Part shown: positions 1 to 64,000 of the stretch, in pieces
How positions within the stretch are numbered: position 1 is the stretch's first letter
Layout of the letters: every line of letters begins with the position of its first letter
Assembly (NCBI GenBank): GCA_902727895.1
Contig: CACVAP010000083.1
Coordinates: 1-64,000, forward strand
Reading direction: 5' to 3'
DNA from: an uncultured Sulfurovum sp.
Lineage (GTDB): Bacteria > Campylobacterota > Campylobacteria > Campylobacterales > Sulfurovaceae
Length of the DNA: 64,000 nt
The notes under the pieces: generated by a model
The model's input: the letters and a program-made list of their open reading frames with translations, nothing else
The model's database searches: none
What the model was told of the DNA's origin: nothing
Position numbers and translations under genes: made by a program

Positions 1-81
1 TCTATGAGAAAACTTATTTTAATGGCTTTCTCTATCTTTAAAAGTGAAGAGGCTTACCAGCCTTTATTGGCTAAACTTTAA
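1..81 (+). mobile_element. IS110-family transposase, C-terminal tail (partial)
   Basis: An open frame enters from the left edge and ends in TAA. Its last 26 residues include RKLILMAFSIFKSEEAYQP. This matches the usual end of IS110-type transposases, a conserved MRKLL-hydrophobic-Y/F helix followed by a short polar tail. The catalytic domains lie outside the window, so I cannot tell whether the element is intact. A perfect inverted repeat (GATTCCGT at 95-102, ACGGAATC at 117-124) follows. It could be the end of the element or a terminator for the Fic gene reading leftward. The family call rests on remembered similarity over a short stretch. Confidence 0.55.
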
Positions 82-94
82 TTCAAGATTTATT

Positions 95-124
95 GATTCC
101 GTCAGCTTACTTTAACACGGAATC
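95..124. repeat. 8-bp inverted repeat between the IS110 tail and the Fic gene
   Basis: GATTCCGT (95-102) and ACGGAATC (117-124) are perfect inverted copies with a 14-nt loop. They lie between the stop of the transposase fragment and the stop of the leftward Fic gene. There is no good T-tract on either side, so a terminator is only one option; the right end of the IS element is another. Confidence 0.4.
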
Positions 125-152
125 TACAAGACTGTATTTAACTCTAATTTTA

Positions 153-983
153 CTAACCCTTCAAATCACTCAAAACACTCTCCAATGTCTCAATCAATTC
201 CAAGGTCACAAACGTAATAAAAGGAACAATGTCACCACTATCTGCTTCATGTAAAGCAGCTAAATACTTCCGTTTCTTTTCAGTTTTAATGACGGCAGGG
301 AAAAATCCTTGATTCATCAAAATCAAATTCATAATTATTCTAGCTCCTCGTCCATTACCATCGTCAAAAGCATGAATACGTACTAAATTATAATGCACAA
401 TGGAAGCCACAAAAATAGGATGTAACGCTTCTCTGCTTTTTTCTATCCACTCTACTAACATTTGCATTTGAGCTTGAACATGAATGGGTTCTACATATTG
501 ATGAATCTTTCCAGTGGGTAACAAAACATGGTTGGGCTGTTTTTTATATTCCCCTGCTGTTGCCTTTTTTCGTGTGGGGTTTCCCTCTGCGTCTTGTGCT
601 TTGGTATAAGTAATACCTGAGAGTATTAAAGCATTTAACTCTTTTATAAGCCCTTCACTAATGCTTCGTTGACTTGAAACAATCTCGTACAAATAATCAA
701 TGGCTTCAATATGATTTTTAGCATCCAAAAAATCTTTAAAAGGTTTCCCTTCTACGGTTAAACCTTCCGTTAAAAAGAAGTGGGTGTCTCCTCGACTTAG
801 CGTACTACCTTCGATACTATTTGAGTTGTATGTCCAATCAACTTTTAACTTTTGTAAGATCGTAGCCCATAAATTAGAATCTTTATCTTTAAGTTCTTCG
901 ATTTTAGCTTTTAAGCCATCTGCTTTTTGAAAAAGAGAACCTAGTGTAGTATTTATTGTTTCATTGTAATAGTGGTTTTGCAT
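153..983 (-). CDS. Fic family protein (putative AMPylase)
   Basis: Fic enzymes usually transfer AMP from ATP to a hydroxyl side chain of a target protein. The 276-residue protein has a Fic motif at about residues 204-215, HAFDDGNGRGAR, keeping the catalytic His, the acidic position and the anion-binding GNGR. Residues 54-59 read SNSIEG and fit the inhibitory (S/T)xxxE(G/N) helix that keeps class II Fic proteins self-restrained. The N-terminal region between them (about 60-150) resembles the Fic/DOC N-terminal domain. The gene lies alone next to an IS110 fragment, which suggests an acquired, accessory gene. The target cannot be predicted. The start has GGAAG about 12 nt upstream. Confidence 0.87.
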   Translation of the reverse strand: MQNHYYNETINTTLGSLFQKADGLKAKIEELKDKDSNLWATILQKLKVDWTYNSNSIEGSTLSRGDTHFFLTEGLTVEGKPFKDFLDAKNHIEAIDYLYEIVSSQRSISEGLIKELNALILSGITYTKAQDAEGNPTRKKATAGEYKKQPNHVLLPTGKIHQYVEPIHVQAQMQMLVEWIEKSREALHPIFVASIVHYNLVRIHAFDDGNGRGARIIMNLILMNQGFFPAVIKTEKKRKYLAALHEADSGDIVPFITFVTLELIETLESVLSDLKG

Positions 984-1067
984 ACTATATTATCTTCCAT
1001 TTACTTGGGTACTGTCCATACTCATTTTAAATTATTATAGCAAAATTTTATTTTATACAAATATATC

Positions 1068-1379
1068 CTAACTCAAAATCTTCTCAAGATTTTCTTCCAT
1101 AATTTCATAGTTTTCGTTAAATTTCTCAATGGCTTTAATGCTCTCTTTATCTGTCATGTCATTTAACTCTCCGACTATAAACTTCTTAGAATCTAAAAAG
1201 TCTTGTACATCTTCAACATTTTTAGGAGCATACAATTCTTCATATACTTTATGGAGGTCAGTATGTAACTGTTCTTTTAGTTTGTTATTTGAAACTTGTA
1301 AGTGCATTACCATGGTCAGTAACTCTTTGTTTTGTTCTTGTAATGCAAATAATATCTGTTGTAATTTTCCTTCATTCAT
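1068..1379 (-). CDS. Small coiled-coil hypothetical protein
   Basis: The product is 103 residues and I do not recognise it. It is highly charged and predicted helical, with heptad-like leucine spacing over residues 5-45 (LQQILFALQEQNKELL and on), which suggests a coiled coil. It has no signal peptide, membrane segment or Cys motif. An AAGGA-type ribosome site precedes the start. It lies between the Fic gene and DUF1853, both in the other direction or separately spaced, so context gives no function. Confidence 0.6.
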   Translation of the reverse strand: MNEGKLQQILFALQEQNKELLTMVMHLQVSNNKLKEQLHTDLHKVYEELYAPKNVEDVQDFLDSKKFIVGELNDMTDKESIKAIEKFNENYEIMEENLEKILS

Positions 1380-1470
1380 ATGAAATCCTTTGTTGTTGTT
1401 TTATTGTAAAAAATTGATTGTAGCTAAAAAGAACTTGCCAACTATGCTAATGCCTATAAAATATTTTAGC

Positions 1471-1476
1471 TACAAT
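1471..1476 (+). promoter_or_regulatory. -10 element of the DUF1853 gene, possibly leaderless
   Basis: TACAAT is followed by 7 nt and then the ATG at 1484, with no Shine-Dalgarno sequence. A start site 6-7 nt after the hexamer would fall on the ATG, which points to a leaderless or nearly leaderless mRNA. Confidence 0.45.
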
Positions 1477-1483
1477 AATCTTC

Positions 1484-2329
1484 ATGAAAAGTAACAAAAC
1501 CCCTTTTAAAAACCAAGATAAACGTCTATATTATCAATACTTAGGCTTCATAAACTCTGTTAACCTTTTTACTCAAGACATCATGGGTATGAAACATTTT
1601 AACTTTGAAGCACAATCCATAAGTTATGAAGATTTTCAAACATTTTCTTTAGATGTACAAGTGCCATTGGGTAAAAGAGTTGAGCGTTTTTTTGAATTTT
1701 ATATCCAAGAAAATCCAAACTACAAGATGCTTAAGAAAAATATTCAAATCAACCACAACAAAACAACCATAGGTGAGTTTGATTTTTTCTTAGAAGAGCA
1801 AAACAATAAAAAAGTCATTCATGTAGAGTTGGTCTACAAGTTTTACATTTACAAAGAACATACAGATGAAATAAAACGCTACCATGGACCAAACAATCAC
1901 GACAACTTAGAAGACAAACTTCATAAACTACAAACCAGACAGTTTCCCCTGCTTTATAACCCTTATGCTAAAGAAATTTTAAAAGAACTGGACATTTCAA
2001 AAGTCAGCCAAGAACTCTGCTTTCTAGGTAATGTATTTGTAAAGCAAGAGACAGAAGCGAATTTTGAAGTCATAAACCCCAATGCCCTAGCTGGTACTTA
2101 CCTGTCATTTGAAACATTTTTAACTGATGCTAGATACAAAAATAAGCATTACTTTATTCCTCAAAAAGAAGACTGGCTTGTAGAAGAAAAGTATGCTGAG
2201 TTTTGGTACAAGCATGAAGAGACTATAGAAAAAATAGAAAAGTATTTTCAAAGAAATATCTCTTTGTTGCTTTGGATTAAAAGTGGAAATGAATTTGAGA
2301 AAGCTTTTGTTTTAAAATCAAGCCCTTGA
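1484..2329 (+). CDS. DUF1853 family protein
   Basis: The 281-residue protein of unknown function matches the DUF1853 pattern that I remember. It has an LGKRVERFFEFYI region at about 64-76, then a GEFDFFL...HVELVYKFYI segment around 98-125, then YHGPNNHDNLEDKLHKL. That layout, an acidic residue after a G, then an E-x-x-x-K-F strand, resembles PD-(D/E)XK nuclease-like folds, but I cannot confirm a nuclease. It is probably soluble and cytoplasmic. It sits just upstream of bpt in the same direction with a 70-nt gap that holds a separate promoter. Confidence 0.75.
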   Translation: MKSNKTPFKNQDKRLYYQYLGFINSVNLFTQDIMGMKHFNFEAQSISYEDFQTFSLDVQVPLGKRVERFFEFYIQENPNYKMLKKNIQINHNKTTIGEFDFFLEEQNNKKVIHVELVYKFYIYKEHTDEIKRYHGPNNHDNLEDKLHKLQTRQFPLLYNPYAKEILKELDISKVSQELCFLGNVFVKQETEANFEVINPNALAGTYLSFETFLTDARYKNKHYFIPQKEDWLVEEKYAEFWYKHEETIEKIEKYFQRNISLLLWIKSGNEFEKAFVLKSSP

Positions 2330-2396
2330 AGATTATCTAGCACACAATAATCTCCAACTACTTAAATTAAAAATCTCCAAATAAATTTATTTCAGC

Positions 2397-2402
2397 TATA
2401 AT
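2397..2402 (+). promoter_or_regulatory. -10 element of bpt; decides its start
   Basis: TATAAT overlaps the first possible ATG at 2401, so translation almost certainly starts at the second ATG, 2410. That ATG lies 7 nt after the hexamer and lacks a Shine-Dalgarno sequence, so the transcript is likely leaderless. Confidence 0.55.
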
Positions 2403-2409
2403 GACAATT

Positions 2410-3174
2410 ATGGCAAACAACACTAATCCTCAACGTATCAATCGTAATTTAAGAAACTTTACACAAGATGATGCACCCTGTTCTTATATCCCCGATAAAC
2501 GTGTAAAAATGAATCATCGCTTAGTAGATGTTATTTCTAGTAACTTTACCACTAAGGTTACAGAAAGAGGATGGAGGCGTTTTGGACGAAGTTTTGTTTA
2601 TCCTCAATGTGGAGACTGTAATGAATGTAAAAGTTTACGCGTAGATGTTAACAACTACAAATTCTCAAAATCACAACAAAAAACCATCAATAGAAATGAC
2701 GACACAGAGATTAAAGTGAAACAACCATGGGTTAGTGATGAACATATTGCACTTTATAACAAATACCACCAATACAAAGCCAAACGGGATGGTTGGAAAC
2801 ATAAAGACATTAGTCGAACAGAATACTTTGAAACCTTTGTAGAAGGTGCCAATGAATTTGGGAAAGAGTTACGCTACTACATTGACGGAAAACTTGTTTG
2901 TGTAGACCTTATTGATATTTTAGATGATGGAATTTCTGCTATCTATTGTTATTATGATCCTGAGTATCCTCGATATTCGTTGGGAACTTACTCTTTACTT
3001 TATGAGATAAAACTGGCTGAAATGTTAGGGCTAGATTGGGTTTATCTTGGGTATTGGGTTGATGGGTATAAATCTTTTGAATACAAAAAAAACTTTCAAC
3101 CACTACAGATATTAGATGGCTTTCCAGCTATGTTTGAAAAACCAAATTGGCAACCTTGGAAAAGTGAAGACTAA
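2410..3174 (+). CDS. bpt: Aspartate/glutamate leucyltransferase (arginyl-transferase family)
   Basis: Bpt moves leucine from Leu-tRNA to N-terminal Asp or Glu of proteins and so marks them for ClpS/ClpAP degradation in the bacterial N-degron pathway. The product (254 residues from the ATG at 2410) shows the N-terminal Cys cluster region CSYIPDKRVKM, then GWRRFGRSFVYPQCGDCNEC, then the R-transferase C-terminal core (YNKYHQYKAKRDGW, ALYHKY-like, and LGYWVDGYKSFEYKK). The length fits the family. An earlier ATG at 2401 lies in the -10 hexamer and is rejected as start. The stop overlaps the stop of the convergent J-domain gene by 4 nt. Confidence 0.9.
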   Translation: MANNTNPQRINRNLRNFTQDDAPCSYIPDKRVKMNHRLVDVISSNFTTKVTERGWRRFGRSFVYPQCGDCNECKSLRVDVNNYKFSKSQQKTINRNDDTEIKVKQPWVSDEHIALYNKYHQYKAKRDGWKHKDISRTEYFETFVEGANEFGKELRYYIDGKLVCVDLIDILDDGISAIYCYYDPEYPRYSLGTYSLLYEIKLAEMLGLDWVYLGYWVDGYKSFEYKKNFQPLQILDGFPAMFEKPNWQPWKSED

Positions 3175-3470
3175 TCTTTTTTGTCTTCTTTATCTTGTAA
3201 AACGTAATATTCTGTATTGACAAGCAAAGGGTTTTGTTGCTTAAACTCTTCATCTGAAAAAACAAAACGGAAATTATCCATGTACTCAACTAAAATTTCA
3301 TAGGCTTCCCGTATTTCTTGAAATTTCTCTGTTGAACCACCCTCCATGTCAGGGTGATACTTACGAGAAAGTTTCAAGTATTTTTTACGTACATCTTCTT
3401 TTGTTCTAAGTGAAACAAGTCCCAAGCTTTCAACAGCAGCTTGGAATTCAGAAAGAGAAACTTGATGCAT
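3171..3470 (-). CDS. Small J-domain (DnaJ-like) protein
   Basis: The 99-residue protein is essentially one J domain (about residues 11-65) with the diagnostic HPD tripeptide in RKYHPDMEGG, followed by a short acidic tail. J domains stimulate the ATPase of an Hsp70 partner. The Gly/Phe and zinc regions of full DnaJ are absent, so this is a stand-alone co-chaperone whose clients are unknown. It follows lepA in the same direction with a 9-nt gap and is probably cotranscribed with prs and lepA. Confidence 0.85.
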   Translation of the reverse strand: MHQVSLSEFQAAVESLGLVSLRTKEDVRKKYLKLSRKYHPDMEGGSTEKFQEIREAYEILVEYMDNFRFVFSDEEFKQQNPLLVNTEYYVLQDKEDKKD

Positions 3471-3479
3471 ATCTTAAAC

Positions 3480-5294
3480 CTATGAATCTAATTTTAATAC
3501 AGCCATAAATGCTTCTTGAGGAACATTAACAGAACCAATGGCTTTCATACGTTTTTTACCAGCTTTTTGTTTGTCTAGTAGCTTACGTTTACGGGTGATA
3601 TCTCCACCATAACATTTGGCTGTTACATTTTTACCTGTAGACTTTACCGTACTTCTTGCAATAATATCACTACCAATACTCGCTTGAATAGCAACTTCAA
3701 AAAGCTGTCTTGGAATAAGTTCTTTAAGTGAATTTACAAAGGCTAAACCTTTGGTTCTTGCACTCTCTCTTGGAACAATAATAGAAAGAGCATCAACCAC
3801 TTCACCAGCTACCTTAATGTCTAGTTTTACCAAGTCACCTGGTCTGAAACCTATTGGTTCATAGTCAAAACTTGCATAACCTTTTGTATTACTTTTTAGT
3901 TTGTCATAAAAATCAAGAACAATTTCATTCATTGGCAGATCATATTCTAATAAGATACGCTCAGCATTAATGTAATCCATTTTTATCTGAATACCACGAC
4001 GGTCATTAAGCAATTTGATAACATTACCTAAGTAGTCATTTGGTACTAAAATGGTCGCTTTAATGTACGGTTCAAAAATGGTGTCTATCTTTTGTGATGG
4101 AGGTAAGTCAAATGGATTTTGAATCTCTACACGTGCGCCATCAGTCTGCTCTACTTCATAAACAACCGTTGGAGCAGATGCAATGAGTTCAAGGTTAAAT
4201 TCACGTTCTAAACGCTCTTTAATAACCTCCATATGTAACATTCCTAAGAACCCTGTTCTAAAGCCAGAGCCTAAAGCCACTGATGATTCAGGTTCAAAAG
4301 AGATAGAAGAGTCATTAAGTTTTAACTTATTGAGTGCATCTCTAAGATCTTCAAACTTATCAGTTTCAATAGGATAAATACCTGCAAACACAAAAGGTTT
4401 CGCTGGTTCAAATCCATCAATGGACTCAGCTGTAGGATTTTTAGCATCGGTTAATGTGTCCCCTACTTGCAAGCCATCTACTGTTTTCTGACCTGTTACC
4501 ACAATACCAATTTCACCTGTATTAATACTTCTGGTTTTAATAGGAGCAATAGGGTTAGGGTACATTAAATCTAAAACAACATGCTCTTCTTTGGTACTCA
4601 TGATTTGAACTTTTTGACCTATTTCAACACTACCTTCGTAAACACGTACCAATGCCAAAGCACCTAAGTAGTTGTCAAACCAAGAGTCATAAATAAGTGC
4701 TTTTGTTGGTGCATCCTCATCTCCATTTGGTGCTGGAACACGATCAACAATGTCATTAATAAGTTCAGGAACACCCAAACCTGTTTTTGCTGAGACCAAA
4801 GAGTGTTCGGTACAATCAAGACCAATAGCATCTTCAACCTCTTCTAATACTCTTTCTGGTTCAGCAGCAGGTAAATCAATTTTATTGACGACAGGTAATA
4901 GTTCTAAATTATTATCCATGGCAATATAAACATTGGCAATGGTCTGAGCCTCAACTCCTTGAGCAGCATCAATAATAAGCAATGCACCCTCAGAAGAAGC
5001 CAAGGAACGACTCACTTCATAAGAAAAGTCAACATGACCAGGAGTGTCAATAAGATTTAAAATATAATGCTCACCATCACGCTCATAATCTAAACGTACT
5101 GATTGTGCTTTAATGGTAATACCACGTTCTTTTTCAATATCCATCGTGTCCATAACTTGTGCTGACATTTTACGGTCAACAACAGCATGACACTCTTGAA
5201 TGATTCTATCAGCCAAGGTAGATTTACCATGGTCAATATGGGCAATAATCGAAAAGTTACGTATATTTTCCTGAGGAATCTTTTTGTTTGACAT
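3480..5294 (-). CDS. lepA: Elongation factor 4 (LepA), ribosome-bound GTPase
   Basis: EF4 is a translational GTPase that acts on stalled or back-translocating ribosomes. The 604 residues match the family length. The P loop is HIDHGKST (19-26), then a G3 DTPGH and G4 NKID follow. EF-G-like domains II, III and V and the LepA-specific C-terminal domain ([20 protein letters not shown] near the end) are present. Its start codon overlaps the prs stop by 1 nt (TAATG), so the two are translationally coupled. No residue that I can judge is missing. Confidence 0.97.
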
Positions 5295-6241
5295 TAGTTA
5301 GCCGTTCCAAAGATTGAATTAACACTCTCATTATGGTAAACACGACGAATAACTTCTGCTAACATACTCGCTGTTGAAAGTACTTTGATTTTATCACACT
5401 TATCAGCATTCTCCGTCGTTCCAATGGTATCAGTAATAACCAGCTCATCTAACTCACCTTTTTGGATACGCTCATAAGCAGGTCCTGAAAGTACAGGGTG
5501 AGTACAACATGCCATCACTGAAGTTGCCCCAAGTTTTTTAAGTGCTGAAGCTGCTTTTACCATGGTTCCTGCTGTGTCAATCATATCATCAATCATAATG
5601 ACATCCTTGCCCTCAACATCACCAATGATGTTCATTACTTCTGACTCATTAGCTTTTTCACGTCTTTTATCAACAATTACCATGTCAAGCCCTAGAGACT
5701 TCGCAAAATATCTAGCACGTGCAACGCCACCAATATCAGGACTGGCAATTACTGGATTTTTAAAGTTTTTAGACTGAATGTACTCTTTAAATAAGATAGC
5801 TCCATAAAGGTTATCTACAGGGATGTCGAAAAACCCTTGAATTTGAGAAGCATGAAGATCAATGGTAATCATACGTGTAATCCCAGCTGTCTCCATAAGA
5901 TTTGCCACAAGTTTAGCCGAAATAGGTACTCTCGGTTCTGCTTTTCTGTCTTGTCTTGCGTAACCATAGTAAGGAACAACAGCTGTAATAGACTTAGCAG
6001 ATGAACGTTTAAGTGCATCTGTCATAATAAGTAATTCCATTAAGTTGGCATTAGCAGGTGCTGAAGTTGGTTGGATAATAAATACATCTTTCCCACGAAC
6101 ACTTTCTTCAATTTTGACGTTAATTTCACCGTCTGAAAATTGTTTAATCCTTGCTTCTGCAAGTGGTAAGTCTAAGTGTTTTGAAATTTTTTTGGCAAGT
6201 TCTGGATTGGCTCTACCAGAAAAAAGCATGTAACCTCTCAT
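5294..6241 (-). CDS. prs: Ribose-phosphate pyrophosphokinase (PRPP synthase)
   Basis: Prs makes PRPP from ribose 5-phosphate and ATP for purine, pyrimidine, His, Trp and NAD synthesis. The 315 residues are a typical class I length. The catalytic flexible loop region [14 protein letters not shown] (91-104), the divalent-cation site around [13 protein letters not shown] (127-139) and the PRPP loop [14 protein letters not shown] (214-227) are intact. It opens a likely prs-lepA-DnaJ operon. A divergent protease gene begins about 125 nt upstream. Confidence 0.97.
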
Positions 6242-6365
6242 TTGGATCCCTTAAGTATGTTAGATAATAATCGAATTTTACCAATATTTGACTAATAGAG
6301 TGATGAGAATACTATAAGACTCTTTTCGCTAAAATAAATTAGCCTAAAAATAAGGAGAGATATTA

Positions 6366-7313
6366 ATGTTTAATTTACTTTTAGCACTCATCACAGGGGT
6401 AGTAATAGGATGGAATTTTCACTCTTTTTTTCTAGAGCTTAACCCAAACCCTCTAAAAATTTTAAAAGATACAACAACCATTGAAGAAATATCCCAAACA
6501 ACACAAGTAGCTCCAACAATACTTGAAGAAAAAGAAGTCCAACAGGCTATTCATTTAACTAAGGCTCCTCAAAATATTCTTCCTAAAATTACTCTTGATA
6601 AAGAAACAAATACTTCTATTTCAACTACAGTAATAAATGAGAACTTTTACACACTTTTAGAAAAAAATCTATTTTCAGATGCTATGACACTCTATATAGA
6701 TGCTAAAGGTACGACACATTCACTTTACCAAGCAGCCCTTCTCGACTACTTTGAAGACACCATTAACACAGAACCTCAACTTGCCACAGAACAAATGATT
6801 GAATTTCAGGAACTTGAACCAAAAGATAGACGAGTAGAAGAAGAATTACTTCATGATATGCAATTTGGAGATGACTATACAGCAAGAGCTATGGTACTAT
6901 TAGAGCTTATTAAACAAAAAAATGAAGTGCCAGAAGCATACCAATTCCAGATTCCTTTACAAAAAGTAGGTGAACACTTTACAGTAGAAGTTGAAGTAAA
7001 TAATACGCCTATTGTACTACTACTAGACACAGGCGCATCAATTACCATGGTTAATGAAGCAAAACTTCCCCTCTTAACACTCATAAATGAAAATGTTGTT
7101 CTTAGTGCAGTTGGAAGAAAAATCAATGCGCAACTTCATGAGGCAGATACTTTTTCTATCGGAGAAGTTGAGTTGGAAAAGTTTCAAATTGTTTCTTCTA
7201 CTTTTGAACAAGAAAAAGCAGATGGGCTATTAGGTATGAATTTTTTTAAAGAATTTAAATTTAAAATAGACCAACAAACAGCAATACTTCACTTATCTCA
7301 ACTTGAAGAATAA
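6366..7313 (+). CDS. Membrane-anchored retropepsin-like aspartic protease
   Basis: The 315-residue protein starts with one hydrophobic helix (about residues 1-22) that should anchor it in the inner membrane with the rest in the periplasm. A variable linker and helical region follow. The C-terminal 110 residues form a single-lobe aspartyl protease like those of clan AA: VLLLDTGASITMV with the catalytic DTG at 221-223, and DGLLGMNFF at about 286-294 as the second hydrophobic-hydrophobic-Gly motif. Such enzymes work as homodimers. The ribosome site is AAGGAGAG. The substrate is unknown. Confidence 0.82.
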   Translation: MFNLLLALITGVVIGWNFHSFFLELNPNPLKILKDTTTIEEISQTTQVAPTILEEKEVQQAIHLTKAPQNILPKITLDKETNTSISTTVINENFYTLLEKNLFSDAMTLYIDAKGTTHSLYQAALLDYFEDTINTEPQLATEQMIEFQELEPKDRRVEEELLHDMQFGDDYTARAMVLLELIKQKNEVPEAYQFQIPLQKVGEHFTVEVEVNNTPIVLLLDTGASITMVNEAKLPLLTLINENVVLSAVGRKINAQLHEADTFSIGEVELEKFQIVSSTFEQEKADGLLGMNFFKEFKFKIDQQTAILHLSQLEE

Positions 7314-7320
7314 TACTTTT

Positions 7321-7352
7321 TAGAGGAGAGATTTTATATTCTCTCTGCTCTA
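7321..7352. terminator. Possible bidirectional hairpin between convergent genes
   Basis: TAGAGGAGAGA (7321-7331) pairs with TCTCTC-TG-CTCTA (7340-7352), with a 2-nt bulge. It overlaps the end of the DUF3108 gene. The T-tracts are weak. Confidence 0.3.
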
Positions 7353-8074
7353 ATATCTCCGAAAAAGATTAAATCTTTGAGGACGGATTTTTGCGTAATA
7401 CCATCATCTCCAATACGAAGTAATAGCTCTCCCTTATCACTTGAAAAAATATCTTGATGTACAACTGCTTTTGCATACCAAGAATCATCACTCTCGCCTA
7501 AAGCTTCTTTATACTCCTCTAACTTAGCTTCTTTAGGAATAGATACTTCAACTTGTCCTTTTTGTTTTTCTGCACCAATAGCTTTAAAAACATAATCTTT
7601 ACTTTTCTTTTTATCTAGAATTTTTTTATCTAAATTAAAATACAGTGTCAATAAGTCATCAGGAGAATAAAAGTCTAAAGTCTCATTTCTATCTACTGTT
7701 AATTTTCCATTATTCCAACGTTTATACACTTTTTCTACAGTTTTATCTTTATGATTGTTAGTATAGAGTTTATTTGTCATTTTAGAGCCATGTGATTTGG
7801 TCACTTGATAATAATCAGAAACCATTACTCCATTTTGAATACGTCCTCTTGAAATATGTTCTTCTGTTCTTCCACCAGAAAGTGTTTTAGCAATACCTGT
7901 TGCCTTTAACTTAACATTAATCTCATAATAGTTCTCATCTTTCGTTAAAACAGCATTTGCAATCCCAATTTCACCAATAATCCCAAACTCAACTTTAAAG
8001 TCTGCCTTAACCGTCTCTGCTTGGACTAAGGTCGTTATAAGTAATAAACTCAGTGATATTAATATTTTTTTCAT
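7334..8074 (-). CDS. DUF3108 family exported protein
   Basis: The 246-residue protein has a clear Sec signal peptide (MKKILISLSLLLITTLVQA, cleavage near 19). The mature part is rich in beta strands. The pattern YYEINVKLKATGIAKTLSGGRTEEH, followed by DYYQV and DLLTLYFNL, is that of the periplasmic DUF3108 family. The function is not established. Members often look like lipid- or glycan-binding beta-barrel-like folds, but that is inference only. It is convergent with the protease gene and divergent from the MscS gene. Confidence 0.75.
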   Translation of the reverse strand: MKKILISLSLLLITTLVQAETVKADFKVEFGIIGEIGIANAVLTKDENYYEINVKLKATGIAKTLSGGRTEEHISRGRIQNGVMVSDYYQVTKSHGSKMTNKLYTNNHKDKTVEKVYKRWNNGKLTVDRNETLDFYSPDDLLTLYFNLDKKILDKKKSKDYVFKAIGAEKQKGQVEVSIPKEAKLEEYKEALGESDDSWYAKAVVHQDIFSSDKGELLLRIGDDGITQKSVLKDLIFFGDIRAERI

Positions 8075-8203
8075 AATATTCCTTTATTATTTTTATAAGT
8101 ATATTTAATCATAGTTATGTGTAAAAACTGTGATTAAACGAAGTATTATATCAATTTTTTTGGATAAAATTATGCTTACATATATAAAGTAAAAGTGAAA
8201 ACA

Positions 8204-9379
8204 ATGAATGAAAATAATAATACCAACACCGATGAAATTATAGATAAGATTGATATTAATTTTGTACCCTATGCCCAAAACCTACTCGATGAACTATATA
8301 AAAGTAATGCTGTTCCTTTTTTAAGTGAACACTATTGGGAACTTCCTCTTGGTAATATTTTAGCAGCTGTTTTTTCATTAATTGTTTTTTTTACTTTACG
8401 TAAACTCTTTGCAACATTAACCATTAAAGTTTTACAACCTCTTGCTAAGCGTACAGAAAACTATTATGATGACAGAATTCTTTCAGCACTTAAAGGTCCT
8501 CTCTCTTTTGTTTTTTTAACCATCGGGTTTAGACTCTTCTTTACACTTCTTCATATTGATACACCATTTATTGAAAAACTTATAGACAGTATGGTTCTAT
8601 TTAATATTTTTTGGGCAATTTATGCATTGGTTCATGCACTTAGAGGGGCTGTCTATCACTTTACTGAACGATTTAACCCAGCACTTGCACATGAAATGGG
8701 TAATTTTATTTTAACCATCATTAGAGGGGTTATTTTAGCTGTTGCCTTAGGTGCAATTTTACAGTTTTGGGGTATAAATGTTGCAGGACTTGTAGCAGGG
8801 CTGGGAATTGGTGGTTTAGCATTTGCCCTAGCTGCAAAAGACACAGCAGCCAACCTTTTTGGTTCTATTGCCTTACTTCTTGATAAATCAATCCGTATTG
8901 GAGAATGGATAAAAATTGGTGATGTAGAAGGAACAGTAGAAGATATTGGTATGCGTACGACAAAGATTCGTGCTTTTGGGAAAGCCCTTATTACTTTACC
9001 AAATCAAGTCATTGCCAACAGTCCTATTCAAAACTTTTCAAGACGAGGCGTAAGGCGTATTAAAATGACCCTTGGTCTAACCTATAGTACAAATAGCCAG
9101 CAAATGGAAAGTATTTTAACTGATATTAGAACCATGTTAAGAAGTCATAAAGACATTGCCCAAAAAGAAACAATGTTAGTAAACTTTAGCTCTTTTGATG
9201 ACAGCTCATTGGGTATTTTTATTTATACCTTTACCGACACAGCAAATTGGGCAAGATATATGGAAATAAAAGAAGACGTAAATTTAAAAATCATGAAGAT
9301 TATAGAAGACAATAATTCAGATTTTGCCTTCCCTTCTCAATCACTTTATGTAGAAAGCATGCCTAACATCAACCAATAA
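8204..9379 (+). CDS. MscS-family mechanosensitive channel
   Basis: The protein (391 residues from ATG 8204) should open under membrane tension to release solutes after osmotic downshock. About four hydrophobic helices precede a pore helix of the MscS type, rich in Gly and Ala (VAGLGIGGLAFALAAKDTAANLFGS, about residues 200-225). The beta domain follows (IGDVEGTVEDIGMRTTKIR and TLPNQVIANSPIQNFSRR). A GTG at 8195, three codons upstream, is possible, but the ATG is preferred. The extra N-terminal helices place it among the longer MscS homologues (YbdG/YnaI-like in size). Confidence 0.9.
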   Translation: MNENNNTNTDEIIDKIDINFVPYAQNLLDELYKSNAVPFLSEHYWELPLGNILAAVFSLIVFFTLRKLFATLTIKVLQPLAKRTENYYDDRILSALKGPLSFVFLTIGFRLFFTLLHIDTPFIEKLIDSMVLFNIFWAIYALVHALRGAVYHFTERFNPALAHEMGNFILTIIRGVILAVALGAILQFWGINVAGLVAGLGIGGLAFALAAKDTAANLFGSIALLLDKSIRIGEWIKIGDVEGTVEDIGMRTTKIRAFGKALITLPNQVIANSPIQNFSRRGVRRIKMTLGLTYSTNSQQMESILTDIRTMLRSHKDIAQKETMLVNFSSFDDSSLGIFIYTFTDTANWARYMEIKEDVNLKIMKIIEDNNSDFAFPSQSLYVESMPNINQ

Positions 9380-9452
9380 TTAAAAACTTGCTATACTTCC
9401 AACAATATCGGTCAGTATCCCTGACCTCTGCAAACTAATACAAGACAAATAA

Positions 9453-10862
9453 ATGCCAAAATTAAAAAAAGTCGCTATTTTAGGACGACCAAACGTAGGG
9501 AAAAGTTCCCTTTTCAATAGACTCCTTAGACAAAGAGATGCCATTACTTCAGATGTTGTGGGAACCACTCGTGATATTAAAAAGCGTATGGTGACCATTT
9601 CTGGGAACCGTGATTTTGAAGTCATAGATACAGGTGGGATTGATGATAGTACTGAAATGTTCGCTACTGTCAAAAAACTCTCATTACGTGCTGCTGATGA
9701 AGCTGATATTATCATTTACCTTGTTGATGGTAAAAATATCCCTGAAGAAGAAGACAGAGAGTTATTTTACCAGCTCCAAGACCTAAACAAACCAATTGCA
9801 CTGGTTGTTAACAAAATAGACAATGATAAAGATGAATCAGTACGCTACTGGGACTTTTTAGAATTCGGTGCTGACAGAACTTTTCCTATGTCTGTAAGTC
9901 ATAACCGTTATATGAATGACTTTTATGCATGGCTTGATGAATATATTCCTCAGCGCGAAGAAGAAGATCAAGGTTTAAAACTAGAAGAAGACAGTGAACT
10001 TTCATTTGAAGAAATTGTTGACATGGTTCAAGTTGAAGAAGTAGAGATAGAAGATAAAGACATTAAAGTAGCTATTATTGGTCGTGTAAACACAGGTAAA
10101 AGTTCTCTACTTAATGCTTTTTTAAATGAAGAACGTGTTGTAGTTTCACCTGTAGCAGGAACAACTATTGACCCTGTAGATGAATCTTTAGAATACCAAG
10201 ATAGAAAAATCACTTTCGTAGATACAGCAGGTATTCGAAAGCGTAGTAAAATCTTAGGTATTGAGAAATATGCCTTTGGACGGACAGAAGAGATGCTTGA
10301 ACAAGCTGATATAGCCCTACTAATCATAGATGCTACTGTTGGCGTATTAGAGCTAGATGAGCGTGTTGCCAACCTTATTGAGAAACATAAACTAGGTTGT
10401 ATGATTGTCCTTAATAAATGGGATATACATAAAGATGATGAAGAGACTTATACTAAAGCAGTTGAAGATATTCGTGATCAATTAAAATTTTTACACTATG
10501 CCCCACTTATTACTATTTCTGCAAAAACTGGATTAAGAGTGCATAAAATTTTAGATGATATCGTAGCCATCTATGAACGTTATAAACAAAGAATTCCAAC
10601 CTCTACACTGAATGAAGTTCTTAAATATGCAACAACAAGACACCATCCACCTACAGTTAATGGTGGTGTAGTTAGTATTAAGTTTGCTACCCAATATGAG
10701 ACAAAACCACCGAAGATTGCTATTATTACAAATAGACCTGATGGAATTCACTTCTCATATAAACGTTACTTATCTAATGTATTTAGAGAGAAATTTGACT
10801 TTGTAGGGGTACCACTTGATATTAGTGGACGTAAACGTGGTCAACGTATGGATGATGACTAA
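9453..10862 (+). CDS. der: Ribosome biogenesis GTPase Der (EngA)
   Basis: Der has two tandem GTPase domains and matures the 50S subunit. The first P loop is GRPNVGKSSL (about 8-17) and the second GRVNTGKSSL (about 210-219). Each is followed by DTGG or DTAG and NKxD motifs, and a KH-like C-terminal domain ends in a basic DISGRKRGQRM. The 469 residues fit. An acidic linker rich in Glu joins the two G domains (about 168-205). No strong Shine-Dalgarno sequence precedes the ATG. Confidence 0.97.
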   Translation: MPKLKKVAILGRPNVGKSSLFNRLLRQRDAITSDVVGTTRDIKKRMVTISGNRDFEVIDTGGIDDSTEMFATVKKLSLRAADEADIIIYLVDGKNIPEEEDRELFYQLQDLNKPIALVVNKIDNDKDESVRYWDFLEFGADRTFPMSVSHNRYMNDFYAWLDEYIPQREEEDQGLKLEEDSELSFEEIVDMVQVEEVEIEDKDIKVAIIGRVNTGKSSLLNAFLNEERVVVSPVAGTTIDPVDESLEYQDRKITFVDTAGIRKRSKILGIEKYAFGRTEEMLEQADIALLIIDATVGVLELDERVANLIEKHKLGCMIVLNKWDIHKDDEETYTKAVEDIRDQLKFLHYAPLITISAKTGLRVHKILDDIVAIYERYKQRIPTSTLNEVLKYATTRHHPPTVNGGVVSIKFATQYETKPPKIAIITNRPDGIHFSYKRYLSNVFREKFDFVGVPLDISGRKRGQRMDDD

Positions 10863-10883
10863 ACTATAAATTCCAATTGAGAG

Positions 10884-10910
10884 GGTGTAGCTAAAAAAGC
10901 TACACCTTTT
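10884..10910. terminator. Intrinsic terminator after der (may serve both strands)
   Basis: A perfect 9-bp stem GGTGTAGCT (10884-10892) / AGCTACACC (10898-10906) with an A5 loop is followed by TTTT on the plus strand. It lies between the stops of der and the convergent GGDEF-EAL gene. Confidence 0.8.
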
Positions 10911-12789
10911 ACTCATGCTTTTTATCTAGTGCCTCATAAGGTTCAGCTTTTGAGAAATACCAACCCTGCCCAAACTTAACACCAAAACTTTTTAAAATAT
11001 CAACAACTTCTTGATTATCAATAAACTCTGCAATCACTTCAATATCGTTTTGCTCACAAAAAGATGCAAAAGTTTTCACAAGACTATAAGCACGTTTATC
11101 ATGATGAATTTCTTTAATAATACTACCATCAATTTTTAAGAAATCAATAGAGAGTTTTAAAAGGTGGTTTAAGTTTGAATGACCAGAACCAAAGTCATCA
11201 ATACATATTTTATAACCAAAAAGTTTTAATTTCTGAATAGAGAGTTCAACTCTCTTATAATCAACACTTTTATTCTCTAAAATCTCTACCAAAAGTCTAT
11301 CAGAGAGATCAGAGTTTTGTGCTAAAATTGATAGAATTGCATCATTTACTAAATCATCAGCAGAGAGATTAATAGATATACTCATTTTACTGTCTTTTCT
11401 TAACATATCAATATTGAACTCAATCACTCTTTTAGTTAAGTGTGTATATAAATATGAGTCTTCTAAGTCTGGTAAAATTTTATCAGGGAAAATAATATTA
11501 TCACCGTCTTCAATTCTAAGTAATGCCTCATAATGATGTAAAGCACTTGTTTCTAAATCTCGAATAGGCTGATAATAACAAACCAGTTTATCTGACTCAA
11601 TCATCTCTTTTAATTTTTCTCTGTAAAGTCTTTTTGGCTGAGAAATATCAAAGTAGCTAATTCTATTTCGACCATTATGTTTTGCCTCATACAATGCTGT
11701 ATCAGCCTTGTGTATAACATCTTGTAATGATTTTTGAATTTCTGTATTTAATAATACACCCATTGAAATACTTAAATTGAATTTTTCGTCACCTATTTCA
11801 AAATTCGCTCTATAAACAGCCAGCTTAATCTCTTCTAAAAGTTTTCTTAACTCTTTTTCAGTCCTAGTATCCTTATCTAATAAAAGTAAAAATTCTTCAC
11901 CTGAATATTGAATAAACTTATCATCTCTCTTTAAAAAGGTAACTATTATTTTAATAATCTCAGTAATTACCTTATCACCATTCTTTTGTCCATGCCTATT
12001 ATTCACTCTTTTAAAAAAATCTATATCAGCTAAGGCTACATAGTACTTCTTGAAGTTAATCTTTTGCTGGTTATCAATCATGTACATTCTAGTTAGGGTA
12101 TTTGTTTCTGAATTATGATAAACTGTATATTTGGCATAACGGGTACTAATCATATAAAATATTAATAAAAAGATTAAAATTAAAACTAAAATCAGTAAAT
12201 AACTTAAGACTTTAACACTTACGTCTAGAACAGCTGTCAAACGATTTTCAGTATAATCAATAACTAAAAGTGCAACTGTTTTATTTTTTTCAACAATAGG
12301 CTTTAGTAAAGTAAAAGAAAGTTCAGCAACATCCTCTTGGATCAAAATTCTTTTTCTCTGATTTTTGATAACTTGATTAAAAACTTTTGAGTTCTCAACA
12401 ATAAATACCTCATTAAACGAAGAGTATTCTTCATTATCTGTATCCAATAAAAAGAAATAATTTTCTCCAGATAGATAAAGAACATAGAGGGATTTAATAT
12501 CCTTACTCTTAATAAGACCTAATGTTTTTTCATTTTCATCTCTTAGAATTTTATTTTCAATATTCGAAGGAACAAATTTACCATTTTTTTTAACTATTTT
12601 AGAAAGAACATTTGAAGAGGTGTCGTCAAGAAGACCAATAGCCTCATTAAAAAGTGCTCTTTTTATATAATTTTCATAAACTTCAATATTCTTATAAGTA
12701 TTTGATAAGACTAGAAGTAACACCATATAGGCAAGTATTACATAGAAATAAATTCTGTTATTGTTAAAAAAATTAAATCGATTATTCAC
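10909..12789 (-). CDS. Membrane GGDEF-EAL protein (c-di-GMP turnover)
   Basis: The 626-residue protein has an N-terminal membrane helix (about 10-28), a periplasmic sensor region, and a second helix (about 190-212). A GGDEF domain follows with the active-site motif changed to SGEEF (about 295-299), then an EAL domain with YEALLR (about 420-425), IDDFGSGHSN, LKIDGS and IAEFID. The EAL catalytic residues look complete, so phosphodiesterase activity is likely. Cyclase activity is uncertain because the first Gly of the motif is Ser. A small periplasmic protein lies 113 nt upstream in the same direction and may be its sensor partner. Confidence 0.92.
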   Translation of the reverse strand: MNNRFNFFNNNRIYFYVILAYMVLLLVLSNTYKNIEVYENYIKRALFNEAIGLLDDTSSNVLSKIVKKNGKFVPSNIENKILRDENEKTLGLIKSKDIKSLYVLYLSGENYFFLLDTDNEEYSSFNEVFIVENSKVFNQVIKNQRKRILIQEDVAELSFTLLKPIVEKNKTVALLVIDYTENRLTAVLDVSVKVLSYLLILVLILIFLLIFYMISTRYAKYTVYHNSETNTLTRMYMIDNQQKINFKKYYVALADIDFFKRVNNRHGQKNGDKVITEIIKIIVTFLKRDDKFIQYSGEEFLLLLDKDTRTEKELRKLLEEIKLAVYRANFEIGDEKFNLSISMGVLLNTEIQKSLQDVIHKADTALYEAKHNGRNRISYFDISQPKRLYREKLKEMIESDKLVCYYQPIRDLETSALHHYEALLRIEDGDNIIFPDKILPDLEDSYLYTHLTKRVIEFNIDMLRKDSKMSISINLSADDLVNDAILSILAQNSDLSDRLLVEILENKSVDYKRVELSIQKLKLFGYKICIDDFGSGHSNLNHLLKLSIDFLKIDGSIIKEIHHDKRAYSLVKTFASFCEQNDIEVIAEFIDNQEVVDILKSFGVKFGQGWYFSKAEPYEALDKKHE

Positions 12790-12902
12790 AATTCTTCCTA
12801 TAAGTGTTTTATTATGGACTATTCTAACATAAAAATGTGCCTAATTGTGAATATTAAATAATTAGCTTTAGATTAAAGCAAATTATAATAGATTTTAAAT
12901 CT

Positions 12903-13325
12903 CTATTTTATATTTTTCAAGAGTGCCTCTGCACTTAGTTGCCAATCATGAATCAAGTGTTTCTTAAAGTTTGAAGCAAGTTTCAAACCATTCATTTCTA
13001 AGCGTTCTTGCACAAAAACTATTTGGGTTCTACCTTTTCTTATATAAATAGCCCCTATGCTATTCTTATGAGTTTTCAAAGATTTATAGGAATCTACAAT
13101 CGTTAATTTCTTTTTATCAGGTTTTTTAGAAAACAAGAGAATATCTGCTTCTTTAAATGAAGTAAAATTTAAGTTTCCCTTCAGTTTAATCCTATTGTTG
13201 GTAGTATAAAAGCTTAAAGTCTTATTTGACTTAATGCCTAAAAGTGCTTTATTTACTTTGGCTAAATCTAACTCAGCAAAAACAAAAATGGGTAAAAATA
13301 ATAGTATAAGTAATATTTTTTTCAT
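12903..13325 (-). CDS. Periplasmic hypothetical, binding-protein-like
   Basis: The 140-residue protein has a signal peptide (MKKILLILLFLPIFVFA, cleavage near 17). The mature part contains DILLFSKKPDKKK, then GAIYIRKGRTQIVFVQERLE. This resembles small periplasmic proteins derived from solute-binding folds, or YfiR-type regulators that sit beside c-di-GMP enzymes, but the likeness is weak. It precedes the GGDEF-EAL gene in the same direction, so a sensory partnership with its periplasmic region is a reasonable inference. I do not recognise a family with certainty. Confidence 0.6.
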   Translation of the reverse strand: MKKILLILLFLPIFVFAELDLAKVNKALLGIKSNKTLSFYTTNNRIKLKGNLNFTSFKEADILLFSKKPDKKKLTIVDSYKSLKTHKNSIGAIYIRKGRTQIVFVQERLEMNGLKLASNFKKHLIHDWQLSAEALLKNIK

Positions 13326-13448
13326 AACTTAATCCTTTCATCATTTCTTTAAATTATCATACTATAAAACATCATAAAACATTATAAAATATATATATTA
13401 AAAATTTTTTAGAAGAAAATATAAACAATCATAAAATGATTTTTTAGC

Positions 13449-13454
13449 TATACT
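13449..13454 (+). promoter_or_regulatory. -10 element of trpS
   Basis: TATACT lies 25 nt before the trpS ATG, with AAGGA about 7 nt before the ATG. It has the common epsilonproteobacterial form with a weak -35. Confidence 0.5.
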
Positions 13455-13479
13455 TACAACATTATTTTTAAGGAAAACT

Positions 13480-14445
13480 ATGCGTGTACTAACAGGAATT
13501 CAAGCATCAGGTAAACTACATATAGGAAACTATTTTGGTGCTATGAAACCCATGATTGAGCTTCAAGAAAAAGAAGAACTTTTTACTTTTATTGCGAACT
13601 ATCATTCACTCACAACATCAAAAGATGCAAAGCTATTAAGAGAACTTACTTTTGATGCTGCTGTGGATTATTTATCACTAGGAATAAATCCTGAAAAAAC
13701 AACTTTTTGGGTTCAAAGTGATGTACCACAAGTACTTGAACTCTACTGGATGCTCTCTAAATTTACCCCTATGGGACTACTTGAAAGAGCCCATTCATAC
13801 AAAGATAAAGTAGCAAAAGGGATTACAGCTAACCATGCTCTTTTCTCTTATCCAGTCCTTATGGCTGCTGATATACTCTTACTTGATACAGAAAAGGTTC
13901 CTGTAGGTAAAGACCAAATTCAACATGTTGAAATGACCCGTGATATTGCTACAAAATTCAACAATGAATATGGAGAAATTTTTACTTTACCTGAACATGT
14001 TGTGAATGATGAAGTAGCTACTATTCCAGGAATTGATGGTCAAAAAATGTCAAAGTCTTATGATAATGCCATTGATATTTTTATGGAAACTGAAAAGAAA
14101 TTACAAAAACGTTGTAATAAAATCCTTTCATCTTCAACTCCTCTAGGTGAACCTTTAGAATATGATGGATGTCATATTTATAATCTTGCTTCTTTATTTT
14201 TAGATGAACAAAGAAAACTTGAACTTCAAGCACGTTATAAAGGTGGAGAAGAAGGATATGGTCACTTCAAAAAATATCTTAAAGAGTTAATCTGGGATGA
14301 GTTTTCTGAAGCCAGAGAAAAACGTGAAATGTATTTAAATAATCCTGATTTAGTGAAAGACATCTTAAGTGATGGTGCTAAAAAGATGAGAATTATCGCT
14401 GATGAGAAGATGCTTCAAGTGCGTAATGCTGTAGGGATTTTATAA
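13480..14445 (+). CDS. trpS: Tryptophanyl-tRNA synthetase
   Basis: TrpS charges tRNA-Trp. The 321-residue class I synthetase has the HIGH-like motif HIGN (16-19) in GKLHIGNYFG, and the KMSKS loop at about 189-193 (QKMSKSYD). The tryptophan pocket region MAADILLLDTEKVPVGKDQIQHVE is typical. The length is normal. Its stop overlaps the stop of the convergent murI by 6 nt. Confidence 0.97.
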   Translation: MRVLTGIQASGKLHIGNYFGAMKPMIELQEKEELFTFIANYHSLTTSKDAKLLRELTFDAAVDYLSLGINPEKTTFWVQSDVPQVLELYWMLSKFTPMGLLERAHSYKDKVAKGITANHALFSYPVLMAADILLLDTEKVPVGKDQIQHVEMTRDIATKFNNEYGEIFTLPEHVVNDEVATIPGIDGQKMSKSYDNAIDIFMETEKKLQKRCNKILSSSTPLGEPLEYDGCHIYNLASLFLDEQRKLELQARYKGGEEGYGHFKKYLKELIWDEFSEAREKREMYLNNPDLVKDILSDGAKKMRIIADEKMLQVRNAVGIL

Positions 14446-15177
14446 CCAAGTATCAGCTATTTTTCTTAAACCAGCCACATTATCTGAAGCAAATATTTTT
14501 AAATTTGCTTCATCTTCTTTTACTTCTAAATCATATCTTGCTTCTAAATACTGAACAATCGCTTCTCCTGAATGAATCAGTAAAGGCTTATTTTCAAAAT
14601 ATCTTAACAATGCATTTCCAATAAGAGGAAAATGGGTACAACCCAAAATAATTGCCTTAGGTTTTTCAATATCTGAAAAGTAATGATTCATTGTCGCATC
14701 TAAAAGCTTCCCATTAAAAATACCTTCTTCTACTAAAGGAACAAAAAGCCCTGTCTGTAAAGAAGTAATATTAGTATGTCCCAACTTTTCAAGTGCTTTT
14801 TCATAACGTTTAGAATTAATGGTCGCACGTGTTGCCATAATTAAAATATTATCATCTTTCCTTAAACTAGCATTTTCAAGTGCCATGACCCCAGGTTCAA
14901 TAACACCCAATACAGGATAATTACTCTGAGCATTCATTTCAGGTAAGGCATAAGCAGAGACTGTATTACAAGCTGTAATCAGTAAGTCAATGTCAAAGTT
15001 ATTAAAAAATTCGAGTGCTTCTAGGGAGTATCGGATTATAGTATTTTGATCTTTTGGACCATAGGGGACACGCGCTGTGTCTCCGTAGTAAATAATCTCA
15101 TCAAAAAGATTATGAGCAAGAAGGGATTTAACAACGCTTAGACCCCCTGCTCCTGAGTCAAAAACGCCTATTTTCAT
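14440..15177 (-). CDS. murI: Glutamate racemase
   Basis: MurI converts L- to D-glutamate for peptidoglycan. The 245 residues start with IGVFDSGAGGLSV (3-15). The two catalytic cysteines are in ITACNTVSAYALPE (about 67-80) and ILGCTHFPLIG (about 175-185). It lies 32 nt downstream of rho in the same direction and may be read from the rho promoter. Confidence 0.96.
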   Translation of the reverse strand: MKIGVFDSGAGGLSVVKSLLAHNLFDEIIYYGDTARVPYGPKDQNTIIRYSLEALEFFNNFDIDLLITACNTVSAYALPEMNAQSNYPVLGVIEPGVMALENASLRKDDNILIMATRATINSKRYEKALEKLGHTNITSLQTGLFVPLVEEGIFNGKLLDATMNHYFSDIEKPKAIILGCTHFPLIGNALLRYFENKPLLIHSGEAIVQYLEARYDLEVKEDEANLKIFASDNVAGLRKIADTWL

Positions 15178-15209
15178 ATTATTATATTTGTATAGCTAAA
15201 AACTATACA

Positions 15210-16535
15210 CTACTCGTTCATCATGGCTAAGAATTCTGCATTATTCTTAGTCTTGTTCATTTTAGAGAAAAGGAATTTTAATCCCTCTACATCTTCCATA
15301 TTTTGCATCGCATTTCTAATTGCCCATACTTTTTGAAGATCTTCAGCACTTACCATAAGCTCTTCTTTTCTTGTTCCAGATTTAGTAACATCAATGGCAG
15401 GGTAAATTCTTCTTTCAGAAACATAACGGTTAAGTACTACTTCTGAGTTACCTGTACCTTTAAACTCTTCAAAAATTACTTCATCCATTCTACTACCAGT
15501 ATCAATTAAGGCTGTAGCAATAATGGTTAAAGAACCACCTTCTTCAATATTTCTAGCAGCACCAAAGAAACGTTTTGGTTTATGTAATGCATTTGCATCC
15601 ACACCACCAGAGAGTACTTTACCAGAACTTGGTGTTACTGTATTGTAGGCACGAGCAAGTCTTGTAATTGAATCTAAAAGAATAATTACATCTTTTCCAG
15701 ACTCAACACGTCTTTTTGCTTTTTCAATAACCATTTCAGCTGTTCTAACATGGTTTTGGGCAGGTAAATCAAAAGTAGAAGAATAAACTTCACCTTGAAC
15801 TGAACGCTGCATATCTGTTACTTCTTCTGGTCTTTCATCTACTAAAAGTACCATTAGTGATGCCTCTGGATTATTATGTGTAATTCCATGTGCTAACTCT
15901 TTAAGAAGCTCTGTTTTACCAGTTCTTGGTGGGGCAACTACCAATGCTCTTTGTCCTTTACCAATAGGGGTAAAAAGATCAAGTACTCTACCTGTGAGTT
16001 TCGTTGGACTGTATTCAAGTTTAAGTTGATCTGTTGCATAAAGAGGTGTTAAGTTATCAAAAAGAGGTCTTTTTTTAGACTCTTCTGGTGGTAAGTAATT
16101 AATAGCTTCAATTTTAAGTAAAGCATAGTATTTCTCTTGGTCTTTAGGTTGTCTAACTTGACCTGTTACAATATCACCATTTCTAAGTGCAAAACGCTTG
16201 ATTTGTGTACCACTTACATAGGTGTCATTTTGAGAGTTTGCAAAGTTTCCATCTTCTGATCGAAGGAAACCATAACCATCATTCATTACTTCTAAAATAC
16301 CTGTAAACAAGATGAATCCACCTTGAGTTACCTGTGACTTTAGAATTTCAAAAATGAGGTCTTTACGTTTATATTCATTTGGATTTTCTACTCTCTCTTT
16401 TAAGGCAATGGCAACTAAGTTTTCCATTGGCTCTTTTTGTAAATCTTCTACTTTATATCCATTTACTGGGACATGCGTTCTATTAGAACTTTTCTTATTA
16501 TTGTTATTTTGTTTTTTTGATTGCTGTTCGCTCAT
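15210..16535 (-). CDS. rho: Transcription termination factor Rho
   Basis: Rho is the hexameric RNA helicase that ends transcription. The 441 residues include a polar, Asn/Lys-rich N-terminal extension (about 1-30), an OSB/CSD RNA-binding domain ([15 protein letters not shown]...[11 protein letters not shown]) and a RecA-like ATPase with [14 protein letters not shown] as Walker [15 protein letters not shown] follows, then the Q- and R-loop region [14 protein letters not shown]. All expected blocks are present. Confidence 0.97.
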
Positions 16536-16611
16536 AGGTCCTCTTAAAAGCTATTTGGGGATTTTGTAGTCTTTTTGTAGTATTACCATTATATTCAACT
16601 TATTGTTAAGT

Positions 16612-17013
16612 TTAGCCAAAAACTGAAGTTATTGCCATATATAACAGTGGAACATGTACTAATAAAGCTAAAAACTTCATGGTGAAGGTCAACTTCATAT
16701 CCATCATCTTTTGCAGTTCACTATCCATACTATCTAAATAATACTTTTGCCTAATTAATTCTATTTTAAAAAAAATATCAAATGTCTTAAGCACTAAAAT
16801 AGTAATACCATAAAAATTAAAAGCATCAAAATAAAGTAATGCTCCTAAAACAAAGTAAATAGAAGGATGTACCATAAAAAAAAGGAACACGGACTTCTCA
16901 TAATAGGTAAAAAGTTTATCAATCAGCAAGGATAAGGTATCAGCTCTATGTAGATAAAGTTCTAATAGTTCCAATAACACCATAGCGAAGAGTATTTGTA
17001 GCAATATTTCCAT
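16612..17013 (-). CDS. Small polytopic membrane protein
   Basis: The 133-residue protein has about four hydrophobic segments (near 1-18, 40-62, 65-82 and 110-130). I do not recognise it. It lies between rho and the HAD gene, is transcribed leftward, and has no close partner. It has no cofactor or Cys motif. It is likely an inner membrane protein; nothing more can be supported. Confidence 0.6.
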   Translation of the reverse strand: MEILLQILFAMVLLELLELYLHRADTLSLLIDKLFTYYEKSVFLFFMVHPSIYFVLGALLYFDAFNFYGITILVLKTFDIFFKIELIRQKYYLDSMDSELQKMMDMKLTFTMKFLALLVHVPLLYMAITSVFG

Positions 17014-17038
17014 GCTGAAAGTTTAGCAAACTCTTTGA

Positions 17039-17044
17039 TATAAT
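17039..17044 (+). promoter_or_regulatory. -10 element of the HAD phosphatase gene
   Basis: TATAAT ends 21 nt before the ATG at 17066, in the gap between two divergent genes. Confidence 0.5.
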
Positions 17045-17065
17045 ACTCTTTAAAAAAGATACTTA

Positions 17066-17893
17066 ATGCAAAAACTTTTTATTACTGATTTAGACCATAC
17101 TTTTTTACACAGCACACAAACTGTTAGCCAATTTTCAAAAGATATTTGGAACGAAAAAACTAAGCATGCCATGTTATCTATTGCTACAGCCAGAAGCTTT
17201 GCTAAAACAAATGATTTTTTAAAAGATCTTAAACTAAACTTTCCCCTCATTACACTTGATGGTGCCATGGTTGCTAACCGAGAAAAAAAGCTCATAGATT
17301 TAAATGTTTTAGACAAGGAGATTGGTGATTCTATTATTGAAGAGAGTAGGAAGTTTGATATTTTTCCTTATGTCATAGCATTAAATGATCATAAAAACTT
17401 AGATGAAACATTTGAAATACCCTCTCAACTAAATTACTACCAAGAACGTCTTATTAAAGAATCATATACCATGGACAAACGTTTGTCTTATGTTAAAAAT
17501 ATTAGAGGTGCAAAAGATACACTTAAACTGGTTTATATGGGAGAAGAAAAAGTATTACGACCTTTAGCTGAGCATCTATTAAAAGTGTTTTCAAATAGTA
17601 TTGAAATAAAATTAGCACCTGAAAACTACATGAACTGCTATTTTCTAACCATACTTCACCCATTGAGTGATAAAGCCCATGCTTTAGGTAAAGTACATGA
17701 GTATTTAAATGTTAATACCCAACATACAACCGTATTTGGCGATGGTCTTAATGACATAGGTATGTTTAAGTTAGCAGGGACAGCTGTGGCAGTAAATAAT
17801 GCTTTAGATGCTGTAAAAATTGAAGCTGATATTGTACTAGAAGAGAATAATGACCAAGATGCTGTAGCTAAATATTTACAAAAGAATATTTAG
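17066..17893 (+). CDS. HAD superfamily (Cof/IIB-like) phosphatase
   Basis: The 275-residue protein shows haloacid dehalogenase motif I as FITDLDHTFL (4-13) with the nucleophile and acid/base Asp pair, motif II around SIATARS, and motifs III/IV as VFGDGLNDIGMF near 225-236. The long insert between motifs II and III places it in the IIB (Cof-type) group, which acts on sugar phosphates and nucleotides such as FMN. The substrate cannot be read from sequence. The gene appears monocistronic. Confidence 0.88.
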   Translation: MQKLFITDLDHTFLHSTQTVSQFSKDIWNEKTKHAMLSIATARSFAKTNDFLKDLKLNFPLITLDGAMVANREKKLIDLNVLDKEIGDSIIEESRKFDIFPYVIALNDHKNLDETFEIPSQLNYYQERLIKESYTMDKRLSYVKNIRGAKDTLKLVYMGEEKVLRPLAEHLLKVFSNSIEIKLAPENYMNCYFLTILHPLSDKAHALGKVHEYLNVNTQHTTVFGDGLNDIGMFKLAGTAVAVNNALDAVKIEADIVLEENNDQDAVAKYLQKNI

Positions 17894-17909
17894 CAGTGAT
17901 TAAAGAAGA

Positions 17910-18587
17910 TTAAAAACTGATTTTATAACCCACACCATACTGATTTTTAATCAATTCTGTAGGTATTTTTTTACGTAAATTCTTAACCAATGTTCTAATA
18001 GATGAGTTGGTAATAACTTTATCAAACTCATCACCCCAAACATAAAAGAAAATTTCATCATCAGAACAGGGTGTTCCAGCTTTTTCAACTAAAAGTTCAA
18101 AAAGTTTTGACTCTCTTTTTGTTAAGAAAACTGACTCATCATTATGAAACAATGTTTTACTCTTAGTATCCCAAGCACAATCACAAGGTAAAGGAACAGA
18201 ACGTCCCCCATCTACTTTTTGTGATACTTTTTCCAAAGCGTTAATAAGATCTGAACGTAAGACAGGTTTAATTAAGTAAGATGAGAAATTCAATTCGACA
18301 ATATCTAATAATATCTCTCTATCTGAATGCGCTGTTAAAGCAATCATCGGGATAGTATCATTATCTTCACGAATTTTTCGGGCAAGTACAATACCACTCA
18401 TTTTAGGGATAAGTAAGTCCATAATAATAAGATGTATTTTATTTTCTTTGTACATTTTATAAGCCTCTTCACCATCTCTAGCGATGAAAACTTCTTTACA
18501 ACTTTCCTCTAGAAAGTAGGTGTACTTATCAATTATTGCTTCTTCGTCTTCTACATATAAAATATTTAAATTTTGTAATATCTTCAC
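17910..18587 (-). CDS. OmpR-type response regulator (orphan)
   Basis: The 225-residue protein has a receiver domain (about 1-120, phospho-acceptor Asp57 in LIIMDLLIP, Lys in LIKPV) and a winged-helix DNA-binding domain (about 140-225, ending SIRTLVKNLRKKIP...YGVGYKI). No histidine kinase gene adjoins it. Its start is followed upstream by a roughly 100-nt AT-rich gap that separates it from murU. The regulon is unknown. Confidence 0.9.
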   Translation of the reverse strand: MKILQNLNILYVEDEEAIIDKYTYFLEESCKEVFIARDGEEAYKMYKENKIHLIIMDLLIPKMSGIVLARKIREDNDTIPMIALTAHSDREILLDIVELNFSSYLIKPVLRSDLINALEKVSQKVDGGRSVPLPCDCAWDTKSKTLFHNDESVFLTKRESKLFELLVEKAGTPCSDDEIFFYVWGDEFDKVITNSSIRTLVKNLRKKIPTELIKNQYGVGYKISF

Positions 18588-18694
18588 TATAGCCCCTACT
18601 TTAAGTTAAATCTGCCAATAATTGCATAACATTGTGAAGCAATTGTGATTTATTTAATAAAAAATAATATATAATTTTACTTTAGTATGGAAAG

Positions 18695-19363
18695 TTACAT
18701 ATATTCATGTTGCGTATTATTTTTTAATATGTTATCTAACAATTCTAAACGTTCTGGTGTTCCAATATCATGCCAGCTTCCATCATGATACTCAGTTATA
18801 ACTTTATTTTTAACTACAGCATCAAATAATAATGGTGCCAAAGGAGCTTTACCATAACTAAGTGGCATGAATAATCTCTTTGAGTAGTAAGCTATTCCTG
18901 AAAAAGTGTATTTTTCATCTGTTCCAGTTAAAAGAAAATCACCTTTTAAATTGTGTTCTGGGTTTTTAACCAAAACCAAATGTGCTAATTTCTCCTCTGA
19001 AAGTTCAAAATTGTTACAATAGTTATAGTCTGTCCAAACATCTCCATTAACTACTAAAAAAGTGTCAGATAACTTATCTAAAGCCTTAACTATTCCCCCA
19101 GCTGTCTCCAAAGCACCTTCATTTTGTTCATCAGAAAAAAGAATGTTAACTCCAAATTTAGAACCATCCCCTAAATACTGAATAATTTGCTGACCCAAAT
19201 AAGCAACATTAATCACGATATCTGTAAATCCAGCTTCTTCAAGTTGTTCAATATGCCAGACGATAAGAGGCTTTCCTCCTATTTCTAAAAGTGGTTTTGG
19301 AGTATTGTTTGTGAGGGGTCTCATCCGACTTCCTAAGCCTGCTGCTAAAATCATTGCTGTCAT
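18695..19363 (-). CDS. murU: N-acetylmuramate 1-phosphate uridylyltransferase (MurU-like)
   Basis: The 222-residue nucleotidyltransferase begins with MILAAGLGSRMRPLT (4-18), the glycine-rich nucleotide-binding signature, followed by KPLLEIGGKPLI and VVNGDVWTD with the metal-binding Asp. Size and sequence fit MurU, which makes UDP-MurNAc from MurNAc 1-phosphate. The call is supported by the two genes upstream in the same operon, amgK and anmK. A glucose-1-phosphate thymidylyltransferase relative is the alternative if context is ignored. Confidence 0.85.
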   Translation of the reverse strand: MTAMILAAGLGSRMRPLTNNTPKPLLEIGGKPLIVWHIEQLEEAGFTDIVINVAYLGQQIIQYLGDGSKFGVNILFSDEQNEGALETAGGIVKALDKLSDTFLVVNGDVWTDYNYCNNFELSEEKLAHLVLVKNPEHNLKGDFLLTGTDEKYTFSGIAYYSKRLFMPLSYGKAPLAPLLFDAVVKNKVITEYHDGSWHDIGTPERLELLDNILKNNTQHEYM

Positions 19364-19397
19364 AAAAGTTCCCTAAAATTCATTTTTAATATTATAC

Positions 19398-20327
19398 TTA
19401 CCTTTTTAACAATTCACCTAATGGCGCTAAAACATCATATTTTTCACATACTTCTAAAACATATTTTAATGTTAATGGAATATCTTTTAAATAGCTACTT
19501 TTAGCATCACGAATATTTAAACGTGAAAAAATTCCTAAAATTTTAATATGTCTTTGAAGTGCCATAAAGTCAAACCAACGTAAGAACTCTTCATCTGAGA
19601 CATCTAAACCTTTTAAAGCTTTAAACTCTAAGGCAAGCTCTTCCATTTTCTTAGCATCAAACTCTACATAAACATCTTTTAATAAAGAGACTAAATCATA
19701 AGTCAATGCGCCAGACATTGCATCTTGATAATCTATCAACGCTAACTTCCCTGATTCTAACATAATATTACGAGAATGAAAGTCACGATGAACAAAAATA
19801 TTTTGGGGTTGAGCTAAAACCTCATCAGCAATTATTTCTAAGATATTCTCTAAGTTCTTTAACCCTTTATCAGATAAAAAAATACTTTTGTGTTGTCGTA
19901 AATACCACTCTTCCATAAGATTCATCTCTGACATTAAAAATGTTTTATCATAAACATCCATACCCGTGGTATCAATCTCTTGCATTTTTACAATTTCAGA
20001 TATCCCTTTCATGTATAAAAGTTCAACGCTCATAGGACTTAACATATCAGCTAAATGTTGGGAACCTAGGTCTGAAAGTAATAAAAAACCCTCTTTAATA
20101 TTCTGAGAAATAATTCTAGGAACTTCCACTTTTGCTTTCAGTAAACGCACAGAAATATCAATAAATGGATACATACTATCTTTATCAGCAGAAGAATCCA
20201 TTATTACAAAACTTTCTTCTCCTACACTTAGTCTATAATATTGTCTAGAACTGGCATCAGCAGTTATTACTGTTAGTGTATAATCTTTATAACCTAAGTC
20301 AGCTATCCATTTTTCAATTGCTTGCAT
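19398..20327 (-). CDS. amgK: Anomeric MurNAc/GlcNAc kinase (AmgK-like)
   Basis: AmgK phosphorylates MurNAc or GlcNAc at the anomeric position, feeding MurU. The 309-residue protein is an aminoglycoside-phosphotransferase-fold kinase. The N-terminal region contains ASSRQYYRLSVGEESFVIMD, a modified nucleotide loop, and the catalytic loop is VHRDFHSRNIML (HRD at about 180-182), followed by IDYQDAMSG with the metal-binding Asp. The start overlaps the anmK stop by 14 nt. The order anmK-amgK-murU supports the specific call over a generic phosphotransferase. Confidence 0.88.
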   Translation of the reverse strand: MQAIEKWIADLGYKDYTLTVITADASSRQYYRLSVGEESFVIMDSSADKDSMYPFIDISVRLLKAKVEVPRIISQNIKEGFLLLSDLGSQHLADMLSPMSVELLYMKGISEIVKMQEIDTTGMDVYDKTFLMSEMNLMEEWYLRQHKSIFLSDKGLKNLENILEIIADEVLAQPQNIFVHRDFHSRNIMLESGKLALIDYQDAMSGALTYDLVSLLKDVYVEFDAKKMEELALEFKALKGLDVSDEEFLRWFDFMALQRHIKILGIFSRLNIRDAKSSYLKDIPLTLKYVLEVCEKYDVLAPLGELLKR

Positions 20328-21402
20328 ATATCGCCCCTAAAATTGTATTATTTTTTGCTGCTGTAACTGTTTTCAAATCAACCGACTCTAACCCTAGCCG
20401 TTTATGTGCTAACCATGCAAATATCATGGCTTCCATATTATCTGCATCAACCCCATATTTTTCGGTAGAGCTAACACACACAGATGGTAAAATTTTTTGT
20501 AGTTCTTCCATTAAAAAAATATTTCTAACACCACCACCACAAACTAAAAGTTCTTTAATTTGAAACTTTTTAATTTCATTCGCAACAGACTGTACCGTTA
20601 ATGCCAATAATGTTGCTTGTATATCTACTGGGGACATTTTACCGAATGGTTCTAAATACTTTATTAAAAATTTCTTATTAAAATACTCACGACCTGTACT
20701 TTTAGGAAATTTTAATAAAAAGTACTCATCATTTAATAGTTTTTCTAATAATTTTTCATTAATCTCTCCAGATTTAGCCCACAATCCATCTTTGTCATAA
20801 GCTAGACCTTCCTGCTCACTTATCCATAAATCCATCAGTACATTGCCACATCCCGTGTCATATCCAAATAACTCATGACCTAAAACTGAGATATTTGCCA
20901 TCCCACCAATGTTAAGTACTGCACAGTTTTCTAAATGAGAAAATAAAAAGTTATGAAAAGCAGGTGCAAGAGGTGCGCCTTGCCCTCCTCTTGCTACATC
21001 TTTAGAACGAAAGTCGGAAACCACATCTATACCAGTTTCTACAGCTAAGACTGAAGCATTACCTAATTGTAAAGAAAAAGGAAAGTCTCCATTTGGCTCA
21101 TGCCATAAAGTCTGACCATGTGAACCAATAGCCATAATATCTTTAGCCTTGTATTCAAACTTTTCCAACAATTCATTAACAGCTTTAGCAAAAAAGTATG
21201 CTAATTTACAATCTACTAAACCAATATCTCTAATGGTTGTGCTTCCATTTATAATGTTAAGTATTTCTTCTTTTAATTCTAACTCAAAATCTACGTAATG
21301 AGACGCTTCCAAAATACAAACTTCATCATCGACTTCACAAAGCGCGATATCCACACCATCTAAACTGGTACCAGACATAATCCCTATATATTTTTTTCTC
21401 AT
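20314..21402 (-). CDS. anmK: Anhydro-N-acetylmuramic acid kinase
   Basis: AnmK opens and phosphorylates 1,6-anhydro-MurNAc released from peptidoglycan turnover, giving MurNAc 6-phosphate. The 362 residues start with the family signature GIMSGTSLDGVD (7-18). They also have GSHGQTLWHEP, NIGGMANIS and the near C-terminal LLVCGGGVRN. It is the first gene of the recycling operon. In AmgK/MurU bacteria a MurNAc 6-phosphate phosphatase (MupP) is also needed; I see no clear MupP here, although the HAD protein at 17066 is nearby. Confidence 0.95.
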   Translation of the reverse strand: MRKKYIGIMSGTSLDGVDIALCEVDDEVCILEASHYVDFELELKEEILNIINGSTTIRDIGLVDCKLAYFFAKAVNELLEKFEYKAKDIMAIGSHGQTLWHEPNGDFPFSLQLGNASVLAVETGIDVVSDFRSKDVARGGQGAPLAPAFHNFLFSHLENCAVLNIGGMANISVLGHELFGYDTGCGNVLMDLWISEQEGLAYDKDGLWAKSGEINEKLLEKLLNDEYFLLKFPKSTGREYFNKKFLIKYLEPFGKMSPVDIQATLLALTVQSVANEIKKFQIKELLVCGGGVRNIFLMEELQKILPSVCVSSTEKYGVDADNMEAMIFAWLAHKRLGLESVDLKTVTAAKNNTILGAIYASN

Positions 21403-21481
21403 TTTTCTACTTAATTTCTATTATATTTTATACTATAATACTAACCATACAAAAATACCATTTAACTTAAAAAAGAAAACA

Positions 21482-22192
21482 ATGAAGTACCTACATATAC
21501 ACATCCTATTCTTTCCTCTTCTCTGGTTAGGACTCTACTTAGACAGTCACCTTCTTGAACAACAATGGGTTACAAATGTCTTAGTAATTCTAACTTTCTT
21601 ATGGATATACACCCAAGTCTCAAAGCAGATTAAACAACTAATGTTTTTTGGACTCATTGTCGCTTTAGGAGGAGAGTTACTTTTCTCTTTAGTCTTTGGT
21701 ATGTATACTTATAGACTAGAGAATCTACCTATTTATGTACCTTTTGGTCATGCCATTATTTATGCTTGTGTTTATTATTTTATAAAAGAACCTATTATTT
21801 TAAAACATCAAGAGAGTATTATTAAGTTTTTATATCTGGCTATGATTATCTATTCAACAGCTTGGCTCATTTTGGGTAATGATGTTTTTGGTTTTATTTG
21901 TCTTTTAGTCATCCTATGGATTTTTAAACGCCGACCAAAAACCAAGCTCTTTTTTCTATTTATGTTCTTTGCCATTGTCTACCTAGAATTAGTAGGAACG
22001 TATTACCAATGTTGGTACTGGCCTGAAGTATGGTTTGACAAAGTTCCGTTTGTACCTTCTGCCAACCCACCTTCTGCCATTTCAGTTTTCTACTTTGGTT
22101 TTGATGCTGGATGTCTATGGTTCTACAAAAAGTTCAACCCACAAAAATGGCAAAGATTCAAACGTATGCGCGTATTAAAGTCTACAAACTAA
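21482..22192 (+). CDS. Polytopic inner membrane protein of unknown function
   Basis: The 236-residue protein has about seven hydrophobic segments and little between them. I do not recognise the family. A short segment YWPEVWFDKVPFVPSANPPSAIS before the last helix looks like a conserved extramembrane loop. TATAAT at 21434-21439 is a likely -10. The stop overlaps the stop of the next, convergent gene by 4 nt. Confidence 0.65.
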   Translation: MKYLHIHILFFPLLWLGLYLDSHLLEQQWVTNVLVILTFLWIYTQVSKQIKQLMFFGLIVALGGELLFSLVFGMYTYRLENLPIYVPFGHAIIYACVYYFIKEPIILKHQESIIKFLYLAMIIYSTAWLILGNDVFGFICLLVILWIFKRRPKTKLFFLFMFFAIVYLELVGTYYQCWYWPEVWFDKVPFVPSANPPSAISVFYFGFDAGCLWFYKKFNPQKWQRFKRMRVLKSTN

Positions 22193-22689
22193 GACTTTTC
22201 TTTAGACAGTGTTTTATTTAACTTCTCAAAAAAGTTACCTATTTCATCTATGGCATCTTCAGCCAATTTTGAAACAGATTTTTTTGAATTATTAAATTCT
22301 TCACGAATACCTTTGCCCTCATTCTCCCAAAAATCTTCAGCTTCCATCTTCCCAAGATGTGCTTTTAGGACAGCCCTGTCAATACCTACTTCTGCTGACT
22401 TCATTGCGTTAATAGTAAACTCTTCAATAGTATCTTTTACTTCGTTCATATTTTCTTTAGCTTCCATCGCACCTAAATGTGCTTGAAGTATTGCTTCATC
22501 ATCTTTTTTATCAAAGTTACTAGCAGCCTTATCCAACTTAGAACTTATTGTCGAAAATGACGTTTTCAAATCTTTCCAAATCTCGCTACTCTGTTCAGAA
22601 AAATCTTCAGCTAAGTCTTCAACTTTACTCTCTAATGATTCCATTGCTTTTTTTGATTTATCTATCGCTTCTTTAAAATCTTTTTCCAT
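22189..22689 (-). CDS. Helical repeat protein with two AHLGxMEA motifs
   Basis: The 166-residue protein is strongly charged, helical and lacks Cys. Two related blocks occur, ILQAHLGAMEAKENM (about 80-94) and VLKAHLGKMEAEDFW (about 115-129), flanked by coiled-coil-like stretches. That shows an internal duplication. There is no signal peptide, so it is cytoplasmic. AAGGACACC precedes the ATG. I do not recognise a function. The composition resembles stress-related helical proteins, but this is only an impression. Confidence 0.62.
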   Translation of the reverse strand: MEKDFKEAIDKSKKAMESLESKVEDLAEDFSEQSSEIWKDLKTSFSTISSKLDKAASNFDKKDDEAILQAHLGAMEAKENMNEVKDTIEEFTINAMKSAEVGIDRAVLKAHLGKMEAEDFWENEGKGIREEFNNSKKSVSKLAEDAIDEIGNFFEKLNKTLSKEKS

Positions 22690-22761
22690 AAGGTGTCCTT
22701 TTAAATTATGTATATTACAAAGTATAACACTTTTATGTTATTTTTAAATAAATTGTAACAA

Positions 22762-23685
22762 TTAAAAAATACTCAAACCTGTTTTAGTGGTAAACAATTG
22801 TAAAGCCAAAGTTCCCACATGTGAGTTACCATGACTGTTAAGTCTTGGTGACCACACAGCAATACTCATAACATTGGGAACTACAGCTACAATACCACCT
22901 CCCACACCAGACTTTGCAGGAAGCCCCACATTAAAAGCAAACTCTCCACTGGCATCATAATGACCACAAGTAAGCATAAGTGCATTCACCCGTTTTGCTT
23001 GGGCTTCACTCAAAAACTCTTTCTTAGAAATAGGGTCTTTACCATCAAAAGCCAAATAAATCATCGCCCGTGATAACTCTTGCGTATTCATAGAAATGGC
23101 ACATTGCCTAAAGTATGTTTGTACCACGTCATGTACATCATTTTCAATATTATTAAAACTTTTCATAAGTTGTGCCAAAGCAAGATTACGCGAAGCATGT
23201 TCCATCTCAGACTTTGCCACTATCGCATCAAATTGTAAATCTGCATTACCCGAAATCTCTCGAACAAAATTCATCACTTTTTCTAAGGCTGCATAGTTCC
23301 CACCAAAATGCGTTATAAGCGCATCCACAACGACAATAGCCCCAGCATTAATAAAAGGATTACGAGGAATACCATTTTCATACTCCAACTGAACCAAAGA
23401 GTTAAATGCCGAACCCGATGGCTCAACCCCTACCCTTTTGTACAATGAAGTAGAATAAATGTCTATAGCCAATGAAAAAGCCAACACTTTAGAAATACTC
23501 TGAATAGAAAACTTTTCTTTACTCTTACCCACCGAAAACTGTTCACCACTCTCAAGCGTAATGGTCATAGCAAACTGATAGGGGTCAACCTCTGCCAAAG
23601 CAGGAATATAATCTGCCACTTTTCCATGTTCTAACGCACCTTGTATTTCCAGTTCTATTTCTTCTAGTATTTTTTGATAGTTCAT
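22762..23685 (-). CDS. glsA: Glutaminase
   Basis: The enzyme hydrolyses glutamine to glutamate and ammonia. The 307 residues match the serine-dependent beta-lactamase-fold glutaminase family. The catalytic SxxK lies in FSIQSISKVLAFS (about 81-93), and VEPSGSAFNSLVQLE, NPFINAGAIVV and LPAKSGVGGGIVAVVP are typical blocks. The length is normal. It is divergent from mutS2 and appears monocistronic. Confidence 0.95.
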   Translation of the reverse strand: MNYQKILEEIELEIQGALEHGKVADYIPALAEVDPYQFAMTITLESGEQFSVGKSKEKFSIQSISKVLAFSLAIDIYSTSLYKRVGVEPSGSAFNSLVQLEYENGIPRNPFINAGAIVVVDALITHFGGNYAALEKVMNFVREISGNADLQFDAIVAKSEMEHASRNLALAQLMKSFNNIENDVHDVVQTYFRQCAISMNTQELSRAMIYLAFDGKDPISKKEFLSEAQAKRVNALMLTCGHYDASGEFAFNVGLPAKSGVGGGIVAVVPNVMSIAVWSPRLNSHGNSHVGTLALQLFTTKTGLSIF

Positions 23686-23780
23686 GCATTTTTTCCAAGA
23701 GTTTTAAAGCCATTATAGTTAAAAAAGTTATGGACAAAATAAAAAACAGAAAAGACAATAAATGGCAAAAAAATCTATGA

Positions 23781-23786
23781 TATAAT
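23781..23786 (+). promoter_or_regulatory. -10 element of mutS2; transcript probably leaderless
   Basis: TATAAT is followed by 7 nt and the ATG at 23794. No Shine-Dalgarno sequence lies between them. Confidence 0.5.
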
Positions 23787-23793
23787 TCACCCA

Positions 23794-25998
23794 ATGAAAA
23801 CCCTAACTCAAAAACTAGATCTAGACCCCTTTATAAATAACTTTCAAAGCTTCTATGCACGTGATAAATCTATAGAAATGATGGGGGATATTAATCAGCA
23901 TTTTAAATATATTTCTGCACTTGCCACGGTAGAGTTTCCTGCTATGAAAGAAGTTCATAATCTTGATGAGCAACTTAATCGTATTAAAAAACAAGGTGTA
24001 CTCTCTTTAGAAGATATCTATGCTTTTGTGAGCATGATAGAGTATTTTAATGCTTTAAAAACCTCTTCATTACCTGAGCCTTTAAACAAATGGATACGTG
24101 AGATTGATATTCATGAAGAGATTGCTGATGTTATTTTATACTTCACAAGCGAAGGGAACATAAACCCTGAACGTGAACCTGAACTTTATGACATAGAAAA
24201 AGCACTCAAACAAAATAAGTCAGAACTCAAAGACAAACTTTATAAGTTGGCACACTCTTCTACTTTAAAAGATTATTTGGTTGACACTCAAATACACTTT
24301 TTGAATGGAGAAGAAACCCTCATGGTACGTGGTGGATTTAACAAAATCCTCAAAGCTTCCGTGGTTGGGCGTACTGCTGGTGGATTCTTTTATATTTTAC
24401 CTCAGTCTATTTCTCATTTAAAAGAGAAAGAGTCAGCCCTACTTTCTCGTAAAGAAGAAGTAATTTACCGTTATTGTCAGACTTTTTCTGCTACTTTACA
24501 TAAGCACTATTTATTTATGAGGTTTATTAACCGTGAATACGATAAATTTGACCACTACCAAGCACGGGTACTTTTTGCCCGTGCTTATGACTATCATTTT
24601 ATATTACCCTCAAAACGTAAAGTTGTTAATCTTTCAGAATTTTGTCACCCTGCTATTGACAAACCAAAACCTGTTAGCATCAATTTAGAAAAATCTGTCA
24701 TGCTAGTTACAGGTGTAAATGCTGGTGGTAAAACCATGCTACTCAAGTCTTTACTCTCTGCTGTCTATATGTCTAAAAATCTCTTACCGTTTAAATGTAA
24801 TGAAGAAAAAACAGAAGTAGGACATTTTAAAAGTATTGAAGCTGTTATAGATGACCCTCAATCCGTTAAAAATGACATCTCTACCTTTGCAGGTCGTATG
24901 GTAGAGTTTGCTAAGCTTTTTGACAAAGAAAATGCCATAGTCGGAGTCGATGAAATAGAACTTGGAACAGACTCAGATGAAGCTGCTTCTTTGTTTAGAG
25001 TAATGCTCGATGAATTAAAGAAAAAAGGCATTACATTCATCGTTACTACCCACCACAAACGTTTGGCTTCACTGATGTCTACAGATGATGATGTAGAACT
25101 CATTGCAGCCCTTTATGACGAAGAAAACCGTAAACCTACCTATACTTTTTTACAAGGAAGTATTGGAAAGTCTTATGCCTTTGAAACAGCACAAAGATAT
25201 GGTGTTCCTGAACACATTGTAAGAAAAGCAAAGGATGTCTATGGAGAAGATAAAGAAAACCTAAATGAACTTATAGAAAAGTCGACTACTTTAGAACGTG
25301 AAATGCGTCTAAAACTAGAACAAATAGACAAAGAACTAGCCATTGTTGAACGGAAAAGAACAGAGATTGAAAATATAGAGGAGACGCTAAACGAACAACA
25401 GCGAAAAGCAGTAGCCACTTTAGAAAACCGTTATAATGCAGCAACAAAACGTGCTTTGGAAGCGCTGAAAGTTAAAGAGTCCACAGAAGGTCGGCGACTT
25501 TTAAATGATGCGCATAAACAAAAAAAACTCTCTACTCATGCTAAGAAAGTAGAACAACCTAACAAACGTGTTTTACAAGTAGGTGATGCCGTTAAGTATC
25601 GTACTTCAAGAGGAGAAATCTTAGGGATTAGAAACACAGAAGCCACCATAGAAGTAGATGGCTTAAAAATGCGTGTACCACTTTCTCAACTGCGCTACCT
25701 TGAAAGCCTTCAGAAAAAAGTTGTAAACAAAACAAAAACGACTGTAAAGGTAGAAAGGTCGAGACAAGGTTCTATATCGATTAAACTGCTTGGTTGTTAT
25801 GCAGATGAAGCCATTGATAAACTTGATGTTTTTCTTTCTGATGCCTTGGTATCTGGATTTAATGAAGTTGAGATTATTCATGGAACAGGTGGAGGCGTAC
25901 TTAAAAAAGTAATTATAGAATACTTAAAGGGCTACCCAAAACTCCAATCTTTTCATGGACTTAAGGGTAACCTTGGAATTACAGTCGTGAAGCTATAG
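23794..25998 (+). CDS. mutS2: Endonuclease/ribosome-rescue ATPase MutS2
   Basis: The 734-residue protein has a MutS-like core and ATPase (Walker A GVNAGGKTML at about 307-316, Walker B region IVGVDEIELGTDSDEAA), a coiled-coil arm (about 490-560) and a C-terminal Smr domain (about 660-734, HGTGGGVLKKVI). It lacks the MutS mismatch-recognition domain, as expected for MutS2. Family work links MutS2 to suppression of recombination and to splitting collided ribosomes. The transcript looks leaderless, and a terminator overlaps the last codons. Confidence 0.95.
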   Translation: MKTLTQKLDLDPFINNFQSFYARDKSIEMMGDINQHFKYISALATVEFPAMKEVHNLDEQLNRIKKQGVLSLEDIYAFVSMIEYFNALKTSSLPEPLNKWIREIDIHEEIADVILYFTSEGNINPEREPELYDIEKALKQNKSELKDKLYKLAHSSTLKDYLVDTQIHFLNGEETLMVRGGFNKILKASVVGRTAGGFFYILPQSISHLKEKESALLSRKEEVIYRYCQTFSATLHKHYLFMRFINREYDKFDHYQARVLFARAYDYHFILPSKRKVVNLSEFCHPAIDKPKPVSINLEKSVMLVTGVNAGGKTMLLKSLLSAVYMSKNLLPFKCNEEKTEVGHFKSIEAVIDDPQSVKNDISTFAGRMVEFAKLFDKENAIVGVDEIELGTDSDEAASLFRVMLDELKKKGITFIVTTHHKRLASLMSTDDDVELIAALYDEENRKPTYTFLQGSIGKSYAFETAQRYGVPEHIVRKAKDVYGEDKENLNELIEKSTTLEREMRLKLEQIDKELAIVERKRTEIENIEETLNEQQRKAVATLENRYNAATKRALEALKVKESTEGRRLLNDAHKQKKLSTHAKKVEQPNKRVLQVGDAVKYRTSRGEILGIRNTEATIEVDGLKMRVPLSQLRYLESLQKKVVNKTKTTVKVERSRQGSISIKLLGCYADEAIDKLDVFLSDALVSGFNEVEIIHGTGGGVLKKVIIEYLKGYPKLQSFHGLKGNLGITVVKL

Positions 25999-26019
25999 AA
26001 AGAGCTTCACGTCCTTTTT
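25986..26019 (+). terminator. Intrinsic terminator of mutS2
   Basis: CGTGAAGCT (25986-25994) pairs with AGCTTCACG (26003-26011), a perfect 9-bp stem, followed by TCCTTTTT. The 5' arm is inside the last codons of mutS2. Confidence 0.75.
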
Positions 26020-27265
26020 ATCTAAACTGATAATACCCACTAGGGTTATGTAAGAAATAAGAATCAGAAGGGGACAAACGAGGTAGATAAACTACTGATG
26101 CTCCTTTTTCATTAACCGTCTCTTCAAAGTTAGAAAGACTTAATAAACTACGTTTTTTAGGCTCTTTCTTCTTTGGCTCTTCTAAAACAGAAGTATCTAC
26201 AATGGTATCTACTATATGATTTACCCATTTAAGCTTTTGTGCGTTTACAGCCAACTCTTGCCAATCACCATTAGAGCTATTTTTGTACATTGCTGCTTTA
26301 AACTCATCAAGCGTAATACCCATCTTATCTGCCGTAGCACCACCAAATTCAATCCACCATGATTCAAGACGTTTAAGCTGTTCTTCTTGCTCTGTCAAGT
26401 TACCATAAGCCACTGATAATGGTTGATGATGCAAAATAGTCGAGTGAGCATAAGCAAATGACTTATCAGCTAAGGTTACAATAATTGCTGCCATAGATGC
26501 TGCATACCCACGTAGCACAACATAAATAGGAGCTTCACTTCCTTTCATTGCTTTTAAAATCATATACCCAGCCAAGGCTGAACCACCTGGTGAACGGTCT
26601 ATAACCATAAAAATCGGTTGTTTTTTATCTTTATTATTAAAATAATTAATTTTTTTCGTAATTTCATCAGCCATACTTTTACGAATGGTTCCGTTAATCG
26701 AAATACGACGATCTGAAATAACTAATTTATTCTCTTTTGTTAATGGATTCTCAAGGTAAACTGGTTTACTATTTACGTATTTTTCACGTATCTTTGTATT
26801 CTCAAAAACTTCAATTTGAGACTTTAACTTAGAAATTTCTAACTCACGCTCTTGCTTCTCTTTCTCTATTTTAGCATTGGCTCTTTCGTCATTAATTGTC
26901 TCTACTCTTGCCAAGTACTCTAATGCCTCTATCTCTTTTTCATATTTTACTTTTACTTCATAATTGCTGGTCTTGGTCTCCAACTCTTTAAGTGCAAACT
27001 CTTCAGACAAAAGTTCTTTTTCCCACTTAAGTTCTTGAAGTTTTGTCAAAAGTGCTGCATGTTTACTTTTTAGTGCTTCTTCTTTCAAAGTATTGTTTAA
27101 AGAAAGTTTTCTCTCTTTTAACTCTAAAGCTTTTGTTTCTGGATCTTCACTAAACTCATTTGACCTTTCTTTACTTGTATTATTCTCATTACTATTAGAA
27201 TGATCCATGCTGGCATTCAATGTGTTTAGTAGTAGTAGGGTCACTAGGCTCAATTTATAATTCAT
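26018..27265 (-). CDS. Exported ClpP/crotonase-fold serine protease-like protein
   Basis: The 415-residue protein has a signal peptide (MNYKLSLVTLLLLNTLNA, cleavage near 18). A long highly charged coiled coil covers about 30-160, and a ClpP-like domain about 170-370. Candidate catalytic Ser is in LRGYAASMAAIIV (about 256) and His in STILHHQPLS (about 281). SPGGSALAGYMI precedes them, as in ClpP and signal-peptide peptidases. A secreted Clp-type protease with an N-terminal coiled coil is unusual; normal ClpP is cytoplasmic. The substrate is unknown. Confidence 0.8.
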   Translation of the reverse strand: MNYKLSLVTLLLLNTLNASMDHSNSNENNTSKERSNEFSEDPETKALELKERKLSLNNTLKEEALKSKHAALLTKLQELKWEKELLSEEFALKELETKTSNYEVKVKYEKEIEALEYLARVETINDERANAKIEKEKQERELEISKLKSQIEVFENTKIREKYVNSKPVYLENPLTKENKLVISDRRISINGTIRKSMADEITKKINYFNNKDKKQPIFMVIDRSPGGSALAGYMILKAMKGSEAPIYVVLRGYAASMAAIIVTLADKSFAYAHSTILHHQPLSVAYGNLTEQEEQLKRLESWWIEFGGATADKMGITLDEFKAAMYKNSSNGDWQELAVNAQKLKWVNHIVDTIVDTSVLEEPKKKEPKKRSLLSLSNFEETVNEKGASVVYLPRLSPSDSYFLHNPSGYYQFR

Positions 27266-27377
27266 TTTTATATCCTTTTATTTATGTTTGAAGGATTTTA
27301 TCCTTAATTTACACAATTAAACGTAAAGGACTTTTCTTAGTAAGAGCGTCTTTTATAGAAAGGTAAATTGTTTATTA

Positions 27378-27396
27378 ATGAATTTTAAATGAATTT
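27378..27396 (-). promoter_or_regulatory. Possible fourth copy of the ATGAAYTT direct-repeat box
   Basis: ATGAATTT at 27378-27385 and again at 27389-27396, an 11-bp period, as in the boxes at 47783, 51411 and 51447. It lies 113 nt upstream of the leftward ClpP-like gene, in the same orientation relative to the gene as the others. However, no good -10 hexamer lies 10 nt beyond it. Confidence 0.35.
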
Positions 27397-27472
27397 TGAA
27401 AGGAAATAGGAAATTTAAGAAATATACTATTTTCAAATAATAAATTTAGAAGCGTAACTTACGATTCTAAAT

Positions 27473-29092
27473 TTATTCAACTTTTTTAAAAGCACAAATT
27501 TGTTTGGCTAATATATCAGTAACAGCCTCTCGTCTGTTTAACACGTGCGTAATGTTCAAATCAGCAATACTCTCTTCTTGTGATTTATTTTTCACTGTAA
27601 CTACAGAATTAATATCAGCCCCAAAGGAATTAATATTTTCACAAATAAGTCTTACTTGATGAGGATTATTTACTGCCGAAAAAATTGCTAAAGATTTTTT
27701 AATATCAAAATGTTCTAAAACAGACTTTTGTGCTGCATTGGCTAAAAAAATGTTCTCTTCACCTGATGCAATTGCTTCATCTACCAATTTAACATCATGC
27801 TCTAAAATAACATATAAGACATTGTTCTTCTTAAATCTTTCTACTAGCATCTTACCTACAGGTCCATAGCCACATATAATAATGTGATCTTTATATCCTG
27901 TAGAAACCAATGCTCGTTCTCGTAAACCCACAGGTTCTGCAAAAAATAAATCAGCTAAAAATTTAATATTTTTCAAAATAAATGGTGTCAATATCATAGA
28001 CAAAACGATGGTTACAATCATAATCTGATTGGTTTGATCAGAAATGATTTTATAAGAGTTTGCAAGTGCGAAAATTGCCAATGCAAATTCTCCTACTTGC
28101 ATCAGTGCCAAAGCACTTTTAATAGCCGAACGATTTTGCATAAAAAGTCTCATTACTAAAAAAAGAACCAACGCTTTTATGAGCATCATAGCAAGCAATA
28201 AACCTAAAATAGTAAAAATAAAGTCACTAACAATATCTAAGTTAATCTGCATACCAATAGTCACAAAGAAAATCCCTAGAAGTATGTCTCTAAACGGTAC
28301 AAGATCAGCTTCTATACGGTAACGATACTTCGTCTCAGCAATGGTCATACCAGCAAGGAATGCTCCTAAAGAATAAGAGAAACCAAACTGTTCTGCTAGA
28401 ACAGAAGCTGCAATAACCGTTAAAATAACTGAGGCTAAAAATATCTCTTCAGACTCAGAACTTGTTACCCAATCAAAAAAACGTTCTATAAAATATTTAC
28501 CCACCACGAATAAGATAACAAATACAATCGCAGCTGAAATAACTGTTTCTAAAAGCAATTCACCAACTGAAGCATTGGTCGAAGTAAAGATTGAAATCAT
28601 TAGAAGCATAGGAATAACAGCTAAATCTTGAAAAAGCAATATTCCTAAAACAACACGTCCATACCCTGTATGTATATCTCCATTTTCATTCAGTATTTTA
28701 AGTACTATTGCCGTAGAAGAAAGTGACAATGCCATACCAATAACAATGGCATTCTTAACCGTAATATCAAAAAATGTAAATGCTAAAAAGGTAAAAAGGA
28801 GTCCTGAGAGAATAACTTGTAAAGCTCCATAAACAAAAACCTCTTTTTTCATAGAACGCATTTGACTAATGGAAAATTCAAGTCCAATGGTAAACATAAG
28901 AAAAACAATACCGAATTCAGCAAGATGCGCTAAAGTTTCTTTCGAAGTGTCTGCAAAGTGAAATATTTGAGCAATTGCAAAACCTGTGACGATATATCCA
29001 ATCACAGTAGGGATATCAAGTTTTTTTAAATATACATTTATAATAGTTGCAATACCGATAGTTACAACCAAACCTATTAAAAGATGTTCCAT
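27473..29092 (-). CDS. Kef-type cation:proton antiporter (CPA2) with TrkA-N domain
   Basis: The 539-residue protein has about 12 membrane helices typical of the CPA2 family (GFAIAQIFHFAD, FGIVFLMFTIGLEFS, LSLSSTAIVLKIL, LFQDLAVIPML). A C-terminal cytoplasmic Rossmann domain follows (HIIICGYGPVGKMLVERF, about 392-409) of the TrkA-N/RCK type that senses nucleotides. It probably exports K+ or Na+ in exchange for protons. The C-terminal TrkA-C part seems missing, which is common in the KefB-like group. Confidence 0.93.
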   Translation of the reverse strand: MEHLLIGLVVTIGIATIINVYLKKLDIPTVIGYIVTGFAIAQIFHFADTSKETLAHLAEFGIVFLMFTIGLEFSISQMRSMKKEVFVYGALQVILSGLLFTFLAFTFFDITVKNAIVIGMALSLSSTAIVLKILNENGDIHTGYGRVVLGILLFQDLAVIPMLLMISIFTSTNASVGELLLETVISAAIVFVILFVVGKYFIERFFDWVTSSESEEIFLASVILTVIAASVLAEQFGFSYSLGAFLAGMTIAETKYRYRIEADLVPFRDILLGIFFVTIGMQINLDIVSDFIFTILGLLLAMMLIKALVLFLVMRLFMQNRSAIKSALALMQVGEFALAIFALANSYKIISDQTNQIMIVTIVLSMILTPFILKNIKFLADLFFAEPVGLRERALVSTGYKDHIIICGYGPVGKMLVERFKKNNVLYVILEHDVKLVDEAIASGEENIFLANAAQKSVLEHFDIKKSLAIFSAVNNPHQVRLICENINSFGADINSVVTVKNKSQEESIADLNITHVLNRREAVTDILAKQICAFKKVE

Positions 29093-29199
29093 ATAGCACT
29101 TCCCCCATTGTTGTTTATAAAATATATTATCAAATCACTAAAATCTCTAGAAAAAGATATAAAAAATAATAATGAAAATCATAATGTTTCATTATTACA

Positions 29200-29679
29200 C
29201 TATTTAACTCTTGCCTTAAATGCCATACGTACTTTTCCATAGGGGGCTAACTTTGAAAAGATAAATTTAATATGTGTATACTCAGAAGCCATGGGTACTC
29301 TTTTTTTTGTTCCATACACTACAAATAACGCTTCACTCTTCTTAAACGTCGTTCCACCGTCAATAGAATAAAGCATTTCACAAACACCCTCACAACTTGA
29401 AGTTCCTCGAATATATGTTGAGCCATAAGGTATAGGGTTGTCTATAACAATTTGTTTTTTGCTTACATTTGATTGATTAGTAACTTGATTTACATAAATG
29501 AGTGTAGAACCATTTTTTACTTTTGTTACAGGCAGCATTTTACGAACATTCCCACGAATATTATCCCAAACTACTTTCTCTTCAAATACAGCCTTAGTTA
29601 ACAAAATACTTTGAGCTGGTTGTTGTGCTGAAGATAAGACAAAGAAGAGACTTAAACCCCATAAAACTTTTTTTAGCAT
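29200..29679 (-). CDS. Exported DUF11-like repeat domain protein
   Basis: From ATG 29679 the protein is 159 residues with a signal peptide (MLKKVLWGLSLFFVLSSA). The mature part holds one beta-sandwich-like module: LIYVNQVTNQSN, NPIPYGSTYIRGTSSC, YSIDGGTTF and a C-terminal hydrophobic strand. This fits the DUF11 pattern common in surface proteins. An upstream in-frame start at 29799 would add 40 residues without a signal and overlap the previous gene, so it is rejected. It follows the DUF302 giant gene and may be cotranscribed. Confidence 0.7.
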   Translation of the reverse strand: MLKKVLWGLSLFFVLSSAQQPAQSILLTKAVFEEKVVWDNIRGNVRKMLPVTKVKNGSTLIYVNQVTNQSNVSKKQIVIDNPIPYGSTYIRGTSSCEGVCEMLYSIDGGTTFKKSEALFVVYGTKKRVPMASEYTHIKFIFSKLAPYGKVRMAFKARVK

Positions 29680-29746
29680 AATAATCCCTTTATATAATAA
29701 ATAAATTTTAGCATAAGTTACTTTATAGGGTCTAACTTTCTTTCTT

Positions 29747-32700
29747 CTATCTAAAAACCTTTGTACAATCATTTGCAATAGCATCTGGTACAGTAGCAAT
29801 GGTCATAAACTCTTCCATTCTTAATCTTGGGTACATTAATGACAAGTAATACTTAGGGTCTAAAATTTTTGCTTCACCATTCTCAATTAACAGAGGATAC
29901 GGTAACATCCCTGCATTATCAGAACCAATCTTTGTTGGGAATTTTTGAGTACGTTTATTTAACTTCACACCTACAAGTGTAGCGCCATTTGCTAAATCAA
30001 GTGAGAAAACAACTCGTTTGTTATCTACTAACTTATCTTTTAAATTCTTTCCTCGTGCCACCACTAAATGGTCACCAAAGTAAGGTAATTTATCCATAAA
30101 TTGATATTTAGGTAAAAGCTGAAATTTTAACTTATCTATTGAATTCTTCACACCCTTAAATTCGTCTACTAAAGATTTTAAAATCTTATTTGCACCCTCT
30201 TTGTCAAAATGATCTTGTAAAAATGCTTTCGCTAAATAAAGGGGATTAGTAATACTAACTTTTTTATCTTTTTCATTAATCAAAAGTCTTAACGTTGCTA
30301 AGTGACCTTTGTTTTCTTTTAAAGACATTTTTTGTAATTCATCGCTAGTGAACACAATAGAAGTAAGTTTTTTCTTCTTGTCTAAAGGAAATACCGTAAG
30401 AATTTTAAATCCAGCATTTTTAAGTTTAGACTTAGCCTCTTCTACAGACATTAACTCTGTTCTTAAATAAGTAGATATACGCCCTTTATCTACTTCACCA
30501 ACCATAATATCAGAGTGAGAAAGAGAAGCACCTTCTCCTCCTTTATTATAACGCTCAGCAGAAGTTAAATAATTTGGAGGAACACGTTTAGAATATTTAA
30601 TAGAACGGTCAATACTTGTCTCAATACTCTTTAATTCTTGACCATGAACATTTAATTTAATGGCTTTAGGTACTGTAGGTACAGATACATTCACTTTAGG
30701 AACAGCAGGGATAGCAATACTTACTAAGCTTTCCTCCTTTTTTATTTTCTCTTCTTTTACAACAGCTTTAACCTGCGTAGTTTCTACTTTAGTTACAGCT
30801 TCTTGAGCTACAACTTCTTTAGTGACAGGAGTACTTTCTTCACCTTCAATCTTAAACCCTAACTCTTTAAATATACGTATAACTGATGCTGAAATTTCTT
30901 TCATATAAGCAATTTGATCAACATCAGTAATCCCCGTAGTGGCTAGCCAATTATCTACAGAAGCATAACCAACATGTAATTCACCAGAATCTTTTGGAAT
31001 GTAAAAATAAACCGAACAAGGAGCAAAGGCAGCTGCATGTGGTGCACCATGATTAAAGACAGCATTTGAGAATTCAAAATGACAAAGAGAAGAAACCCAA
31101 TAAGCGTCATACTCTTCAAAATCTAACTCTAAATCATCATACTCAAATTTAACATCTAAAAAACCTGCAATAATAAACTTGTTTTTTACAAACAGACCAT
31201 TGTGTTCAACAATAAATTCTTCAACATACTCTTCAATATCATCAACTTCACCAATATTTTTAACCATTTTCAAAAGTGGTTTTTTTGGTAATTCTGATGA
31301 AAAAGTCAAACGTTTTTTCTCAGTTGGTTTCATCTCAGTTTTCAGATGAGTATCAACTTTTGACATCATTGCTTTAAATTCATCTTGCGTTGCTTTGTCA
31401 CTCTCACCTATAATTCTTAACATTGTCTCAACATTTAAATGACCATACCAAGTTGTATCACCACCCTCTTCTTTTGCTAACTTTTTATAAGCCAACAAGT
31501 TAAAAGGGGCATACGCACCAAAATCTGGATTTTTAATTAACAAAGAACGTAATGATTTAATATCAAAAATAGTATAAAAATTCAAAAGATCAACATTTTT
31601 CTCTTTGAATTTGTTGTAATAATGATTTTCAAGATGTTCATTTTTAGCTGATGCTGCAAAACCGATATCACCTAACTTATCAACCATAGATTTTAATTCA
31701 GCTTCAGGTTGACCTTTTGTTCCGTAAAAATCAATAAGAACGGATTCAGTAGAAGCTACTTTTTCTACTGGAACCAGTGCTTTTTTTGCTTCTCCCTTAT
31801 GCTCAAAACCTAACTCCTCAAGTATACGAATAACCGAAGCCGAAATCTCATTCATATAAGCTATTTTATCTTTGTTAGTAATACCTGTTGAAGAAAGCCA
31901 GTTATCCACTTTTGCATAACCAACATGTAATTCACCCGAATCTTTTGGAACATAAAAATAAACTGAACAAGGAGCAAAAAGACCAGCATGTGGAGAACCA
32001 TGATTAAACACAGCATTAGAAAATTCAAAATGACAAAGTGAAGAAACCCAAAAAGCATCATAGGCTTCAAAATCTAATTCTAAATCATCATACTCAAATT
32101 TAACATCTAAAAAACCAGCAATAATAAATTTATTTTTGACAAACAAACCATTATGTTCAACAATAAATTCTTCAACATACTCTTCAATATCATCAACTTC
32201 ACCAAACTTTTTAACCATTTTTAAAAGTGGCTCTTTTGGTAGTGCTTTATCAAAAGTAAATTTTTTACGCTCAGTCGGTTTCATTTCAGTCGTAACTAAA
32301 TTATCAAGTTTTGCCATCATCACTTTAAATTTCTCTTTTAAAGCCTCATCTTTTTCACCAATGATATCAAGCATTGTTTCTGTTGCAAGATGCCCATACC
32401 AAGTTGTGTCACCACCCTCTTCTTTGTCAAACTTTTTATAAGCCAACAAGTTAAACGGTGCATACGCAGCAAAATCAGGATTTTGGATTAAAAGTTCTCT
32501 TAAAGATTCTAAGTCAGTAACCGTATAAAAACTTAAAAGATCAAGATTTTTCTCTTTAAATGTATTATAGTAATGATTCTCCAGATGTTCATTTTTAGCA
32601 GTAGCCTGAAATCCTATGCTATCTAATTTTCCGACCATAGCTTTTAAGTCAGCTTCAGCTAAACCTTTTGTCCCTTGTAGCTCTGCTAAAACAGAAGCAA

Positions 32701-32761
32701 AAGAAAAGCTAGTAAACAAGAGAAATTGTAAGAATAATTTAAGAAAAATATTTGATGACAT
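29747..32761 (-). CDS. Large exported protein with tandem DUF302-like modules
   Basis: From the ATG at 32761, which has AAAGGCG 8 nt upstream, the product is 1004 residues with a signal peptide. Two long repeats of about 320 residues each are nearly identical in pattern: TKGxxEAxLKxMVxKLxxIGF, NPDFxAYAPFNLLAYKK, SSLCHFEFSNAVFNHG and FAPCSVYFYxPKDSGELHVGY. Each has two DUF302-like units. A Val/Pro/Lys-rich linker follows, then a third, diverged module (about 730-1000). Cys and His in the CHF...H...C pattern are conserved in both repeats. DUF302 proteins are often linked to periplasmic redox or sulfur metabolism, but the activity is unproven. Confidence 0.8.
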   Translation of the reverse strand: MSSNIFLKLFLQFLLFTSFSFASVLAELQGTKGLAEADLKAMVGKLDSIGFQATAKNEHLENHYYNTFKEKNLDLLSFYTVTDLESLRELLIQNPDFAAYAPFNLLAYKKFDKEEGGDTTWYGHLATETMLDIIGEKDEALKEKFKVMMAKLDNLVTTEMKPTERKKFTFDKALPKEPLLKMVKKFGEVDDIEEYVEEFIVEHNGLFVKNKFIIAGFLDVKFEYDDLELDFEAYDAFWVSSLCHFEFSNAVFNHGSPHAGLFAPCSVYFYVPKDSGELHVGYAKVDNWLSSTGITNKDKIAYMNEISASVIRILEELGFEHKGEAKKALVPVEKVASTESVLIDFYGTKGQPEAELKSMVDKLGDIGFAASAKNEHLENHYYNKFKEKNVDLLNFYTIFDIKSLRSLLIKNPDFGAYAPFNLLAYKKLAKEEGGDTTWYGHLNVETMLRIIGESDKATQDEFKAMMSKVDTHLKTEMKPTEKKRLTFSSELPKKPLLKMVKNIGEVDDIEEYVEEFIVEHNGLFVKNKFIIAGFLDVKFEYDDLELDFEEYDAYWVSSLCHFEFSNAVFNHGAPHAAAFAPCSVYFYIPKDSGELHVGYASVDNWLATTGITDVDQIAYMKEISASVIRIFKELGFKIEGEESTPVTKEVVAQEAVTKVETTQVKAVVKEEKIKKEESLVSIAIPAVPKVNVSVPTVPKAIKLNVHGQELKSIETSIDRSIKYSKRVPPNYLTSAERYNKGGEGASLSHSDIMVGEVDKGRISTYLRTELMSVEEAKSKLKNAGFKILTVFPLDKKKKLTSIVFTSDELQKMSLKENKGHLATLRLLINEKDKKVSITNPLYLAKAFLQDHFDKEGANKILKSLVDEFKGVKNSIDKLKFQLLPKYQFMDKLPYFGDHLVVARGKNLKDKLVDNKRVVFSLDLANGATLVGVKLNKRTQKFPTKIGSDNAGMLPYPLLIENGEAKILDPKYYLSLMYPRLRMEEFMTIATVPDAIANDCTKVFR

Positions 32762-32850
32762 AAGACGCCTTTTTATCATTTAGTTATAAGAATGATAACA
32801 CTATTTGATGATTAGGCTATATTTGTATGAGTTTTACAGAAGAGATAGTG

Positions 32851-32881
32851 AAAAAGAGCTACCAAAAGTGACTTGGTAGCT
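32851..32881 (-). terminator. Intrinsic terminator of the first LEA-like gene
   Basis: On the minus strand a perfect 9-bp stem (AGCTACCAA at 32857-32865 / TTGGTAGCT at 32873-32881) is followed by CTTTTT. Confidence 0.8.
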
Positions 32882-32902
32882 TTGTTAAAAAGTTGTTAAA
32901 AA

Positions 32903-33736
32903 TTATTTAGCGTCTTTAGCTGTGTCTGAAGCTGAGTCAACAGCTTTGTCAGATACATCAGATGCATTGTCAGAAATAGTTTTTATAGCAGTTCCAGTTT
33001 CTGTAGTTGCATCTTTAGCAGTAGCTGAAGCTTCTGTTGTTGCAGTTTTAGCAACATCGTTAGCTGATGTAGTTGCAGTTTTTACAGAATCGTTAGCTGA
33101 TGTAGTTGCATCTTTAGCAGTAGCTGAAGCTTCTGTTGTTGCAGTTTTTACAGAATCAGTTGCAGAATCAGTTGCAGATTTTACAGATGCTGTAGCATCA
33201 GTAGAAGCTGTTTTAGCAGTTGCAGTTGCATCATTAGAAATAGTTGTTACATTTTTAGAAGCTTCTGTAGAAACAGTAGTTACGTTTTTAGTAGCATCAG
33301 AAGAAAGCGTTTTAGTTGCATCATTAGCATCTTTAGAAACAGCTACTGAAGCGTCTTTCATATCTTTAGAAGCAATAGTTGCACCATCTTTAATATCTTT
33401 AGTAGTATTAGTAACAGTATCTTTTGAATCTTCAGCTAATTCAACTACAGAATCTCTAGTATCTTTAGAAGTTGAAACTTCTGCAGTTTTTAAATCATCA
33501 GAAACTTTTACTGAAGAATCTTTAACATCAGAACTTACATTAGTAATTGTTCTCTCAGCAGATTTTGAAGTTTCTACAGCACCGTCTTTTAATGATCCAA
33601 TAGAATCTTTAGCATCTTTACTCATAGAAGTAGCAGCTTCTTTCATGTCTTTAAACATGTCTCCAACTGAGAATTCTGCTGAAGCTGTTGTAATCATTGT
33701 TGCTGTAATTGCTGAAATTAGTGTAATTTTTGTCAT
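32903..33736 (-). CDS. Exported LEA-like 11-mer repeat protein, copy 1
   Basis: The 277-residue protein has a signal peptide (cleavage after TASA, residue 20) and a mature part made almost only of Ala, Thr, Ser, Asp, Lys and Val, without Cys, Trp or Tyr. From about 165 to 252 it runs in 11-residue units, for example TATTEASATAK and DATTSANDSVK. This period is typical of group 3 LEA proteins and other amphipathic 11/3 helices that shield proteins or membranes under drying, freezing or salt stress. That role is inferred. Residues 21-60 (FKDMKEAATSMSKD) are shared with the paralogues. The open frame on the opposite strand is a by-product of the repeats. Confidence 0.82.
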   Translation of the reverse strand: MTKITLISAITATMITTASAEFSVGDMFKDMKEAATSMSKDAKDSIGSLKDGAVETSKSAERTITNVSSDVKDSSVKVSDDLKTAEVSTSKDTRDSVVELAEDSKDTVTNTTKDIKDGATIASKDMKDASVAVSKDANDATKTLSSDATKNVTTVSTEASKNVTTISNDATATAKTASTDATASVKSATDSATDSVKTATTEASATAKDATTSANDSVKTATTSANDVAKTATTEASATAKDATTETGTAIKTISDNASDVSDKAVDSASDTAKDAK

Positions 33737-33800
33737 TTTTTTGTCCTTGTTTTTTATGTTTTTATTGGCTCGGGAATTCTAGCCATCTTAGCTTTATTTA

Positions 33801-33829
33801 AAACTTAAAATAATATAAATTTTAAGTTT
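33801..33829. repeat. 10-bp perfect inverted repeat upstream of LEA-like copy 1
   Basis: AAACTTAAAA (33801-33810) and TTTTAAGTTT (33820-33829), 9-nt loop, lie in the 133-nt gap before copy 1. A degenerate version of the same sequence lies upstream of copy 2. It may be an operator or a weak terminator for copy 2. Confidence 0.4.
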
Positions 33830-33869
33830 CAAAGTCTACCTGTCCTAAATACTCTCAATTAAAAAGTAA

Positions 33870-34703
33870 TTATTTAACGTCTTTTGCTGTGTTACTTACA
33901 TTTTCTGTAGCTGTTGTTGATGCATCAGATGCATTGTCAGAAATAGTTTTTACAACTTCACTGCTTTCTGTTGTTGCAGTTTTAGCAGCATCATTAGCAG
34001 AAGTAGTTGCAGTTTTCATACTGTCATTAGCAGAAGTAGTTGCAGTTTTAGTAGCATCGTTAGCAGCAGTAGTTGCTTCTTTAGCAGTAGCAGAAGCTTC
34101 TGTAGTTGCAGTTTTTACAGAATCAGTTGCAGAATCAGTTGCAGATTTTAGAGAATCTCTTACATCTGTAGATACTGTGCTAGCTGAAGCATTTAAATCA
34201 GAAGAAACTGTTTTTACTGCTGATGATGCATCATTAGTAATAGTAGTAACATTCTTAGTTGTGTCAGAAGAAACTGTTTTAGCTGTTGCAACTGCATCTG
34301 TAGAAAGTGATGTACCAGTTTCTTTCATATCTTTAGTAGCAATAGTTGCAGAATCTTTAAGATCAGTTGTTGTAGACTTCATAGAGTCTTTTGTATCATC
34401 AGCTAAATCAGTTGCTGTACCAGTTAAATCTTTAGTAGTATTCACTTCTGCTGTTTTAAGATCATCAGAAACTTTTACAGATACATCTTTAACATCAGCA
34501 CTTACGTTAGTGATTGTTCTTTCAGCAGATTTTGACGTCTCTACTGCACCATCTTTAACAGACCCGATAGAATCTTTCATATCTTTACTCATAGAAGTTG
34601 AAGCTTCTTTCATATCTTTAAACATATCTCCAAAAGAGAAATCAGCAGAAGCTGTAGTAATCATCGCAGCTGTGATTGCTGAAATTAATGTAATTTTTGT
34701 CAT
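33870..34703 (-). CDS. Exported LEA-like 11-mer repeat protein, copy 2 (diverged)
   Basis: Also 277 residues with the same signal peptide and the same N-terminal segment (DMFKDMKE...SMSKD), but the middle differs from copies 1 and 3 (TGTATDLADDTKDSMKST). The C-terminal 11-mers are ordered differently and continue to VSNTAKDVK. Composition again lacks Cys, Trp and Tyr. It keeps the same length as its neighbours despite divergence, which suggests that length matters. The upstream region resembles that of copy 1, so the two genes may share control. Confidence 0.82.
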   Translation of the reverse strand: MTKITLISAITAAMITTASADFSFGDMFKDMKEASTSMSKDMKDSIGSVKDGAVETSKSAERTITNVSADVKDVSVKVSDDLKTAEVNTTKDLTGTATDLADDTKDSMKSTTTDLKDSATIATKDMKETGTSLSTDAVATAKTVSSDTTKNVTTITNDASSAVKTVSSDLNASASTVSTDVRDSLKSATDSATDSVKTATTEASATAKEATTAANDATKTATTSANDSMKTATTSANDAAKTATTESSEVVKTISDNASDASTTATENVSNTAKDVK

Positions 34704-34872
34704 CTTAAATCCTCGTGTCTATTAATTTTTTGAATTATAACCTCACCTTTATTTAGAATAACTTAAAATTATAAATTTTATTATTAAAAGTAATAACTGA
34801 TAATAATTATCTTAATTAAGAATAGAATATAATAATTTATTAAAATGTATTTAAGGGAAATAAAAGGAGAGT

Positions 34873-34897
34873 AAAGCCACCAAGAAGTGGTAGCTTT
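34873..34897 (-). terminator. Likely terminator of LEA-like copy 3
   Basis: On the minus strand a 9-bp stem with one mismatch (AAAGCCACC 34873-34881 / GGTAGCTTT 34889-34897). It is related in sequence to the terminator of copy 1 and followed by a T-rich stretch. Confidence 0.45.
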
Positions 34898-34920
34898 AAT
34901 TTAAGAAGAGTACTTAAAAA

Positions 34921-35754
34921 TTATTTAGCGTCTTTAGCTGTGTCTGAAGCTGAGTCAACAGCTTTGTCAGATACATCAGATGCATTGTCAGAAATAGTTT
35001 TTATAGCAGTTCCAGTTTCTGTAGTTGCATCTTTAGCAGTAGCTGAAGCTTCTGTTGTTGCAGTTTTAGCAACATCGTTAGCTGATGTAGTTGCAGTTTT
35101 TACAGAATCGTTAGCTGATGTAGTTGCATCTTTAGCAGTAGCTGAAGCTTCTGTTGTTGCAGTTTTTACAGAATCAGTTGCAGAATCAGTTGCAGATTTT
35201 ACAGATGCTGTAGCATCAGTAGAAGCTGTTTTAGCAGTTGCAGTTGCATCATTAGAAATAGTTGTTACATTTTTAGAAGCTTCTGTAGAAACAGTAGTTA
35301 CGTTTTTAGTAGCATCAGAAGAAAGCGTTTTAGTTGCATCATTAGCATCTTTAGAAACAGCTACTGAAGCGTCTTTCATATCTTTAGAAGCAATAGTTGC
35401 ACCATCTTTAATATCTTTAGTAGTATTAGTAACAGTATCTTTTGAATCTTCAGCTAATTCAACTACAGAGTCTCTAGTATCTTTAGAAGTTGAAACTTCT
35501 GCAGTTTTTAAATCATCAGAAACTTTTACTGAAGAATCTTTAACATCAGAACTTACATTAGTAACTGTTCTCTCAGCAGATTTTGAAGTTTCAACAACAC
35601 CATCTTTAACTGAACCAACTGAATCTTTAGCATCTTTACTCATAGAAGTCGCAGCTTCTTTCATGTCTTTAAACATGTCTCCAAAAGAGAACTCAGCAGA
35701 GGCTGTTGTTAATAATGCAGCAGTTAATGCACTTAAAATTATAATTTTTTTCAT
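34921..35754 (-). CDS. Exported LEA-like 11-mer repeat protein, copy 3
   Basis: The 277-residue protein is identical to copy 1 from about residue 65 to the end, while its first 64 residues differ at several places (MKKIIILSALTAALLTTASA, then DSVGSVKDGVVETS). At DNA level the 3' three quarters of the two genes match except for about one base, whereas the middle gene is diverged. That points to gene conversion or a recent copy event. Function as for copy 1. Confidence 0.82.
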   Translation of the reverse strand: MKKIIILSALTAALLTTASAEFSFGDMFKDMKEAATSMSKDAKDSVGSVKDGVVETSKSAERTVTNVSSDVKDSSVKVSDDLKTAEVSTSKDTRDSVVELAEDSKDTVTNTTKDIKDGATIASKDMKDASVAVSKDANDATKTLSSDATKNVTTVSTEASKNVTTISNDATATAKTASTDATASVKSATDSATDSVKTATTEASATAKDATTSANDSVKTATTSANDVAKTATTEASATAKDATTETGTAIKTISDNASDVSDKAVDSASDTAKDAK

Positions 35755-35925
35755 GGGTGTATCCTTGTATATAGTTATAATGAAATTATATTCTATATTA
35801 TGTAAATTGATACTTAATAATCATAAAATAAAATAATCAAACATTATAGTGTTTATAAAAGTAATTTAATAAACATACAAGTAATAAAAGTAAACATAAA
35901 AGTTATCTGCTTAACAATAATCTGT

Positions 35926-35931
35926 TATACT
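35926..35931 (+). promoter_or_regulatory. -10 element of the cytochrome gene
   Basis: TATACT, followed 31 nt later by the ATG at 35963, with AAGGA at about 35951. Confidence 0.45.
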
Positions 35932-35962
35932 TATTTTAAGTTCAATTAACAAGGATAAAACT

Positions 35963-36373
35963 ATGAAAAAACTATTATTAATACCTGCAATGCTCTTCAC
36001 AATTAGTTCAGCAAATACCTATACACAAGCCGATCGAATAGCAGATATGCAAAAATTAGCACAGTCAATGCAAGACATTCAATCAGGATTTTTTTATAAC
36101 AACCTAGACATACTAAAAGATGGAGTGAAAACACTAAAAGAAACCATCATTAAGATAGGACCAACGCATTCAGAAATTACCGATTCAGATGTTTATGAAA
36201 AATGGTTGAGAAATAATGTGAAAATGACAAATAAAATTCAAAAGAAAATTATTCGTAAAGCAGATGATATTGAAGAGCGTTTTAGTACAGGTGACCCAAA
36301 ACAAGCACTTCAAGCTTATAATAGTATTTCAGGACAATGTTTAAAATGTCATGTAGAATTACGTAAATGGTAA
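35963..36373 (+). CDS. Periplasmic cytochrome c'-like monoheme protein
   Basis: The 136-residue protein has a signal peptide (MKKLLLIPAMLFTISSA). A mainly helical region follows, and a single heme-binding motif CLKCH (126-130) lies close to the C terminus. Heme attachment on the last helix of a small four-helix protein is the layout of cytochrome c' and cytochrome b562-like proteins, which bind gases or carry electrons. It is monocistronic and convergent with the methyltransferase gene, with a hairpin between them. Confidence 0.8.
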   Translation: MKKLLLIPAMLFTISSANTYTQADRIADMQKLAQSMQDIQSGFFYNNLDILKDGVKTLKETIIKIGPTHSEITDSDVYEKWLRNNVKMTNKIQKKIIRKADDIEERFSTGDPKQALQAYNSISGQCLKCHVELRKW

Positions 36374-36388
36374 GATATTAGAAGGAAT

Positions 36389-36439
36389 GAAAGTAAGCGA
36401 GTGGAAAAATAGTATGATATGCTATTTTTACTCACTTTC
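36389..36439. terminator. Bidirectional hairpin between convergent genes
   Basis: Inner stem AAAAATAG (36405-36412) / CTATTTTT (36422-36429) and outer stem GAAAGT (36389-36394) / ACTTTC (36434-36439). Confidence 0.5.
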
Positions 36440-36460
36440 AATAGATTTTAAAGACAAAAC

Positions 36461-37156
36461 CTACTTTTTAAAAACCAAATAAAACTTCTCAGCTTCATCA
36501 GAATAAATAGAAATAGCTTTCTTAGAAAGCAACTTCATTTTAGTTAATTTTTCAAGCTCACTTACTTCATAATAATACTGAGTAATGGATTCTTGACTCT
36601 TCACATAAGTTTCATCAATTTTTTCAAAAAGTGTAAACTCTGCATAGTACTCAGCCACACTTTCATCATAATCAGAATCAATGGTCAAAAAACGATCATC
36701 AACATCTCTTATGAAAGAACCAGCTGCAACAACGGTAAACGCAAAAAAAGTATTAATATCAAGAAGAAAATGACCATCCTCTTCAAGATGTTCTTCTACA
36801 CAGCCAAAAAAATGTTTTAAACTTTTTTTATCTAAGTAATTTACCATGTCAAATATGGCTGTAATGACATCGAACTTACCTTCAAGGTTACAAAGGTCAA
36901 TGCATTGTGCCTTTAAACCTTTAGCTTTTGTCATCTCAACCATAATAGGACTAAGGTCTATTCCCAATGTTTGAACATCTGGATTCACTTGAGATAACTC
37001 CTCAAGAAAAGTACCAGAACCACAACCAACATCAAGCAATGTTTTAAATTCTAACGTTTCAAGTGTCTCATGGTAATATTCATTTAAAACAGGAATAACT
37101 TCCCTAACTCCTAATAAGTCTTCGACCTTTGCATAAAGGTCTAAAGCATTAGACAC
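36461..37156 (-). CDS. SAM-dependent class I methyltransferase
   Basis: The 231-residue protein has the SAM-binding motif LLDVGCGSGTFLEEL (about 39-53), then LGIDLSPIMVEMTKAKG and the later DVITAIFDMVNYL. The substrate is unknown. The start overlaps the hisG stop by 8 nt, so it is translated from the coaX-hisG mRNA. Nothing ties it to histidine synthesis. Confidence 0.88.
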   Translation of the reverse strand: MSNALDLYAKVEDLLGVREVIPVLNEYYHETLETLEFKTLLDVGCGSGTFLEELSQVNPDVQTLGIDLSPIMVEMTKAKGLKAQCIDLCNLEGKFDVITAIFDMVNYLDKKSLKHFFGCVEEHLEEDGHFLLDINTFFAFTVVAAGSFIRDVDDRFLTIDSDYDESVAEYYAEFTLFEKIDETYVKSQESITQYYYEVSELEKLTKMKLLSKKAISIYSDEAEKFYLVFKK

Positions 37157-37769
37157 GGCTTTTTACCACGGCATTAATTTTTTCATAAAGGTCTAAAACT
37201 TCATTCTTTTTCGCATAGTAAGCATTTTTATTCGCAATAAGGTGAACCGATGAGTCCATAATGTCTTCAGCAACTTTAAGCCCATTTTCTTTCATGGTAG
37301 CCCCTGTTTCAACAATGTCTACAATAGCATCTGCCAAACCAACAAGTGGCGCCAATTCTATAGAACCATAAAGTTTAATAATCTCAACACCAACAGCTTT
37401 TTTAGCAAAGTACTGTTCAGTTATGTTTACCATTTTGGTTGCAATCTTAATGTTTGGCTTTGACCAGTCAAGTTCATCTTCATTTTTAATACCAATAGAA
37501 ACTTTACATTTTCCCATTTGCATGTCTAGAAGCGTTACAATGTCTAACTCTTTTTCAGTAATAACATCCAATCCAACCACACCAATGTCTGCTGAACCAT
37601 GTTCAACGTATGTTGGTACATCTTGGTTTCTTACATTTAAAAAACGGAAGTTTCCTACTTCCATTATGAGTTCACGACCTTCAAACTTGAATTCTCCACC
37701 AAAAATTTCAGCGAAAATTTCCAAAGTCTCTTCTGCAATTCTTCCTTTTGGAAGTGCTACTGTTAACAT
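37149..37769 (-). CDS. hisG: ATP phosphoribosyltransferase, short form
   Basis: HisG joins ATP and PRPP in the first step of histidine synthesis. The 206-residue length marks the short form, which lacks the regulatory ACT-like domain and needs HisZ as a partner. Conserved blocks are LPKGRIAEETLEIF (4-17), ADIGVVGLDVITE and the PRPP loop VDIVETGATMKENGL. HisZ is not in this window. The gene lies 2 nt downstream of coaX. Confidence 0.95.
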   Translation of the reverse strand: MLTVALPKGRIAEETLEIFAEIFGGEFKFEGRELIMEVGNFRFLNVRNQDVPTYVEHGSADIGVVGLDVITEKELDIVTLLDMQMGKCKVSIGIKNEDELDWSKPNIKIATKMVNITEQYFAKKAVGVEIIKLYGSIELAPLVGLADAIVDIVETGATMKENGLKVAEDIMDSSVHLIANKNAYYAKKNEVLDLYEKINAVVKSRV

Positions 37770-37771
37770 GT

Positions 37772-38389
37772 TTATACCTTTTCTAATGCGTTCTTCATAC
37801 CCTGAAAGATTAACGTTTCATCAAACTCAGCATTGTCAAAAAAGGTAGAGAGAAATTCACCATCTCCACCTGATATGTATAGCTTTTTATCCGATTGATA
37901 TTTTTCTATGAGCAATTTTATGGACGCGATTATACCAAAACTTATCCCATCTCTAGTTGTCTTAGGGAGTGCTTCTAAAGAAATATCACAATTTAACTCC
38001 GTAGCCAAAGCAGGAGAGATGGCAGCATAGGCATCAATGTACGCTTTCAACCCTGGTAAAAGAAAACCACCCATATACTTACCCTGCTCTACCACATCCA
38101 CCGTAATCGCAGAACCAGCACTCACAAAAATGCCATTTTCATGCGACAAACACATGGCTTTACGGTCTATTCCCATCGTCTCATACTCATTTTCTATTCG
38201 CATAAAACCTGAAATATCTTCCCAATTTTCAAAAGCTTTAATCTTCTCTTTGAGCTGATGTTTTACTGTAATGTATTTTAATTCTTTGTCTTTGTACTGT
38301 TCTAACGCTTCTTCATGGCTAAGGTGTATCACTTCTTTTCCATCATATATATGTATTCTTGTGTTTCCTATGTCGGCTAGTAGTTGCAT
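37772..38389 (-). CDS. coaX: Type III pantothenate kinase
   Basis: CoaX phosphorylates pantothenate in the first step of CoA synthesis. Starting at MQLLADIGNTRIHIYDG, the product is 205 residues. The ASKHA-fold signatures are DIGNTR (5-10), a G-rich SAGSAITVDVVEQGKYMGGFLLPG block and YISGGDGEF near the end. A start six codons upstream (38407) would overlap the toxin gene and is less likely. It lies directly downstream of a toxin-antitoxin pair. Confidence 0.92.
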   Translation of the reverse strand: MQLLADIGNTRIHIYDGKEVIHLSHEEALEQYKDKELKYITVKHQLKEKIKAFENWEDISGFMRIENEYETMGIDRKAMCLSHENGIFVSAGSAITVDVVEQGKYMGGFLLPGLKAYIDAYAAISPALATELNCDISLEALPKTTRDGISFGIIASIKLLIEKYQSDKKLYISGGDGEFLSTFFDNAEFDETLIFQGMKNALEKV

Positions 38390-38390
38390 C

Positions 38391-38663
38391 TTAGTAAACA
38401 TCATCATGACTTCCTATATCAATTAAAATTATAACCTCATCGACAATAATAAAATCTATAACCACCCTATATTTCATATTGATAGAGACAGAAGAAAAAC
38501 TAGCCATTCTACCTTGTAACTTATGTAATCGTAATGATGGATGTTGTGGACTATGTTGTAAAAGCTCGATGGTTTTTTCATACTGAGGGTAAATGTCTTT
38601 ATACTTTTTTAAAAATTTAATGGCTCTTTTTTCATAGCCATCAGTAAACTTTATCTCATGCAT
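38391..38663 (-). CDS. RelE/ParE-superfamily toxin (YafQ/RelE-like)
   Basis: The 90-residue protein shows the RelE-type fold pattern: an N-terminal strand and helix, then SLRLHKLQGRMASFSSVSI, YRVVIDF and the C-terminal IILIDIGSHDDVY. RelE/YafQ members cut mRNA on the ribosome. It overlaps the antitoxin stop by 8 nt, as usual for type II pairs. The exact subfamily cannot be fixed. Confidence 0.82.
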   Translation of the reverse strand: MHEIKFTDGYEKRAIKFLKKYKDIYPQYEKTIELLQHSPQHPSLRLHKLQGRMASFSSVSINMKYRVVIDFIIVDEVIILIDIGSHDDVY

Positions 38664-38907
38664 CTTTGAGTGCTTCTTTTAAAGTGTTAAAATGTTTTTG
38701 CGTATTAGTATGATACTTTTCATTGGCGATGTCTTCCATCACTTCTTTGTGTGCCATGTCAAGTTTATAAGCTCTATACTCTTCGTACTCTTCATAGGGT
38801 ATGACACAATATTTATTTTTACCTCTCACCGAAATAATAACTTCAGAAAACTTTTCAAACAATGTATCAAAAAGAGATACCCCTTTAGTTTTAATGTCAT
38901 TTGCCAT
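38656..38907 (-). CDS. Phd/YefM-type antitoxin
   Basis: From ATG 38907 the product is 83 residues: NDIKTKGVSLFDTLFEKFSE followed by IISVRGKNKYCVIPYEEYEEYR. This is the Phd/YefM antitoxin N-terminal DNA-binding pattern, with a helical C-terminal tail that should wrap the toxin. Another ATG three codons upstream is possible. As the first gene it would autoregulate the pair. Its promoter may also serve coaX-hisG and the methyltransferase gene. Confidence 0.78.
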   Translation of the reverse strand: MANDIKTKGVSLFDTLFEKFSEVIISVRGKNKYCVIPYEEYEEYRAYKLDMAHKEVMEDIANEKYHTNTQKHFNTLKEALKDA

Positions 38908-38992
38908 TACCGTCATAATAATATCCTTAATAGTACTTTTAAAAGTATTTTAACATAAAATATGTAAATTTTTACTCATACAAGTTTTTTGA

Positions 38993-38998
38993 TATAAT
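38993..38998 (+). promoter_or_regulatory. -10 element of the KAP NTPase gene
   Basis: TATAAT, 33 nt before the ATG at 39032, which is preceded by AAGGAAATAG. Confidence 0.55.
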
Positions 38999-39031
38999 CA
39001 TTTTTCATAAACATTATTCTCAAGGAAATAG

Positions 39032-40330
39032 ATGTCAAATACAGAAGAATTAAAAAAGTATCTACTAGAAAAAGAAGGTGCTTTCCTATTAGATGAAAAT
39101 AATAATGGAAAAACCATTATGCTTTCAGGTGCTTGGGGTGCTGGTAAAACTCATTTTTGGCAGAATAAAATTACGAAAGAAGATAAAGATAAATTTTCTA
39201 GTGAGGAATATGAAGAAGGTTTATTTTCAAAACTAAAAGAAAAAAATAAAGCTTGTGTCTATGTGAGCCTTTATGGTAAAGATAGTTTAGACTCTTTAAA
39301 AAAAGAGATTTATATTAAAGCTTCTTCTGAAACACAATTGTTATCTAAAGAAGTATCTACTTTTGGATTTGATGCTTTATCAAGTATTAAAGACAGTGAT
39401 TTGAAAATAGGACAAGCTCTAAAAGCTATTGGTAGTTTAAAGGATAAACGAAAAAATGACAAAGGTATAAAACGACTGAAAGATGGTGGACTTATTTGTT
39501 TAGATGACTTTGAAAGAAAATCAAATAAAATTAACTTAAATGATTTATTTGGGTTTATCTCTCAACTTGCTATTGACATGAATTGTAAAATAGTTATTAT
39601 TTTAAACAGTGATGTTTTTACAGGAAAAGAAGCTGAAGTATTTAGAAATGTGAAAGAGAAAACAGTCAATAAGTTTTTTGATTTTGAACCTACTATTGAA
39701 GAGTTATTTCAATCTATTTCTAAAGATAAAAAATATGACGATTTGAAAAAAGAATACAAGGGAAATATTCTCAAAGCCATTTTAGAAACAGAAGAATTGA
39801 ATGCTCGGATATATATACAGGTTTTAGATAATTGTTTAGAGTGGTTAAAAGTTAAGGAAAGTTTAAATGATAAGATAATTCGAGTCTTAACACTAGGAAC
39901 TTTTAATTTTGTTTTAAATCATATGATTCTGGATTATCAAGAAATTGAATTTAATGGAGATTATGGGAGACTAGAATATACTATTATAAATTTTTATTCA
40001 AATAGATTTTCGAGATATTGTGACTTTAACTCCAAAGATAAAACTACTTATTTAGAAAAAGCAAATGCTATATCACAAAAAGAATTTATTCAAAAACTAA
40101 AAAAATATATTTATCAAACAAATGGAGGAATGATAAGAACTGGTAATAAACCAAAAGAGTATGATTTAACTGATAATGAACAAGAACAACATATAGATTG
40201 GATTATACAATATGAAAAAAAATTAAAAGTATTATGGAAATATGGCTACCAATTATATTATGTAGCAGATGTAAATAAAGAAACTTATAAGGAAATAGCT
40301 CAGTTTATAAAGTCAGGGATTTTAATCTAA
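39032..40330 (+). CDS. KAP-family P-loop NTPase
   Basis: The 432-residue protein has a Walker A motif GAWGAGKTHF (33-42) and a Walker B motif GGLICLDDFERKSNKI (about 151-166), with a sensor-like KIVIILNSDVF. This is the pattern of KAP/STAND-like ATPases. No membrane insertion or fused effector is evident. Such genes are frequent in phage-defence islands. Its stop overlaps the start of an AEC transporter gene (TAATG), so the two are coupled, and a toxin-antitoxin pair is divergent upstream. Function unproven. Confidence 0.8.
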   Translation: MSNTEELKKYLLEKEGAFLLDENNNGKTIMLSGAWGAGKTHFWQNKITKEDKDKFSSEEYEEGLFSKLKEKNKACVYVSLYGKDSLDSLKKEIYIKASSETQLLSKEVSTFGFDALSSIKDSDLKIGQALKAIGSLKDKRKNDKGIKRLKDGGLICLDDFERKSNKINLNDLFGFISQLAIDMNCKIVIILNSDVFTGKEAEVFRNVKEKTVNKFFDFEPTIEELFQSISKDKKYDDLKKEYKGNILKAILETEELNARIYIQVLDNCLEWLKVKESLNDKIIRVLTLGTFNFVLNHMILDYQEIEFNGDYGRLEYTIINFYSNRFSRYCDFNSKDKTTYLEKANAISQKEFIQKLKKYIYQTNGGMIRTGNKPKEYDLTDNEQEQHIDWIIQYEKKLKVLWKYGYQLYYVADVNKETYKEIAQFIKSGILI

Positions 40331-41226
40331 TGTCAAATTTCATACTAATCATCATCTACATAGTTATAGGATATGGCTTACAATATGTAAAATTACCCAT
40401 AAAGAACTTAGCAAACATATTAAACAAGATAGTTATCTACCTCTCTTTACCTGCCATGATACTCCTCACCATCCCAACCATTGAATTTACAAAAGAGAGT
40501 GTTGTCCCTGTTTATATTGCATGGGGTGTAATGATAATCTCAGCAATTATTGTGCTTTTAGTTTCAAAATTCATGAAGTTTTCAAAAGAGATTACAGGCT
40601 CACTCATGCTAGTCTCTGTACTTACCAACAGTTCTTTTGTAGGGATTCCTCTCATTAGTGGTTACCTTGGAAATGAAGCTTTACCTTATATTGTCATCTA
40701 CGATCAGTTAGGAACATTTTTAGCCTTGGCAACTTATGGGACATTTGTAACGGCATATTATGCCAGTGATTCACAGGTTAGTTTTAAACAGATAGCTTTA
40801 AAAGTCGTACTCTTTCCACCTTTTGTCTTTCTAATTATCTCTTTATTTTTAAGTAACGTTGAGTTTCCTACTTTTATCCATACGCCACTTGAGATTTTAG
40901 CAGCGACCATTGTGCCTTTTGCACTTATTGCCGTGGGATTACAACTAAAATTTAAATTACCAAGAGACGAGATAAGACCATTTGCCGTCTCTCTAGGTAT
41001 CAAACTTATCATTGCCCCAATCATCGCCATACTTATGGCTAAAGCATTTGGTTGGAGTGGATTTATTGTCAACATTTCCATATTAGAAGCCTCAATGGCA
41101 CCCATGATAACAGCAGCAGCCATGGCATCAATGGTAGGCTTAGCCCCAAGACTTTCTAATGCTATTGTGGGTTATGGGATAGCTTTGTCTTTTATTAGTA
41201 GTTATTTAGTTTATATATCTTTGTAA
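40330..41226 (+). CDS. AEC-family membrane transporter
   Basis: The 298-residue protein has about 10 hydrophobic segments arranged as two halves, as in the auxin efflux carrier family. Typical blocks are LVSVLTNSSFVGIPLISG in the first half and LEASMAPMITAAAMASMVGL in the second. It probably moves organic anions. It is translationally coupled to the KAP gene, an unusual pairing that may be chance. It ends just before a REP pair. Confidence 0.88.
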   Translation: MSNFILIIIYIVIGYGLQYVKLPIKNLANILNKIVIYLSLPAMILLTIPTIEFTKESVVPVYIAWGVMIISAIIVLLVSKFMKFSKEITGSLMLVSVLTNSSFVGIPLISGYLGNEALPYIVIYDQLGTFLALATYGTFVTAYYASDSQVSFKQIALKVVLFPPFVFLIISLFLSNVEFPTFIHTPLEILAATIVPFALIAVGLQLKFKLPRDEIRPFAVSLGIKLIIAPIIAILMAKAFGWSGFIVNISILEASMAPMITAAAMASMVGLAPRLSNAIVGYGIALSFISSYLVYISL

Positions 41227-41240
41227 ATTTTAAATGCTCC

Positions 41241-41359
41241 GTAGGGTGCTGTTTTTAACGCACCATTAAAATAAATATGCATAAAATAAAGCTTCGCCGA
41301 AAGGCTTCAACAAATAAATACTAACGATAATCTTTGGTGTGATAGCAATCACACCCTAC
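41241..41359. repeat. REPIN-like inverted REP pair (element 1)
   Basis: The left unit starts GTAG and forms a hairpin GGTGC (41245-41249) / GCACC (41260-41264). The right unit is inverted: a perfect 8-bp hairpin GGTGTGAT / ATCACACC (41336-41355) followed by CTAC, the complement of GTAG. The tail-out GTAG tetranucleotide next to a hairpin is the hallmark of REPs mobilised by RAYT transposases. Confidence 0.6.
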
Positions 41360-41369
41360 AGTTTTTTGC

Positions 41370-41375
41370 TATAAT
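41370..41375 (+). promoter_or_regulatory. -10 element of the 455-residue membrane protein gene
   Basis: TATAAT, directly after REP element 1 and 30 nt before the ATG at 41405, with GGAAATAAGG as ribosome site. Confidence 0.5.
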
Positions 41376-41404
41376 AATTTTAGAAATAAAAAAGGAAATA
41401 AGGA

Positions 41405-42772
41405 ATGTTAAAAAACAAAGTTTGGTACTCAACCCAAGAAAGCCGTGACAAGCACATAACCTCTATCTTAGCCATTGTAGAAACCATCTTTTTTGTCATA
41501 CTTACATGGGGAATTGCTTATTATTATGACACCTACCTTCATATTTACACAGCCCTAGCCATTGCTCCGTTTTTACTTTTGAAAACGCCTAAGTCAACAA
41601 AGACAGCCATTGAATGGTATTTATATAAACATAATTTCGATAGAAAAGATTATTATAAAGACTCATTTTTTTGGTTTATATTAACGCTCTCATTATTCTT
41701 ATCTTTTCTTATCATTTACTTTTTTTCTACAAAAATAATTATTCATTATGAGAGTTGGAAACTTCTATTTTTAATTATACTTCTAGGGATTATACTAATA
41801 AGTACAATAATAGGAGTAGTAGGAACAATAGGAGTGGGAGTAATAGGAGTAGTAGTTAGAAGAAGAGAAGGAGTAAGTGTTCTAGGAGTAAGAAGAGTAA
41901 TGGCAATATTAAGCGAAAATAAAATTAAAGATCAAAAAATTTTACAAAATTTTATTTTTCTATTATTATTACCTATATTTTTAATAATGGGAGCAACTTT
42001 AGGTTTTATTTTTTTTCTGAAAGCACTTATTATTAAATTTATTTCTACAACTATTTATACTATATCAAATCTTAAAATAACTTTTTTTACTATCTCTAAA
42101 AACTGGAATGAACAAATAACTGTTAACGACATTTTTTATACTCCTGAGCTTTTACCTAAAATTCATAAAGAAAATGATTTTCATCAAGTGTCTAGTTTTG
42201 TCTCTAATTTCAAAAAGAATGATTTCAAAGACAAAGTATTACTATTATTTATTGCACCTATCTCCTCACTCGGGTACCTCTACCGATTCAGTATCAAATC
42301 CACAGCATGGTTCTTTTTTCCTTTAGCTTATTTAGCAAACTTAAATGCCTTACAAAATAAAGAGACTAAAAATAGGGCTGTAAAAACACAAACATGGAAA
42401 AAACTTTTTTGGTTCAATATTATAATATTAGCTGTATTATTTCTATATTTTAAATTTACAGGACAATATCTTGAACTATTTGGTCTTTCAGAAGTACAAT
42501 TAAAATTTATCACAGAAAAGATGGGACAACTACGTGACTTTTTCATACCTAATGCCATGTGGTTACTTGTTGTTGCTGTTGGTCTTTATTTTATTATGAA
42601 TACCATCATCTCAAGACAAGAACACCTAGAAGACAAAGAATACCCTCTCTTTCTCTATTGGATTATAAAGCTTATCTACATGTTATGGATGGTCTTTTTA
42701 GGTTGGCATATTGTGGTCTTCACAAACCAATATGTTTTACCTGAATTGCCAAGATTATTTGGGATGCTATAG
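41405..42772 (+). CDS. Polytopic membrane protein with a Gly/Val low-complexity stretch
   Basis: The 455-residue protein has about eight membrane segments. I do not recognise the family. Residues about 135-165 are encoded by repeats close to GGAGTA and read as Gly/Val/Ile (GVVGTIGVGVIGVVV) followed by RRREGVSVLGVRR. This purine-rich stretch differs from the surrounding Phe/Leu-rich, T-rich code and looks like an insertion or slippage product. The stop codon lies inside REP element 2. No charged catalytic motif was found. Confidence 0.65.
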   Translation: MLKNKVWYSTQESRDKHITSILAIVETIFFVILTWGIAYYYDTYLHIYTALAIAPFLLLKTPKSTKTAIEWYLYKHNFDRKDYYKDSFFWFILTLSLFLSFLIIYFFSTKIIIHYESWKLLFLIILLGIILISTIIGVVGTIGVGVIGVVVRRREGVSVLGVRRVMAILSENKIKDQKILQNFIFLLLLPIFLIMGATLGFIFFLKALIIKFISTTIYTISNLKITFFTISKNWNEQITVNDIFYTPELLPKIHKENDFHQVSSFVSNFKKNDFKDKVLLLFIAPISSLGYLYRFSIKSTAWFFFPLAYLANLNALQNKETKNRAVKTQTWKKLFWFNIIILAVLFLYFKFTGQYLELFGLSEVQLKFITEKMGQLRDFFIPNAMWLLVVAVGLYFIMNTIISRQEHLEDKEYPLFLYWIIKLIYMLWMVFLGWHIVVFTNQYVLPELPRLFGML

Positions 42773-42914
42773 GTCGGGCTGCCCTCTGCCCGACATAAAT
42801 ATGCATACCAAAATGTTTAATCGTTCAATGAAAAATCGAATGCCAACACAATTTTATTATATTCAATTTTTATACTATACCAACTTGTGTCGGGCAGAGG
42901 GCAACCCGACCTAC
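42769..42914. repeat. REPIN-like inverted REP pair (element 2)
   Basis: The left unit is ATAG then the perfect hairpin GTCGGGC (42773-42779) / GCCCGAC (42788-42794). The right unit is GTCGGGC (42889-42895) ... ACCCGAC (42904-42910) then CTAC. The outer 26 bases of both ends are inverted copies with one mismatch. The stop codon TAG of the preceding gene uses the tail bases of the left unit. Confidence 0.65.
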
Positions 42915-42940
42915 CCAAATTTTCTATCTAAAGGAAGCAC

Positions 42941-44071
42941 ATGCAAACCCCCTACTGGCTACTAGAAGAACAACTCCTAGAAAACAATCTAAAAACCCTA
43001 GCTCACATCAAAGAGCAAACGGGCGTCAAAATTTTACTAGCATTAAAAGGTTATGCCCTTTGGAAAAGTTTTCCTTTGGTTTCAAAATACCTTGACGGCT
43101 GTTGTGCTTCTGGACTACATGAAGCGAAACTCTCAGATGAAACCTTTCAAAAAGAGACCCATACCTATAGCCCTGCTTTCAAAGAAGAAGACATAGAAAA
43201 AATAGCGAAAATCTCTCATCACTTAGTTTTTAATTCACCCTCCCAATTTCAACGCTTTTCAGCCTTGGCTAAAAAGCATAATCCAAACATCTCTTTAGGT
43301 TTACGCGTAAACCCTGAATACTCCGAATCACCTGTTGAACTCTACAATCCCTGTGGCGTTTATTCACGACTAGGTACGACCCTAGATAATTTTGATAGAT
43401 TACTTATCAGTGAAATTGGAAAAGAGATTGATGGCTTTCATTTTCATGCCCTTTGTGAACAAGACAGCTCGGCACTTGAAAATGTTTTAAAAGCTTTTGA
43501 AGAGAAGTTTGGAGCCTACTTAAAAGAGTTAAAATGGGTTAACTTTGGTGGAGGTCACCACATTACCCGTAAAGGTTATGACATAGAAAAACTCATCAAG
43601 CTCTTAAACAATTTTAAAGACAGATACCCTCACCTAGAAGTCTATCTAGAGCCTGGCGAAGCTGTGGGTTGGGAGACTGGTACATTGGTAACATCTGTAC
43701 TTGACATTGTGCATAACAAAATGGACATTGCCATTCTTGACACATCAGCAGAAGCACAGATGCCTGATACCATCATTATGCCGTATAGAGCAGATGTACG
43801 AGGCAGTGGAAAAGCTGGAGAAAAGAAACATACCTACAGATTGGCTGGAAACACTTGTCTAGCTGGTGACATTATGGGAGACTACTCTTTTGACAAGCCT
43901 TTAGCCATAGGTGACCAAGTCATTTTTGAAGACCAAATGCACTACACCATGGTGAAAGCCAGTACTTTTAACGGTGTTCCTTTACCTTCTATTGTTATTA
44001 AACGACTTGATGGAGCGATGGAAGTGGTTAGAAAGTTTGATTATGAGGATTTTAGAGACAGGCTTTCCTAA
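42941..44071 (+). CDS. nspC: Carboxynorspermidine decarboxylase
   Basis: NspC decarboxylates carboxynorspermidine or carboxyspermidine with PLP, the last step of the alternative polyamine route common in Campylobacterota. The 376-residue fold-type III enzyme has the PLP lysine in LLALKGYAL (Lys36) and the WVNFGGGHHIT block, and EPGEAVGW near 240, where the AdoMet-independent decarboxylases bind phosphate. The late CLAGD-type active-site motif is present as NTCLAGDIMGDY. The ribosome site is AAAGGAAG. Confidence 0.93.
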   Translation: MQTPYWLLEEQLLENNLKTLAHIKEQTGVKILLALKGYALWKSFPLVSKYLDGCCASGLHEAKLSDETFQKETHTYSPAFKEEDIEKIAKISHHLVFNSPSQFQRFSALAKKHNPNISLGLRVNPEYSESPVELYNPCGVYSRLGTTLDNFDRLLISEIGKEIDGFHFHALCEQDSSALENVLKAFEEKFGAYLKELKWVNFGGGHHITRKGYDIEKLIKLLNNFKDRYPHLEVYLEPGEAVGWETGTLVTSVLDIVHNKMDIAILDTSAEAQMPDTIIMPYRADVRGSGKAGEKKHTYRLAGNTCLAGDIMGDYSFDKPLAIGDQVIFEDQMHYTMVKASTFNGVPLPSIVIKRLDGAMEVVRKFDYEDFRDRLS

Positions 44072-44165
44072 GAAAATCACGGGCATCAAAATTAAATATT
44101 TGAAGCCCTAGCCTAGCTAGTAAAGTATTTTAAATTCTTTAACTTCCTATCCTCACTTCCTTTTG

Positions 44166-44171
44166 CTATAA
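44166..44171 (+). promoter_or_regulatory. -10 element of the ABC-F gene
   Basis: TATAAT. It overlaps an upstream ATG at 44171, which therefore cannot be the start. Confidence 0.5.
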
Positions 44172-44203
44172 TGCCATCAATTATAAAGCATCGCAGGAAC
44201 ATC

Positions 44204-46039
44204 ATGATACAACTAACAAACCTTTCAAAAAGCTTCGGTGGACAAACACTCTTTAAAGACTTAAACCTAAAGATGAGTTCTAAACAAAAAATAGGACTCA
44301 TAGGACGTAATGGTTCAGGGAAGTCGACTCTATTTAAAATAATACTAAATGAAGAGAGCCACGACACAGGGGAAGTACTTATCCCTAAAAATTACAAAAT
44401 GGGAACCCTAAAACAGCACTTGGTTTTTACTGAGAAAACTGTTAGAGAAGAATGTGCTTTGATTCTTTCGGAAGAAGATCAATACAACTTTTACAAAATA
44501 GAAAAAATCCTTTTTGGTTTAGGTTTCTCAGAAGAAGACCTAGAGAAAGATCCATTGAGTTTTTCTGGTGGGTACCAAATCCGTATTAACCTTGCTAAAT
44601 TACTAGCAACTGAACCAAATATGTTACTACTCGATGAGCCTACCAACTACCTTGACCTACTTTCACTTCGTTGGTTAAAACAGTTCATTCGTACTTTTGA
44701 CGGTGAAGTTATCATCATCACCCACGATCGTGAATTTATGGACGCTGTTACAACACATACCATGGGAATTCAACGTAAATCTTTACATATCATCCAAGGT
44801 AACACCAGTAAATACGATGCAAACTTAGCACTTAGTGACGAAACTTATGAAAAAACACGTCTAAACCAAGAGAAAAAGCGTAAAGAGTTAGAAGAGTTTG
44901 TAGCTAGAAACAAAGCCCGTGCTTCTACGGCTGCCTTGGCTCAGTCAAAACAAAAAATGCTTGACAAAATGGATGACATGGAAAGCCTAGAGTCAGAATC
45001 TAACCTAGCTTTTAATTTCAAGTACAAAGAGAGTCCAGCAAAAGTAAACTTACATGCTGAAAACTTAGGGTTTGGATACAAAGCAGATGAACCTCTTTTT
45101 GAAAATGTTTCTTTTGCCTTAGAAAATGGAAAAACTTTAGCCATCATTGGTAAAAATGGTAAAGGAAAATCAACCCTACTCAACTACATAGCAGGTGAGT
45201 TACCTGAACAACAAGGTACAAAAACTTCTCATCCTGGTCTTGCCATGGCACACTTTGGACAAACAAATATTGAGCGTTTAGATACTTCTGCAACCATCAT
45301 AGATGAAATTGCTTCGGTAGATATGAAAGTTGGTATTGCAGAAACGAGAAGCATCTGTGGAACCATGATGTTTTCAGGTGACTTAGCAGAAAAAAAGATT
45401 GAAGTACTTTCAGGTGGAGAACGAAGCCGTGTTATGCTTGGTAAGATTATTGCTACAGAAGCAAACCTACTTCTACTCGATGAGCCTACCAACCACTTGG
45501 ACATGTATTCTATTGACTCACTTTGTACAGCCATAGAAGTGTTTAAAGGTTCAACCATTATGGTTACTCACTCAGAAATGCTTTTACACCGTTTGGCTGA
45601 TGCACTTATTATCTTCCATAAAGGTGGGGCAGAATACTTTGATGGTACCTACCAAGACTTCTTAGACAAGATTGGTTGGGAAGAAGAAGGTGATGTTAAC
45701 GAAAAGCCAAAAGTTAAAAAACCAAAAATGCATAACAAAGAGCGTAAAAAGCTAAGAAAAGAACTGACTCAAGCCAAAAGTAAGGAGAACTCTCCTCATA
45801 AAAAAGAAGTAGAATTTTGTGAAGCTCAAATTGAAAAACTTGAAGAGAAAATGAAAGTTGCCAATGAGAAGTTAACCATGGCTTCAAATGCTGGAGACAA
45901 TGCCATCATCATGGAAGCTTCAAAAGACGTAGGTAAACTCCAAGGTGAAGTAGATGACCTCTTTGAACGCCTAGAAATAGCTTCTACTGCTTTAGATGAG
46001 ATAGAAGCAAAATATGAAGCGTTGTTTTCAGAATTTTAA
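44204..46039 (+). CDS. ABC-F family ATPase (Uup/EttA group)
   Basis: From ATG 44204 (AGGA upstream) the product is 611 residues: two ABC domains without membrane helices. Walker A motifs are GRNGSGKST and GKNGKGKST, signatures are LSFSGGYQIR and LSGGERSR, and both Walker B motifs are LLLDEPTN. A basic, helical linker joins them, and a long coiled-coil C-terminal region (about 520-611) follows, as in Uup. ABC-F proteins act on ribosomes or in antibiotic protection. The subfamily cannot be fixed by eye. Confidence 0.92.
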   Translation: MIQLTNLSKSFGGQTLFKDLNLKMSSKQKIGLIGRNGSGKSTLFKIILNEESHDTGEVLIPKNYKMGTLKQHLVFTEKTVREECALILSEEDQYNFYKIEKILFGLGFSEEDLEKDPLSFSGGYQIRINLAKLLATEPNMLLLDEPTNYLDLLSLRWLKQFIRTFDGEVIIITHDREFMDAVTTHTMGIQRKSLHIIQGNTSKYDANLALSDETYEKTRLNQEKKRKELEEFVARNKARASTAALAQSKQKMLDKMDDMESLESESNLAFNFKYKESPAKVNLHAENLGFGYKADEPLFENVSFALENGKTLAIIGKNGKGKSTLLNYIAGELPEQQGTKTSHPGLAMAHFGQTNIERLDTSATIIDEIASVDMKVGIAETRSICGTMMFSGDLAEKKIEVLSGGERSRVMLGKIIATEANLLLLDEPTNHLDMYSIDSLCTAIEVFKGSTIMVTHSEMLLHRLADALIIFHKGGAEYFDGTYQDFLDKIGWEEEGDVNEKPKVKKPKMHNKERKKLRKELTQAKSKENSPHKKEVEFCEAQIEKLEEKMKVANEKLTMASNAGDNAIIMEASKDVGKLQGEVDDLFERLEIASTALDEIEAKYEALFSEF

Positions 46040-46059
46040 TAGATTTTAATTTTAATAAA

Positions 46060-46088
46060 GTGGTAATAAAAAATATTTTTATTACCAC
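46060..46088. terminator. Bidirectional terminator between the ABC-F gene and fccB
   Basis: A perfect 13-bp stem: GTGGTAATAAAAA (46060-46072) and TTTTTATTACCAC (46076-46088), 3-nt loop. It lies between two convergent stops. Confidence 0.65.
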
Positions 46089-46107
46089 CATTCTCAATCA
46101 TTAAACC

Positions 46108-47361
46108 CTAAGCAAAAGTATCAGCAAAAAGATTACCCGACCAATTAAACATTTTAGGGTAATTTGCTGTAGAAGAAGCTCCAGCTGCTGTATTCGAAGC
46201 GACCATAGTTTGTGTATCTGCATCGTACTTGAAGACCCCTGTCAACCATGAAGCTTCTGTCGCTGATGTTGGACTATAACAAGCAGAGTTTGTTTTAGGT
46301 GACGCATACAGAGCAGTCCCACTAAGTGTTCGTAAAATGGCATCAGCACATACTTTGGCTTCAGAGTTTCCAATATGTCCAGCTTTTGGTTGTCCTGTTG
46401 CTTGTGAATCACCAATAACATAAATGCCACTTGCAAGCACAGACTCATAGCTTAATGGATTAATAGGCGCCCAATTTCCAGAGTTTACACCAGCTGTAAA
46501 GATAACAGATGCTGCTTTTTGATTTGGGATGACATTTAATACCGTTGAAGCTAATGTTTTTGAACTACCTGCTTCTATATAAGTTACTGTTTTACTTGTG
46601 TCATCTACATTGGTTACGGTTGTACTTGGTTTATACTCTACACCATATTCTGAAAACTTCGCACCAAAGGTCTCTTCTTCAACAATTATCTTAGCATTGG
46701 CATCTAAAACTACTACTTTAGAATTGGTATGTCCTTTAGTGTTTTTTAAATAATCAGCCACTACACAGGCTCTCTCATATGGTCCAGGAGGACAACGATA
46801 TGGCGCTGCTGGAATGGTCATGGTAAAAGTATCACCATCATTCATAGCATCTATTTGTGCTTTAAGAAGATTGGTTTGTTCTCCTGCTTTCCAAGCATGA
46901 GGTACTTTGCTTATGTCATAGTCATTCGTTTTCATAAAATCAATGCCTGGTGCTAACACCAATTTGTCATAATTAACCGTGTTTCCATTAGCAAGGGTAA
47001 GTGTTTGATTCGTTTTATCAACAGCGTTTACGGTACTGTGTACCATGTTAATTCCATATTTAGAACTGTAACTTCCATAGGTAAAGGATAAATCACTTGT
47101 TGTTTTTTGACCGTTAAGTACCAAGTTACTTAAAATGGGTGATACATAGGTAGAATTTGCTTCTATAACTGTTACATCTATAGAACTTCCACCCCACATC
47201 TTTAAGTATTTTGCACAAGTAGCTCCAGCGAAACCACCTCCTACAACCACCACATGAGGAATGGTCTCTGCACTACTAACTGTAGGAACAACAGTAGCTA
47301 AAGAGCCAAGCCCCAAAAATTTCATAAAATCTCTTCTTGAATTTGAATTCACTTTTTTCAT
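46108..47361 (-). CDS. fccB: Flavocytochrome c sulfide dehydrogenase, flavoprotein subunit
   Basis: FccB oxidises sulfide to sulfur in the periplasm and passes electrons to FccA. The 417-residue protein has a twin-arginine signal ([15 protein letters not shown]), an FAD-binding start [17 protein letters not shown], and [16 protein letters not shown] with the Cys near the flavin. A second Cys lies in NSACYSPT, as the FCC disulfide needs, and a further NAD(P)-binding-like region IYVIGDSQ is present. Sequence alone does not exclude SoxF or another thiol/sulfide oxidoreductase. It lies 10 nt downstream of fccA. Confidence 0.88.
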
Positions 47362-47371
47362 CTTTTCTCTC

Positions 47372-47734
47372 CTAATCTTCTGTTTTACTAAGTGTTTTTA
47401 GCCAATTACCAATAAGCGTAATCTCTTCTGCTGTGTATCCATGTGCTTGAGCTGTCATAATTGGTTCATCATCAAAAATTTCATCAGCTAAGTCATTTTC
47501 CCCAGCAATACTGTCCCAACTGTTAACCGAAACGCCATTGGTTCCATGACATTGCGCACATTGTGATCCTAACAGTCTTCCTGCATCTGCTGTATAGCTG
47601 AGGGGAAGTATTGTCGCTATTGAAGTATTAGTATCCTCAACGGTTGTAGATGAACTACCTCCACCACAACCTACTAAAGCAAGGCAAAGGCTTAGACTAT
47701 ATCCAGTCAAAAAAAGTTTATTATGCACTTTCAT
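47372..47734 (-). CDS. fccA: Monoheme cytochrome c lipoprotein, FccA-like
   Basis: The 120-residue protein has a lipobox-like end to its signal ([10 protein letters not shown]), so it is probably lipid-anchored in the periplasm. A heme site CAQCHGTNG (about 56-64) is followed by a region with a late Met for axial ligation. The size and position before fccB fit the cytochrome subunit of flavocytochrome c; only one CxxCH is present, as in the monoheme type. Its promoter carries the regulator box at 47783-47801. Confidence 0.83.
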
Positions 47735-47766
47735 ACATAGCTCCTTATAAGTTAATTTATAAAAAC

Positions 47767-47801
47767 ATTGTAAAAGAGCTTTATGAATTTACTGTGAATT
47801 T
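47767..47801 (-). promoter_or_regulatory. fccAB promoter with regulator box
   Basis: On the minus strand AAATTCAC-AGT-AAATTCAT (47801-47783), then 10 nt, then the -10 hexamer TACAAT (47772-47767). The half-sites have an 11-bp period, as for OmpR/PhoB regulators. The regulator gene starts at 47904. Confidence 0.65.
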
Positions 47802-47872
47802 TTGAAAAGTATTTAAAAAAATCACATTATATTTTTTTCATAGAATTTTCATACAAACCTATTAAAATAAAG

Positions 47873-47878
47873 TATAAT
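47873..47878 (+). promoter_or_regulatory. -10 element of the response regulator gene
   Basis: TATAAT, 25 nt before the ATG at 47904, with AGGAAAATAA as ribosome site. Confidence 0.5.
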
Positions 47879-47903
47879 TATCCATACTCAATCAGGAAAA
47901 TAA

Positions 47904-48575
47904 ATGCATATACTTATCATAGATGACAATGAAGAACTTGTTTTTGGTCTAAAAAAACTCTTAGATGAAGCCAGTTATCATGTACACATAGCCTATAATT
48001 TAAAAAAGGGAGCTATTGCTTTAGAAAGACAAAACTATGATTTGGTTATTTTAGATTGGATGCTTCCTGATGGTTCAGGGGTCAATTTTTTAGAACAACA
48101 ACGAAAACTTTATTTGGAAACTACCCCTGTCTTAATACTTTCCTCAAAAGGTGAAAGTGTTGAAAAAGTAGAGGCCTTAGATGCTGGAGCTGATGACTAT
48201 ATGCAAAAACCTTTTTCAAACATAGAGCTAATGGCACGTATTAGGGTACTCTTAAGAAGAGAAAGTAAACAAAAACAGTCACAAATTACCATAGACAATC
48301 TCTCTGTCAATCTTTCCACACGTGAAGTTTTAGTAAACCATGAACTTGTAAGCCTTTCTAAAAAAGAATTTGAACTTTTAGAGTTTTTACTTTTAAACTC
48401 CAATGTTATCCTGACACGTTACCAAATAAATGAACATCTAAACCGTGATTTTGATGCTTTCCGTTCTAGTAATTTGGTTGATGCCCATATTAAAAACCTT
48501 CGTAAGAAACTGGGAACAGCTTCAACTGTCATCCAAACTGTTAGAGGTGTTGGATTTAGAGTGAAGAAAACGTAA
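47904..48575 (+). CDS. OmpR-type response regulator
   Basis: The 223-residue protein has a receiver domain with Asp51 in LVILDWMLP and Lys in MQKPF. A winged-helix DNA-binding domain follows (about 125-223) with VDAHIKNLRKKLG and GVGFRVK. It is convergent with the histidine kinase gene, and their stops overlap by 20 nt. It most likely binds the ATGAAYTT boxes in the fcc, porin and thioredoxin promoters, since these flank the two-component genes. Confidence 0.93.
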   Translation: MHILIIDDNEELVFGLKKLLDEASYHVHIAYNLKKGAIALERQNYDLVILDWMLPDGSGVNFLEQQRKLYLETTPVLILSSKGESVEKVEALDAGADDYMQKPFSNIELMARIRVLLRRESKQKQSQITIDNLSVNLSTREVLVNHELVSLSKKEFELLEFLLLNSNVILTRYQINEHLNRDFDAFRSSNLVDAHIKNLRKKLGTASTVIQTVRGVGFRVKKT

Positions 48576-50010
48576 AACTTGCTTCACAACCCTGATCTAA
48601 GCCTGCACTTTTTATCTCTATTTTTCCATTTATAAGTTTTGCAACTTTTTGACTTAGGGCTAACCCTAAACCTGTACTATGTTTAATATCCTCTTTATCC
48701 ATATGAGCTTGATAAAATTCTGAAAAAAGAGAAACTTGTTTTTCTTTCTCTATGCCAATACCTGTGTCTATTATGACCAAAGTAAACTTCTCTTCTTTTT
48801 TACTAAGCGTGATTGTTATGCTTCCTCTGTGTGTAAATTTAATGGCATTTGAAAGTAGATTAATAAATACTTGGTTAAAGAGGTTTCTGTCTGTTACTAG
48901 TAACTGTTTACCTGTTAATAAGTTTTGAGTCAATACTAACTCTTTCTCATCTATAAGAGGTTCTAACATCTCTATTGTCTCTTCTATAACAAGCATAACA
49001 TCCAAACTTTCTTTCTTTACTGTCATAGAGTTTGACTCTAATTTTGAAAGTTGTAAAAGGTTATTAATCATAGACAAAAGATGCTCTGAAGCACTTTCAA
49101 TTTTACTTAGCATTAAAGCATTAGCATCTGTTAGTACAGGACTGTTCATAAGATGCTGTGTTAGGTTTAAAATTGAGCCTAAAGGTGTCCGTAATTCATG
49201 GGACATGGTTGAAAGAAAAGTACGTTTTAAGGCTAGAACTTCTTGCGTATGTTCTAAAATCCCTATCTGTTTTTTAGAAAGTACCCAAACCACAAAAAGA
49301 AGCGATGCTAAAGAAAAAAGAAAAGCCCAAAGTAAGGTACGCTCTACTTTACGAATGGTCATAAGTGCATCTTTTTTCTCATGAGCCAATGACAAAACCC
49401 AACCTTCTAATCTATTGTCTAACTTTTTTGAAACAATAATATATGCTTCTTCTTCAATAACATGCTCTCTTTTTTTAATAATATTAGAACTTAACCATAA
49501 TTGCTGATGAGGATTATCCATCTTCAGTTCCATAAAGTTTTGATAAGGATACAAAAGTACCAATGTACCCAATACTTTTTGACTGTCAAATGAAGCAAAA
49601 ATAGAAGCAGAAAACTTTAAATAGTCTTCTTCTTTATACTTCTCCTTAGTCATGGCTACTACCTCATCAGCCCTTAGTGCCAGTAAGACTATCCCTTGTC
49701 CTAAATCTTTGGCTTTTTTTTCTAAAAGAGTCTCTATACGTTTATCTATATCTTTAACAAGAACATCGTCCATTACTTCGAGAAGAGCTAAGAACTCTAG
49801 TTCTTTTTGTAAGTTACTCAAATTTTTCATTAAGCGTTTAGCATTTCTGTCAAGCTGATAGCTAAGATTGGTTCGTTCTTTTTCCAATAGTATTTCTGAT
49901 TTAAATGTCCAAATATAAAGTAGCGTACCCAATTGAATCATTAAAATCAATAACAACATGGTCAAAAATATTTTATAGGTGTCTGAAAGCCTTTTCCATA
50001 GTTTTTTCAC
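48556..50010 (-). CDS. Membrane sensor histidine kinase
   Basis: The 484-residue protein has an N-terminal membrane helix (about 12-35), a periplasmic sensor region (about 36-225), a second helix (about 228-248), a HisKA domain with His271 in TMSHELRTPLGSI, and an ATPase domain with VFINLLSNAIKFT, IIDTGIGI and GLGLALSQK. The start overlaps the stop of the binding-protein-like gene by 4 nt, so porin, sensor protein and kinase form one operon. The partner is very probably the convergent regulator at 47904. Confidence 0.93.
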   Translation of the reverse strand: MKKLWKRLSDTYKIFLTMLLLILMIQLGTLLYIWTFKSEILLEKERTNLSYQLDRNAKRLMKNLSNLQKELEFLALLEVMDDVLVKDIDKRIETLLEKKAKDLGQGIVLLALRADEVVAMTKEKYKEEDYLKFSASIFASFDSQKVLGTLVLLYPYQNFMELKMDNPHQQLWLSSNIIKKREHVIEEEAYIIVSKKLDNRLEGWVLSLAHEKKDALMTIRKVERTLLWAFLFSLASLLFVVWVLSKKQIGILEHTQEVLALKRTFLSTMSHELRTPLGSILNLTQHLMNSPVLTDANALMLSKIESASEHLLSMINNLLQLSKLESNSMTVKKESLDVMLVIEETIEMLEPLIDEKELVLTQNLLTGKQLLVTDRNLFNQVFINLLSNAIKFTHRGSITITLSKKEEKFTLVIIDTGIGIEKEKQVSLFSEFYQAHMDKEDIKHSTGLGLALSQKVAKLINGKIEIKSAGLDQGCEASFTFSSL

Positions 50011-50420
50011 TCACAAGTTCCTCTATACAATATTTTTAAATCTTTTATAGCACTCTCATTTGCATCAACATAGCCAATAGAAGGCTCTATCTTTTCCATA
50101 TAAGACAAAAGCATCTCTGTTGACTTTACTATTTTTGGTGGGCGCTTACCCTTATAGTGTGCTTTCTGCCAATAACGTTCTAAACTTCGCCTACTTTTCT
50201 TTAAAATATTCTTTTCAAAACATTTTCTTAAAGGGTCGTCAAACTCATGGTTCATCACTAAAATTCTTTTTTCATCAACAAAACGTTTTTTACTTAAAAA
50301 AATATCTTTTATCTCTTCCACCGTTAGCTCTTCTTTAAAGTTTTTATCTGCAACAACTACTAATTCTTGGGCAGAAAGAAATAGTATAAAACTGGAAAAT
50401 AATAAAAAAAGTTTCATCAT
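50007..50420 (-). CDS. Periplasmic binding-protein-like sensor protein
   Basis: The 137-residue protein has a signal peptide (MMKLFLLFSSFILFLSA). The pattern LTVEEIKDIFLSKKRFV, LVMNHEFDDPLRKCFEK and IGYVDANESAIKDLK is that of one lobe of phosphate-binding-protein (PstS)-like proteins, which are often reduced to this size. It is translated just before the histidine kinase (4-nt overlap), so it may present a ligand to the kinase sensor domain. Confidence 0.78.
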   Translation of the reverse strand: MMKLFLLFSSFILFLSAQELVVVADKNFKEELTVEEIKDIFLSKKRFVDEKRILVMNHEFDDPLRKCFEKNILKKSRRSLERYWQKAHYKGKRPPKIVKSTEMLLSYMEKIEPSIGYVDANESAIKDLKILYRGTCE

Positions 50421-51373
50421 TAAAACATCACTGAAAAAGAGTAAACAAAACGATCTAATGGCTCTTGCGTATGATAAACATACTCAGCTTTTAGTGCCAT
50501 GTTGGACAAAGGTCTATAAGTGTAACCCAACAAAGCAATTCCTTCATTCGCACCAAGTAGTTCATCGTTATAACGTTCTAGACGTAAAACAAAATTTTGT
50601 CGCTCACTATAATACCATACAGGTTGAATATAAGCACTATAAGGTTTATTGTTCCCTTTTTCACTCTTATGTGTAAAGAGTTCAGCTAATAGGCTAAAAT
50701 TATCTAATTGATAATCTATTCCAGCACCCATATAACGTGATTCTAGACCATCTATTTCACGATAGAATCCTCCTCCTACTCTCCAAGAAAAATCATCATA
50801 CTCTCTCTTATAACTCAAAGCAAGATGTCTATCAGCAACAATGGATTCATCTTTTTGACCAATATCTTTATTGTGTTGTACTGTCACACTATAAGAACTG
50901 TCACTTTCACTACTATTTTTATACATTAATCCCGTTGTCGCTTTAGGAAAAACATGCCTAATAATATGTGGATCAGTTATGCTATCTTGTAATATATTCA
51001 CAGGGGTTTGATTCCAATAACCAATGTCTGAATTAAAACGTCCTACAGTAAATTGATTTTCATCGTTTAAGGCATAAGATAGTTGGAAGCGTTCTAAATT
51101 AACCCGTAAATCAGCACTGTTATTACTCTTTCCATCTAAAGATAAATGAGAAATCTCTGCTTCGCCTAAAAAGTCAAAATGCTCTCCATTGGCTGAGACT
51201 AATAATGCTATATCATCAAAAAGAAAGCTATCCTCTTGCGTTTCATCATAAACAGCATCAATATAACCACCTATATAAATAGGTGTATTTGGAACATTCC
51301 AACCATAATCAACATGCTCAATTCCATAAGTCAAAGAGAAACATAAAAGAACTATTCCCACTATTTTTTGCAT
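50420..51373 (-). CDS. Outer membrane porin-like protein
   Basis: The 317-residue protein has a signal peptide (MQKIVGIVLLCFSLTYG) and alternating amphipathic strands rich in Tyr, ending in a terminal Phe (RFVYSFSVMF), the outer membrane beta-barrel sorting signal. The middle has YMGAGIDYQLDNFSLLAELF and similar strands. The substrate is unknown. It heads the operon with the sensor protein and kinase and has a boxed promoter at 51395-51429. Confidence 0.8.
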   Translation of the reverse strand: MQKIVGIVLLCFSLTYGIEHVDYGWNVPNTPIYIGGYIDAVYDETQEDSFLFDDIALLVSANGEHFDFLGEAEISHLSLDGKSNNSADLRVNLERFQLSYALNDENQFTVGRFNSDIGYWNQTPVNILQDSITDPHIIRHVFPKATTGLMYKNSSESDSSYSVTVQHNKDIGQKDESIVADRHLALSYKREYDDFSWRVGGGFYREIDGLESRYMGAGIDYQLDNFSLLAELFTHKSEKGNNKPYSAYIQPVWYYSERQNFVLRLERYNDELLGANEGIALLGYTYRPLSNMALKAEYVYHTQEPLDRFVYSFSVMF

Positions 51374-51394
51374 ATTTTTCTCCTTGTCACCTAT

Positions 51395-51429
51395 ATTATA
51401 AAAGAACTAGATGAACTTCTTATGAATTT
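51395..51429 (-). promoter_or_regulatory. Porin operon promoter with regulator box
   Basis: On the minus strand AAATTCAT-AAG-AAGTTCAT (51429-51411), then 10 nt, then TATAAT (51400-51395). AAGGAG lies about 7 nt before the ATG at 51373. Confidence 0.7.
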
Positions 51430-51446
51430 ATCCGAAAACTTGACCT

Positions 51447-51481
51447 AAGTTCATAAAAAATTCATGAAAGAAAACTATACT
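51447..51481 (+). promoter_or_regulatory. Thioredoxin-DUF4266-DUF3570 operon promoter with regulator box
   Basis: AAGTTCAT-AAA-AAATTCAT (51447-51465), then 10 nt, then TATACT (51476-51481). The box covers about -41 to -23, where a -35 element would lie. The ribosome site is AAAGGA. Confidence 0.7.
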
Positions 51482-51509
51482 TTAACAATCAATAACTAAA
51501 AGGACATAT

Positions 51510-51953
51510 ATGTTCAAAAAAACACTCTCTGCATTGCTATTTTCTAGCCTCACGCTCATGGCTTTAGAAACAGGTGAGACTATCCCTAAAGACATTCAAA
51601 CTCAACTCAACATGGAAGAAGACAAAGTTTATGTTCTCAACTTTTTTGCTTCATGGTGTAAAGCTTGTAAAAAAGAGCTAGCACTTGTCAACAAAGTTCA
51701 CAATGAAAAAATAACCAATATTATAGGCATAAATGTAGACAAGAAAAAAGAAGAGGGTGAAGCATTTGTTCAAGAACTTGAACTTCAGTTTCCCGTGATT
51801 TATGATGAAGAAAAAGCTTTAGTAGAAACATTTAGTCCTATAGGATTTCCTGCTGTTTACTATGTAAAAAACAATAAAGTACTGCATACTATTTTTGGAG
51901 CAGTTGACAACATAGACGAACAAATAGCTTCTGACATAAAGGAAATAAAATAA
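51510..51953 (+). CDS. Periplasmic thioredoxin-like (TlpA-type) protein
   Basis: The 147-residue protein has an N-terminal signal peptide and the redox motif WCKAC (Cys50 and Cys53) in NFFASWCKACKKEL. IGINVDKKKEEG and the cis-Pro region IGFPAVYYV follow. It probably keeps periplasmic thiols reduced or serves the neighbouring DUF4266/DUF3570 proteins. The stop overlaps the next ATG by 1 nt. Confidence 0.88.
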   Translation: MFKKTLSALLFSSLTLMALETGETIPKDIQTQLNMEEDKVYVLNFFASWCKACKKELALVNKVHNEKITNIIGINVDKKKEEGEAFVQELELQFPVIYDEEKALVETFSPIGFPAVYYVKNNKVLHTIFGAVDNIDEQIASDIKEIK

Positions 51954-52174
51954 TGTTAAAATTAACTATTCTTGCACTCTCAGCCCTACTCTTCATGGGT
52001 TGCTCCATGACAAAAGAAGTTAAACCTTGGGAAAAAGGTAACTTAGCTAAACCTATTATGCAGTTTGAAGGTTTACATCCATTGGTGGCTAAATTTGACG
52101 CTCATGTTTATTTTTCAAAAGAAGCAGCACGTGGTGGTAACGGTGTTGCTGGTGGAGGTTGTGGATGCAACTAA
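51953..52174 (+). CDS. DUF4266 small Cys-rich lipoprotein
   Basis: The 73-residue protein has a lipobox (LLFMGC, Cys17) and should be anchored in a membrane facing the periplasm. The mature part has the DUF4266 pattern KPWEKGNLAKP, then HVYFSKEAARGG, and ends in GGGCGCN with two Cys. I recall DUF4266 genes next to DUF3570 genes and thioredoxins or ApbE in other proteobacteria. It may carry a metal or be oxidised by the thioredoxin. The function is unknown. Confidence 0.8.
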   Translation: MLKLTILALSALLFMGCSMTKEVKPWEKGNLAKPIMQFEGLHPLVAKFDAHVYFSKEAARGGNGVAGGGCGCN

Positions 52175-53304
52175 AAAAATATAATAACTTAAATTCTATT
52201 TCAAAAGTAGCTGCCATTGCCATCATAGCGAGTCAAGCTCTTTATGCAGAAAACTATGTGGCTGTAGAGTATTTACAATACGATGAAAATAACAACCGTG
52301 TTTCTGTTTCAGCACCAACACTGAGTGCCAGTTATGACATAGGTACAAACTATACCATTAAAGGTGATATTGTTTTAGATGCAGTAAGTGGTGCAACCCC
52401 AACATGGCAACCTGACACAACATCAGGAGCCAGTCAACGTGACAACTCTGGTGACTATGAATATAAAAACCAAGACTTTGACGAACAAAGAACAGCAGCC
52501 TCACTTATGCTTACGACAAGATTTGACAACCGTGATGAGCTAAACACAGGTATCGACATTTCAAGAGAGACTGACTACTATGGAAATACCGTTTCAGCTG
52601 AATACCTTCACTATACGGATGCTTCACACAATCGGTCTATAAATATAGGTGCTTCATACTCATTTAATGAAATACTCTCTTATGACTATGACACAGCTTC
52701 AGGAGCATCAACAAGAGAAACGTCAAGTAGTATTAATGTACAAGCTGGAATTAGCCAAGTACTAACTGACTCATCTGTCATAAAAGCAGAAGCCTTTGCC
52801 ATAAGTGATGACGGTTACCTAACAAACCCTCATGCTTTAGTAGTAAAGAACTATAACACAGCCAACCAAGTATTGACAAATGAAAACCGTCCAGAAGAAC
52901 GTATGGCATATGGGGCAACATTAAAGTACATCACCCTACTAAACGATGACATAAGCTACAAAGCCAACTACCGTTTCTACACTGACGACTGGGGAATGAA
53001 TGCGCATACATTAGACAATGATGTTTATTATCAACTGACTAAAAAAGTGACTTTAGGTGCTGGGCTAAGATACTACACCCAAACAGAAGCTGACTTCTAC
53101 AATGGGTCAAAAGACTACTTTACAAATGAAGAGTTTGCTTCGAGTGATGAACGTTTAAGTGATTTTGATGCATTGACGTACAGAGCCTCTGTGGACTTTA
53201 AACAAAATGATAAGCTTAGTTATAATCTAGGAGCACAATTCTACTCCCAATCAACTGGACTAGATGCTACTATGTTTACTACGGGAATTAAGTATAAATT
53301 TTAG
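52165..53304 (+). CDS. DUF3570 family outer membrane beta-barrel protein
   Basis: From ATG 52165 the product is 379 residues, overlapping DUF4266 by 10 nt. The signal peptide (AAIAIIASQALYA) is followed by amphipathic strands typical of an outer membrane beta-barrel: YDIGTNYTIKGDIVLDAVSGATP near the start, and a terminal strand TGIKYKF with the C-terminal Phe. DUF3570 and DUF4266 are usually adjacent. A role in export or anchoring of the DUF4266 product is inference. Confidence 0.85.
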   Translation: MQLKKYNNLNSISKVAAIAIIASQALYAENYVAVEYLQYDENNNRVSVSAPTLSASYDIGTNYTIKGDIVLDAVSGATPTWQPDTTSGASQRDNSGDYEYKNQDFDEQRTAASLMLTTRFDNRDELNTGIDISRETDYYGNTVSAEYLHYTDASHNRSINIGASYSFNEILSYDYDTASGASTRETSSSINVQAGISQVLTDSSVIKAEAFAISDDGYLTNPHALVVKNYNTANQVLTNENRPEERMAYGATLKYITLLNDDISYKANYRFYTDDWGMNAHTLDNDVYYQLTKKVTLGAGLRYYTQTEADFYNGSKDYFTNEEFASSDERLSDFDALTYRASVDFKQNDKLSYNLGAQFYSQSTGLDATMFTTGIKYKF

Positions 53305-53319
53305 AAGGTTCATCTAGTT

Positions 53320-53339
53320 AGCAGTGGTACTCCACTGCT
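53320..53339. terminator. Bidirectional hairpin after the DUF3570 gene
   Basis: A perfect 8-bp stem AGCAGTGG (53320-53327) / CCACTGCT (53332-53339), loop TACT. The convergent gene ends at 53353. The T-tracts are weak. Confidence 0.55.
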
Positions 53340-53352
53340 TCAAATTCTTTAT

Positions 53353-54336
53353 TTAATCAAATAAAGAATATTCTTCTTTAATCTTAGGAAGCATTGTTTT
53401 GTCAAGTGCATAAACAAATGCATAGTTAAAATAGGCATTCTTCAAAATATCACGTGCTTCATCAATATCTTGGTACCAACTTGGACGATCAACACCATCT
53501 ACTTTTGTTTTTGGTGGTGTAAGTACAACAGTCTTAACCCATGCACCGTTGTAACGTACGTATTCACGTGCTTTATATACATCTTGTAAATTGTCTACAA
53601 ATATCGCTACTTTATCACTCTTAGAAGGAACCATAATATTTAAGAAACCATCAATAAATACAGGAACAAAGTGTTTTGTGTATCTAACTCTGTCTAAGTC
53701 ATACGGCAAGAAATGCAAGTCGCAGAAATCAACCACACGCTGTAAAATATCTACATGAAAAGGAACAATGTCTTTTTCTTGATAAATATAGTTGTTAATT
53801 TTAAATGTTGTTTTAAACAAAGTGTCCGTGATAATTTCACAGCTTGCTTCTTTATTTAAAATATTTACATCTGGTTTAATTGTCTTCATTAAAGTATCAT
53901 CAGTACCAATAAACATCTTTGCATCTGAATTCAAAATCTTTTCAAAAACCTTACGCCAATCATTTTGAAGTATTTCAATATTTGATTTTTGTGTTACAAT
54001 CATCTTCATAAAAGACAATTCATGCTCAGTAAACAGATAAAAACTTGCTTCTCTTGAAATTAAAACATAACGAATTAATTTAAAAGCAGCTTTTTCAATC
54101 TCTTTAACCTCAATCCATGCTACTTCAGTATCCGTAATTTTTAAAGAATTCTCTGAATACAGAATCCCATACGCACCATTAGCAATCGCTGTTTCAATAT
54201 CTTCAGCATCATTCGAGATAAATAAGTCACCTGTTTCTACCTTAGAAGGATAAACTGTTACTGAGTTAATCGCCGTAATCGTTGGCTCTGTAACAATTTT
54301 ACCACCTGTTAAATTTAATAAATCTTCAATTTTCAT
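53353..54336 (-). CDS. MurF/MurE N-terminal-domain-like protein beside metG
   Basis: From ATG 54336 (AGGA upstream) the product is 327 residues. Residues about 1-85 resemble the N-terminal domain of MurE/MurF ligases: SVTVYPSKVETGDLFISN and AIANGAYGILYSE. I see no ATP-binding GTNGKT loop or ligase core after it; the rest is an unassigned alpha/beta region. It lies 12 nt downstream of metG, a conserved neighbour arrangement that I recall from Campylobacter (Cj0837c/Cj0838c), which is the main clue. The function is unknown. Confidence 0.65.
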   Translation of the reverse strand: MKIEDLLNLTGGKIVTEPTITAINSVTVYPSKVETGDLFISNDAEDIETAIANGAYGILYSENSLKITDTEVAWIEVKEIEKAAFKLIRYVLISREASFYLFTEHELSFMKMIVTQKSNIEILQNDWRKVFEKILNSDAKMFIGTDDTLMKTIKPDVNILNKEASCEIITDTLFKTTFKINNYIYQEKDIVPFHVDILQRVVDFCDLHFLPYDLDRVRYTKHFVPVFIDGFLNIMVPSKSDKVAIFVDNLQDVYKAREYVRYNGAWVKTVVLTPPKTKVDGVDRPSWYQDIDEARDILKNAYFNYAFVYALDKTMLPKIKEEYSLFD

Positions 54337-54348
54337 TTTGACCAAGTC

Positions 54349-56349
54349 CTAACCTATTGGGGTTCCATTAGTTTTTGCTTTTTCTGGACGAACCATACAT
54401 AAACCATTTTCATCTTTAGCTGCAAGCAACATTCCTTGACTAAGCATTCCCATTAATTTTGCAGGTTTTAAGTTGGCAACCACACAAACTTGTGTGTTTA
54501 ACATCTCTTCTGCTGAATACCATTCTTTAATACCTGCGACAACTTGTCTTGTCTCAGCTTCACCTACATCTACTTGAAGTAAAAGTAGTTTTTTACTTTT
54601 TGGAACTTCTTCTGCTTTAACAACCGTTCCAACTTTTAATGAAGTAGCAAAAAACTGGTCAATACCAATTAATGCCACACCATCAGTGCTGGCTAAGCCT
54701 GTCGAAGCGTTACCAGCTTTCTTTGCTTCTTTTTTAGCTTTCTTCTCAGCCTCTTTTTTAGCATCAGCTTCTTCTTGCTCTTTTTTCAATGCTTCTAATC
54801 TTGCATCTACTAAAAGTTCTGCTTCTATTCTTGGGAAAAGTGGCTCACGTTTCTCTGTTACAAATGGTGCTAATATTCCACCATCTTTTAAAATGTTTTG
54901 GAAAGTTTGAGGCGTAATCTCAAAACCTAATGCATTACAAACCGTAGTAGTAGTTGCAGGCATTACAGCATGAAGCATCAGTGAGACTTTCGCCAAAATA
55001 GTTGCGATAAGCCCATTTAATGCCATGGTCTCTTCTGTTTTACCCTCTTTAATCATTGTCCATGGTTGATATTTATCAATGGCTCTATTGGCTACGGTAA
55101 GTGGTCTCCAAAGCTCTTCTAAGAAACGGTGTAGTTGAAGTTCAGAGATCATTGGTTCTAACTTCACTAAAGAAGTCTCCATTTCATCTAACTCAGCTTG
55201 GTAATATTTAGAAACTAAGTCACATTCAACTCTACCTTCAAAATATTTACCACTCATACCGATTAAACGGTTCAACAAGTTTCCAAGGTCATTTCCAAGG
55301 TCAGAGTTTATTCTGTCCATTAATGCTCTTTGAGAAAAATCACCGTCTCCACCAAATGGAACTTCACGAAGCATGAAGTAACGGAAGTTTTCTAAGCCAT
55401 AAGCGTCTGCAACTTCTTTAGGGTCAACAACGTTCCCTTTTGACTTAGACATTTTCTCACCATTACGTGTCCACCAACCATGCGCACCAATGTGCTTTGG
55501 TAAAGGTAAGTCTAAACTCATTAAGAAGGCTGGCCAATAGATAGCATGGAAACGTAAAATATCTTTTCCAATCAAATGTACACGTGCTGGCCAATTATCC
55601 ATATTTGCATCATCTGTTCCATAACCAAGTGCTGTTACATAGTTCATAAGTGCATCTAACCAAACATACATAACATGTTTTGGGTCATTGAAGTCTGCTG
55701 GAAGTTTTACACCCCAATCAAAAGAAGTTCTAGTAATTGAGAGGTCATTTAGTCCACCTTCTACAAAACGAATTACTTCATTTCTTTTGCTTTTTGGTAA
55801 AATACAATCTGGATTATTTTCATACCAAGCAAGAAGTTTGTCTTCATAAGCAGAAAGTTTAAAAAAGTAACTCTCTTCTTCTACAATCGAAGTACTTTTT
55901 CCACAGTCTGGACAAAATTCATCATCTACTAATTGTGTCTCTGGGAAAAAAGTCTCACAAGAGATACAATAATGCCCAGAATAAGTATCTTTATAGATAT
56001 CACCTTTTTTATGCATAGCAGTAAATGCTTTTTGAACCCCTAATTTATGATCAGCATCGGTAGTACGAATAAATTTGTCATATGATATGTCAAAGTCATC
56101 CCAAAGATCTTTAAATGTTTTTGAAATTTCATCTGCATAAGCTTGAGTTTCTTTACCTCTTTTCTTAGCAGCTTCTTCGATTTTTTGACCATGTTCATCT
56201 GTTCCTGTTAGGAAGAAAGTATCTTCTCCAATAAGACGAGAGTAACGTGCCAAAGTATCAGCAATAATAGTTGTGTATGCATGCCCAATATGCGCAACAT
56301 CGTTAACGTAGTAAATAGGAGTAGTAATATATGATTTGTGACAAGACAT
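54349..56349 (-). CDS. metG: Methionyl-tRNA synthetase
   Basis: MetG charges tRNA-Met. From ATG 56349 the protein is 666 residues. It has the HIGH motif in AHIGHAYT, one Cys4 zinc knuckle (CISC...CPDC), KMSKS in GEKMSKSKG, and the anticodon-binding region. A highly charged Lys/Glu/Ala linker follows, then a C-terminal EMAPII/Arc1p-type tRNA-binding domain (LKVGTVVKAEEVPKSKKLLLLQ). A start 7 codons upstream is possible. The motifs are intact. Confidence 0.96.
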   Translation of the reverse strand: MSCHKSYITTPIYYVNDVAHIGHAYTTIIADTLARYSRLIGEDTFFLTGTDEHGQKIEEAAKKRGKETQAYADEISKTFKDLWDDFDISYDKFIRTTDADHKLGVQKAFTAMHKKGDIYKDTYSGHYCISCETFFPETQLVDDEFCPDCGKSTSIVEEESYFFKLSAYEDKLLAWYENNPDCILPKSKRNEVIRFVEGGLNDLSITRTSFDWGVKLPADFNDPKHVMYVWLDALMNYVTALGYGTDDANMDNWPARVHLIGKDILRFHAIYWPAFLMSLDLPLPKHIGAHGWWTRNGEKMSKSKGNVVDPKEVADAYGLENFRYFMLREVPFGGDGDFSQRALMDRINSDLGNDLGNLLNRLIGMSGKYFEGRVECDLVSKYYQAELDEMETSLVKLEPMISELQLHRFLEELWRPLTVANRAIDKYQPWTMIKEGKTEETMALNGLIATILAKVSLMLHAVMPATTTTVCNALGFEITPQTFQNILKDGGILAPFVTEKREPLFPRIEAELLVDARLEALKKEQEEADAKKEAEKKAKKEAKKAGNASTGLASTDGVALIGIDQFFATSLKVGTVVKAEEVPKSKKLLLLQVDVGEAETRQVVAGIKEWYSAEEMLNTQVCVVANLKPAKLMGMLSQGMLLAAKDENGLCMVRPEKAKTNGTPIG

Positions 56350-56536
56350 TAGTAGTGTTTCCTTAAACAAATGAGTTTAGTTATTACCATAAAGTAATAT
56401 TTTTTGGTATTTTAGCTAAATATTGTATAAATGATGATTTACTTCTATATAAACTACAATAATTCCTAAGTAAGTCATATTTTAACAAAAAACTAGTTCT
56501 ATTAGTAGCTTGAAATATTAACATCATACATTTCAC

Positions 56537-58699
56537 TTATCTATTTTTTAACATACTAGATAAATAATCCTCTTTAAAATTATCTCGACCTTTTATATTA
56601 TTAAAATAGGTTCTAGCTTTAATAAACTCATAAATATCTTCTTCTCTTTTAATTCTAAATAAAAGATTAATCATATTCTCATAATGGTACTTTCCATAAT
56701 GATTAATTTCATCCTGATTATCATCGTCCCTTACTGCTTCAAGCGCATATTCATATGAAAATAAATAAGAAGCATATTCATAAAGAAAAATATCACTTGC
56801 TTTAATACTCTCATGAGATGAAAGATGAACAACTCTTTCTAATATATTAATAGGTTTCTCTAATTTGTTTATAATAAGGGTTGATAAAAAACTAACAATA
56901 AAACTTGTATTAGTTATAATCATTTTATCATTTCCGTCTAAGACATACATAAAGTCTATCTCTAGCTTTTTATTCATATACTTTTTTCTAAAGTTTTTTA
57001 TTAAATCTTCTAATACAAAATCTCTTCCGTTTAAGCCTTTAATAATTATTGATGTCTCACCACTTAATTCAATATCTCTAGAAAATTTATCTAAATAGTC
57101 TACTGTCCTAAAGAATGATGATTTATCAGATTTGAGTATATTTAAATCAAAATCGTTTAAATTTGTAAAGATATATAATCCATATCCAACATATTGAATA
57201 CCATCAATCTGGTTTGTATTTTGTTTACCAATATCAAAGGGAATATCTTCTTCAATAATAGATTTATTAATCAAACCCAAACCATATTTTTGACTTAATT
57301 GACCATATCGTATCACAGCGTTAATAATCATCAAATCTTTAAATCTCACATATCTATATTGTGCTTCATGACATAAACTATGAATAATCTCATTATAATA
57401 CTTAACACTATTTGAAAGAAAGTTAGCTATATCTTTAGCGTTAAAATCTTTTCTATGATTAGAGAAACTATAATAGATAAATGCTATCTGTAATTTAATA
57501 GAAAATACAGCTGATTGCTCAAGTTTTGGATGAGACTTTAAATAACTTTCTAAAAATTTAATTTCTTTTTCTAAATCAAATATATAGTCTATTCTTGCTA
57601 TTTCATGATGTTTTAGTTTTATTTCTAATTTTCTTATCATCTCAACTGATTTATTAAAAACTAACTGTGTTTCTTTATCTGTTTCCAGAGTTCTTGATAT
57701 AAAACCATATCCTTCTTTCATATCATCCTGATATACATACTGTTCAGTTTTAACCTGTAACTTTTGAAACTGCTCCTCTATACTAGATAAATTATCTGAT
57801 AACATTTTCCAAAGTACCGTAATTTCTTGAGACTTACCCCTTCCCTTTGCTAAAATATCATAGCTTTTTTCATGTTCCATTTTTGCCCATATATTTTGGA
57901 AACTTGTTTGTATTTGAATTTCAATATTAAATACTTGGTGATATTCATTTAATAACTTTGAAGAATCACTTATTTCAATATTAGAAAAACTTGTAATATC
58001 TTTAGGCAATATAGAAGACTTAGATTTTTTTATAAATTCTGCATCAAATGCTGGGTTCCAGTAAGTCCTATCACAATGAAGTCCTTTATATCCACTGTCT
58101 CTATCAATACTATAAAAACCGTGAGATAAATGATCATCTGTTCGATTTGGAATTTTAAAAAAATGATATAAAGCACGAGCCAACCATTCTGCTTGATAGG
58201 GATATGCACAAATAAATTGGATTCCAATTAAGTCATGAAGTAATCCTCCTCTTAAAAAAACCTTTGTAGGGTCTTGTACTTTTTGTATGTTATTAAATCC
58301 ATTTTTTACTAATTTTTTAATCACACTATCAGCATGTTTATAACGAATCTTAATTTCTTTAATACCCGAATATTTTAAAATATTAATTGCTTCATTATCT
58401 AGAGAAGAATGAATAAAATATCCTAAAACAGCTTCAACATATCTAGGGAGAATACCATTAGGCGTATTACTTATGTAGTCGTTAATAACTTCCTCTGTTA
58501 CTCCAGTTAGTTGATTATATTCATACATACAAGCAACTACATATTGTTTTAAAGTTGCTAAAGTTTTTTTCATTTTTTTTTCTGAACCATTAGCAATATA
58601 CAAATTCTGAATAGCACTATCAATTAAGAACAATATCTCCCCATTATTAGGATATCTCTTTTTAGGAGTAAAGTGATGTATATTTATATACTGTTGCAT
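56537..58699 (-). CDS. RelA/SpoT-core protein paired with a TIR-NACHT gene
   Basis: The 720-residue protein has a RelA/SpoT nucleotidyltransferase-like core at about 113-285: KIRYKHADSVIKKL (substrate loop region), LHDLIGIQFI (155-162), SGYKGLHCDRTYW (202-214) and NIEIQIQTSFQNIWAKMEHEKSYDI (258-282). The usual DxxGxR and EIQIRT arginines are Gln here (DLIGIQ, EIQIQT), so the activity may be altered. The remainder (about 290-720) is helical with no domain that I recognise. It lies 39 nt downstream of the TIR-NACHT gene, with its own possible -10 (58724-58729) and AAAGGACTT ribosome site. Alarmone, pyrophosphotransferase or tRNA-modifying activity are options. Confidence 0.72.
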   Translation of the reverse strand: MQQYINIHHFTPKKRYPNNGEILFLIDSAIQNLYIANGSEKKMKKTLATLKQYVVACMYEYNQLTGVTEEVINDYISNTPNGILPRYVEAVLGYFIHSSLDNEAINILKYSGIKEIKIRYKHADSVIKKLVKNGFNNIQKVQDPTKVFLRGGLLHDLIGIQFICAYPYQAEWLARALYHFFKIPNRTDDHLSHGFYSIDRDSGYKGLHCDRTYWNPAFDAEFIKKSKSSILPKDITSFSNIEISDSSKLLNEYHQVFNIEIQIQTSFQNIWAKMEHEKSYDILAKGRGKSQEITVLWKMLSDNLSSIEEQFQKLQVKTEQYVYQDDMKEGYGFISRTLETDKETQLVFNKSVEMIRKLEIKLKHHEIARIDYIFDLEKEIKFLESYLKSHPKLEQSAVFSIKLQIAFIYYSFSNHRKDFNAKDIANFLSNSVKYYNEIIHSLCHEAQYRYVRFKDLMIINAVIRYGQLSQKYGLGLINKSIIEEDIPFDIGKQNTNQIDGIQYVGYGLYIFTNLNDFDLNILKSDKSSFFRTVDYLDKFSRDIELSGETSIIIKGLNGRDFVLEDLIKNFRKKYMNKKLEIDFMYVLDGNDKMIITNTSFIVSFLSTLIINKLEKPINILERVVHLSSHESIKASDIFLYEYASYLFSYEYALEAVRDDDNQDEINHYGKYHYENMINLLFRIKREEDIYEFIKARTYFNNIKGRDNFKEDYLSSMLKNR

Positions 58700-58723
58700 G
58701 AAGAAGTCCTTTTTAATAATCTT

Positions 58724-58729
58724 ATTATA
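58724..58729 (-). promoter_or_regulatory. -10 hexamer between the TIR-NACHT and RelA-like genes
   Basis: On the minus strand TATAAT lies 24 nt before the RelA-like ATG. The second gene may have its own promoter in addition to read-through. Confidence 0.35.
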
Positions 58730-58738
58730 TCAACATAT

Positions 58739-61573
58739 TTAGAAAACATCTATACTACAATTTCCTATATATTCTACATTCTCCATAATTAAAGTTTTAT
58801 TGTTTCTAAAAACTAATAAAGAATTATCAAAAAGGACATCAGAAAAATTAATTTCTTCAAAAGAAGTAAGAAATAACTTTGATTTATAAAATTTAGATTT
58901 AGAAAAATCAATATATTTTAAATCAGCTTCTTGAAATGTAACATTTTTAAAAGTAGAAGCATGAAAAAGTAAATAGCTATTTTTTCTACCATAAAACTTT
59001 CGTTTTGAAAAATCTAAATCTTCTAAATAAAAATTATTATTAATATCTATATGAAACTCTAAGTTATGCGCTATTATATAAGATTCAAAGGCAAAATGTG
59101 CTGAGTGTAAAATAAGCTCATTGTAATGATTCATTAATTTTATGCTATTAATATCTCTTTTCCAAAGCATCACAAAAAATTCTATTGTTTCTATAGATGG
59201 TGTATTTATTGGAAATTTACTAAACTCTCTATTTTCAAAAGCTTTAAATAGATATTGAGCTAAGAAAAATTCTTGTAAGGAAGTGTGTGAGAAGCTAAAT
59301 ATATTAGTGTTAGGTCTAACCATAAAAGTAGCACCTCGCAAATCAGATTTTAACTTTTCTCTACTTTCATTTTTGTATTCTTCTGCTATATTTGGATTAG
59401 AATACATCCAGTTTGTAAACCATTCATCAAGTTTAGGATATTCTAATGTTCGAGCTCCTTGCCCCCACATATAAGCAGAAAGTTCTTGCATAATAAGTGG
59501 TTTATGTATTTTTGATAGAGTGTGTTTTCCACTATCTCTATTTAATGATGATTCAATAATTCCTAAATATATATCAGCAGAGTTAACCTCTTTACCTTCT
59601 CTAATTGCTTCTTCTAGTTCTCGTATTTGTAGAGTAATCAGTTTTAAAGAATATGGTCTTTGGCTTATCTCTTCTAAATTATGAATAGTAGTTACAACTT
59701 CTTTAAAAATTGAAATATCTATATCATTTTTGACACAATATTCTTCTATTTGATTCCATGTAAAAGGAAGTAGTTCCAAACTCATAAAATCTTTACTTTG
59801 AATTCGTTCTCTATCTTGACCACTAAGCATAGAAAATTGTTCTTGTATAGTTCTAAAGTAATGTGTTCTACAAGAAAAAAGTATTTTATTGTTCTGATTT
59901 AAAAGAACTACATTTTTTAACTCTCTGATAAAAGAATTAACTCTTTTATCATTATTCAAGTGAACTGTCACTTCATCTAAGCCATCAAAAAGAATAAAAG
60001 CTTTTCCTTTTTTTATAATTTGAAAAATTATTGAAACACTCATATCTTTTTTAAATTGATTTAAAGACTTTCTAACAACAATGTCAATAATCTCTTTCCA
60101 GTCAAACTCTTTATTTATAGCTTCGCTAGAGGCAAAATGTCTTAAATCTAAATAAATAGGATTTAATGTTGTATCTTCTTCTTGTAGTTCTAAAGCTATT
60201 TTCATACAACTCCAAGTTTTTCCCATACCTGAATCACCTAATAAAGCAAAATATTGGCTCATATTCTTTTTATTATTCAAAAGTTTTATCTTTTCAAGAT
60301 GATTTTTTTGTTCTTTATTTAAATTTTTTAACCTTGAAATAGATTTGTTTTCCAATACATTTAACTTGTCTAAAGAAATCTTATTATTTTTGTTAAAGTT
60401 CATATAAAATTCAATCTCTTGATAGTTAAAACCCCTAAGAGTTGGTTCTTTAACTATGTAAGACCATTTTATTTTTTTTAGTTTTTCAAGAAATATAATT
60501 AAACTTTGATTATTCTTTCGAATGTTTTGTTTTATTTGTATTAGTTCTCTCTCCTCTTCTCTTAGTCTCATAAGACCTGGTTGTCTCTCTATTTTTGATA
60601 TTTCTGTATAACTATCATTTACAACAATCCTACTCCACTCTTTTATCTCTTTTACTACATCAATTCCAAGTTTAGCTTTTGTAGGAATAAAGTTTTCATC
60701 ATCAATTCCAAGTTTAGCTTTTGTAGGAATAAAGTTTTCATCTACTTCACTTACTTCATCGATATTTTGTAAATTTTCAATGGTTGATTTATAAGAAACC
60801 TGTTGCTTCTCAATTTGTTTAAATATCTCACTAACTAATCCTCCAATAAACTCTTTTCTATCATGAAGCTCCATAAAGCTCCTATCTTCATAAGAAAAAA
60901 TAAGCGTTTCATCATTAATATAATTCAATTTTTTTATTGCATTATTTTTATGATTAATAAAAAGAGGAATAGAAACCTTTGTCTTACTGATTTCACTACT
61001 ACGCATTTCTAAAAAGTGAGGTAGCTCATGTTCTACAATAAACTGACTCTCAAAGTTTTCACTAACCATTAAAAGCCCAAAGTCACACTCTTCTATAGCT
61101 TCTTGAATATTTCCTTTAAAATTCTCTCCAGAAATAAGATTTTGCTCATCTTTCCAAAAAGTAAAAGGATAAGGAGTTTTTTCTAGTTCAGAAATAAGTA
61201 GTTCAACATCTTTTTTATCTTTTCTTGAATAAGAAACAAAAAATATTATCTCCTCTTCGCTCTTACCTAAGGTAGGGATAAATTCATCTTCTCTTAATGC
61301 ATGGGTAAAGTCTAATTGAGACTCTTTATATAACTTCTTTTCATTTTCTATAATCGTAAAGTTCAATTCATTAGTAGGATTAGAAATAAGCTTTATATCT
61401 ATATTTTGTTTAGTAGCCAAAGCATTAAAATCATTAGAAAACTCTTCAAAAGAAGTCTCGATAAGGTATTCTAATTCTTCTATTGAATATTCTTCATCAT
61501 TATATTGAGATTGAAATGAACTAATTTTTCTTTTTAAAGAAATATCTGCTAATTGTTTTAATGCTTTAATCAT
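58739..61573 (-). CDS. TIR-NACHT STAND ATPase with pentapeptide-like C terminus
   Basis: The 944-residue protein has five parts. Residues 1-100 are an unassigned helical N-terminal region. About 108-250 is a TIR domain (FFVSYSRKDKKDV, FWKDEQNLISGENF, and EHELPHF with the candidate catalytic Glu183). About 280-305 is a duplicated 14-residue linker. A NACHT ATPase follows (Walker A GDSGMGKTW at 446-454, Walker B AFILFDGLDEV at about 525-535). The C-terminal region (about 850-944) has DLDFSKRKF- and DLKYIDFSKSKF-type pentapeptide-like repeats. TIR domains cleave NAD+ in many defence systems, and NACHT proteins act as sensors. An abortive-infection role is inferred. Confidence 0.9.
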   Translation of the reverse strand: MIKALKQLADISLKRKISSFQSQYNDEEYSIEELEYLIETSFEEFSNDFNALATKQNIDIKLISNPTNELNFTIIENEKKLYKESQLDFTHALREDEFIPTLGKSEEEIIFFVSYSRKDKKDVELLISELEKTPYPFTFWKDEQNLISGENFKGNIQEAIEECDFGLLMVSENFESQFIVEHELPHFLEMRSSEISKTKVSIPLFINHKNNAIKKLNYINDETLIFSYEDRSFMELHDRKEFIGGLVSEIFKQIEKQQVSYKSTIENLQNIDEVSEVDENFIPTKAKLGIDDENFIPTKAKLGIDVVKEIKEWSRIVVNDSYTEISKIERQPGLMRLREEERELIQIKQNIRKNNQSLIIFLEKLKKIKWSYIVKEPTLRGFNYQEIEFYMNFNKNNKISLDKLNVLENKSISRLKNLNKEQKNHLEKIKLLNNKKNMSQYFALLGDSGMGKTWSCMKIALELQEEDTTLNPIYLDLRHFASSEAINKEFDWKEIIDIVVRKSLNQFKKDMSVSIIFQIIKKGKAFILFDGLDEVTVHLNNDKRVNSFIRELKNVVLLNQNNKILFSCRTHYFRTIQEQFSMLSGQDRERIQSKDFMSLELLPFTWNQIEEYCVKNDIDISIFKEVVTTIHNLEEISQRPYSLKLITLQIRELEEAIREGKEVNSADIYLGIIESSLNRDSGKHTLSKIHKPLIMQELSAYMWGQGARTLEYPKLDEWFTNWMYSNPNIAEEYKNESREKLKSDLRGATFMVRPNTNIFSFSHTSLQEFFLAQYLFKAFENREFSKFPINTPSIETIEFFVMLWKRDINSIKLMNHYNELILHSAHFAFESYIIAHNLEFHIDINNNFYLEDLDFSKRKFYGRKNSYLLFHASTFKNVTFQEADLKYIDFSKSKFYKSKLFLTSFEEINFSDVLFDNSLLVFRNNKTLIMENVEYIGNCSIDVF
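60659..60742 (-). repeat. Exact 42-bp tandem duplication in the TIR-NACHT linker
   Basis: Two copies (60659-60700 and 60701-60742) are identical at all 42 bases and keep the frame, giving DENFIPTKAKLGID twice between the TIR and NACHT domains. Confidence 0.9.
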
Positions 61574-61689
61574 TAGTAATTTCTTCCTTTATTTTCTAAC
61601 GCTTTATCAAGCCATGAACTCGATGCTTCATCATCGTCTGAGTAGCTTATAAATGCTTTATAGTGTTTGTTGTCTCTCTCTTTCCCCAT
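61573..61689 (-). pseudogene. Truncated TIR-like micro-ORF upstream of the TIR-NACHT gene
   Basis: A 38-codon frame begins ATG GGG and reads KHYKAFISYSDDDEASSSW, then LDKALENKGRNY. Positions 10-30 match the first strand and helix of a TIR domain (YKAFISYSxxD...WLxKALE). It has a ribosome site (AAGGGGTCACT) and ends in TAA that overlaps the ATG of the TIR-NACHT gene (TAATG). It is either the remnant of a lost TIR gene or a leader peptide coupled to the downstream gene. The first option is more likely because it is homologous to TIR starts. Confidence 0.6.
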
Positions 61690-61712
61690 AGTGACCCCTT
61701 TTTCATTACTAT

Positions 61713-61718
61713 ATTATA
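61713..61718 (-). promoter_or_regulatory. -10 element of the TIR remnant/TIR-NACHT transcription unit
   Basis: On the minus strand TATAAT, 23 nt before the micro-ORF ATG. It shares the gap with the divergent MNT promoter. Confidence 0.5.
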
Positions 61719-61735
61719 GCAAAATGCTTTTATGG

Positions 61736-61741
61736 TATAAT
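61736..61741 (+). promoter_or_regulatory. -10 element of the MNT gene
   Basis: TATAAT, only 6 nt before the likely ATG at 61748, so the mRNA may be leaderless. Confidence 0.45.
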
Positions 61742-61747
61742 AATCTT

Positions 61748-62059
61748 ATGAACCAAACAACCATACTCAACTACCTTAGTACTGTAAAAGATAAATATCA
61801 AGAAGAAGGACTTGTTATAAAAGCTCTTTTTGGCTCATACTCTCGTAATGAAGCCAATGCTCAAAGTGATGTAGATATTTTAGTAGAAGCCATGCCTGAA
61901 TTTTCAGAAAAATATGGTTTTGGTGCAATTGCAAGACTTCGTGAAATTCAAAGTGAGATAAGTCATGCACTAGGAGGAATCTCCATAGATTTTGCAGATA
62001 TTTCAGGTATGGGAAAAACAGCTAAAAAATTCATTATAGATCGAGCTATCTATGTCTAA
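61748..62059 (+). CDS. MNT-type minimal nucleotidyltransferase
   Basis: From ATG 61748 the product is 103 residues: the MNT fold with LFGSYSRNEANAQSDVDILVE, which carries the GSxS and DxD (SDVDILV) signature. MNT enzymes pair with HEPN proteins as type VII toxin-antitoxin systems, where MNT adenylylates HEPN. A start further upstream would add residues inside the promoter. The next frame (62052) looks like the first 26 residues of a HEPN protein, so the partner is truncated and the pair is probably broken. Confidence 0.82.
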   Translation: MNQTTILNYLSTVKDKYQEEGLVIKALFGSYSRNEANAQSDVDILVEAMPEFSEKYGFGAIARLREIQSEISHALGGISIDFADISGMGKTAKKFIIDRAIYV

Positions 62060-62132
62060 AGAACTTATTAATAAAATCTATCTTATTTTAGAAAAAATTG
62101 AATATGTTGAAATTAACAAAGTAGTCTACTAA
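62052..62132 (+). pseudogene. Truncated HEPN-like remnant after MNT
   Basis: The 26-codon frame MSKELINKIYLILEKIEYVE... overlaps the MNT stop by 8 nt, as HEPN genes usually do. It resembles the N-terminal helix of DUF86-type HEPN proteins, but a TAA ends it. The catalytic RxxxxxH lies far downstream in a normal protein, so the RNase is lost. The identification rests on context and a short match. Confidence 0.45.
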
Positions 62133-62147
62133 AAAAGGAATATAAAT

Positions 62148-62621
62148 ATGAAATGGAAAAAATGGCTAGAAAATTGGGACATGACCTCACTAAAAATAAA
62201 AACCCCATTTTTAGATATGGAGTTCAAACCACAAGAGGCTGATAAAGCTGCTGCTTGGGATTTATATATAGAATTGCTTACAAGAATTACAACGCAACCC
62301 TTACCCAAAGAACATGGAGATGAACAAACAGCTCTTAATTCTGTCTTTGCTCTTTTTGCTTTAACGCGTGATGTATTGAAAAAACATGGAAGAGATGCAG
62401 AAGAATTTTCTAAAATAGCCATTGTAGTTTTAAATCAAGTTATTCGACCATTTACAGCCAAGTGGCATAAAGAGTCGATTGAGAGTGCATTTGAAAATGG
62501 AGATAAATGTAATGAATTCAGAGAAGAATTAAAAAAATTACAACTTATACTTGGAATTTATACTCAAATGTTATCTGACATGGCTGGGGTTGAAGACTTG
62601 ACTAGACTCGAAGATATTTAA
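62148..62621 (+). CDS. Hypothetical helical protein in the defence region
   Basis: The 157-residue protein is helical, without signal or membrane segments. I do not recognise the family, though ELLTRITTQPLPKEHGDEQTAL and VLNQVIRPFTAKWHKES look conserved-like rather than random. AAGGAATATAA precedes the ATG. It is in the same direction as the MNT gene, 15 nt after the HEPN remnant, and convergent with the cytochrome gene. Role unknown. Confidence 0.6.
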   Translation: MKWKKWLENWDMTSLKIKTPFLDMEFKPQEADKAAAWDLYIELLTRITTQPLPKEHGDEQTALNSVFALFALTRDVLKKHGRDAEEFSKIAIVVLNQVIRPFTAKWHKESIESAFENGDKCNEFREELKKLQLILGIYTQMLSDMAGVEDLTRLEDI

Positions 62622-62624
62622 ACT

Positions 62625-62963
62625 CTACTTCAAATTATCTTTAGGATTATACAAATCCCAATAAGTATCAATGGCTTCATCTAATTGAGTATCGTTTAAA
62701 TCTGATGCACCTTTTACTGAAAAACGTTCAATAAACTTGTTCCCAATTAAGGATTTCTCTTCTGTTGGTTTTTTCAAAAACTCTTTAAGTGAAAGCTTAA
62801 AACTAAGCTCTACACTGTGTGTTTTTAAGTAAAGCATAAACATTTTTTCTAAGGTAGCTGGTTGATACTTATGACAAGGAACACACCGACTTTGATAAAC
62901 ATTAGCACTTGCACCTAATGTAAATGTTAGTAAAATTAAAAGTACTGTTTTCTTATGCATCAA
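62625..62963 (-). CDS. Small c-type cytochrome-like protein
   Basis: The 112-residue protein has a signal peptide and one heme motif CVPCH (27-31). A mostly helical region without other obvious ligands follows. It lies directly downstream of the sensor kinase (start overlaps its stop by 11 nt) and could be its redox partner or output. The function is not known. Confidence 0.72.
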   Translation of the reverse strand: MMHKKTVLLILLTFTLGASANVYQSRCVPCHKYQPATLEKMFMLYLKTHSVELSFKLSLKEFLKKPTEEKSLIGNKFIERFSVKGASDLNDTQLDEAIDTYWDLYNPKDNLK

Positions 62964-64000
62964 TTGTTCCTTTTAAAAAGTTTATACGAATGGTTGTTCC
63001 TTGATTTAAAACAGACTCTACTTCTATTTGTAAACTGTATTCATTGATAATACTTCTTACAATATTTAAACCAATTCCAAAGCCACCTTCTGAAGAATTA
63101 AAGCGTGTATAACGTTCAAAAATCTCATTTACTTCATTTGACTCAATTCCTATACCTGTATCTCGCACTATAAGATGTTGTTTCCTAAGTGTGATAAAAA
63201 TAGTACCATGACGCTTGTTATATTTAATAGCATTTGAAATAAGGTTATCCACTACTCTTGCAATTTTAACAGCATCTATAAAAAGTGCTGAATCTTTTAA
63301 ATCCAGTGTAAAAGTAATCTTTTTAGAGCCTGCCAAAATAGCAAAATACTCTACTCTGTCTTGAATAAGTTGTTTTAAATCTACCCATTCGTCTTTTGAC
63401 TTTCTATTATGGCTTAAGGTCAAGTAAGTCAAGTCTTGATAAAGATGCGAAACTGTTTTAGCAGCAATGTTAATACGTGCCAATTTCTTTTCATTTTTTT
63501 CACCCATTGCATCTTTATCCATCATTTCTATATTGGCTAAGATTGCTGAAATTGGGGTGTTTAACTCATGTGTTGTGTCTTTAATAAAGTCATCAAGTAA
63601 AGTAATCGAATTTCGCATCGGACGTAAAAAGATACTTACAAAAAAGAAACCAAAAATAGCTAAAACAAGTAAAGTAAGGGTTCCATAAATAATAATATCT
63701 TTAATAACATCATCTTTCCATGTAAAGTCTTCATCTACTTCTATAAAAAGATACTTTGCACCTAAATAATAGTTCTCATCTAAAGGTTTTAAAAAGTGTA
63801 TGGAGTCGTTTATGCGATACATATCTCTACCAAAATGTTTTGGATTTAACTTCATAAGAGAGAAAATCTTTACTCCTGAAAGATCATAAATGGCTGAACG
63901 AAATTTGGTATTTCTAGGATAAGTTAAATTTTGAGGATATTCTTCATGCAGTTCTTTTATGGCTTTATATTGCTCATTGGCATAGGTAGCCAGAATACTT
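62953..64000 (-). CDS. Sensor histidine kinase (5' end beyond the window)
   Basis: The reading frame is open to the window edge, so the protein starts outside and what is visible is about 349 residues. It has a periplasmic region, a membrane helix (VIKDIIIYGTLTLLVLAIFG), a HisKA domain with His in DTTHELNTPISAIL, and an ATPase domain with VVDNLISNAIKYN, VRDTGIGIE and GFGIGLNIVRSI. The response regulator should lie upstream, outside the window. A start at 63855 is only the first internal Met. Confidence 0.9.
   Translation of the reverse strand, partial: SILATYANEQYKAIKELHEEYPQNLTYPRNTKFRSAIYDLSGVKIFSLMKLNPKHFGRDMYRINDSIHFLKPLDENYYLGAKYLFIEVDEDFTWKDDVIKDIIIYGTLTLLVLAIFGFFFVSIFLRPMRNSITLLDDFIKDTTHELNTPISAILANIEMMDKDAMGEKNEKKLARINIAAKTVSHLYQDLTYLTLSHNRKSKDEWVDLKQLIQDRVEYFAILAGSKKITFTLDLKDSALFIDAVKIARVVDNLISNAIKYNKRHGTIFITLRKQHLIVRDTGIGIESNEVNEIFERYTRFNSSEGGFGIGLNIVRSIINEYSLQIEVESVLNQGTTIRINFLKGTIDA

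Follow-up and report, generated by a model that had tools for sequence, protein, structure and literature searches.

Genes and features of the island

The window is a stretch of 64,000 nucleotides from an uncultured Sulfurovum sp. Towards one end of it, a gene encoding a TIR-NACHT protein of 944 amino acids (P0002) is followed, after a gap of 39 nt, by a gene on the same strand encoding a RelA/SpoT-fold protein of 720 amino acids (P0001; Table 1). An initial annotation had given the lengths and the spacing exactly, and had seen in the pair a candidate defence operon. Both ORFs are as it described them, but the outer edge that it set, at position 61689, marks where another ORF, of 38 aa, starts, not the 944-aa gene.

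Table 1. Features at the locus, with positions in the window
Feature	Position	Strand	Remarks
Inserted segment (ends approximate)	56426..62622		Upstream of metG; between metG and cytochrome-like/histidine-kinase genes
P0001, RelA/SpoT-fold protein, 720 aa	56537..58699	-	ORF list, Pfam, AlphaFold, Foldseek, active-site mapping
TGATATAAT, putative extended -10 promoter box	58724..58732	-	Perfect; within the 39-nt gap, 24 nt ahead of the start codon of P0001
P0002, TIR-NACHT-pentapeptide protein, 944 aa	58739..61573	-	ORF list, Pfam, solved TIR matches, relatives
38-aa ORF like a TIR N-terminus (MGKERDNKHYKAFISYSDDDEASSSWLDKALENKGRNY)	61574..61690	-	Stop overlaps P0002 start (TAATG); TIR_2 E=0.0088, below cut-off
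TGCTATAAT, extended -10 box	61713..61721	-	22 nt before the 38-aa ORF
MntA-like nucleotidyltransferase	61748..62059	+	Divergent from P0002; NTP_transf_2 E=3.1e-8; MntA_antitoxin 34.5 bits, cut-off 60
P0004, 157 aa, last gene of the insertion	62148..62621	+	No family match

Both genes lie in a segment of about 6.2 kb that is missing at this site from three sister genomes (G009, G010, G021). It is judged to be an insertion because in those genomes metG directly adjoins the genes that are found here from about 62623 onward. Its ends showed no clear terminal repeats such as a mobile element would have. The genes for P0001 and P0002 have GC contents of 26.0 and 26.1%, the MntA-like gene and P0004 34%, and the window 32%. 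After the MntA-like gene, where HepT would be expected, there is a stub of 26 codons, and I take the two together (61748-62131, plus strand) to be a decayed MntA-HepT-like pair. The 38-aa ORF, absent from the relatives of P0002 that were fetched, is probably the relic of another TIR gene, or perhaps a translated leader. Given a MntA-like gene with a stub of HepT and a fragment of TIR, the island has the look of a place where genes of the defence type turn over.

Elsewhere in the window (32888-35836), three tandem units of about 1 kb resemble one another. They contain repeats of 33 nt, and both of their strands have long ORFs; Pfam gave no match for the one on the minus strand of the first unit.

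The TIR-NACHT protein

P0002 contains a TIR domain (residues 111-220), a NACHT domain (442-613) and a pentapeptide-like region (870-917). The first two score above their Pfam cut-offs, TIR_2 with 49.6 bits against 28 (E=6.8e-13) and NACHT with 36.5 bits against 26.7 (E=5.6e-9), and the name TIR-NACHT that the protein was first given holds. The pentapeptide part of the name fares less well: repeats can be seen, but they are weak (E=9.4e-5, below the Pfam cut-off). Walker A and Walker B are both present. Glu183, which I take to be the catalytic-type glutamate known from TIR NADases, aligns with Glu-Leu of the solved TIR 7uxr and is kept in the relative from G177. Within the gene, in the stretch that links TIR to NACHT, a 42-nt tandem duplication (window 60651-60734) repeats DENFIPTKAKLGID.

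Relatives with the TIR-NACHT-pentapeptide arrangement are encoded in G177, G595, G042 and G479, and over its NACHT part the protein from G595 shares 49% identity with P0002. Several of them also have WD40 repeats, present in G177 and G595 and visible in G479, whereas P0002 lacks these and ends in its weak pentapeptide repeats. No relatives were found in the phages or viral contigs searched, and a search of plasmids gave distant NACHT matches only, mostly cyanobacterial. A TIR match in G307 (C1:2197905-2198264, L106) falls within a frame of about 2060 aa that has a single TGA inside it.

What might such a protein do? P0002 has a TIR effector and a NACHT ATPase in common with bacterial TIR-NACHT and bNACHT NLR-like proteins, and, less certainly, repeats at the C-terminal end. 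By analogy, it most likely functions like other NLR-like proteins of this type: infection would be sensed by its C-terminal part or by a cofactor, its NACHT domain would oligomerise with ATP, and its TIR domain would consume NAD+. It would then be a stand-alone NLR-like immune protein, following the tripartite logic of sensor, NACHT and effector that has been described (PMC12169576).

The RelA-like protein

P0001 consists of a helical N-region (residues 1-110), a synthetase core (about 111-290) and a helical C-terminal half (331-720). The Pfam family RelA_SpoT (PF04607) matches it in hmmscan with 22.7 bits (E=1.3e-4), below the cut-off of 27 bits, but the same place reaches 31.2 bits, above the cut-off, when counted with neighbouring stretches in a genome search. 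PF04607 is matched at E<0.01 by 16 of the 21 members of the P0001 family. A search of PDB sequences with P0001 alone yielded chance matches only, and with the family profile a sole match, to SAS1 (E=0.06).

Then there is the evidence of structure. An alignment of four sequences gave a poor AlphaFold model, and one of 21 sequences was used instead, giving a mean pLDDT of 77. Foldseek matched this model with a probability of 1.00 to synthetases of the SAS1/RelQ and RelP type (PDB 5dec, 5ded, 6fgk; TM 0.54-0.68 by target), 5dec being the best. It is the core that matches B. subtilis SAS1. The active-site residues are also alike. The RelA/SpoT-type core claimed at the outset, which the lack of a fold match was to have refuted, is thus borne out by a predicted fold that does match, and by the residues discussed below. 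There are differences as well. The solved chains are about 180-220 aa in length, without the large helical C-terminal half, their identity to P0001 is 12-17% over the match, and P0001 has no Arg after DxxGx. Its C-terminal half gives weak Foldseek matches to TPR proteins. Closer in length is a normal long RSH of the SpoT type, encoded elsewhere in the host (G000 contig C2), which has the same synthetase core; however, the hydrolase, TGS and ACT domains were not detected by Pfam in P0001.

The active-site residues of the toxSAS FaRel2 have been listed (PMC11782079); their mapping onto P0001 is my own, made by motif spacing. Nine of the ten positions are kept or conservatively replaced. Eight are identical: R64, K66, S70 and K74 (R119, K121, S125 and K129 in P0001) and D90, Y128, E145 and Q147 (D156, Y204, E260 and Q262). 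R77 is replaced by K132. The tenth, R95, is Q161 in P0001. Except at R95, the mapped positions are invariant in the P0001 family wherever a row covers the position.

One might suppose that P0001 is a copy in decay, or one that is catalytically dead, considering that its branch in the family tree is long and that the equivalent of R95 is not an arginine. It is too much to expect, however, that a dead copy would keep 720 codons open and every other mapped position of its active site, and the change at R95 is common to all 21 members of the family, each having Gln or Leu. I regard this reading as very improbable. Since the mapped positions are kept, the active site looks functional, with what the alignment suggests is a single change, common to the family, at the position that contacts adenine.

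P0001 is then most likely a pyrophosphotransferase that depends on ATP. Its core would take pyrophosphate from ATP and transfer it, most likely under the control of the helical regions on either side, N- and C-terminal. As the product, an alarmone is somewhat favoured, either (p)ppGpp or (p)ppApp. That the target is instead the 3' end of tRNA is an appreciably less probable alternative.

Distribution and neighbours of the P0001 family

The P0001 family was followed in three genome sets, which overlap and hold about two dozen distinct genes in total. The 397 genomes of the phylum gave four full-length members, including P0001, and the GTDB contig set gave 17 loci; of the 175 genomes of the same taxonomic family, 20 had a member, the host, G000, being the only one found in its genus. 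The records are named Sulfurovum, Sulfurovaceae, Sulfurimonadaceae, Sulfurimonas, Sulfurospirillum or Campylobacterales. No relatives were found in the plasmids, phages or viral contigs searched. Weak matches in G158, G272 and G411 were not accepted as relatives. Lengths are near 710 aa and identities to P0001 about 35-41% (46-47% over one 204-aa fragment). P0001 itself is a lone branch in the family tree, with 2.86 changes per column. The branch is so long, and its own subfamily so unsampled, that the relatives may not represent the subfamily of P0001.

The neighbours of the family are mostly housekeeping genes, and 8 of the 19 loci have the gene divergent from pta. At one locus (L009, 9797-13466) the RelA-like gene has pta-ackA on one side and, on the other, a convergent gene for a Ppx/GppA phosphatase; pta, ackA and the phosphatase were all verified by Pfam. 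The last belongs to a pppGpp-hydrolysing family, and its presence is a hint towards alarmone metabolism. Some genomes have two RelA-like genes: they are tandem copies in a Sulfurimonadaceae MAG (L013, 2836-7329), and a single Sulfurovum MAG (bin10034) has both L012 and L020.

Might P0001 by itself be a sensor and effector of the kind exemplified by CapRel? Its C-terminal half would sense a phage protein and free the core to pyrophosphorylate tRNA, which would be compatible with the independence of the two genes. CapRel SJ46 likewise has a catalytic N-part and a C-terminal regulatory part, although the C-terminal half of P0001 is much longer. Such a protein would be encoded by a single gene with a core and a large C-terminal half, as P0001 is, and the latter is indeed less conserved than the former, both within the family (0.64 compared to 0.76) and in the agreement of P0001 with the family consensus (34% compared to 52%). 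The distribution of the family is patchy, and P0001 sits on an island with defence-type genes. In other genera, however, the gene adjoins housekeeping genes such as pta-ackA, outside defence islands, and of the solved folds it is those of housekeeping synthetases, SAS1/RelQ and RelP, that come closest, rather than that of CapRel. P0001 lacks an adjoining antitoxin gene, and no small partner gene recurs beside its relatives. The YXXY motif by which toxSAS partners neutralise (PMC11782079) is not conserved in common with P0001: the alignment has no YXXY column shared by P0001 and the family. On balance, a CapRel-like role for P0001 is possible but doubtful.

One system or two neighbours

A short gap invites the view that two genes are transcribed as one. 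No terminator-like site was found between P0002 and P0001, so read-through from the first into the second is possible. Within the gap, however, lies a perfect TGATATAAT, expected there about 0.003 times per 45 nt. TGNTATAAT occurs 11 times in the window compared to 5.8 expected from shuffling, and nearly all copies are just upstream of a start codon, which is where the promoter boxes of this organism would be expected. In the family at large, 13 of the 19 genes scanned have TATAAT 15-50 nt upstream, compared to 1.1 expected from first-order Markov resampling. Judging by these motifs, P0001 likely has its own promoter in the gap, as members of its family usually do, and TGCTATAAT would be the probable promoter of the 38-aa ORF plus P0002. 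The case shows that a small distance between two genes on an island says little in favour of an operon if there is room in it for a perfect promoter box.

The initial annotation put the two genes forward as one system, and proposed that adjacent TIR-NACHT and RelA/SpoT genes be counted elsewhere. None were found in the genome sets searched. No P0002-like neighbour appears in about two dozen P0001-family loci read, and a RelA-like neighbour is absent from two of two relatives of P0002 (G595 and G479), only these having a readable 3' side. Four genomes with P0002-like matches (G177, G595, G042, G180) have no member of the P0001 family at all, and G479 has both genes on different contigs. No recognisable domain is common to the two proteins (hhalign probability 0.1; BLASTP E=3.3), and they share no adaptor domain. 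With no readable relative of either protein adjoining the other, and with P0001 likely having its own promoter, the claim of one defence operon is not supported.

There is another side to this. The genes have the same orientation and the same unusual GC content, they lie in one insertion, and there is no terminator between them, all of which speaks against independence. They might then form a two-component defence unit, in which the TIR-NACHT protein senses infection and also activates P0001, or P0001 serves as a second, independent kill switch under the same control. P0001 is unusually diverged, as would be expected after recruitment to a new role, and its active site has been kept despite the divergence. 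RelA domains have been reported among the effectors of STAND-containing conflict systems (PMC7159879), so a pairing of TIR-NACHT with RelA would not be wholly without precedent. No such pair was found in the literature searched, coverage of which was incomplete. But it is asking much of such a unit that its adjacency be conserved in none of the relatives read, that its second gene carry a promoter motif of its own and that its two proteins have no adaptor domain in common. I consider a two-component unit unlikely. There is the further point that, the subfamily of P0001 being unsampled, a recent coupling would leave no trace in the relatives read. If P0001 had recently been recruited as the partner of a TIR-NACHT protein without WD40, then one infection signal would drive both loss of NAD+ and either alarmone synthesis or pyrophosphorylation of tRNA; this too seems improbable.

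I propose that P0001 and P0002 are most likely functionally independent genes on one acquired low-GC island, because their relatives live apart and P0001 seems to have its own promoter. The proposal builds on the predicted fold, the active-site residues, the separate occurrence of the relatives, the promoter motif and the insertion. The enzymatic activities that I ascribe to the two proteins, and any role they may have in phage defence, are putative. Were the pair a true two-part immune system, a single sensor would control two ways of killing, but the evidence favours the view that the genes are neighbours. The novelty here is modest, a lineage-restricted RelA/SpoT family of long proteins with a helical C-terminal half. 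What remains useful is just that: a family of long RelA/SpoT-fold enzymes in sulfur-oxidising Campylobacterota, now provided with a residue map.
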